Assembly: GCA_021817785.1 (NCBI GenBank)
Contig: JAKAFY010000016.1
Span: 1 to 33,688 of the forward strand
Origin: a bacterium
Lineage (GTDB): Bacteria > Patescibacteriota > Microgenomatia > UBA10105 > UBA927
Length of the DNA stretch: 33,688 bases
Reading direction: 5' to 3'
Under the pieces are notes generated by a model. It had not been told where the DNA came from and did not search any database. It worked only from the letters and a program-made list of their open reading frames with translations. This document shows, in pieces, positions 1 through 33,688 of the stretch (position 1 is its first letter; the number at the start of each line of letters is the position of its first letter). Position numbers and translations under genes: made by a program.

Positions 1-1017
1 GTCGTTTCCGACGGGTCCGCAGTATTGGGACTTGGTAACATCGGCCCGGAAGCGGCCCTACCCGTTATGGAAGGCAAGGCACTGCTTCTCAAAGAATTCG
101 GCGGGGTGGATGCCGTGCCGCTGGTGCTCGATACGCAGGATCCTTCCGAAATCGAACGGTTTGTGACGCATGTGGCTCCTTCGTTTGCCGGGATACTTCT
201 CGAAGATATCAGTGCCCCGAGATGTTTTCAGATCGAAGAATCGTTGCAGGGCATAGGGATCCCGGTATTCCACGATGACCAGCACGGGACGGCCATTACG
301 GTCGCGGCAGGATTACGAAACGCCGCCAGAGCAGTGGGGAAACGATACGAAGATCTCCGGGTCGTTATCGTTGGCGCCGGAGCTGCGGGACTGGCCACTG
401 CCAAAATGCTCTTGGGACTTACCTGTCAGAGCGACACCTGCAGTATCATAGCAGGCGGCAGAAGAGTCCGTGACGTCATCATCGTCGATTCTGTCGGCGC
501 ACTGCTGCCGGGGCGCGAGCAGCAGAATATCTATAAACAGGCGGTTGCCAGCCTATCGAATACAGAACGGAAAAGCGGTCCGTTATCACAGATCATCGAG
601 GGGGCTGATGCAGTCATCGGTGTTTCGGGACCCAATACCATACACGCCGAATTTGTGCAAAAAATGGCCAACGATGCCATCGTGTTTGCCATGGCAAATC
701 CCGTGCCGGAAATCATGCCGGAGGATGCCAAAAAGGCAGGAGCTTCTGTGGTCGCCACCGGGCGAAGCGATTTCCCCAATCAGATCAATAACGTCCTTGC
801 ATTCCCGGGGGTTTTCCGTGCAGTGATCGAAGGTGGCCTTACGACAATCACGCCGGAAATGAAATTGGCGGCATCGGACGCTATCGCATCCATGATTGCT
901 GACCCGTCGCCGGACCGGATCGTGCCGGATCCGTTTTTCCCCGCCTTAGCGCAAACGGTCGCCAATGCCATCTTGGCAAAGGCCTTGCCACAACACAAAC
1001 GCCGGAATACGGTATAA
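1..1017 (+). CDS. NAD(P)-dependent malic enzyme, 5'-truncated by the window edge
   Basis: Frame open from base 1 (VVSDGSAVLGLGNIGPEAALPVMEGK); malic-enzyme motifs VLGLGNIGPEAALPVMEGKALLLK, GIPVFHDDQHGTAI, VIVGAGAAGLA, FAMANPVPEI. Confidence 0.95.
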   Translation, partial: VVSDGSAVLGLGNIGPEAALPVMEGKALLLKEFGGVDAVPLVLDTQDPSEIERFVTHVAPSFAGILLEDISAPRCFQIEESLQGIGIPVFHDDQHGTAITVAAGLRNAARAVGKRYEDLRVVIVGAGAAGLATAKMLLGLTCQSDTCSIIAGGRRVRDVIIVDSVGALLPGREQQNIYKQAVASLSNTERKSGPLSQIIEGADAVIGVSGPNTIHAEFVQKMANDAIVFAMANPVPEIMPEDAKKAGASVVATGRSDFPNQINNVLAFPGVFRAVIEGGLTTITPEMKLAASDAIASMIADPSPDRIVPDPFFPALAQTVANAILAKALPQHKRRNTV

Positions 1018-1038
1018 TCTGGTATAATACAGTTATAG

Positions 1039-1812
1039 GTGCCCCTGTCCCGCCGATATTTTTTCATGAAAGAACTAGTCCGTCCTACCGTTGAAGCCAG
1101 GGAAATACTTCCCAACACCAAATTCAGTGTCATCATCGTGGGAGATGCGTGTTCGGGGAAAACGACGTTATTGAATGAGCTGAAAAAAGAAGGATACTCG
1201 ATCCGTCCTGAACCGGAAAACCCGATGTTCCCGCTGTTCCTTAAGGATTCCAAACATTATTCGTACCATAACCAGCTGTTTAAGACGACGCAGCTTATGG
1301 AACAGGAATTGCAGGCGGCGGAGTCCCCGACGGATACGCCCACACGGTTTAATGAATCCGGCGTGATCGCCACGGATATCTATAACCGGTATCTCCGTGA
1401 TAAAAATCTCATGACTCCGGACCAGTTCGAACACCTAAACGGTGTATACACGAATTATCTTGATACGATGCCAAAACCGGATATGGTTGTATACCTGTAT
1501 GCAGATGACGAAACCATACGCCAGCGCGCCATAGAACGCGACGGGGTCGTAGCCCATGATCCGCAGGAGCTGCAGCCCTATTGGGACAGATTGCTTAAGG
1601 ATTTGGAAGGACGCGGGATGCCGGTCTACAGAGTGAACACCGGAATCCGTGCGGTAGAGGAAACGGCACACATGATTCTCCAGGAAACCGAGCGTCTGAA
1701 GCGGGAAAAACCAGTGCAGCCCCCGAGCGCGGCAGTCACGCCGGAAGAAAATCAGCACGGCGTTATAGAAGTGGAAGCGGTATATGTACGTGCACGGCTT
1801 CATAACGAGTAA
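1039..1812 (+). CDS. P-loop deoxynucleoside kinase-like / AAA family ATPase
   Basis: Walker A VGDACSGKTT; dNK-like pattern ESGVIATDIYNRYL and PDMVVYLYADDETIRQRAIERDG. Start may be GTG 1039 or ATG 1066. Confidence 0.7.
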   Translation: MPLSRRYFFMKELVRPTVEAREILPNTKFSVIIVGDACSGKTTLLNELKKEGYSIRPEPENPMFPLFLKDSKHYSYHNQLFKTTQLMEQELQAAESPTDTPTRFNESGVIATDIYNRYLRDKNLMTPDQFEHLNGVYTNYLDTMPKPDMVVYLYADDETIRQRAIERDGVVAHDPQELQPYWDRLLKDLEGRGMPVYRVNTGIRAVEETAHMILQETERLKREKPVQPPSAAVTPEENQHGVIEVEAVYVRARLHNE

Positions 1813-1840
1813 GCGGCAGTAATGCTATACTGTCCCCATT

Positions 1841-2491
1841 GTGACAAAGGATTTTTTCATCGTATTCGCCGCATTTTTTCTGGGATTTGCCGGGGTCATA
1901 GGGTATCAGTATCTCCGCGCGCAGCGAGACCGTGCCGTTATCCTGCCCGCGCCTGACGCGCCGCTGCCGCAGCCCACCTTTGCACTCGTCCCTCCGTCAC
2001 AGGCCGTATCCGGGATGCTGATTGCCGTCACCGGTCATGCCCAGAAATTATCACGCGAGGATTCGGAGTATAAAGAAGCCTCTGCCGGGGCCACGATACT
2101 CGTCGGAGAATCTATCGCAACCAAAGACCTGTCTGCCGCCACCGCATCGGTTAGCGGCATCATGACTGCGACGATGGGCGAAAGCAGTACGCTCGTGTTT
2201 GCCAATTTGTTCCCCAATAATTTCGTACTCCAGCAAAAATCGGGAAACGTAGACTATCGTGTCTTTTCTCCTATATCCGTCCGGGCGCTGCATGCGTTGG
2301 TGACCATCGCGGGCGGGGAGACCGGTATCCATATCATCGATACGGATATGTCCGTCACGGTGAAATCCGGTTCGGTAAAGCTTGCACTCGTCGATTCCGA
2401 TAACAATACGCATGTATGGGAATTGTCCGCGGGACAGCGGGCAAATATAGACGACGCAGCCAGAAGAGTCTATTTAGTTGGCGCCCGATAA
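1841..2491 (+). CDS. Membrane-anchored FecR-domain protein
   Basis: N-terminal TM segment (FFIVFAAFFLGFAGVIGYQYL), then a FecR-like beta-rich domain (SVTVKSGSVKLALVDSDNNTHVWELSAGQRANID). GTG start. Confidence 0.65.
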   Translation: MTKDFFIVFAAFFLGFAGVIGYQYLRAQRDRAVILPAPDAPLPQPTFALVPPSQAVSGMLIAVTGHAQKLSREDSEYKEASAGATILVGESIATKDLSAATASVSGIMTATMGESSTLVFANLFPNNFVLQQKSGNVDYRVFSPISVRALHALVTIAGGETGIHIIDTDMSVTVKSGSVKLALVDSDNNTHVWELSAGQRANIDDAARRVYLVGAR

Positions 2492-3658
2492 ATCTGCCGT
2501 ATTTTTGTACTGGGTAAGCGGCCGCAGCATCGTATTGTCTTCGTATCCCAAGGCCCACAGCGCGATGCCCCCGAGATGGTATTTTTTCGCGAGCGCGACT
2601 TTTTCTTTCATGGACGCCTCATTTTCAAAATATATCTGATTGTAATATTCATTTTCCGGGTAGATGAGGTACGGCTCGCGCGCGACGGGGTCAAAAGCCG
2701 CCGAACAGGTGGCACAGTGTTCCAGTATCTTGGCGACCCGTCGGCTGCTTGCCGCCGAGGATCCGCCGGGGATAGTGGCCGATTCGGTGGCGGCATCTAT
2801 GGTTTCCCATTCATATCCGTACAGCGGAACGCCCAGGAGTATTTTTTCTGCAGGCATCACCTTGCTCGCTTCCTTGACCGCCGTTTCCGTATCGTATTCT
2901 ATGCCGGATCCAGCTCCCCCTATGGGCGCATTGGCTCCCGATGTAAACGAGCCGCTGTAGTGATAGTCGTAGGTCATAAGCACCACGCGGTCGACGATGC
3001 TGCCCAGCGCTCTGGCATCATAGAGTTTGGTTTTGACCAGCGCGATGGGAATAAGGTCCAGGGTAAGCGTCCCCAGTTTTTGTGCCGTCATCTGGCTTTT
3101 TACCGTAGAGACAAATGCGGTAAAGTTTGCCCGTGCGCTTTCGGACGCGTCCATGAAGCTTTCGATATCCAGATTCAGGTCCGTAAAGCCTTTGTCTTTC
3201 ATGATGGGGGCGATGTCTGCCATAAATGTATGGGCGTTTCCGATGGGATCGGAAATCAGAGTGCCTATGACATCGTCATCGCCGCTTATGACCAGTAACG
3301 ATTGCTTTAGGCCGTGGGCTTTGGCATCTGCCATGCGTTTGGCATACGTGTCGCTTGTGAGCATGGCCCAACCCGGTTCTTCCTCCTTTGGGTTATCGAG
3401 TTTTTTTATGCTTCCGTCGGACGTCAGCGCCAGTCCGAAATAGGTAAGCGTCGTAATATACTGGGAATATTCTTTGTCTGCCTGCCCCACCAGCCAATAG
3501 GGCAGGAAGCCCACAATTTCCGGCTTGCGTACGCCGACAGCTACCAACGCCGGATTATCAAACGGCAGGGGAGATATACCGAGCATCCAGATCATACCGA
3601 ATGCGCAGACGCCTCCCAATATCACGAATACGACGGCTAATACGATTTTTTGAAACAC
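2474..3658 (-). CDS. Glycosyl hydrolase family 18-like (YaaH/chitinase-type) secreted or anchored protein
   Basis: N-terminal TM; EIVGFLPYWLVGQ, DLNLDIESF, VVLMTYDYHYSGS, KILLGVPLYGYEW, GGIALWALGYED are GH18 TIM-barrel motifs. Confidence 0.88.
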   Translation of the reverse strand: MFQKIVLAVVFVILGGVCAFGMIWMLGISPLPFDNPALVAVGVRKPEIVGFLPYWLVGQADKEYSQYITTLTYFGLALTSDGSIKKLDNPKEEEPGWAMLTSDTYAKRMADAKAHGLKQSLLVISGDDDVIGTLISDPIGNAHTFMADIAPIMKDKGFTDLNLDIESFMDASESARANFTAFVSTVKSQMTAQKLGTLTLDLIPIALVKTKLYDARALGSIVDRVVLMTYDYHYSGSFTSGANAPIGGAGSGIEYDTETAVKEASKVMPAEKILLGVPLYGYEWETIDAATESATIPGGSSAASSRRVAKILEHCATCSAAFDPVAREPYLIYPENEYYNQIYFENEASMKEKVALAKKYHLGGIALWALGYEDNTMLRPLTQYKNTADLSGAN

Positions 3659-3686
3659 GCTGTTATTCTAGCAGAAATTTATACAT

Positions 3687-4961
3687 CTATCCCTGGGGCA
3701 CAAAGGAATCTTTGACGTGGTGCGCGCGTATCGTGGGCACGGCGGCAAAAAGGACTACCAGCGATACGGCAAACAGGATCGTGACTCCGATATATGGCAG
3801 ACCGCGGAAATACCCGTATACCCCGGCGGCAAACAACGGCCCTAATATGCGTGCCACCGACTGTATGCTTTGGTATCCGCCCTGTACTTTGCCCTGTAAT
3901 TTGGGTCCTACTGCATTGGAAATAAGTCCGGACATAGACGGCTCAAGTAATCCGTCCCCGAAATTCATGATGATAAACCCGATATAAAAGAGGATGGTAG
4001 ACGGCACAAACGACGTCACGGCAGCTGCCGCTATGCCGGTGATGGTGAGGCAAAGTCCGATCATAGAAAGCTTTACCTCTCCGAATTTCGGGATGAGTTT
4101 ACGCACCAAATATCCCTGCGCAATGATGTCTACCACCCCGACGACAAACAGCAAAAGTCCTATTTCCGTGGGGCTCCACAAGAAAACGTCTTTCGTATAT
4201 ACCGACGTGATGCCGTAGATAGCATTAAAGGAAAAAAAGAAAATAAACCCGGTGACAAACAGCCTGCGGATGATGCCCACGGAAAACAACTGGGACAGAT
4301 GCCCGAAGGGGTTGAGGTGTCCGGGTTCAAATTTTGCGGTACGGTGGTCCGTGTGCAGGCTTTCCGGAAGCACGAAATATCCCCACACCATGTTGACGGC
4401 CGTGATCCCGGCCGCAAGAAACAGTGGGAGGGTCAGGTGCACCGAACCCAATACGCCGCCGATTGCAGGCCCGATCATAAACCCGAATCCGCCGGCTGCG
4501 CCGATCATACCGTAATATTTGCTTCTGTCTTTGGGGTCGGTAATATCGGCAAGGTATGCATATACGGTGGAGATATTTCCTCCGGTCAGGCCATCGACGA
4601 TTCTCCCAAGCAGGATGATCCAAAACGTTCCGCCCAGCGCCATAAGCAGGTACCCGACCACAGAGCCGAACAGGCTAAGCAGCAGGATAGGCCGTCTGCC
4701 CCAGAGGTCGCTTAGCGCGCCGAGTCCCGGTGCTGCTAAAAACTGGCAGAATGCGTAGACGGAAAATACGATGCCTACATAGAGCGCCAGCTCGTTGGGG
4801 TTGGGGATGAAGCGTTCGATCAGAAACGGTAGGATGGGGATGATGATGGAAAACCCGAGGAAGTTCAGAAACATCGTGACCAGGATAAACACGAGGCGGC
4901 TATTTTTGCCCTGAAAGAATCTGTGGAACATATGTACGATTGTATGCAATATGCGCCTCAT
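3687..4961 (-). CDS. MFS transporter, TetA/multidrug-type
   Basis: 12-TM-like hydrophobic protein with motif A GALSDLWGRRPILLLSL; ORF opens at 4967 but the first ATG is at 4961. Confidence 0.88.
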   Translation of the reverse strand: MRRILHTIVHMFHRFFQGKNSRLVFILVTMFLNFLGFSIIIPILPFLIERFIPNPNELALYVGIVFSVYAFCQFLAAPGLGALSDLWGRRPILLLSLFGSVVGYLLMALGGTFWIILLGRIVDGLTGGNISTVYAYLADITDPKDRSKYYGMIGAAGGFGFMIGPAIGGVLGSVHLTLPLFLAAGITAVNMVWGYFVLPESLHTDHRTAKFEPGHLNPFGHLSQLFSVGIIRRLFVTGFIFFFSFNAIYGITSVYTKDVFLWSPTEIGLLLFVVGVVDIIAQGYLVRKLIPKFGEVKLSMIGLCLTITGIAAAAVTSFVPSTILFYIGFIIMNFGDGLLEPSMSGLISNAVGPKLQGKVQGGYQSIQSVARILGPLFAAGVYGYFRGLPYIGVTILFAVSLVVLFAAVPTIRAHHVKDSFVPQG

Positions 4962-5044
4962 GCTCAATGACGAACATCTTGGGCAAACGGAATACAGATG
5001 GTAGTATTATTGGATCGGTGCAAGGACGCAAAGAAAAACGATAT

Positions 5045-5710
5045 ATGAGCAACGTACACATACACGCATCATGGAAACACGCGCTCGCCGCGGAATTTGA
5101 TAAACCGTACTGGGACACGCTTACGACGACGGTAAAATCCCAGTATGCCAAAACAGTGGTGTATCCTTCGCCCGGCAATATCTTCCGCGCGTTTGACCTG
5201 TGTCCGTTGGATACGGTGAAAGTGGTTATCATCGGGCAGGACCCGTACCACGGTATGCATCAGGCCAACGGGCTGTCCTTTTCCGTCAATGACGGCATAC
5301 CACTTCCGCCGTCGCTTCAGAATATATTCAAGGAAATACAAAACGATATGGGCTACGCCCCTGCATCTTCGGGAGACCTCACGCGGTGGGCGAGTCAGGG
5401 GGTGCTTATGTTAAACAGCGTGCTTACGGTGTTGGCAGGCCAACCCGCATCGCATGCGGGGTTAGGGTGGGAAGAATTTACCAGTGCGGCGATCGGCGCG
5501 CTAAATAGCACCCGGGAACACGTCGTCTATATGTTGTGGGGGCGATACGCGCAGAACAAAGGGAGTGTCATAGACAGGACAAAAAATCTGGTACTTTCCA
5601 GCGCACACCCGTCTCCGTTTTCCGTGACGGGATTTTACGGGAACCACCATTTTTCCCGGTGCAATACATATCTATCCCAACACAACCTTTCTCCGATTGA
5701 TTGGCATTAA
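5045..5710 (+). CDS. ung: Uracil-DNA glycosylase family 1
   Basis: VVIIGQDPYHGMHQANGLSFSV, GVLMLNSVLTV, LWGRYAQNKG, SSAHPSPFSV motifs. ORF extends to 4940 but ATG 5045 matches the family N terminus. Confidence 0.96.
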   Translation: MSNVHIHASWKHALAAEFDKPYWDTLTTTVKSQYAKTVVYPSPGNIFRAFDLCPLDTVKVVIIGQDPYHGMHQANGLSFSVNDGIPLPPSLQNIFKEIQNDMGYAPASSGDLTRWASQGVLMLNSVLTVLAGQPASHAGLGWEEFTSAAIGALNSTREHVVYMLWGRYAQNKGSVIDRTKNLVLSSAHPSPFSVTGFYGNHHFSRCNTYLSQHNLSPIDWH

Positions 5711-5900
5711 ACCGGGTGTTACTCGCCTCTTGGTATTTCTGTAGTGAACCTGCGCAGAAATTTGGAATAGGCTTACAACTCGGGAATTGAGCACTACAGA
5801 GAAGAAAATACTGTAAAAGGTCTCAAAAATATCAAGCGGAGTAATTGTATATGCAATCCGGAAAGAGTTAAATAATCTCTTGGATGCATCCGTATAGAAT

Positions 5901-8900
5901 CTATTCTGACATGTTTTGACTTGAGAACCCTTTCGTGTTCGCAGTTTCTAATAATTTTTTTCCATAAGCTTTCTGCTTTTCTGTTAATGTACCCGTACGT
6001 GAGACATACTTACCAAGTGAATAGCAAAATCTATTTTGAAATGAACTGAAATTACCAGTAGTTTTTCCCCAATGAGATAATTTAAACCATGTGTCTTTAT
6101 CCAACAGCATTTTTCCAACTTGGTCTTCAAATAACGACGCCTGCTTTGTATCTGTATTAATTTTACTTTTTGTGGCTTTTATTTCACTTTTATCTATTTT
6201 TGGCTTCGACTCAATCAATCTTAATACTTGTTCCATCTCTTCTTCATTCTCTTGTGTAGTAGCAAGTCCTATAGCAGATTCTTTCTGCTCAATATTTATC
6301 TGATTTAATTTACGTTCCATTTGTGTTGGCTGCATTTTTAAAAGTTGAACTATTTGATCTATTGTTCCTTCTGGGTTTAAATAAAATTGGCTAGCAGTGA
6401 TGCGTTGGACATCCCATTGTGTTACTCTTTCTATAGTTGCTTGTCTCATATAATGCTCTGGCGGCAAATCACCCGTTTCATCGAGTTTAAAATCCCCATC
6501 ACATTCAATTGCCAATGTCCTGCCATCTTTATCAAGAATAACTTGATCAATTCGATATCCCGCACAAGGAAATTGAGTAATTACGTTAACACCTTTTCCA
6601 CGAAATAATCTACATACGTCTTCTTCAAATTGGCTATCAAATTGATCTTCTTTTGGAGAAAATGGGTCAATATAATTTTCTTGAACATATTCGGCATGCT
6701 GCATAAAAGATTTAATATATTTTCCTGGAAACATAGAAGGTTTCTGAGAAGTATATATAATGACTTTTCTTCTAGCCCGAGTAAAAGCAACATTCATACG
6801 TTTAAAACCTTCTTCGTTCACTCCTGTTTCAATAGCGGTAATGCTTCCAGGTTTGCCATTAGGCGAAAAGCGCATTGAATATATAATTACGTCTCTTTCA
6901 TCCCCTTGAAATCCATCAACAGTCCTTGACTGTATGGCAAATTTTCTAATTGTTTCGGGATCCAGTTCTTTATATATCATTTCGCTTATCAAATCAGCCT
7001 GTGCTCTAAATGGTGAAATAATGCCGATTGTTAGATCATCATAGGTTTTATCGGTTACTAAATTTTTTAACTCTTCAACTATTACTTCAGCTTCTACAGG
7101 GTTTACCTTTGCTTCAACATCCTCCGCCCCATTGGGCAGGTATCGAACTTCCATAGGTGGAGCAAATCGGGTTTCCCAAACCGGAGTCAATATTTTCATC
7201 ATGCGATTATAGACATGTTCGTTTGACCATTGGATGATAGTGGGATCACATCGGAAATGCTCAATTAGAGGTAGTAGTGGAGTTGCTGCCTGCGCAAAGG
7301 TTAAAAGTGAATACTCTTTACAGTCAAAAAATTGGGATTTATCATGACTATTTATTTTATATTTCCTTTGTAAGGAATCCATTATTCCTTTTTGAAGGAA
7401 TCTCAAATTTGCATTCGGGAGTTGTTTTTCGTCGCCTACTATGATGGCGTTTTTTGCACGATAAAATAAATGAGGAATTGCGGTTTGACTACACTGAGAA
7501 GCCTCGTCCACAATAACGTAGTCAAATAGACCTTTAACCAAAGGAAAGTATCTAGCGACATCGTCTATTGTGACCAACCAACATGGGAAATAGTTAAGTA
7601 CTTGAGAAAAATCTACTGAATTTTTCTTTTTTAAAAAATTAAGAGTTTTTTTCTTTTTTCCCAGCAAAGTTTTTAGCTTCACTAGATTGCTATTAGCTAA
7701 TTTATTGTGACTTGCCTCATGAAGCATTCTTAATCTCACATTTAATATATATGCATAAATTAGTTGTTTATTTTTCGCGACTAATTGTTTTAGCCGCTCA
7801 GCTACAATTTGGGTTGTTTCTTGTACAACGTATGAACCATACAATCGAACAAGTCGGTGACACTCAATAATAATTTCCGGCTTTTCAAATATAGTAGGCA
7901 ATACATATTTATTTTCTTCAAGAAGTTTCGTAATATTTTTTCTTGAAATCGGTAGACTGCTTAAAGCATGGAATATGTTAACGTATTCAGTTAAATTACT
8001 AATTAACACATCTAACATTTCAAATTCAGAAGTTAATTTTGTTATTTGAGTTGAACCTAATAAGTCCGGAGAAACCTCACAAAGTTTATGAGAGGGTGTG
8101 AGGCTTTTTAAAACCTTAAAATTGGCATTCAATGTATTAACCTCACCAGTACATATTCTAGTATTTTCTAGACTATCAATATTAATATATTTAGCGATTA
8201 TATGAGGAGTATTCTTGAATGAAGATATTACGTTAGAATTTTTAAGTAAATTTCCGATATCAACTAAGCTTTTTAGTTCCAAAATAAATTCTGGTAAATG
8301 TTCAACTCTTAATTTGTTCATTGATATCTCGAATGGTAAAGATTTAACCTCCTCGATAATATTTACAAGGGTCTTTTTAGCTTTTTTTAGGCGAATAACT
8401 TTGTCTAATTGATCACATATTAAAGATTTACTTCTCCAATCATTACCGGATAATTGTAAGATTTTAGACACTCGATGAAGAGATTCTCTTGCTTTAGAGT
8501 CAAAAAGGTTTGTAAAAAGATTTGGCTTGGTATTTTTAAGTATCTCCAAATCTTCTATTAGCTGGTTTATCTCTATAGAGTCTAAGTCTATATCGACAGC
8601 TAAATCATAAGCTTGAACGTCCATATCTAATAGCTCTAACTTTGTTAGAATTTTTGATGCCAACTCATATGACTCTCTTGGAATTTGAGATAGATGCTGT
8701 ATATATTTTTCAAATTTTTTTCCGCTTAAAGAGAGCTCATAAGCAATCTTCTGAATGCTCACCCAAATCCCCAAGAGGCTATTTGAAATCTCATATGCTT
8801 CGGACGGAGAATATGTTGACAGAAGTTCTTTAATAAAGGATATTTCAGTTTTCGAAGACAATGCTAAGGAATTTTGTAGGCGCTGTAAAATTGATAAAAT

Positions 8901-10517
8901 AGCACGAATTGACTCTTGTATTTGAGACAACTTGTGTAAATCGGTTCCATATTTATCAATATATTTTGGTCTATTTTCTTTGAATACAGAAAGCAAGTAA
9001 GCAAAACGTTTGATTTGTTTAGCATTCCTACTTGGGTCCTCTACGGAGAAAGATTCAGTTGAGTCTAAAATTGAATACTCTCTATATTCTTCCAATTTTA
9101 ATGGGGAATCAGCTTTTGAGAGATATCTTTGTTTTTCAAGAAGCTTCAACTCTGTAAATCGCTTCATCAGTTCTAATTGATTACGTTTATTCTCTTTTAG
9201 AGAAGCCGAAATATCATTTAATTTTGATTGAATTTCAAATGAGCTAAGCCCAAGTGTATATACGCCTAATGCGTCAAGTTTTTGTTTTATATCTGCCGCA
9301 ACGGCTTCTTCTTTTTCACCTTTAATTAAGGCTAATTCAAGGGGTATAGTCAAATTTGGATGCCTTGGAGTTGTTAACGATACATTTTTTCTCAATTTTT
9401 CCCTTACTACCTCTAATGCTTTTTCTTGCTGACTTGTGACCAAAACAGATTTACCATTGGCAATTAAATGACATACCAAGTTGGAGATCGTTTCCGATTT
9501 TCCTGTCCCTGGGGGACCCCAAACGACTGTTAGTCGCTTAGACATTACATTGTCACATATTCTTTGTTGATGGATGTTAGATTTTAATGGGAAAAAATAT
9601 ATATCTTGTTTTGGATTGGTTGATTCTCCCAGAGAATCTCCTTCGGATTCTTTAAAATCTACAGTTAATAGATCTTCGATTGGTGTACCGCTTATATCTG
9701 CATCCGCTTCTGTTAACTCATCAAGATCGTCTAAAATAAAAGATGATGTGCGCGGTGTATTTATTAATACACATGTATTGGCAATAAGATCCTTTGATTC
9801 TGACGCAGCAATATCGTTCAAAGACGTAATTTCCTCTTTAATGTCTATATTTTTAAGAGCGGGAGCATGGTTACTCAGTAGGGTCACGATCTTTTTTAAT
9901 ATACTTAAATCAATATCCTCTGTTTCGAGGTATAGTTCATTAATTTCATTTCGAACTGGAGCTAAGTTATCATCCGACAATAACGTGGCGATTAAACTCC
10001 TATTTAAATCCGGTTTTGTTGAAAGTTTGGTAAGGTCAAATGAAGCAGTCTCAGGATCATAAGTAATTTTAATTTGTGTTAGTAGCAAAGGTGCTAATAG
10101 ATTTTTTTTGTTTGCCATAGTTTTAACTAAGTATTCTCCGATCATGGTTTCTCGTTCGTATGGATTATTTTCTTGAGTTCTCCATATCTTATTTACTGCA
10201 GACCAAGCGATCTCTTCATCGGTAATTTCTGGCTCTTCTAAGCCTTCTTCGTCATTTTCAGTATGAGACAAGTCTTCCTCATCAAATTTTTCAATCTTAA
10301 TTTGTTTTTTGGGTTTACTAATTTTTATCGTTTGTTTTTTTAGATTTTCAGAGTCAGAAATTAATAAAACGAGGTCAGCGACGAGTCCAAATCTTTGCCC
10401 ATTTGCTACATTTTGTAGTACTCTAGAGGCCGAAGAAGCGACATATTTAAGCACTTCCCTATAGTATTTTGAGAGTGGACGAAGAATTCCAGCCAGCGCA
10501 CCATTTTCGATTTCCAT
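5901..10517 (-). CDS. Giant SF1 helicase (COG1112-like) with C-terminal PD-(D/E)XK / MTES_1575-like endonuclease domain; candidate defence gene
   Basis: Walker A VVWGPPGTGKSETISNL, DEAS box YVIVDEASQCSQTAIPH, IIVGDEKQLPN, VDGFQGDERDVIIYSMR, NVAFTRARRKVIIYTS; C-terminal FEEDVCRLFRGKGVNVITQFPCAGYRIDQVILDKDGRTLAIECDGD nuclease signature. Confidence 0.88.
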   Translation of the reverse strand: MEIENGALAGILRPLSKYYREVLKYVASSASRVLQNVANGQRFGLVADLVLLISDSENLKKQTIKISKPKKQIKIEKFDEEDLSHTENDEEGLEEPEITDEEIAWSAVNKIWRTQENNPYERETMIGEYLVKTMANKKNLLAPLLLTQIKITYDPETASFDLTKLSTKPDLNRSLIATLLSDDNLAPVRNEINELYLETEDIDLSILKKIVTLLSNHAPALKNIDIKEEITSLNDIAASESKDLIANTCVLINTPRTSSFILDDLDELTEADADISGTPIEDLLTVDFKESEGDSLGESTNPKQDIYFFPLKSNIHQQRICDNVMSKRLTVVWGPPGTGKSETISNLVCHLIANGKSVLVTSQQEKALEVVREKLRKNVSLTTPRHPNLTIPLELALIKGEKEEAVAADIKQKLDALGVYTLGLSSFEIQSKLNDISASLKENKRNQLELMKRFTELKLLEKQRYLSKADSPLKLEEYREYSILDSTESFSVEDPSRNAKQIKRFAYLLSVFKENRPKYIDKYGTDLHKLSQIQESIRAILSILQRLQNSLALSSKTEISFIKELLSTYSPSEAYEISNSLLGIWVSIQKIAYELSLSGKKFEKYIQHLSQIPRESYELASKILTKLELLDMDVQAYDLAVDIDLDSIEINQLIEDLEILKNTKPNLFTNLFDSKARESLHRVSKILQLSGNDWRSKSLICDQLDKVIRLKKAKKTLVNIIEEVKSLPFEISMNKLRVEHLPEFILELKSLVDIGNLLKNSNVISSFKNTPHIIAKYINIDSLENTRICTGEVNTLNANFKVLKSLTPSHKLCEVSPDLLGSTQITKLTSEFEMLDVLISNLTEYVNIFHALSSLPISRKNITKLLEENKYVLPTIFEKPEIIIECHRLVRLYGSYVVQETTQIVAERLKQLVAKNKQLIYAYILNVRLRMLHEASHNKLANSNLVKLKTLLGKKKKTLNFLKKKNSVDFSQVLNYFPCWLVTIDDVARYFPLVKGLFDYVIVDEASQCSQTAIPHLFYRAKNAIIVGDEKQLPNANLRFLQKGIMDSLQRKYKINSHDKSQFFDCKEYSLLTFAQAATPLLPLIEHFRCDPTIIQWSNEHVYNRMMKILTPVWETRFAPPMEVRYLPNGAEDVEAKVNPVEAEVIVEELKNLVTDKTYDDLTIGIISPFRAQADLISEMIYKELDPETIRKFAIQSRTVDGFQGDERDVIIYSMRFSPNGKPGSITAIETGVNEEGFKRMNVAFTRARRKVIIYTSQKPSMFPGKYIKSFMQHAEYVQENYIDPFSPKEDQFDSQFEEDVCRLFRGKGVNVITQFPCAGYRIDQVILDKDGRTLAIECDGDFKLDETGDLPPEHYMRQATIERVTQWDVQRITASQFYLNPEGTIDQIVQLLKMQPTQMERKLNQINIEQKESAIGLATTQENEEEMEQVLRLIESKPKIDKSEIKATKSKINTDTKQASLFEDQVGKMLLDKDTWFKLSHWGKTTGNFSSFQNRFCYSLGKYVSRTGTLTEKQKAYGKKLLETANTKGFSSQNMSE

Positions 10518-10529
10518 AATTACCTACTT

Positions 10530-10558
10530 ATTGTATACCTGACAGCCGCTGCCTCCAA
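10530..10558 (-). promoter_or_regulatory. Sigma70-like promoter of the helicase-nuclease gene
   Basis: On the minus strand: TTGGAG - 17 nt - TACAAT, 12 nt upstream of the ATG (10517); the spacer contains the 9-nt palindrome CAGCCGCTG. Confidence 0.55.
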
Positions 10559-10665
10559 ATATTAGATAAAGAATGACTAATGTATTAGTATAAAAGGTAA
10601 ATCATTAGAAAATATTCGAGTCACATTTAGCGTAACCGTAATAATATTTAGTAGTATATATTGTT

Positions 10666-10727
10666 ATACATTTCGTAAATGTATCTTCGATAGATTCAGA
10701 ATATCGTAAGTATTCCATAACTATCGA
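10666..10727. repeat. Two adjacent inverted-repeat structures in the AT-rich upstream region
   Basis: ATACATTT-CGT-AAATGTAT (10666-10684), then nested TCGATAG-attca-GAATA-tcgtaag-TATTC-cataa-CTATCGA (10687-10727). Confidence 0.7.
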
Positions 10728-10862
10728 ATAAACGGACAAAAAGCCAGCTGAGTCACAATTCTAGTAATCTGCTGTCCAAAGTCTGTTATTGTTGATGGTG
10801 TGATAAAGGTTGCCAATTTGGTTTATAAGTACATGAGACTTGGATGATGGTCGCTTTGTTCA

Positions 10863-10933
10863 GCCCTCCCCATCTTCCTTCTCGCCTTTTCAGTACTATT
10901 CGTACACGGCTCGAAGGGCGATATTGGGAGGGC
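10863..10933 (-). other. Candidate structured RNA element: hairpin A downstream of tRNA-Gln
   Basis: Perfect 8-bp arms GCCCTCCC (10863-10870) / GGGAGGGC (10926-10933) with inner TCGCC/GGCGA pairing. Confidence 0.45.
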
Positions 10934-10985
10934 ATTGTCAATTTCTAAGCTCTCCGCATAAGCGGATCGCTAAGAAATGTCAATG
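10933..10985 (-). other. Candidate structured RNA element: hairpin B abutting the tRNA-Gln 3' end
   Basis: Long imperfect inverted repeat CATTGTCAATTTCTAAGC...GCTAAGAAATGTCAATG closed around CCGC-ATAA-GCGG. Confidence 0.5.
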
Positions 10986-11056
10986 CTGGGAGACTTGGAT
11001 TCGGACCAAGATAAACGGATTCAGAGTCCGTTGTCCTACCGTTAGACGATCTCCCA
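10986..11056 (-). tRNA. tRNA-Gln (anticodon CUG)
   Basis: Minus strand TGGGAGA.TC.GTCT.AACGGTA.GGAC.A.ACGGA.CTCTGAA.TCCGT.TTAT.CTTGG.TCCGAAT.CCAAG.TCTCCCA.G; full cloverleaf, 7-bp acceptor, anticodon CTG, G discriminator; no encoded CCA. Confidence 0.93.
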
Positions 11057-11287
11057 AATATTTTTTAAAAATCTCCTGCCGGATCTGCTTTTAAAATATA
11101 CTTCCCGCTTCCGTGCCTCACCTACAGTTTTATACGTTTCTTTATATATCAACAGCCAAGGTGCGTATCTTTTGGTGTAGCTGTGCTTTCCGGAATTATG
11201 TTCTCTTATTCTTCTTTCTAGATCATGCGTAAATCCAACGTAACTTTTTTCCGCCACCGTGCTTTTTAGAACGTAGGTATAGAACAT
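11042..11287 (-). CDS. GIY-YIG endonuclease-domain protein (81 aa)
   Basis: MFYTYVLKSTVAEKSYVGFTHDLERRIREHNSGK, GIY-YIG signature (YTYVL..SYVGFT). Its stop codon lies inside the tRNA-Gln gene. ORF track extends upstream to 11446. Confidence 0.85.
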   Translation of the reverse strand: MFYTYVLKSTVAEKSYVGFTHDLERRIREHNSGKHSYTKRYAPWLLIYKETYKTVGEARKREVYFKSRSGRRFLKNIWEIV

Positions 11288-11288
11288 A

Positions 11289-11357
11289 CGTTGTCCTATC
11301 CGCCTCGGCTTGACGAGGTCAGCCGAGTCGAGACGGGCCGTTAGACGATCTCCCAAA
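11289..11357 (-). pseudogene. Truncated tRNA-Gln 5' copy carrying a 39-nt D-loop insertion
   Basis: Identical to the intact tRNA 5' part: TTTGGGAGATCGTCTAACGG (11357-11338) and TAGGACAACG (11298-11289), separated by a 39-nt insert 11299-11337 with CTCGGCT...AGCCGAG hairpin arms; no 3' half. Confidence 0.85.
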
Positions 11358-11447
11358 AGTGTACTGATTATACCGCAATACTCCGGATAATTCCTCACCG
11401 AACTGCTCTTTACTAAAACCACCCCCTCCACTATAGTGATCCTCACT

Positions 11448-12620
11448 ATGACCGGATTGTCCCATGATCAGAAAAATGTATTGGACCACGTAGTGGAGTG
11501 GTACAAAAAAGACCGGGAAGACATGCAGTACGTGACGCTGGGAGGCTACGCCGGGACGGGGAAGACGACGCTTATCGCCGTCATCCGGAAAGAGATCGAC
11601 AAAATCGATCCGGGACTTAAAGTGGCATTCGTGAGTTTCACCGGGAAAGCCGCGCGCGTCCTGAAAACGAAAATCAAAGAAGCAGGCGTCATGTTGCGGC
11701 AGGACAGCGTAGGCACCATACATTCCCTTATCTATACGCCGATACTAAACCTCAAAGAAGAAATCGTCGGGTGGAAAACGAAAGACGAGATCGAATGCAA
11801 ACTGATTATCATAGACGAAGCGTCGATGGTAGACAGCGTCATCTGGGAACATCTGCTCTCGTACCGTGTGCCCATCATCGTGGTCGGAGACCACGGGCAG
11901 CTGCCTCCCATTTCCGGCACGTTTAACCTGATGCAGTCTCCGCATCTGCGTCTCGAGGAAATCCACCGCCAGGCCAAGAAAAATCCGATTATCGCCCTTT
12001 CCATACAGGCCAGGCAATACGGGTCCATCGTCGCGGACCGGTATTCGGACACCGTCATAAAGTACGACGGGGATGATGCGGAAACGGCCGAAACCATGCA
12101 GGAGAAATTATCGAAGTATGACGCGGATACGCTCATCCTCTGCGGATACAACAGGACGCGCAAACGGTTGAACGCCTATATCCGGGTGGCGTTGGGGTTT
12201 GAATCGCCGCTTCCCGCGGTCGGGGACCGGGTCATATGTCTCCGCAATAACCACAAGGCGCATATTTTTAACGGCATGCTGGGTACCATACAAAAAATTG
12301 CCCCCAAAAACGATATTGCATATGCGGCAGACATCGAGCTTGACGGGGAAGACCGCATGTACTCGGGGCTTATCGCCATCGACCAGTTTGACGCGGATAC
12401 CACGTTAAACTTTACCGAGCAGCGGTCCAAGTTTCACGGCATAGACCTGTTTGATTTCGGCTACGCACTTACGGTGCACAAAGCACAGGGGTCGCAGGCG
12501 AAACGCGTGGTGCTTTTTGAAGAACGGTTTTCCAAAATGACGGACGATGCCTGGCGCAGATGGCTGTATACGGCAGTCACGCGGGCCGAAGAGGAGCTCT
12601 ATATCTTCCCGTCTCCATGA
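11448..12620 (+). CDS. RecD/Dda-like AAA SF1 DNA helicase
   Basis: LGGYAGTGKTTLIAVI Walker A, IIIDEASMVDS, VVGDHGQLPPI, FDFGYALTVHKAQGSQAKRVVL, WLYTAVTRAEEELYI. GTG 11436 is an alternative start. Confidence 0.88.
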   Translation: MTGLSHDQKNVLDHVVEWYKKDREDMQYVTLGGYAGTGKTTLIAVIRKEIDKIDPGLKVAFVSFTGKAARVLKTKIKEAGVMLRQDSVGTIHSLIYTPILNLKEEIVGWKTKDEIECKLIIIDEASMVDSVIWEHLLSYRVPIIVVGDHGQLPPISGTFNLMQSPHLRLEEIHRQAKKNPIIALSIQARQYGSIVADRYSDTVIKYDGDDAETAETMQEKLSKYDADTLILCGYNRTRKRLNAYIRVALGFESPLPAVGDRVICLRNNHKAHIFNGMLGTIQKIAPKNDIAYAADIELDGEDRMYSGLIAIDQFDADTTLNFTEQRSKFHGIDLFDFGYALTVHKAQGSQAKRVVLFEERFSKMTDDAWRRWLYTAVTRAEEELYIFPSP

Positions 12621-12636
12621 CGTATACTCAGGAGGT

Positions 12637-13209
12637 ATGAAAACGCTTTCCCTGGATGCCGTGTACGTCAAAAGCATAGACGGCACGGACGACATCATCA
12701 AAGACAACAAACTCAAAGTCGCGTTTCTGGGTAGATCCAATGTCGGAAAATCGAGCCTTATAAACGCGCTGGTGGGGAAACCCCTGGCGCGTTCGAGTAC
12801 GCGGCCTGGGAAAACGGTCAAATTGGATTTTTTCCTGGTCCAAAACAAACTGTTTTTCGTCGATTTGCCGGGATACGGGTATGCCAGGCGGTCCAAAGAC
12901 GCCCAGGAGCATTTCCGCCGGCTGATCGCGTGGTATCTGTTCCGCTCGGGGGTTACCCACAAACAGGTCGTGCTTATCATAGACGCCAATATCGGCGTCA
13001 CTACCTATGACCGCGAGTCCATAGAGCTTCTGACACAGTTTCACATCCCGTTTGTCGTCGCGGCAAATAAAATAGACAAAGTCAAAATAAGCGTGCGGCA
13101 CAAAACGCTTGCGGCCATACAAAAAGAATGCGGGGAGTGCCCCGTCTTCGTATTTAGTTCCGTGACGCAGGAGGGGGTTGGGAAGCTTCGGGAGCTGCTT
13201 CTTTCCTAA
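12637..13209 (+). CDS. engB: Ribosome biogenesis GTPase YihA/YsxC
   Basis: KVAFLGRSNVGKSSLINALVGKPLARSSTRPGKTVKLDFF, FVDLPGYGYARR, NKIDKV; AGGAGG just upstream of ATG 12637. Confidence 0.95.
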   Translation: MKTLSLDAVYVKSIDGTDDIIKDNKLKVAFLGRSNVGKSSLINALVGKPLARSSTRPGKTVKLDFFLVQNKLFFVDLPGYGYARRSKDAQEHFRRLIAWYLFRSGVTHKQVVLIIDANIGVTTYDRESIELLTQFHIPFVVAANKIDKVKISVRHKTLAAIQKECGECPVFVFSSVTQEGVGKLRELLLS

Positions 13210-13230
13210 GACCTCTTGTTGATGATATTT

Positions 13231-13239
13231 GATATAATA
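13231..13239 (+). promoter_or_regulatory. Extended -10 promoter for the downstream MFS gene, giving a leader of about 115 nt
   Basis: TGATATAAT (TGn-TATAAT) in tatttgatataatacagg; first start codon is at 13360. Confidence 0.45.
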
Positions 13240-13359
13240 CAGGGGTCTGGTGATGTATTTGATGAATGCCCACGGAGTGCATATCCTCAGGTGTCCTGGA
13301 TAGGTTATATACCCGATCGATCAGTAGAGTACGGAATCGTTTCCTGAAGTGAGGAATCT

Positions 13360-14652
13360 ATGAAGTTGTTTCAACGATTTGGTGAACAAACGTTTGCGTC
13401 GTTAAAAAACCGGAATTTCCGGCTGTATTTTGTAGGCCAGGGAATTTCCCTTGCCGGTACCTGGATGCAGACAGTCGCCCAGGCATGGTTGGTGTTGCAG
13501 ATGACGCATTCCGGCACCATTTTGGGACTGGTATCGGCGTTGCAATTTCTGCCCATCCTTATCTTCGGCCCTATGGCGGGCGTCCTGGTCGATCGGTATC
13601 CCAAAAAAACCATCCAGATATACACACAAAGCATTTCCGGTCTGCTCGCGCTCGCCCTTGGCGTCCTCGTAGCACTGGGGCATATCCAGCTCTGGATGAT
13701 ATACGCGCTGGCCCTGGCATTGGGACTTATCAGCGCCGTGGATAATCCGGCCCGCCAGGCGTTTGTGGTGGAACTGGTGGGGGAGACGGAGCTTGGCAAT
13801 GCCGTGACGTTGAGTACCGCGGAACTAAACCTCGCCCGCGTGGCAGGACCTGCGCTTGCGGGAGCAGTCATCGCGACGGTCGGCATGGCGAGCTGTTTTT
13901 TCTTAAACGCCGTGTCCTATATCGCCGTCATCATCGTATTGTTTCTGATACGTGACGCGGAACTTACGATAAACAAAACCACGACGGCCATAAAAGGGAA
14001 ACTGCGCGAAGGATTCCGGTATGTTATGGCTACCGCGGTGCTCCGGAATTCGCTCATTATCATGGCAATCATCGGCACGCTGACGTATGAATATTCGATT
14101 AACCTGCCGCTTATCGCACAGTTTACGTTTCACGGAAACGCGGGAACATACGCCATCCTTACCGCGGCTATGGGTATGGGATCCGTGGTCGGGGGCATCC
14201 TCACTGCACACCGGTCCCATGTCACGGAGCGACTGTTGGTGGAGACGGCATTTTTTCTGGGGGTAAGTACGATACTGACGGCGCTGATGCCGACGGAGAC
14301 GTTGTCGCTTGTGACCCTGGTGATCGTCGGATATTATTCCGTGAACTTTATTTCACAAAGCAATATCCTGCTGCAGTTGGGATCCAAGCCCGAGATGCGG
14401 GGCAGGGTTATGGCGTTGTGGACGGTCGCATTTTTGGGGTCTACGGTCATCGGCGGGCCAATCATCGGATGGATAGGACAGGTATTCAGTCCGCGGTGGG
14501 GTCTTGGGGTCAGCGGCTCGGCGGCCATAGTGGCTGCAGGGTACGGCGTCATAACACTCCGGGGTCGGGTGAAGCAGGAAGTACCTCCGGTCGTGCAGCT
14601 CGGAAGCGACGAAGCCGTAGACATCGAAGAAAAGGAAACCCGGGCGTTATAA
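13360..14652 (+). CDS. MFS transporter (EntS/DUF894-like exporter)
   Basis: FASLKNRNFRLYFVGQGISLAGTWMQTVAQAWLVLQMT and VDRYPKK motif, 12 TM-like segments. Confidence 0.9.
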   Translation: MKLFQRFGEQTFASLKNRNFRLYFVGQGISLAGTWMQTVAQAWLVLQMTHSGTILGLVSALQFLPILIFGPMAGVLVDRYPKKTIQIYTQSISGLLALALGVLVALGHIQLWMIYALALALGLISAVDNPARQAFVVELVGETELGNAVTLSTAELNLARVAGPALAGAVIATVGMASCFFLNAVSYIAVIIVLFLIRDAELTINKTTTAIKGKLREGFRYVMATAVLRNSLIIMAIIGTLTYEYSINLPLIAQFTFHGNAGTYAILTAAMGMGSVVGGILTAHRSHVTERLLVETAFFLGVSTILTALMPTETLSLVTLVIVGYYSVNFISQSNILLQLGSKPEMRGRVMALWTVAFLGSTVIGGPIIGWIGQVFSPRWGLGVSGSAAIVAAGYGVITLRGRVKQEVPPVVQLGSDEAVDIEEKETRAL

Positions 14653-14700
14653 TCCGTGGTACTATATCCGTATCGGCAACGATACCGATCTATCCGCGTT

Positions 14701-15201
14701 ATGAAATTTTCCCTGATAGACAAACAAACCGAAAAAGAATTCCATGTCTCCTGGTATATCATCGCCTACAAACTGTGCTACGGATCCGTAGAATTTCTGT
14801 CCGGCCTGGGACTGGCGTTTTTCGGCAGGCAGATGTATGGCATATACCGGCAGAACGTGGCACGCGAGCTGTTTGAAGACCCGCATGACTTGCTGGCGCA
14901 CATCAGTCAGAGTATCGTGCCGGGTATCATGGTGCATAAAACGACGCTTATCCTTACGTTAACGCTTCTGGGACTGGCAAAAATCGCAGGAGCCGTAGGG
15001 CTTATGTACAAGAAGAATTGGGGAGTGGATTTGTTGGTGGGCCTTACCGTCATCATGTTTCCGTTTCAGGTGGCGGCGCTTATCACCCACCCGTCGTTTT
15101 TTGACGTTTTATATATCGCAATAGGGCTTATCATCGCGCTTTACCTTATAGAGTTTAAGCCGAAAGCATGGATCTCCCGCGTGTTGCAGAAACAGTGGTG
15201 A
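14701..15201 (+). CDS. DUF2127-like membrane protein
   Basis: Hydrophobic; YKLCYGSVEFLSGLGLAFFG, LLGLAKIAGAVGLMYKKNWGVDLLVGL pattern; ATG 14701. Confidence 0.6.
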   Translation: MKFSLIDKQTEKEFHVSWYIIAYKLCYGSVEFLSGLGLAFFGRQMYGIYRQNVARELFEDPHDLLAHISQSIVPGIMVHKTTLILTLTLLGLAKIAGAVGLMYKKNWGVDLLVGLTVIMFPFQVAALITHPSFFDVLYIAIGLIIALYLIEFKPKAWISRVLQKQW

Positions 15202-15218
15202 AGCAATACGTTCCATAT

Positions 15219-15485
15219 ATGTACACCGTCTATATCCTCAAAACGTCTTCGAATACGTTGTATATCGGACAGACAAACGATCTTGAAAAACGGCTTCTCG
15301 CGCATAAAAACAAAACTCGTGAGTCCGCCAAATATATGCGGTACTTTACCTCGTTTGAACTCGTCTATACCGAAACCAAGCGGACGAGAAGTGCCGCCAT
15401 GAAACGGGAAGCCGCGCTCAAGCGGTTGACCCGCGGAAAGAAGGACGAACTGATACGCGTCAAAGGGATGGACGGGATAGTATAA
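15219..15485 (+). CDS. GIY-YIG nuclease-domain protein (UPF0213-like)
   Basis: MYTVYILKTSSNTLYIGQTNDLEKRLLAHK...FTSFELVYTETKRTRSAAMKREAALKRLTRGKK. Confidence 0.9.
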   Translation: MYTVYILKTSSNTLYIGQTNDLEKRLLAHKNKTRESAKYMRYFTSFELVYTETKRTRSAAMKREAALKRLTRGKKDELIRVKGMDGIV

Positions 15486-15501
15486 TAGACGATACGTCTA
15501 T
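15481..15501 (+). promoter_or_regulatory. -10 box plus operator-like palindrome of the NiCoT gene
   Basis: TATAAT (15481-15486), then ATAGACG-ATA-CGTCTAT (15485-15501) running into the ATG at 15500. Confidence 0.55.
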
Positions 15502-16564
15502 GAACATACTTCTTGAAAAAATCAGCGCGTTGTACCGCCGTCTTTCGCCGTCATTCCGCCGCCGGCTTATCGGCATAAGTGCCATCCTTATCCTCCTCAA
15601 CATCAGTGTCATTACCCTGACGTTTTATGGAGCTATGACAAACCCCACGCTGTTGGGGTTGGTGTTGCTCGCATACGGGCTGGGGTTGCGCCATGCAGTG
15701 GATGCCGATCATATCGCAGCCATAGACAATACGACGAGAAAGCTGATGTCAGACGGGCAGCGGCCGGTGGCCGTAGGATTTTTCTTTTCGTTGGGACACT
15801 CGACGATCGTCATACTGCTTTCGGTCATACTGGCAGTTTCTGCGTCTTTTGTCACCACCAACCTGCCGTCGCTTCGGGAAGCCGGTTCGGTGATCGGTAC
15901 GGGGGTGTCGAGCTTTTTCCTGTTGATGATCGGTATCATCAACCTCATTACGCTTATCGACATATTCAAACTCTGGTCCAATGTGACAAAGGGGAAAATC
16001 CGCAACGAACACGAGATCCATACGCACCTTCATGTCACCGGATTTCTTGCCAGGATTTTTACGCCGTTTCTTCGGGCGGTGACCAGAAGCTGGCACATGT
16101 ACTTCGTGGGGTTTCTGTTCGGACTGGGGTTTGATACGGCAAGCGAAGTAGGGTTGCTCAGTCTGTCCGCCGTCACCGGCGCGCGGGGAGTGCCCGTGTG
16201 GGAAGTGCTGCTGCTTCCCATGGCATTTACTGCCGGTATGTCCCTCATAGATACAATAGACGGCATCCTTATGCTCGGTGCGTACGGATGGGCATACCTT
16301 AACCCAATACGCAAGCTCTATTACAATATGAACATCACGCTTATTTCGGTGATCATTGCGCTGTTTATCGGAGGCATAGAGGCGCTGCAGCTTTTGAGCG
16401 GCCCGCTTCATCTTACCGGGCCGTTTTTCCGGTATGTGCAAAACATGAATATAGGAAATTTCGGCTATATCATCATCCTGACGTTTGTGCTGAGTTGGAT
16501 CGTATCCGTCCTGGTATATAAGATAAAGGGGTACGACCGGATAGATTTGTCCAAACGTCCATAA
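15500..16564 (+). CDS. Nickel/cobalt transporter, NiCoT family
   Basis: GLGLRHAVDADHIAAIDNTTRKLM signature (RHAVDADHI), FFFSLGHSTIV, LFGLGFDTASEVGLL. Confidence 0.93.
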   Translation: MNILLEKISALYRRLSPSFRRRLIGISAILILLNISVITLTFYGAMTNPTLLGLVLLAYGLGLRHAVDADHIAAIDNTTRKLMSDGQRPVAVGFFFSLGHSTIVILLSVILAVSASFVTTNLPSLREAGSVIGTGVSSFFLLMIGIINLITLIDIFKLWSNVTKGKIRNEHEIHTHLHVTGFLARIFTPFLRAVTRSWHMYFVGFLFGLGFDTASEVGLLSLSAVTGARGVPVWEVLLLPMAFTAGMSLIDTIDGILMLGAYGWAYLNPIRKLYYNMNITLISVIIALFIGGIEALQLLSGPLHLTGPFFRYVQNMNIGNFGYIIILTFVLSWIVSVLVYKIKGYDRIDLSKRP

Positions 16565-16579
16565 GTTTTTTTACACGTT

Positions 16580-17416
16580 ATGTTTACGACCGCCGTCATC
16601 GCGTTCCGGGAATTTTTGGAGGCGTTTCTTATCGTCGGGGTGTTTTTGGGTATTTCCAAAACGCTCCGTCTCCGGCGGGAATTGGAGATCATCCTTGCCG
16701 CAGCCGCCGGCATCGCAAGTTCCCTAGTTCTCGCCGTCTGCGTATATGCGTTGGGGGATCATGCCCGGTTGATATTCACCGAGCAAAATGCCGACCTGTT
16801 GGAAAGTTATCTTCTGATTTTTTCCGGGGCATTCATTGCATACGTCGCATTTTCCCTCCATGACACGGTACGCAAAAGCCGTGGGGGAAGCCTGCTTATG
16901 GCGCACAAAAAATTACAGCAGCGGGTATTTGACGCTTCATTATTTTTTACCATCGTATTCATCGTTTTGCGCGAAGGATTTGAAGTGGTACTTTTTACGG
17001 CAAGCGTCGCCCTGTTTTCCGGATTCATGCAAAACGTCGCGGGCGTGTTGGCAGGATTTGCCGCTGCCATGATCCTCGGATTATCCGTAAGTGTTGCATA
17101 TATACGGTTTCCGTTCGGCAGGATATTCCGGGTGACGGAATATATGATTATCTATCTGGGCGCAGTCCTAACCCAGCGCGGTGTTACGTTGTTACTGGAC
17201 ACGCAGTTTCATGTGCGGATGTCCCGGATGGTTCCGTTGCCGCTCGCATTTCTTCCGGCGGACGGCACATTTGCCGGGCATCTTATCCAGGGACTTTTTG
17301 GCATAGACCGGCAATTCAGCGTCGGCAGGCTGGGTATTATGCTGGTATATATGGGGGCCGTATACATCATATTTTTTCGGCGCAGGCTCCGCAGGATAGC
17401 GCGGGAAGTCGTATGA
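16580..17416 (+). CDS. FTR1-family iron permease
   Basis: Two REXXE-type motifs: FREFLEAFLIVGVFLG and LREGFEVVLFTASVALF; 7-TM-like. Confidence 0.88.
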   Translation: MFTTAVIAFREFLEAFLIVGVFLGISKTLRLRRELEIILAAAAGIASSLVLAVCVYALGDHARLIFTEQNADLLESYLLIFSGAFIAYVAFSLHDTVRKSRGGSLLMAHKKLQQRVFDASLFFTIVFIVLREGFEVVLFTASVALFSGFMQNVAGVLAGFAAAMILGLSVSVAYIRFPFGRIFRVTEYMIIYLGAVLTQRGVTLLLDTQFHVRMSRMVPLPLAFLPADGTFAGHLIQGLFGIDRQFSVGRLGIMLVYMGAVYIIFFRRRLRRIAREVV

Positions 17417-17455
17417 TATACTGATCAATACTATAGAAGATGTAGTAAAGAATCC

Positions 17456-17758
17456 ATGAATACAAAGCCGCATTGTCCCAGTGCCAATCTCCGGATGCTT
17501 GGTGATTATTGGACGCTTTCTGTCATCCAGGCATTACAGTCCGGCGAAAAGCGGTTTTGCGAAGTGGAGCGGACGCTTACCGGCATCAACCCGACCACAC
17601 TTACAAATAGGCTAAAGAAGTTGGAAAAATCGCTTATGATCAAACGCCGTGAAGAAACGGTGGACAAATTATCCGTGACCTACTCGCTGACCGAAAAAGG
17701 ACGCGCCGTACTTCCCGTCATACGGGAAATGGCACTATTCGCCTCTAAGTTTGCGTAA
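17456..17758 (+). CDS. HxlR-family transcriptional regulator
   Basis: CPSANLRMLGDYWTLSVIQALQSGEKRFCEVERTLTGINPTTLTNRLKKLEK..YSLTEKGRAVLPV winged-helix pattern. Confidence 0.9.
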   Translation: MNTKPHCPSANLRMLGDYWTLSVIQALQSGEKRFCEVERTLTGINPTTLTNRLKKLEKSLMIKRREETVDKLSVTYSLTEKGRAVLPVIREMALFASKFA

Positions 17759-17812
17759 TGGGTCGAGTGTACATATTGTTACAGCTCATTTTCAGATTCC
17801 CAGGCTAGTCTT

Positions 17813-17834
17813 AGGCATATGCCTGTGGTATAAA
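17813..17834 (+). promoter_or_regulatory. Perfect palindrome plus -10 box upstream of the DUF2079 gene
   Basis: AGGCATATGCCT (17813-17824), 4 nt before TATAAA (17829-17834); ATG at 17851. Confidence 0.5.
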
Positions 17835-17850
17835 ATAGCAACGTATTCTG

Positions 17851-19326
17851 ATGAACAGTGCTTATCTCTCTATTCACCGACTGATCAACCGCTGGACTCC
17901 ACGCAATATATTGTGGTTTGCCATCATAGGGTTCATGGTGTATTTTACCTTCGTTGCCTTTGCCAGACACGACAACTTCTATTCCCTGCGACTTGATTTA
18001 GGAAACATGGATCAGACGGTGTGGAATGTGCTGCACGGCAACGGGTTCACGCTTACGGATCCCATGGGGACTGCACAGGAATCCAGGCTGGCCGTCCACG
18101 CAGATTTTCTGATGATTCTGATGGCCCCGCTGTACCTTCTGTGGTCCAACCCGAAAATGCTGATCGTTGTCCAGGTAGTCATCGTGTGTCTGGGTGCGCT
18201 TCCGTTGTACTGGATCGTACGCGACAGGTTGAAGTCGCAAAAACTCGCGCTCCTTTTTGCATTGGGATACCTGTTGTATCCGCCGCTTGAGCGGATGATG
18301 CTTCATGATTTCCATGCGGTCGCATTGTCTACGACGTTCTTGCTGTTTGCCTACTGGTACATGATCAAAGAACGGTACGGATGGTTTGTGGTATTTGCCG
18401 TGCTTTCTGCATTCGGAAAAGAGCAGGTATGGCTTGCCGTAGGACTTATGGGGGTATACATCGCCATACGGAATAAACGGGTGGTATTGGGGCTGGTTAC
18501 CGCGGGGCTCGGGTTCTTTTTCTTTTATTACCTTTTTTGGAAGGCCATCCCGGCCGTGACTCCCGCGAGGCAGCATTTTGCCCTTACGTATTTATCGGAT
18601 TTCGGTGACCGTCAGAACGCCATCATAAAAAATATCATTGAGAACCCATGGTCGGTCATCCGTACGGCACTACTCCCGGACCGTCTGTATTATTATTTCC
18701 AGCTGCTGCTTCCCGTCGCATTTCTTCCTCTGTTTGCGCCGTGGGCGCTGCTGTTCGGAGCACACAGCATGCTTATCAATGTGCTGAGTAACAACACACT
18801 CATGCGCCAGATAGATTACCAATATACGAGCGATATCACGCCGTTTGTGTTTATCGCCGCGGCAGAAGGATATGCCGTTCTTCGCACGTGGCTTTCCCGC
18901 CTGCGGTATACGAATCATCATGTCCGGCTGTTACGGTGGCTGCCGGTTATCGTTATAACTACTATCGTCGGCACCTCCGTCGCATGGGGAGAATTGCCGA
19001 TGGAAATGCAATCGCGGTTTTTGTATTTTACGTCGTCCAAACCGGAAAACGAAACTATCCGCAGGGTAGAAGCCATGATGAAGCCGGTGTATACTGTGTC
19101 GGTAACGAATAATATCGGCGCGCATTTTTCCGAACGGAAATATCTGTATAATTTCCCACTGAATGCGCTTACCGCGGATTATTCGATAGCGCTGTTGGGA
19201 GACCAGTATGCATGGCCCAGCGGAGACGCACAAAAGGCAGCCGTGGACGCGTTATTAAAAAGCCCGGAGTATACGCTCGTCGTACATGAGAATGATTTTT
19301 ATGCCTTTAAACGGAAAGGATTATGA
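17851..19326 (+). CDS. DUF2079 multi-TM membrane protein
   Basis: DLGNMDQTVWNVLHGNGFTLTDP...LAVHADFLMILMAPLYLLW and LHDFHAVAL motifs. Confidence 0.85.
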   Translation: MNSAYLSIHRLINRWTPRNILWFAIIGFMVYFTFVAFARHDNFYSLRLDLGNMDQTVWNVLHGNGFTLTDPMGTAQESRLAVHADFLMILMAPLYLLWSNPKMLIVVQVVIVCLGALPLYWIVRDRLKSQKLALLFALGYLLYPPLERMMLHDFHAVALSTTFLLFAYWYMIKERYGWFVVFAVLSAFGKEQVWLAVGLMGVYIAIRNKRVVLGLVTAGLGFFFFYYLFWKAIPAVTPARQHFALTYLSDFGDRQNAIIKNIIENPWSVIRTALLPDRLYYYFQLLLPVAFLPLFAPWALLFGAHSMLINVLSNNTLMRQIDYQYTSDITPFVFIAAAEGYAVLRTWLSRLRYTNHHVRLLRWLPVIVITTIVGTSVAWGELPMEMQSRFLYFTSSKPENETIRRVEAMMKPVYTVSVTNNIGAHFSERKYLYNFPLNALTADYSIALLGDQYAWPSGDAQKAAVDALLKSPEYTLVVHENDFYAFKRKGL

Positions 19327-20279
19327 TGAAACGCACTCCCACTATGAAACAACGGACGGTCAGTTTCGTCATCCCCGTCTATAACGAGCGGCCAAGCCTG
19401 CGGGAACTTACGGCGTCCATCAAAAAAGTGTCCGCGGCGAAGGATTGGGCGCCGGAATATATCTTCGTGGACGACGGAAGCACCGACGGATCGTTTGATG
19501 AGCTTATCGCATTCAAAAAAGTCTCAAAAGACCCCGTGACGATCATCCGTTTCCGAAAAAATTGCGGCAAATCCATGGCGCTTGCGGAAGCGTTCCGTAT
19601 CGCCCGCGGAGACGTACTGGTGACGCTGGATGCGGATTTACAGGACGACCCGAGGGAGATTCCCAAACTCATGGCCAAGCTGGACGAAGGGTACGGACTG
19701 GTCGTCGGATGGAGAAAAGACCGGCAGGATCATCAGAACAAGCTTCGGTTGTCCCGTTTTTTTAACCGGGTAGTTGCCGTATCCTCCCGCGTCCCGCTCC
19801 ACGACATGAATTGCGGCATGAAAGTCATGCGGCGGGCAGTCGCGGAAGAAATAGACGTCTACGGGGAGCTCCATCGTTTTATCCCGGTACTGGCTGCCGC
19901 CCGGGGATTTACCGTTTCCGAAGTCGAAATCGTCCATCACGCCCGGAAATACGGTGAGTCGAAATTCGGGAACACCCGCATATTCCGCGCGCCGTTTGAT
20001 CTCATGACGACATTATTTCTGACGACCTTCCGGACAAGGCCGTTGCAGATATTCGGCCCCGTCGGCATTTCCTTTATCGGGGTAGGGAGTGTCGCGCTCA
20101 TATATCTATCCGTTCTTCATTTTTTGGGGACGTCGATCGGGCGGAGGCCGCTCCTGTTTTTCGGGATCCTGCTTATTCTTTTCGGCGTACAATTGCTGTC
20201 AACCGGTTTGATAGGGGAGCTTATTACCAAGGCAAATATCCGCAAAGAAACCGGTCCGATCGAGGAGATTATCACCTGA
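19323..20279 (+). CDS. Glycosyltransferase family 2 (DPM1/ArnC-like) with C-terminal TMs
   Basis: VSFVIPVYNERPSLRELTASI, FVDDGSTDGS, LDADLQDDPREIPKL; overlaps the DUF2079 stop by 4 nt. Confidence 0.93.
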   Translation: MMKRTPTMKQRTVSFVIPVYNERPSLRELTASIKKVSAAKDWAPEYIFVDDGSTDGSFDELIAFKKVSKDPVTIIRFRKNCGKSMALAEAFRIARGDVLVTLDADLQDDPREIPKLMAKLDEGYGLVVGWRKDRQDHQNKLRLSRFFNRVVAVSSRVPLHDMNCGMKVMRRAVAEEIDVYGELHRFIPVLAAARGFTVSEVEIVHHARKYGESKFGNTRIFRAPFDLMTTLFLTTFRTRPLQIFGPVGISFIGVGSVALIYLSVLHFLGTSIGRRPLLFFGILLILFGVQLLSTGLIGELITKANIRKETGPIEEIIT

Positions 20280-20348
20280 TGTACGCGTGAAGCATTGTAT
20301 GCTTTTTTACAGGTGTTTTTCAGCGGACGTGCGATACTATATCACGAT

Positions 20349-20879
20349 ATGAAAAAATTCTTTTTATCCCTTTCGGTCATCGCTGCGTTTGTCGTCTATT
20401 CGGTGATCCGGCAGGGGCCGGACGGCATCCAGCCTGCGACGACGCCATTGGCAGGAGACATCCCCACACCAAGTCCCGAACCGTCGGCCACACCGCAACC
20501 GGTAGTTCCTACCAGTGCGCCTTCCGTCAATACTCCGCCCGCCGTAGCCCCTACGTCTCCTCCGCCCGCTCCGACCAAAGCGCCGTCCAAAGGGCAGTAT
20601 ACCGATGGCACCTATACCGGGGATGTGTTTGATGCGTTTTATGGAAACGTACAGGTACAGGCAGTCGTTTCCGGCGGGAAGATTACGGATGTCCGGTTTT
20701 TGCAGTATCCCAACGACCGCGGGACATCTATAGAAATAAATTCCCAGGCAATGCCGATGTTACGGGCGGAAGCCATACAGGCCCAAAGCGCAAATGTCGA
20801 CGCCATTTCCGGCGCATCAGATACGAGCAGTGCGTTTATCCAATCGCTGGGAACCGCTCTTACGAAAGCAAAAGTATGA
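20349..20879 (+). CDS. Membrane-anchored FMN-binding-domain protein (NqrC/RnfG-type flavoprotein)
   Basis: N-terminal TM, long Pro/Thr-rich linker, then YTGDVFDAFYGNVQVQAVVSGGKITDVRFLQYPND..SGASDTSSAFIQSL flavinylation-type motif. Confidence 0.87.
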   Translation: MKKFFLSLSVIAAFVVYSVIRQGPDGIQPATTPLAGDIPTPSPEPSATPQPVVPTSAPSVNTPPAVAPTSPPPAPTKAPSKGQYTDGTYTGDVFDAFYGNVQVQAVVSGGKITDVRFLQYPNDRGTSIEINSQAMPMLRAEAIQAQSANVDAISGASDTSSAFIQSLGTALTKAKV

Positions 20880-21643
20880 AACAGACACGTATATTGTGGG
20901 ACATGCCCATCACAGTAGAGTTGCGCGACGGAGAGGGGAGCGCCTGCGATATCGAAGCGGTCTATGGATATTTCCGCCATGTGGACGACGTATTCAGCAC
21001 GTTTAAAAAAAGCAGCGAAATTTCCCGTATCAACCGTGGGGAGGTCGCCGCTTCTGACTGGAGCCGGGAATGTTCGGAGGTCATACGGCTTTGTGAAGCC
21101 ACCAAACGGCAGACCGGCGGATTTTTTTCCCATATGCATCACGGAATCGTGGATCCGTTGGGGATGGTAAAAGGATGGGCCATACACAATGCAGCAGATG
21201 CACTGCGGAGGAATAACGTCAACAATTTTTATATCGATGCCGGCGGGGATATGGAAATAAGCGGTCATCGCCAGACCAACGAACCGTGGCGCATAGGAAT
21301 ACGGGATCCGTTTCATCGGGGTGCGATCGTAAAAACGCTCGCGTTATCCGACTGCGGGATCGCAACCAGTGGCACTTATATACGCGGCGACCACATCTAT
21401 GATCCCGTCGGAAAACGGGCTGCAGTTTCCGATGTGGTAAGTCTTACCGTGGTGGGACCGAATGCGTATGAAGCGGACCGGTTTGCGACGGCAGCATTCG
21501 CAATGGGCGAAAAAGGCATAAAATTTATCTTGGCGCTGCCCGGCTTTGAAGGATATCAGATCAATGCGCGCGGGATTGCGACATTTACTCCGGGATTTGA
21601 ACGGTTTGTGGCAACATATGAACTACATCATTGGGCTCGTTGA
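20876..21643 (+). CDS. apbE: ApbE-like FAD:protein FMN transferase (no signal peptide visible)
   Basis: DVFSTFKKSSEISRIN, VDPLGMVKGWAI, NFYIDAGGDMEISG, GIATSGTYIRG..IYDPVGKRA; ATG overlaps the upstream stop (ATGA). Confidence 0.9.
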   Translation: MKQTRILWDMPITVELRDGEGSACDIEAVYGYFRHVDDVFSTFKKSSEISRINRGEVAASDWSRECSEVIRLCEATKRQTGGFFSHMHHGIVDPLGMVKGWAIHNAADALRRNNVNNFYIDAGGDMEISGHRQTNEPWRIGIRDPFHRGAIVKTLALSDCGIATSGTYIRGDHIYDPVGKRAAVSDVVSLTVVGPNAYEADRFATAAFAMGEKGIKFILALPGFEGYQINARGIATFTPGFERFVATYELHHWAR

Positions 21644-23147
21644 TTCGGTACTGGACAGGATTACGATGTACAGGGTGATCCTGTATTATCTCGTGGCACT
21701 TATTGTCATCGCCATGGGGTTTGCATCGTTTGGGTTCATTCCCTTTGATCCGGTATACATCGGGCTGTCCGCGTTGTTTTTTGTATTTTTCAGTGAGTGG
21801 GTGAACGATATTTTTTCGCGTGTATTTGAAGTGCCGGTGAACATGGAATCCACGACGATCACCGCGCTTATCCTGGCCTGTATCGTACCTCCTGCCCGGC
21901 ATCTTGTGGATTTTGTTCCTCTTGCTGCGATAGCGGCAGTCGCGGTCTCGTCCAAATTTATCCTGGCTATCAACAGAAAGCATCTTTTTAACCCGGCGGC
22001 CGTGGCTGTCGCTATTTCCGGCGTCGCGTTTCATGCGCCGGCGACCTGGTGGATAGGCAATCCCGCCATGACGGCATTCGTGGCGATCGGAGGGCTTCTG
22101 ATGGTGCGCAAGCTCCGCAGGGAATCGATGGTATGGGCGTTTATGGCAGTGGTGATCGTCGTTGCGTCGGTATTTACCGCATTAAAGGGCGGCAATATTG
22201 CCTCCCTTACCTCGCGGCTCTTTCTGCATTCCTCACTGTTGTTTTTGGCATTTGTGATGCTTACGGAACCCATGACCAGTCCCCATACGGCGGATCTGCA
22301 GATCGTATTCGGCGCCATCGTCGGGTTTCTGTTCGTGCCGGATATCCATATCGGATCCTGGTATACGACTCCGGAAATTGCGCTTCTTATGGGAAATGCG
22401 TATGCCTATGTCGTCAGTCCGAAAGACAAACTCGTCTTGTACCTCAAAGAAAAAATACTGCATTCGTCGGATGTTATAGACTTTATCTTTACCGTGCCGA
22501 AGCAGCTGAATTTTACCCCCGGCCAATATATGGAATGGACGGTGCCGCACAAAGGTCCGGACACCCGGGGCAACCGCCGGTATTTTACCCTGGCGTCATC
22601 GCCGACGGAGCCGGAACTCCGTCTGGGCATAAAATTTTATGCACGGTCCAGTACATACAAAAAAGCCCTGTTGGAACTTTCCGCGACCACGCCTATCGTG
22701 GCGGCGCAGCGGGCAGGGGATTTTGTATTGCCCAAAGATCCGAAACAGAAAATCGTGTTTATAGCAGGCGGCATCGGCATCACGCCATACCGGAGCATGA
22801 TCAAATATCTGGTAGATACCCAGCAGCCGCGGGATATCGTCCTGTTTTATGCGAATAAAACGGTGAAAGATATCGTCTATCAGGATACGTTCCAGGAGGC
22901 ATATGAACGCCTTGGTATACGGACGATCTACACGCTGACGGATGCGACCGCGCTGCCGGCAGGCTGGCGGGGGAAAACCGGAAGGATAGACGGCGCGATG
23001 ATTACCTCGGAGGTTCCGGATTTCCACGAACGGCTGTTTTATCTTTCCGGACCGTACGCCATGGTGCACGGGTTTGAGGAAACGCTCCTGCGTCTCGGGG
23101 TATCAAAAAAGATGATCAAAAAAGATTTTTTCCCCGGATTTGTCTAA
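21618..23147 (+). CDS. NqrB/RnfD-like membrane domain fused to a ferredoxin-NADP reductase-type FAD/NAD domain
   Basis: N-terminal multi-TM with KHLFNPAAVAVA and LTEPMTSPHTADLQIVFGAIVGFLF (RnfD-like); C-terminal RRYFTLASSP (FAD) and FIAGGIGITPYRSM (NAD). Confidence 0.88.
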   Translation: MNYIIGLVDSVLDRITMYRVILYYLVALIVIAMGFASFGFIPFDPVYIGLSALFFVFFSEWVNDIFSRVFEVPVNMESTTITALILACIVPPARHLVDFVPLAAIAAVAVSSKFILAINRKHLFNPAAVAVAISGVAFHAPATWWIGNPAMTAFVAIGGLLMVRKLRRESMVWAFMAVVIVVASVFTALKGGNIASLTSRLFLHSSLLFLAFVMLTEPMTSPHTADLQIVFGAIVGFLFVPDIHIGSWYTTPEIALLMGNAYAYVVSPKDKLVLYLKEKILHSSDVIDFIFTVPKQLNFTPGQYMEWTVPHKGPDTRGNRRYFTLASSPTEPELRLGIKFYARSSTYKKALLELSATTPIVAAQRAGDFVLPKDPKQKIVFIAGGIGITPYRSMIKYLVDTQQPRDIVLFYANKTVKDIVYQDTFQEAYERLGIRTIYTLTDATALPAGWRGKTGRIDGAMITSEVPDFHERLFYLSGPYAMVHGFEETLLRLGVSKKMIKKDFFPGFV

Positions 23148-23234
23148 AAGTGTAGGATATCGTACGTTATATTCCCCAACGACGCGCGTATAATCAAGTC
23201 AGTACTAAACGTATTGTTTCCCAAAGGAGGCACT

Positions 23235-23609
23235 ATGACCGGATATGTCGCGAACATCGAGAAATTGTCGCAGGATAACACGTACTTTCGGCAGGTACTT
23301 TTTACCGCCACGCATAGCCAGTTGGTCGTCATGGCGATCCAGCCCGGGGAAGATATCGGTATGGAAACGCATCCGGAACACGATCAGTTTATCCGGATAG
23401 AATCAGGGAACGGGAAAGCGATGTTAAACGGCGAAGAATCCGTGCTCACAGCGGGATATGCCGTCGTAATTCCTGCGGGGACGGAACACAACATTATAAA
23501 TACCGGCGACAGTGTCATGAAGCTATATACGCTTTATACGCCGCCGGAACACAAAGACGGCACTATTCATAAAACAAAAGCAGAAGCGTTGGCTTCCCAT
23601 CACGAATAA
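23235..23609 (+). CDS. Cupin-domain protein
   Basis: ETHPEHDQFIRIESGNGKAMLNGEES..VIPAGTEHNIINTG; promoter TATAAT (about 23190) and AAAGGAGG RBS. Confidence 0.92.
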   Translation: MTGYVANIEKLSQDNTYFRQVLFTATHSQLVVMAIQPGEDIGMETHPEHDQFIRIESGNGKAMLNGEESVLTAGYAVVIPAGTEHNIINTGDSVMKLYTLYTPPEHKDGTIHKTKAEALASHHE

Positions 23610-24697
23610 AGCGCCGTTTCCCGTTTTGCTGTCTGCCAGGCTGACAGGTGCCCAGCGATATGCCGGATATGCGCGTCTGTTACATGAAAGCCAAGCGGCA
23701 GAAACAGGACGCCACGGTTTTTACTCCAGGGAGCATCAGGAAATTTATACCAGACGACTACGCCGTGCCGGTGAAGGTAGCGGATGAGCGACGGATCCGG
23801 TGTTTTGCAAAACCCCAGAGGATACACGTGGAGCTTCCCGTAGTCTTGTTTCGGAATCCGTATGCCATAAAACGGATGCGCAAGTGCCGACAGATATGTC
23901 CGGTAGAGCGCCACCTGCCGCGCCTTATGACGCTCAATCCGTTTGAAATCAAACCGGTCCAGAAACCATGATGCCCATCCGAAACCGCGCGTGGGCACAA
24001 ACCGGTCTCCGATGATGTCGTCGTGTTTTTTGAGTATGTTCGTGTGTGCAAACCGTATGAGACGCGCTGATCGGAACGTCATCGCCGTGACGAACAGCAG
24101 TCGGAACAGGACATAATATCCCGCGGAGGCAATAGCATACCGGTTGAATACGGAATATCTCTTTGTGACGTTTGGTAATTTTTTTCTCGTATACATATGG
24201 CTTCCCGGCAGGGGGCTTACTTTGCGCAGACTATCCATGACATAGTGGGTGCTTCGGCGTATCGTGACCGTCGACGGGTCAAGCAGCCGGTGCACGCAAT
24301 CTTCTATGATGATTGTTTCTTTGGGTAGCGCGCGCATCCACGAAGGTTTGTGTACGGTCATAGACCGGATGCCGCACGCATGAAAGATAATGATGACGCC
24401 AGGTGAGTAGCGGCGGACGAAACGATACAACCGGTCCGGACGTATCTGGAAGTTGTCATCCAGCGGATAAAAAACGGGCCGGTATCCGTGATGTCTGATG
24501 TTGTCGATTACGTCCATGCAGTAGAAATCCGGAACCAGGATGACGGAACCCCGGGGCAGGGCGTATTGCTGCAGCAGATCCCAGAGGCCGTCTTCAAACG
24601 AGTGATACGCGTATCGTATGATGCCCGGTGATACGGATGTTTTCCGGAATGAAAGAAACGGAAACAGCCATGGTTGGTAATAGTTGGTCGTAAGCAT
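23600..24697 (-). CDS. DegT/DnrJ/EryC1-like PLP-dependent aminotransferase-fold protein
   Basis: ALPRGSVILVPDFYCMDVIDNIRHHGYRPVFYPLDDNFQI, IIIEDCVHRLL, VMDSLRKVSPLPGSHMY (candidate PLP lysine). Confidence 0.65.
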   Translation of the reverse strand: MLTTNYYQPWLFPFLSFRKTSVSPGIIRYAYHSFEDGLWDLLQQYALPRGSVILVPDFYCMDVIDNIRHHGYRPVFYPLDDNFQIRPDRLYRFVRRYSPGVIIIFHACGIRSMTVHKPSWMRALPKETIIIEDCVHRLLDPSTVTIRRSTHYVMDSLRKVSPLPGSHMYTRKKLPNVTKRYSVFNRYAIASAGYYVLFRLLFVTAMTFRSARLIRFAHTNILKKHDDIIGDRFVPTRGFGWASWFLDRFDFKRIERHKARQVALYRTYLSALAHPFYGIRIPKQDYGKLHVYPLGFCKTPDPSLIRYLHRHGVVVWYKFPDAPWSKNRGVLFLPLGFHVTDAHIRHIAGHLSAWQTAKRETALYS

Positions 24698-24742
24698 AGG
24701 AACGGAAAAGAATACACAAGGGAAGCGTTGTCCTGAGGGGGA

Positions 24743-25576
24743 TTATCCGCGGGGCGGAGGATCCGCAGGCTGGTTCCGCGCTGCCTGCGTAGCTGCACCC
24801 TGTTTTACGGGAGGCCGGAATTTTATCGCACGGAGCGCCAAAAAGAGCGGAATTTCCCTGCGGGTCCGGTTTTCCATTTTGGCGGCGCTGCCCGCGCTTT
24901 TTCTGTCGGATGCCCATTCTTCGATCGTGTCGATGACAAAGCCATTGGTCTTGAGCATGGCGGCATAATCGCTTAACGGGAAATGGTATGACCAGGTGAC
25001 GGTGGAATTCTGCTTCCCGGGATGCATGGTTATCGGAATTTCGAGCGGGGAAAGGTATCGGTTTATCCGGCGGTACTGCAGTTTATTGGTTTCATCTATG
25101 CCCCATGAAGACTGGCGGGGGATGCGGAAACACGGGTGATTGAGGACGATGACGAGCATGCCGTTGGGTACCATGTGTCCCGCGATATTCTGAAATACCC
25201 CGAACGGGTCTTTCATGTTCTGCAGGGAAAGAATGAGTGCCGCATGGGTAAAGTCCGTGTCGATCGTCAGCGGTCTGGTGGCGTCTGCGACCATATAGGT
25301 ATGAAGCGGCGTATGGTCTTCGCGTGCGGCCTGTTCGATAAGCGACGGCGCGGCGTCTACGCCGAGATACGACACGGTTTTCGGAATGGCCCGTCCCAAT
25401 ACGCCGGTGCCGCAACCTACATCCAGCACCTTTGCCTTCGGAGAAAGCTGAAGAAGTTTCCGTGCTCCCGGGATGACGACGTGTTCATGGAAATAGTTTC
25501 CGGCGCCGCCGGTTGCTTCCTTATACCACTTGCTGTCGCGTTCCCACGAGGTTTTAGTCCGTGATTGTCTGTACAT
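24743..25576 (-). CDS. Class I SAM-dependent methyltransferase
   Basis: AKVLDVGCGTGVLGRAIP motif I, YLGVDAAPSLIEQA, LVIVLNHPCFRIPRQSSW. Confidence 0.92.
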   Translation of the reverse strand: MYRQSRTKTSWERDSKWYKEATGGAGNYFHEHVVIPGARKLLQLSPKAKVLDVGCGTGVLGRAIPKTVSYLGVDAAPSLIEQAAREDHTPLHTYMVADATRPLTIDTDFTHAALILSLQNMKDPFGVFQNIAGHMVPNGMLVIVLNHPCFRIPRQSSWGIDETNKLQYRRINRYLSPLEIPITMHPGKQNSTVTWSYHFPLSDYAAMLKTNGFVIDTIEEWASDRKSAGSAAKMENRTRREIPLFLALRAIKFRPPVKQGAATQAARNQPADPPPRG

Positions 25577-25605
25577 AGGCGTATTGTATCAGATAATCAC
25601 CAAAA

Positions 25606-25632
25606 CCCCGCCCCGACATGATCGGGACGGGG
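25606..25632 (-). terminator. Rho-independent terminator of the minus-strand MacAB operon
   Basis: CCCCG-C-CCCGA / TCGGG-A-CGGGG stem (one mismatch), loop CATGA; followed on the minus strand by TTTTGG. Confidence 0.75.
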
Positions 25633-25664
25633 TATATGAGGTACGCGATTTTTCTATGACATGT

Positions 25665-26099
25665 TTACTTACCCGGTGTCGGTGATACTGTCCTTCGCAT
25701 TTCCTGCGGATTGATCTGGACGGATTGCGCGGTGACTGATCCGTCTGCATTCGTGACGCCAAAAGCGGCTATGGTAGTGCCGGTTTTGAGATCGTCTTTT
25801 GTGGCTGCGGTCGCCTGATTTATCTGGGTCGAGCCGGTGAGGAGCACAATTTTTGTGCTGCCGTCTGCTAATTTGACCGTGATGGATTGGGCATCGCTGC
25901 TCAGGATCTGCCCGGTGACCGGACGGTTGCCTCCCCGTGCGCCCGCTCCAAATGTGCCGCTACTCCCGAATCCGCGGTTACCCTGTCCGGCAAACCGGGA
26001 TGTGCCGGATGTGTTCCCCATGTATTTGCCGGCAAAAAATCCGCCGACGCCGAATACGAGGGCTACGACCAGGACAAGTACTGCTGTGTTTTGTTTCAT
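25665..26099 (-). CDS. DUF5666-like small exported/anchored protein
   Basis: N-terminal TM; TGQILSSDAQSITVKLADGSTKIVLLTGSTQINQATAATKDDLKTGTTIAAFG; AAAGGTGG RBS before ATG 26099. Confidence 0.7.
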   Translation of the reverse strand: MKQNTAVLVLVVALVFGVGGFFAGKYMGNTSGTSRFAGQGNRGFGSSGTFGAGARGGNRPVTGQILSSDAQSITVKLADGSTKIVLLTGSTQINQATAATKDDLKTGTTIAAFGVTNADGSVTAQSVQINPQEMRRTVSPTPGK

Positions 26100-26103
26100 G
26101 TTG

Positions 26104-26185
26104 TTATTCACCACCTTTCATAGAATGGTATTCGTACCGTAATGCCTCGATGGGCTGTAGGTGTCAGATGCTTTTTGGCAGGTCC
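26104..26185 (-). pseudogene. Degenerate C-terminal remnant of a second MacB-type permease
   Basis: Minus strand encodes LQPIEALRYEYHSMKGGE*, matching the adjacent permease C terminus MQPIEALRYE* with only synonymous third-base-type differences in the last 9 codons; upstream part (CCTGCCAAAAAGCATCT) is frameshifted. Confidence 0.7.
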
Positions 26186-26228
26186 GCCAGCCACGTGCAG
26201 GCTATCCAACGATACAGATAGTATCTGA

Positions 26229-27452
26229 TCATTCATATCTTAAAGCTTCTATGGGTTGCATCTCCGAGGCTTTGCGGGCAGGATACCACCCGAAGAGTAT
26301 GCCTATTGCCGCAGAGACAACGAATGCGAGTGCGATCGCGCTCGGGGAGACGATAAACAACGAACCAAGAAGCCGGGAAATGATGAACGACGTGAGTATC
26401 CCGAGCAGGATGCCAATCACCCCTCCGGTGAATGTGAGCATGATGGATTCGGCCAAAAATTGCGTCGTAATGGTGTTCTTTTTGGCGCCCAGCGCTTTCC
26501 GAAGTCCGATTTCCCGGGTACGTTCCGTTACGGTGACCAGCATGATATTCATAATCCCTATCCCTCCGACCAACAGGGAAATGGCCGCAATACCGGAAAG
26601 CAGGGATGTAAACATACCCGTCGTTGCATTTGCCGTATTTAAAATATCCTGTTGGGAAAATATTCTGAAATCCGCCTGCTCCGGGGTATTCAGTTTATGC
26701 CGGGCAAGCAGCAGGTAGCCTACCTCATTTTCCGCCTGCGTCATCATGTCGGAACTTTTTGCTTCCAGTGCGATGGAGTTTAAATAATCCACGCCCATAA
26801 GTTGTTTTTGCGCGGTAGACAGGGGAATGATAATGATGTCATCCTGATTTTGGAACCCCGAACCGCCTTTGGACGTGGTAATGCCGGCAATCGTATACGT
26901 CTGTCCGCTGATACGCAGCGTCTGGCCTATGGGAGTCGCTCCGTCGCCGAACAGATCCGTGACGACCTGGGGACCGATGACCGCGACTTTGGCAACGCTG
27001 TCTACATCCCGCTGGGTGATGAACGCGCCGGTTGCCATGGTTATTTTATGTACCGATGCATAGGCAGGTGTGGCGCCGATGATTTGGGTATTTGTGTTGT
27101 TGGTGCCGGTCGTTACCTGTTTTCTGCTTTGTACTTCCGGAGACACATTGAGGACGGACGTAACCTGCGGAGACGTCTCTATCGCTTTTGCATCCTCCAG
27201 CGTCAGCGTGGTGCCGCCTCCTATGGCTCCGCGTACCGCCCCGTTTTGTTGGGCAGACGGGCTGATGGTAAGCAAGTTCGCTCCGAGCGACTGGATTTGA
27301 TTCTGGATGGATTGTTGGGTGGCTTGTCCCAGTGATACGAGCGCGATGACGCTTCCGATACCGATGACGATACCCAGGATAGCCAGCCCTGTGCGCAGTT
27401 TATTGACGGCAAGCGTGCCGATGCTTTCCAACAACAGTTCAGTCAGTTCCAT
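26229..27452 (-). CDS. MacB-like ABC transporter permease
   Basis: MELTELLLESIGTLAVNKLRTGLAILGIVIGIGSVIALVSLG..GIGIMNIMLVTVTERTREIGLRKALGAKK.. FGWYPARKASEMQPIEALRYE. Confidence 0.93.
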   Translation of the reverse strand: MELTELLLESIGTLAVNKLRTGLAILGIVIGIGSVIALVSLGQATQQSIQNQIQSLGANLLTISPSAQQNGAVRGAIGGGTTLTLEDAKAIETSPQVTSVLNVSPEVQSRKQVTTGTNNTNTQIIGATPAYASVHKITMATGAFITQRDVDSVAKVAVIGPQVVTDLFGDGATPIGQTLRISGQTYTIAGITTSKGGSGFQNQDDIIIIPLSTAQKQLMGVDYLNSIALEAKSSDMMTQAENEVGYLLLARHKLNTPEQADFRIFSQQDILNTANATTGMFTSLLSGIAAISLLVGGIGIMNIMLVTVTERTREIGLRKALGAKKNTITTQFLAESIMLTFTGGVIGILLGILTSFIISRLLGSLFIVSPSAIALAFVVSAAIGILFGWYPARKASEMQPIEALRYE

Positions 27453-28170
27453 GGTGTAGTACCGCCTTTCGTTGTTTGTGTCCGCTGCTGTCGTCGACGA
27501 TGACGCCGTCGCGGACATGGATGATGCGTTTTGCGTGTTCTGCGATATCCGGCTCGTGGGTGATCATGACGATCGTATGGCCTTCGCTATTGAGTTTTTG
27601 GAATATCGCCATAATTTCTTCCGCCTGCGCTGATGCAATGTTTCCCGTCGGTTCATCGGCGAGAATGATTGCCGGGTTTAACGCCAATGCCCTGGCTATA
27701 GCTACCCGCTGTTGTTGTCCGCCGGAGATCTGGTTGGACGTATGATACATTCGGTTTCCGAGCCCCACCAGTTCCAGAAATTTCTTGGCGGTGTCTTCCC
27801 GTTCGGGCTTTGGTATGCCGGCATACATCATGGGTAATGTTACGTTTTTGAGAGCGGTCGTACGGGGAAGCAGGTTAAATGCCTGAAATACAAATCCTAT
27901 TTTTCTGTTGCGGATATCGGCCAAATCGTCTTCGGACAATCGCTCTACGTTTTCGCCGTCCAATATATATGTGCCGCTGGTCGGCAAATCCAAAGCTCCG
28001 AGTATATGCATGAGCGTGGATTTTCCGCTGCCGGACGGACCCATAATGGCGACAAATTCGCCTTTGCGTATCGTAAACGAGATATCCTGAAGGGCGACAG
28101 TTTCAATGTCTCCCATGCGGTAGACCTTCCGAAGATGGGAAACGTCAATGATCGACGGAGCACTTGGCAT
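27439..28170 (-). CDS. MacB/LolD-type ABC transporter ATP-binding protein
   Basis: IMGPSGSGKSTLMHILGALDLPTSG, QISGGQQQRVAIARALALNPAIILADEPTGN. Confidence 0.95.
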   Translation of the reverse strand: MPSAPSIIDVSHLRKVYRMGDIETVALQDISFTIRKGEFVAIMGPSGSGKSTLMHILGALDLPTSGTYILDGENVERLSEDDLADIRNRKIGFVFQAFNLLPRTTALKNVTLPMMYAGIPKPEREDTAKKFLELVGLGNRMYHTSNQISGGQQQRVAIARALALNPAIILADEPTGNIASAQAEEIMAIFQKLNSEGHTIVMITHEPDIAEHAKRIIHVRDGVIVDDSSGHKQRKAVLHHGTD

Positions 28171-28174
28171 AGGC

Positions 28175-29491
28175 TTAGCGTCCTCCTATGACCCGGACGG
28201 CACCTCCCCGGTTGCCACCGATAGCGCTGAATGGGGAAGTCCCGGTGGAGGAACCGGATGTGGCACCGGTCGTGATTGCCGATGTGACGACGGTATCGCC
28301 CTCATTGACGCCGGAGACGATTTCCGTATCCGCGCTGTCTGAAGCGCCGACCGTCACGTTTACCGGGGTCACTTTTCCGTTTTTCATGATCCTGACCGTC
28401 GTTTGCGTGCCGGAGGTCTGTACCGCCGAGTTTGGTACCAGGATGACATTATCTTTGACCGCCGTGATAATCGTCGCATCGACCGCCATATTGGGATACA
28501 CACCATCCGGTGCCGCATCAAAAACGATATATGCGGAATACGTGGTGACTCCCGAGGAAACCGTGCCGGTCGTGTCTATGGATACGATTTTTCCGGTGAA
28601 CGTCTGGTTGGGGAATGCGTCCATCGTAAGGGTTGCTTTATTGCCGACTTTTATTTTGGGCACGTCCACTTCGTTTATCGCCACGACGGCAGTCGGAGTC
28701 GCGCTTGTTTTTATATTTGCTATCCGTTGCGAGGTGGAATTGCCGGTAGAGCTGGTTTGGGCGGTGAGCACCGAACCGACCTGGAACGACAGTCCGCTGA
28801 TCGTGCCGGATATGGGCGCGTATATGGTCGGGGATGATTTCTGATAGGAGGCCCAGGAGCTGCTCAGCGCGGTTTGCGCCTGAGTTACTGCGGATTGCTG
28901 ATTTTTATATAGGGCTTCTGCCGCAAGCCAATCATCGTTGGTGGTAGAAAACTGCGTGAGTTGGCGGTTGCTGGTATTGGGGGAGCCGTCTCCGTTTTGA
29001 TACGTGGTGTTGGTCGCCAGGTTTACAAAATTATTCCATTTGGTAAACATCGTCGACTGGGTGGAATATAACGCAGCCTGCGCATTTGCCAACGCATTCT
29101 GTGCGCTCTGATAGGAAGCGAGTGCCTGGGTACTGCGCTGCTTTCCGTCCATATCCAAATCTACCTCGGCGATTTTGTCGCCGGATTTTACCGTATCGCC
29201 GTTTTTGACATACACTTTGCTGACGACCCCCGATGTCTGAGTAGTCACGTCCGCACTATTGGCACTCGAGACCGAGCCGGACGCCGTCACGGACACGACC
29301 AGCGTATCGCGGGTGGCTGTCGCCGTAAGATACTGTGTTTTGGCGCTTCCTGTTCCGGAAATTTTTGTCCATCCGAACCAAACCAGTGCGGCAAGGAGAA
29401 GAATGCTTCCGAATCGGATAAGCGGCGGGAGAGATAAAACGCGTTGGAAAAAATTCTGATGGACGGGAATACGTACAGGTTCTGATTTCAT
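28175..29491 (-). CDS. MacA-like HlyD-family periplasmic adaptor
   Basis: TM, ATRDTLVVSVTASGSVSSANSADVTTQTSGVVSKVYVKNGDTVKSGDKIAEVDL, APISGTISGLSFQVGSV. Confidence 0.9.
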   Translation of the reverse strand: MKSEPVRIPVHQNFFQRVLSLPPLIRFGSILLLAALVWFGWTKISGTGSAKTQYLTATATRDTLVVSVTASGSVSSANSADVTTQTSGVVSKVYVKNGDTVKSGDKIAEVDLDMDGKQRSTQALASYQSAQNALANAQAALYSTQSTMFTKWNNFVNLATNTTYQNGDGSPNTSNRQLTQFSTTNDDWLAAEALYKNQQSAVTQAQTALSSSWASYQKSSPTIYAPISGTISGLSFQVGSVLTAQTSSTGNSTSQRIANIKTSATPTAVVAINEVDVPKIKVGNKATLTMDAFPNQTFTGKIVSIDTTGTVSSGVTTYSAYIVFDAAPDGVYPNMAVDATIITAVKDNVILVPNSAVQTSGTQTTVRIMKNGKVTPVNVTVGASDSADTEIVSGVNEGDTVVTSAITTGATSGSSTGTSPFSAIGGNRGGAVRVIGGR

Positions 29492-29535
29492 ACCATGAAC
29501 TCTATACAGCCTACCTGAAAACCACCTGAAAATCA

Positions 29536-30582
29536 CTATGACAATGTCTGGCGCGATTGTTTCACCGGTAATTTTATGGTGAACGTGGATCCTTTTTTGG
29601 GTTCGCTAGTTGCGGTGATAGAGCCGGCGTGCAGTTCTGCGATGCGTTTGGCGATAGATAACCCCAATCCATACCCGTCGACGGTCTGCTTGCTCCGCGC
29701 GGTGTCGGCCCGGTAAAACCGGTCGAATATGTGCGGCAGGTCCTTTTCGGGAATGCCGATGCCATGGTCTCGCACAGCGATGAGTACGGTGCCGTCGCTT
29801 TGTTTGGCGGACACGCTGATGTCGGAGTGTGCCGGGCTATATTTTATGGCATTATCCAGAAGAATGGTAAGCAAATCCGTGAGACTGTGTTCGTTTGCCT
29901 CGATGGAGGTAGCCGGCGTTTTATGGTCGATCGCAATATGTTTTTGTTTGGCCAGTCCCGCGACGTTTCGAACCGCCCGATCAACGACGGCAGACAGCTG
30001 CAGCGTGGTGCATTGCAGCACATTGGTCGGGGTCTGATACTGGGCAAGTTCGAGTAATGCATCGGATAATGACTGCAGTTTATCGACATCGCTGATGCTG
30101 TCTTTCATCAGGGTCTTTGCCGTTGCGATCGTCAGTTTGGGGTCGCGGAGATTTACCTCGAGCGTGCTTTTGAGAGCCGTAAGCGGCGTACGCAGTTCAT
30201 GGGATGCGTCGGATATGAACCGATGCTGTTCATCGACCATATCGGAGATGGGTTTCAGTGTCCTGCCGGCCAGGAAATATCCCAGGCCGCCGGCTATGAC
30301 GAGCACGCCGATATTGATGGATGCCAGAAACAATATGAAGCGCTGTTCCTCCTCGCTGATTAATGCGTCGTCAAATACCGCCCTGGGCGGAATGGTATTG
30401 TCGTCGGTAAACGGGGTCAATCCGTTGGTTATTCCTCTTTGGATGCGAAGCCGCTGTATTCTGGCAAATCGGTCGACTTCTATAGAAAACATACGGTAAA
30501 TTACCGTACTGAAAGACAAGCTGACCACCATAATGATCAGGAGGTACCATGCGGTCAGTTTGAGCCGTGCAGAATGAAACAT
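29536..30582 (-). CDS. Sensor histidine kinase
   Basis: Two TMs, FISDASHELRTPLTALKSTLEV (H box), LLDNAIKYSP (N), VRDHGIGIPEKDLPHIFDRFYRAD, GYGLGLSIAKRI. Confidence 0.95.
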   Translation of the reverse strand: MFHSARLKLTAWYLLIIMVVSLSFSTVIYRMFSIEVDRFARIQRLRIQRGITNGLTPFTDDNTIPPRAVFDDALISEEEQRFILFLASINIGVLVIAGGLGYFLAGRTLKPISDMVDEQHRFISDASHELRTPLTALKSTLEVNLRDPKLTIATAKTLMKDSISDVDKLQSLSDALLELAQYQTPTNVLQCTTLQLSAVVDRAVRNVAGLAKQKHIAIDHKTPATSIEANEHSLTDLLTILLDNAIKYSPAHSDISVSAKQSDGTVLIAVRDHGIGIPEKDLPHIFDRFYRADTARSKQTVDGYGLGLSIAKRIAELHAGSITATSEPKKGSTFTIKLPVKQSRQTLS

Positions 30583-30586
30583 AGTG

Positions 30587-31258
30587 TTATCCCAGTTTAT
30601 ACCCGAATCCGCGCGCCGTATGTATAAGCGCTTTTGCGGAACTGAACGGGTGATCAATTTTATTTCTCAGATTGCGGATATAGACCTCTACGGTATTGGG
30701 TAGGATGTCGGACTCATAGTCCCATACGTGGGAGATAATTTGCTCTTTGGTAATCACGGTCCTGGGATGGCGCATGAGGTACTCGAGGAGCGCAAATTCT
30801 TTATTGGACAAACTGATGACGGTAGCACCGCGTTTCGTTTCGTATGTTTTTGTGTTGAGTTCGAGGTCGTCTATACGGAGGGTCTCGCTGAGCGCGTGTT
30901 TTGGGCGGCGGATGAGCGCACGCACCCGGGCAAGTAGTTCTTCAAATGAAAACGGCTTGGTCATATAGTCGTCCGCCCCGGAATCAAGCCCGCCGACTTT
31001 ATCCTGAATTTGCCCTTTGGCCGTGAGCATGAGGATAGGGGTGTGGATCTCTTTTGCGCGGAGTTCTTTGCAGATGTGTACGCCATCCATACCGGGCAAC
31101 AAAAGGTCCAGAAGTATGAGGTCGTAGTCTTCCGTGGAGGCAAGATCAAATCCGTCGATGCCGGTATATGCTACATCCACGGCGTATTTTTCCTGTTCGA
31201 GTCCTTTTTTGATCGAATTGGCTATCCGGTGTTCGTCTTCGACGACGAGAATTCTCAT
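30587..31258 (-). CDS. OmpR/PhoB-family response regulator
   Basis: MRILVVEDEHRIANSIKKGLEQE, DLILLDLLLPGMDG, KPFSFEELLARVRALIRR, winged-helix C terminus. Confidence 0.96.
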   Translation of the reverse strand: MRILVVEDEHRIANSIKKGLEQEKYAVDVAYTGIDGFDLASTEDYDLILLDLLLPGMDGVHICKELRAKEIHTPILMLTAKGQIQDKVGGLDSGADDYMTKPFSFEELLARVRALIRRPKHALSETLRIDDLELNTKTYETKRGATVISLSNKEFALLEYLMRHPRTVITKEQIISHVWDYESDILPNTVEVYIRNLRNKIDHPFSSAKALIHTARGFGYKLG

Positions 31259-31374
31259 GCTGTTATTATACTCCGTAAGCTGAAAACGGGCTGAAGATAT
31301 CTCTCTCCGTCAGGTTCGGTTGAATAAGTTATCTGGATATGGTGTGATAGAGAAGAGAAAGGCGGTGACTTTTT

Positions 31375-31581
31375 ATGAAGATGAAAATGAACTCGTTGGA
31401 TTGGGCAGCATGGGTATTTGTCGTCATCGGGGCAGTAAACTGGGGGTTGGTCGGCGCTTTTAAACTGGATTTGGTTATGACCGTATTCGGCACCAGTCCC
31501 GTACTGGTTCAGGTCATGTATATCCTCATCGGTTTGTCCGGTTTGTTTACGCTGTATAAGATGATAACGATGAAGAAGTGA
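31375..31581 (+). CDS. DUF378 small membrane protein
   Basis: WAAWVFVVIGAVNWGLVGAFKLDLV...YILIGLSGLFTLYKM. Confidence 0.85.
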   Translation: MKMKMNSLDWAAWVFVVIGAVNWGLVGAFKLDLVMTVFGTSPVLVQVMYILIGLSGLFTLYKMITMKK

Positions 31582-31605
31582 CAAGTGTGTGATACCATAC
31601 GTTTC

Positions 31606-32379
31606 ATGAAGAAGTTACTGGGTATATTCGCCCATCCTGATGACGAATCGTTCGCGGCAGGCGGGACGATCGCAAAATACGTAAAAGCGGGCTGGCAGGT
31701 GGATCTGGTGTGCGCGACGCACGGCAGTGTCGTCAAGCCGGGTGGAGAAGGAATCGCCAGGAGACAGATGCCCGTCGATATCCGTAAAAAGGAACTTGAA
31801 GCTGCCGCAGGAGTGCTCGGCGTTTCCTCCGTTTTATTTTTAGACTATACGGACGGCAGGCTGACCGCTGAAGCTCCGGGAGAGATAGAAGACAAGCTTA
31901 CGACGGCGCTTATGGAAGGAAAGCCTGACGTCGTCCTGACGATGGAAACGGCAGGGATGACGAATAATCCCGATCACACGAAAATGTCTCTGGCGGCGAC
32001 ATTTGCGTTCCAGCAATATGCCTTCGCGCGTCACGAAGAAAAAACGGATGTTGAAAATCCCCCAAAGCTGTATTACAGCTGCATGCCCGAAACGATCGTA
32101 CGGTATTTCGTAGCCAAAAAATATCTTCCTGCCGAATCATACGACAAGCCATGGGCGGGGGTGGAAGACAAGCGGATTACGACCATTATCGATATCAAAC
32201 GCGTTTCCGCCGTCAAACGCCGCGCATTGGAAGCACACGGAAGTCAAAACGAGCGCGTTGCACACTATCTCGGGATACCAAACAACCCGTTTCTGAATCA
32301 GGAATATTATATCGCCCGTATGGTAGGCACAGCGGAAGCATTTATGGGAAAACATGACCGCATATCCGACCGATTATGA
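31606..32379 (+). CDS. PIG-L/LmbE-family deacetylase
   Basis: LLGIFAHPDDESFAAGGTIAKYVKAGWQVDLVCATHG; AHPDDE signature. Confidence 0.94.
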   Translation: MKKLLGIFAHPDDESFAAGGTIAKYVKAGWQVDLVCATHGSVVKPGGEGIARRQMPVDIRKKELEAAAGVLGVSSVLFLDYTDGRLTAEAPGEIEDKLTTALMEGKPDVVLTMETAGMTNNPDHTKMSLAATFAFQQYAFARHEEKTDVENPPKLYYSCMPETIVRYFVAKKYLPAESYDKPWAGVEDKRITTIIDIKRVSAVKRRALEAHGSQNERVAHYLGIPNNPFLNQEYYIARMVGTAEAFMGKHDRISDRL

Positions 32380-33164
32380 AACTTATTATTTCCGATTTGC
32401 ATGCACGTATAGAACAAAAAGAAATCCTTCACGGTGTCGGGCTGGTTGTGCAGGCCGGTGAAGTGCACGCCATTATGGGGCCCAACGGCAGCGGAAAATC
32501 CACATTGTCGTCTGTGTTGCTTGGTCATCCGTCATATCACGCGCGGGGGGATATTACGCTGAATGGAAAAAATGTGCTGAACATGCCGACGGAAGAACGG
32601 GCGAAAGCCGGATTATTTCTGGCGTTTCAGTCTCCAATTGCCATAGCGGGCGTTACGGTCATGAATTTGCTCCGCGCGTCGTATCAGGTCCGTCACAGTG
32701 AAAAAACCCGGCCGGCCTCGATACAGAATCCGGTTCTCGCAAGGAGAAGCAGCGTCGGCGGCATGCCGATCGGGGAGTTTTCCGCTTTGGTCGCCGGGTA
32801 TGCCAAAAAACTCACGCTGGATGAAGCGTTATTGCGGCGCGGAATTCATGACGGATTTTCCGGCGGGGAGAAGAAAAAAATAGAAATGCTGCAGGCCCTG
32901 GTATTGCAACCCAAATTTGCCGTGTTCGACGAAATAGATACAGGACTCGACGTGGATGCGCTGAAAGCCGTGTCTACCGGCATAACGTTACTGCGGAAAC
33001 AGGGGACGGGGATTATCATCATCACTCACTACCAACGGATTCTGCGGTATATAAAACCGGACTATGTGCATGTACTGGTAGCCGGTCGCATCGTCAAAAC
33101 CGGTACGGCTACACTCGCAAAACAGATAGAACATTCAGGATACGCAGCATATACAAAAGACTGA
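32376..33164 (+). CDS. sufC: Fe-S cluster assembly ATPase SufC
   Basis: VHAIMGPNGSGKSTLSSVLLGHPSY, AGLFLAFQSPIAIAGVT, GFSGGEKKKIEMLQAL, FDEIDTGLDVDALK. Confidence 0.97.
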   Translation: MKLIISDLHARIEQKEILHGVGLVVQAGEVHAIMGPNGSGKSTLSSVLLGHPSYHARGDITLNGKNVLNMPTEERAKAGLFLAFQSPIAIAGVTVMNLLRASYQVRHSEKTRPASIQNPVLARRSSVGGMPIGEFSALVAGYAKKLTLDEALLRRGIHDGFSGGEKKKIEMLQALVLQPKFAVFDEIDTGLDVDALKAVSTGITLLRKQGTGIIIITHYQRILRYIKPDYVHVLVAGRIVKTGTATLAKQIEHSGYAAYTKD

Positions 33165-33197
33165 CGCCGTGCGTCATTTGTCTCTGTATTCTCCAAT

Positions 33198-33688
33198 ATG
33201 ACTACATCGCCGATCGTCGGAAATTACAAATACGGATTTCATAAACCGGATGCATACGTATACAAATCCGAAAAGGGATTATCGGAAGACGTTGTCCGGC
33301 AAATCAGCGGCCACAAATCAGAGCCCGCCTGGATGACCGAGATGCGTCTCAAAAGCCTGTCGTTGTTCGACAAAAAACCCATGCCGACGTGGGGCGCGGA
33401 CCTTTCCACGATTCATTTTGATGATATTTATTACTATTTAAAGCCCATACAGAACAAAGCAAATACCTGGGAAGACCTGCCGAAAGACATCAAGGATACC
33501 TATGACAAAATCGGCATACCGGAAGCGGAGAAAAAATTCCTTTCCGGGGTATCGGCTCAATACGAGTCCGAGGTGGTATACAAAAGCATCCAGTCCGCAC
33601 TTTCCAAAAAAGGAGTTATATTCCTGGACATGGATTCCGGGCTTCGGGAGTATCCCGATATCGTCAAACAGTATTTCGGCACGATAGA
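33198..33688 (+). CDS. sufB: Fe-S cluster assembly protein SufB, 3'-truncated by the window edge
   Basis: ATG 33198; SEPAWMTEMRLKSLSLF, W-G-DLS-I-FDDI-YY-KP, Y-KIGIPEAEKKFLSGVSAQYESEVVY. Confidence 0.93.
   Translation, partial: MTTSPIVGNYKYGFHKPDAYVYKSEKGLSEDVVRQISGHKSEPAWMTEMRLKSLSLFDKKPMPTWGADLSTIHFDDIYYYLKPIQNKANTWEDLPKDIKDTYDKIGIPEAEKKFLSGVSAQYESEVVYKSIQSALSKKGVIFLDMDSGLREYPDIVKQYFGTI

Follow-up and report, generated by a model that had tools for sequence, protein, structure and literature searches.

How does a gene for a tiny nuclease come to lie between a broken and an intact copy of the same tRNA gene? The question is raised by a minus-strand locus in the genome of a member of the Patescibacteriota (GCA_021817785.1, Microgenomatia), studied here within a stretch of 33,688 nucleotides of contig JAKAFY010000016.1 that we call the window. 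The original prediction was of a compact, tRNA-targeting mobile GIY-YIG gene that spares a working tRNA. This idea is supported by recurrence of the arrangement at 16 tRNA isotypes, far more often than expected by chance; movement and cleavage are inferred. On balance we think it likely that the gene is a minimal mobile gene invading the genes of tRNAs and other structured RNAs, although cleavage, homing and transposition have not been observed. What comparison of sequences establishes is the placement, the duplication, the palindrome, the target-biased lineages and the pattern of presence and absence. The arrangement that emerges is a predicted nuclease gene of ~80-90 aa between a partial tRNA copy, usually interrupted by a palindrome, and an intact copy.

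Structure of the tRNA-Gln locus

On the minus strand a TATAAT box is followed by a partial tRNA-Gln copy, a single T, the ATG of the ORF and the intact tRNA-Gln(CTG) (Table 1). The position of the GIY-YIG ORF between the broken 5' copy and the intact gene was confirmed with ARAGORN, Rfam and PF01541. The first ~28 nt of the tRNA are present as predicted, with the ATG 1 nt beyond the end of TAGGACAACG. However, the copy is not continuous, as it is split by the 39-nt hairpin between tRNA positions 18 and 19. TGGGAGATCGTCTAACGG occurs exactly twice in the window, at 11355-11338 and 11056-11039, where the chance expectation is 0.02 even at 3 mismatches. The 3' end of the ORF reads ..ATT TGG GAG ATC GTC TAA (IWEIV*). 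Its final 15 nt are tRNA-Gln nt 1-15, which encode the final four sense codons and the stop; this part of the prediction could be read directly from the sequence. Insertion around position 29 had also been proposed. That position proves to be only the end of the duplication in this copy, and the end differs among elements.

Table 1. Features of the tRNA-Gln locus and its neighbourhood, in window coordinates.
Feature	Position	Strand	Basis or remark
-10 box, TATAAT-like, of the tRNA-Gln promoter	11367..11372	-	sequence; now upstream of the broken copy
5' partial tRNA-Gln copy, tRNA positions 1-18, TGGGAGATCGTCTAACGG	11338..11355	-	exact repeat of the tRNA 5' end
GC-rich hairpin (palindrome) insert, 39 nt, CCCGTCTCGACTCGGCTGACCTCGTCAAGCCGAGGCGGA	11299..11337	-	sequence; two-part match
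5' partial tRNA-Gln copy, tRNA positions 19-28, TAGGACAACG	11289..11298	-	sequence; two-part match
Stand-alone GIY-YIG nuclease gene, 81 aa	11042..11287	-	PF01541, E=2.5e-15
Intact tRNA-Gln(CTG)	10985..11056	-	ARAGORN call; Rfam 61 bits
Conserved double stem-loop, ~130 nt, core GCCGUGUACGAAUAGUACUGAAAAGGC	10856-10985	-	directly 3' of tRNA-Gln
1538-aa helicase with C-terminal MTES_1575 nuclease domain	5901-10517	-	adjoins the tRNA locus
Second GIY-YIG ORF, 88 aa	15219-15482	+	between a DUF2127 gene and a NicO gene, no tRNA near

The search for empty sites proposed with the original prediction found them in congeners. The tRNA-Gln(CTG) gene is unbroken in five of these (L103, L106-L109), with the TATAAT box at similar spacing. 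In the window the box lies ~11 nt ahead of the partial copy, at the point where the tRNA itself starts in congeners; the spacing from box to tRNA start is alike in the empty congeners L103, L107 and L108. The comparison thus places the putative mobile gene downstream of the tRNA's promoter. The window's tRNA-Gln(CTG) is the sole CTG tRNA detected in the survey of its genome (G000), which ran on stretches and not on the whole genome, and nearly every anticodon in the surveyed genome is served by one gene. An assembly error of one MAG is ruled out as the source of the arrangement, since dozens of independent genomes show the form, among them that of a cultured isolate and the single-contig genome G016.

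Homologues beside tRNA genes

Homologues were gathered by protein similarity alone from the window's own genome and those of 58 relatives, 59 in all. At least one is present in 55 of these, with up to 12 per genome. In 51 of 109 loci (47%) an intact tRNA on the same strand begins -22 to +49 nt from the ORF stop, and these 51 loci, whose ORF ends at the tRNA 5' end, cover 16 isotypes. The chance that an ORF stop meets this criterion is ~0.2% (by arithmetic from 44 tRNAs in 1.28 Mb), or ~0.2 of 109 expected. Another 23 loci have an intact tRNA shortly upstream of the ORF. The remaining 35 homologues have no nearby tRNA, and some of them lie within rRNA or adjoin tmRNA. Of the 51 ORFs that end at a tRNA, 33 have their stop codon within it, and 17 of these are served by a TAG at tRNA positions 8-10.

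This family of tiny nuclease genes is widespread, mainly in the ultra-small Patescibacteria and in Bacteroidota. Comparative evidence demonstrates the predicted genes in several phyla, together with tandem arrays, decay and absence at the same site in relatives.

Broken tRNA copies and palindromes

The duplication was analysed in 84 'DN'-type elements, which comprise loci from related genomes and loci from a scan of public genomes. The 5' end of the element's own tRNA is found upstream of the ORF in 71 of them, whereas the tRNAs of other isotypes match in 56 of 420 comparisons (13%). That tandem tRNA arrays simply decayed, with GIY-YIG genes present by chance, was one of the cases that would have refuted the original prediction, and partial tRNA copies without an ORF do exist in the same genome. 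Both this explanation and chance placement are ruled out by the counts of adjacency (47% of homologues abut a tRNA against ~0.2% expected) and of own-isotype copies, and the tRNA-Gln site of the congeners is uninterrupted; we can give array decay almost no credence.

In 67 DN elements an insert divides the copy into two parts. No tRNA base is skipped in approximately 37 of the 67 (the join is exact or overlaps by 1-4 nt), so in these the insert is a pure insertion. Most of the inserts are palindromes. Strong inverted repeats occur in 30/80 DN regions and in 23/35 upstream-tRNA regions, compared with 2/185 shuffles and 6/178 control windows. The clearest case is tRNA-Arg of Bacteroidota and Chlorobiota, in which the broken copy reads GGATA-CCTGCCTGCCGGCAGGCAGG-GTGCAC and the intact one GGATAGTGCAC. 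The 20-mer CCTGCCTGCCGGCAGGCAGG is also present in Leu and Asn elements of Patescibacteria. Some genomes carry this CCTGCC palindrome as a dispersed repeat; in G064 (Lentimicrobiaceae, 2.5 Mb) it is present once, at the GIY-YIG/tRNA-Arg locus only. Double hairpins are also found among these elements.

A role of the palindrome in insulating the 3' half of the intact tRNA from the broken 5' copy found no support, as its removal made no significant difference to folding with Turner 2004 and Turner 1999 parameters (p=0.39, 0.07). Capture of the tRNA 3' half by the upstream copy was also predicted with a shuffled ORF and is thus not a property of these sequences.

Other arrangements and ORF-less footprints

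The duplicated part is not always the 5' end. That prediction holds for the window; mirror elements instead duplicate the 3' end, in the order [intact tRNA][ORF][palindrome-broken 3' copy] (e.g. L052, L188, L195 and L205). Simple regeneration of the tRNA, as first envisaged, does not describe every locus either. At some loci the acceptor stem of the intact tRNA is unlike the broken halves, and those halves pair with each other; such loci have a complete foreign tRNA within an older tRNA that was split. In L069 an old tRNA-Val (GGATCGT..ACGATCC) is split around the ORF and a tRNA-Val with GGTCGGT..ACCGACC, with one hairpin in both halves, and L114 has a foreign tRNA-Gln within a split tRNA-Gln, without an ORF. 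Tandem arrays are present at L014, L087, L088 and L189. Family members that match a profile derived from the window protein together with its relatives are found between inverted repeats in 16S (L097) and 23S (L066) rRNA, and others adjoin tmRNA.

ORF-less footprints are present in the window's own genome at the tRNAs for at least Thr(tgt), Thr(cgt), Pro(ggg), Lys and Leu(tag). The existence of such duplications means that the ORF may be unnecessary for the duplication, or not its cause. At L151 (G000 C21:75100-76600) the 5' partial copy of tRNA-Thr(cgt) and its promoter stretch are apparently repeated in tandem, without an ORF, before the intact gene. A separate group of GIY-YIG ORFs without a tRNA (L007, L013, L024, L056 and L200) is flanked by inverted repeats, e.g. 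CCGGGTAGTGAAACTTC..GAAGTTTCACTACCCGG, which places the gene in the loop of a stem.

Empty, decayed and amplified sites

In many relatives among the Flavobacteriaceae, a YqeY-like gene and tRNA-Arg(tcg) are separated by a short, empty interval. The same interval in G070 has a broken copy, a hairpin and no more of the ORF than its tail, and G077 is also a decayed site. Luteirhabdus pelagi has repeated units of 313 bp in this interval, and their left junction is the one seen in G070. Two copies are identical at 307/309 aligned bases; the copy number is uncertain because of an assembly gap within the locus. These empty, decayed and amplified states fit a cycle of gain, amplification and decay.

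The absence and decay in relatives bear on a reading in which the gene has a cellular function and is not mobile. It would then be a tRNA-linked regulatory or toxin-like gene for a GIY-YIG protein that cleaves tRNA or DNA, and the broken copy would control or neutralise this protein as an operator or as an RNA decoy. The broken copy does abut the ATG, and I-TevI has a known operator that it binds and that resembles its own homing site (PMC2988022). However, target switching spans at least 16 isotypes, with rRNA and tmRNA sites as well, and the mirror order leaves the broken copy behind the gene. With relatives that have lost or never held the gene, this makes a regulatory role very improbable.

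The protein and its lineages

The GIY-YIG domain spans residues 1-71 of 81 and forms one compact domain in the AF2 model (pLDDT 93), which meets the criterion for the GIY-YIG fold. Y5, Y16, G18, R26, H30 and E62 are invariant in 36 homologues, so the catalytic residues of the GIY-YIG superfamily are in place and the homologues appear to be maintained as enzymes. A PDB structure search with the AF2 model gave no match below E=0.001; the closest structures are UPF0213 and Slx1, followed by the I-TevI catalytic domain, with TM up to 0.72 (by query). Target specificity remains unexplained because the protein has no separate DNA-binding domain. A phage origin was considered and rejected, as phage matches are weak only (at most 41% identity).

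Among Patescibacteria of other genera, the best relatives of the window protein (L173, L174, L177, L178 and L182) have 53-59% identity to it and are all at tRNA-Gln. Nearest protein neighbours share the isotype in 34/73 cases, compared with 4.6 after shuffling. The tree requires 42 isotype changes versus 59.5 with shuffled labels, although many of its forks are unresolved. Together these counts indicate lineages that are target-biased yet switch target. The palindrome type of the window's insert recurs in the related elements L002, L004, L005, L173, L174, L178 and L182, and CCCGCCTCG..CGAGGCGGG is common to the Gln lineage and its Thr and Leu relatives L004 and L005. Sharing of palindromes grows with protein identity, across isotypes too; palindrome type follows the protein lineage.

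This last result weighs on whether the palindromes are themselves the mobile entities, like REPs or mitochondrial GC clusters. They would arrive with a partial tRNA duplication, and the GIY-YIG gene would be either the mobilising enzyme of an autonomous copy or a passenger in the spacer. Palindrome-broken partial copies without an ORF are known from G000 (Thr, Pro, Lys and Leu), G067 (tRNA-Arg(ccg)) and G069 (tRNA-Leu), the CCTGCC palindrome is dispersed in some genomes, and one hairpin is found in both flanking halves at L069, L086, L065 and L094, all of which would be expected of such an entity. It is harder to reconcile with the palindrome type tracking the protein across isotypes or with the single CCTGCC palindrome of G064, and G070 indicates that deletion of the ORF can yield ORF-less footprints. 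We consider palindromes as the element unlikely, without dismissing them, and favor the reading of a mobile gene.

Neighbouring structured elements and genes

The double stem-loop directly 3' of tRNA-Gln was unmatched in an Rfam search. It is present in 1-10 copies in 18/29 related genomes, often immediately downstream of tRNAs (Gln, Asp, Met, Ser and Arg), and its homologues include L032, L039, L055, L067, L193 and L295-L318. Copy L311 lies inside an apparent RNase P RNA. Compensatory changes are found at 13/20 predicted pairs in a 21-sequence alignment, and the double stem-loop is a candidate for a new structured RNA or mobile hairpin. The helicase that adjoins the tRNA locus is similar to candidate anti-phage proteins (PDC-S37, Hhe). 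Elsewhere, GIY-YIG genes that lie behind tRNA-Ser or tRNA-Met, or alone (L020, L022, L016, L070, L067, L074, L090 and L093), have elaborate hairpin leaders in common, e.g. CGTAAGAAATTT..AACGTTGCTGG..GCCGCC. Those leaders that were searched had no Rfam match at gathering score; they are possibly structured leader or regulatory RNAs.

Discussion

The proposed mechanism is inferred throughout. The nuclease would break tRNA-gene DNA, and the repair, whether templated by an occupied copy or guided by microhomology, would install the ORF and with it a duplicate of part of the tRNA. A single-copy tRNA would not survive an insertion that lacked the duplication. As one gene per anticodon is the rule in the surveyed genome, only events that leave one complete tRNA would survive, which would give rise to the 5' and 3' forms. 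As for the palindrome of the broken copy, it probably marks a healed cut site, blocks re-cutting, or is a cis-acting sequence moved with the gene. With UPF0213 and the branched-DNA nuclease Slx1 as the best structural matches, recognition of a cruciform or hairpin in structured-RNA genes is a reasonable idea that is untested; it would explain the rRNA and tmRNA sites.

The nearest known system is SegB of T-even phages, a GIY-YIG enzyme encoded beside tRNA genes that cuts within them (PMC13096335, PMC2988022). It drives tandem amplification of the tRNA-segB unit, through the resemblance of the tRNA's 5' end to the 3' end of segB (PMC13096335). The present family resembles it in the location beside tRNAs of many isotypes, the similarity of tRNA 5' end and gene 3' end, and the tandem unit with a tRNA gene. 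It differs in its cellular hosts (Patescibacteria and Bacteroidota), its bare ~80-aa catalytic domain, the palindrome-broken partial tRNA copy that it leaves and the stop codon often taken from the tRNA. A Seg-type gene is expected beside its presumed target with relatives that have an empty site, which is the case here, and to encode a separate DNA-binding region, which is absent from the 81-aa protein. By analogy, the gene most likely works like a free-standing homing gene, with cleavage inferred. Since a DNA-binding region is absent and cutting is untested, we do not claim that the gene belongs to the Seg family.

GIY-YIG ORFs have also been described in non-intron insertion sequences of CPR rRNA genes (PMC11270868). 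That report concerns rRNA sites only, with tRNA absent from its text, and judged the GIY-YIG ORFs to be outside spread by homing. The family members in 16S and 23S rRNA satisfy the expectation of homologous ORFs at such sites; unlike those insertions, the tRNA form duplicates part of its target. A homing endonuclease of a group I or II intron, or a known ribozyme, can be set aside, as Rfam finds only tRNA in the window and tRNA-Gln is complete without splicing, contrary to what an intron ORF requires.

REP palindromes with RAYT transposases are short and occur as dispersed copies and as copies linked to one gene. The present palindromes are likewise short, dispersed and linked to one gene. However, that gene is a GIY-YIG nuclease and not a Y1 transposase (at the locus itself only PF01541 was identified), and there is a strong preference for tRNA genes. 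Integrase-type elements rebuild the end of a tRNA on insertion. They are alike in that the insert supplies the missing part and the target gene stays functional, and unlike in that the present unit is ~0.3 kb, exists in both 5' and 3' forms and has no integrase; between the tRNA copies no ORF other than the GIY-YIG gene is in frame with the unit. The palindromic GC clusters of yeast mitochondria are short, mobile-looking palindromes that merge and shuffle (PMC4478555), and double hairpins occur here too; the passages considered from that source describe no linked nuclease gene and no tRNA duplication. The arrangement was not found in the literature on GIY-YIG and tRNA in Patescibacteria, Parcubacteria and Bacteroidetes, a search that left out most subscription papers.

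There is a fair chance that this variant of the free-standing GIY-YIG mobile gene is a distinct minimal element class. We are evenly divided over a fuller description, in which a new ~0.3 kb element, composed of one Slx1-like catalytic domain and a cis palindrome, invades the genes of tRNAs and other structured RNAs across bacterial phyla. It would keep the tRNA intact by partial duplication on either side, use the tRNA's promoter side, often draw its stop codon from the tRNA's sequence, and have ORF-less, MITE-like derivatives that reshaped many tRNA loci of Patescibacteria.

Small GIY-YIG genes with up to a dozen copies per Patescibacteria genome are readily overlooked as generic nucleases. 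If the proposal is true, these are mobile genes that have essential RNA genes as safe havens, and the hairpin-broken partial copies at many tRNA loci in the reduced genomes of Patescibacteria would be explained. Partial tRNA copies and short ORFs overlapping tRNAs would then not need to be annotation errors. The link between SegB and tRNA would then reach from phages into cellular genomes, cultured Bacteroidota included, and in bacteria like Luteirhabdus pelagi the mechanism is testable.
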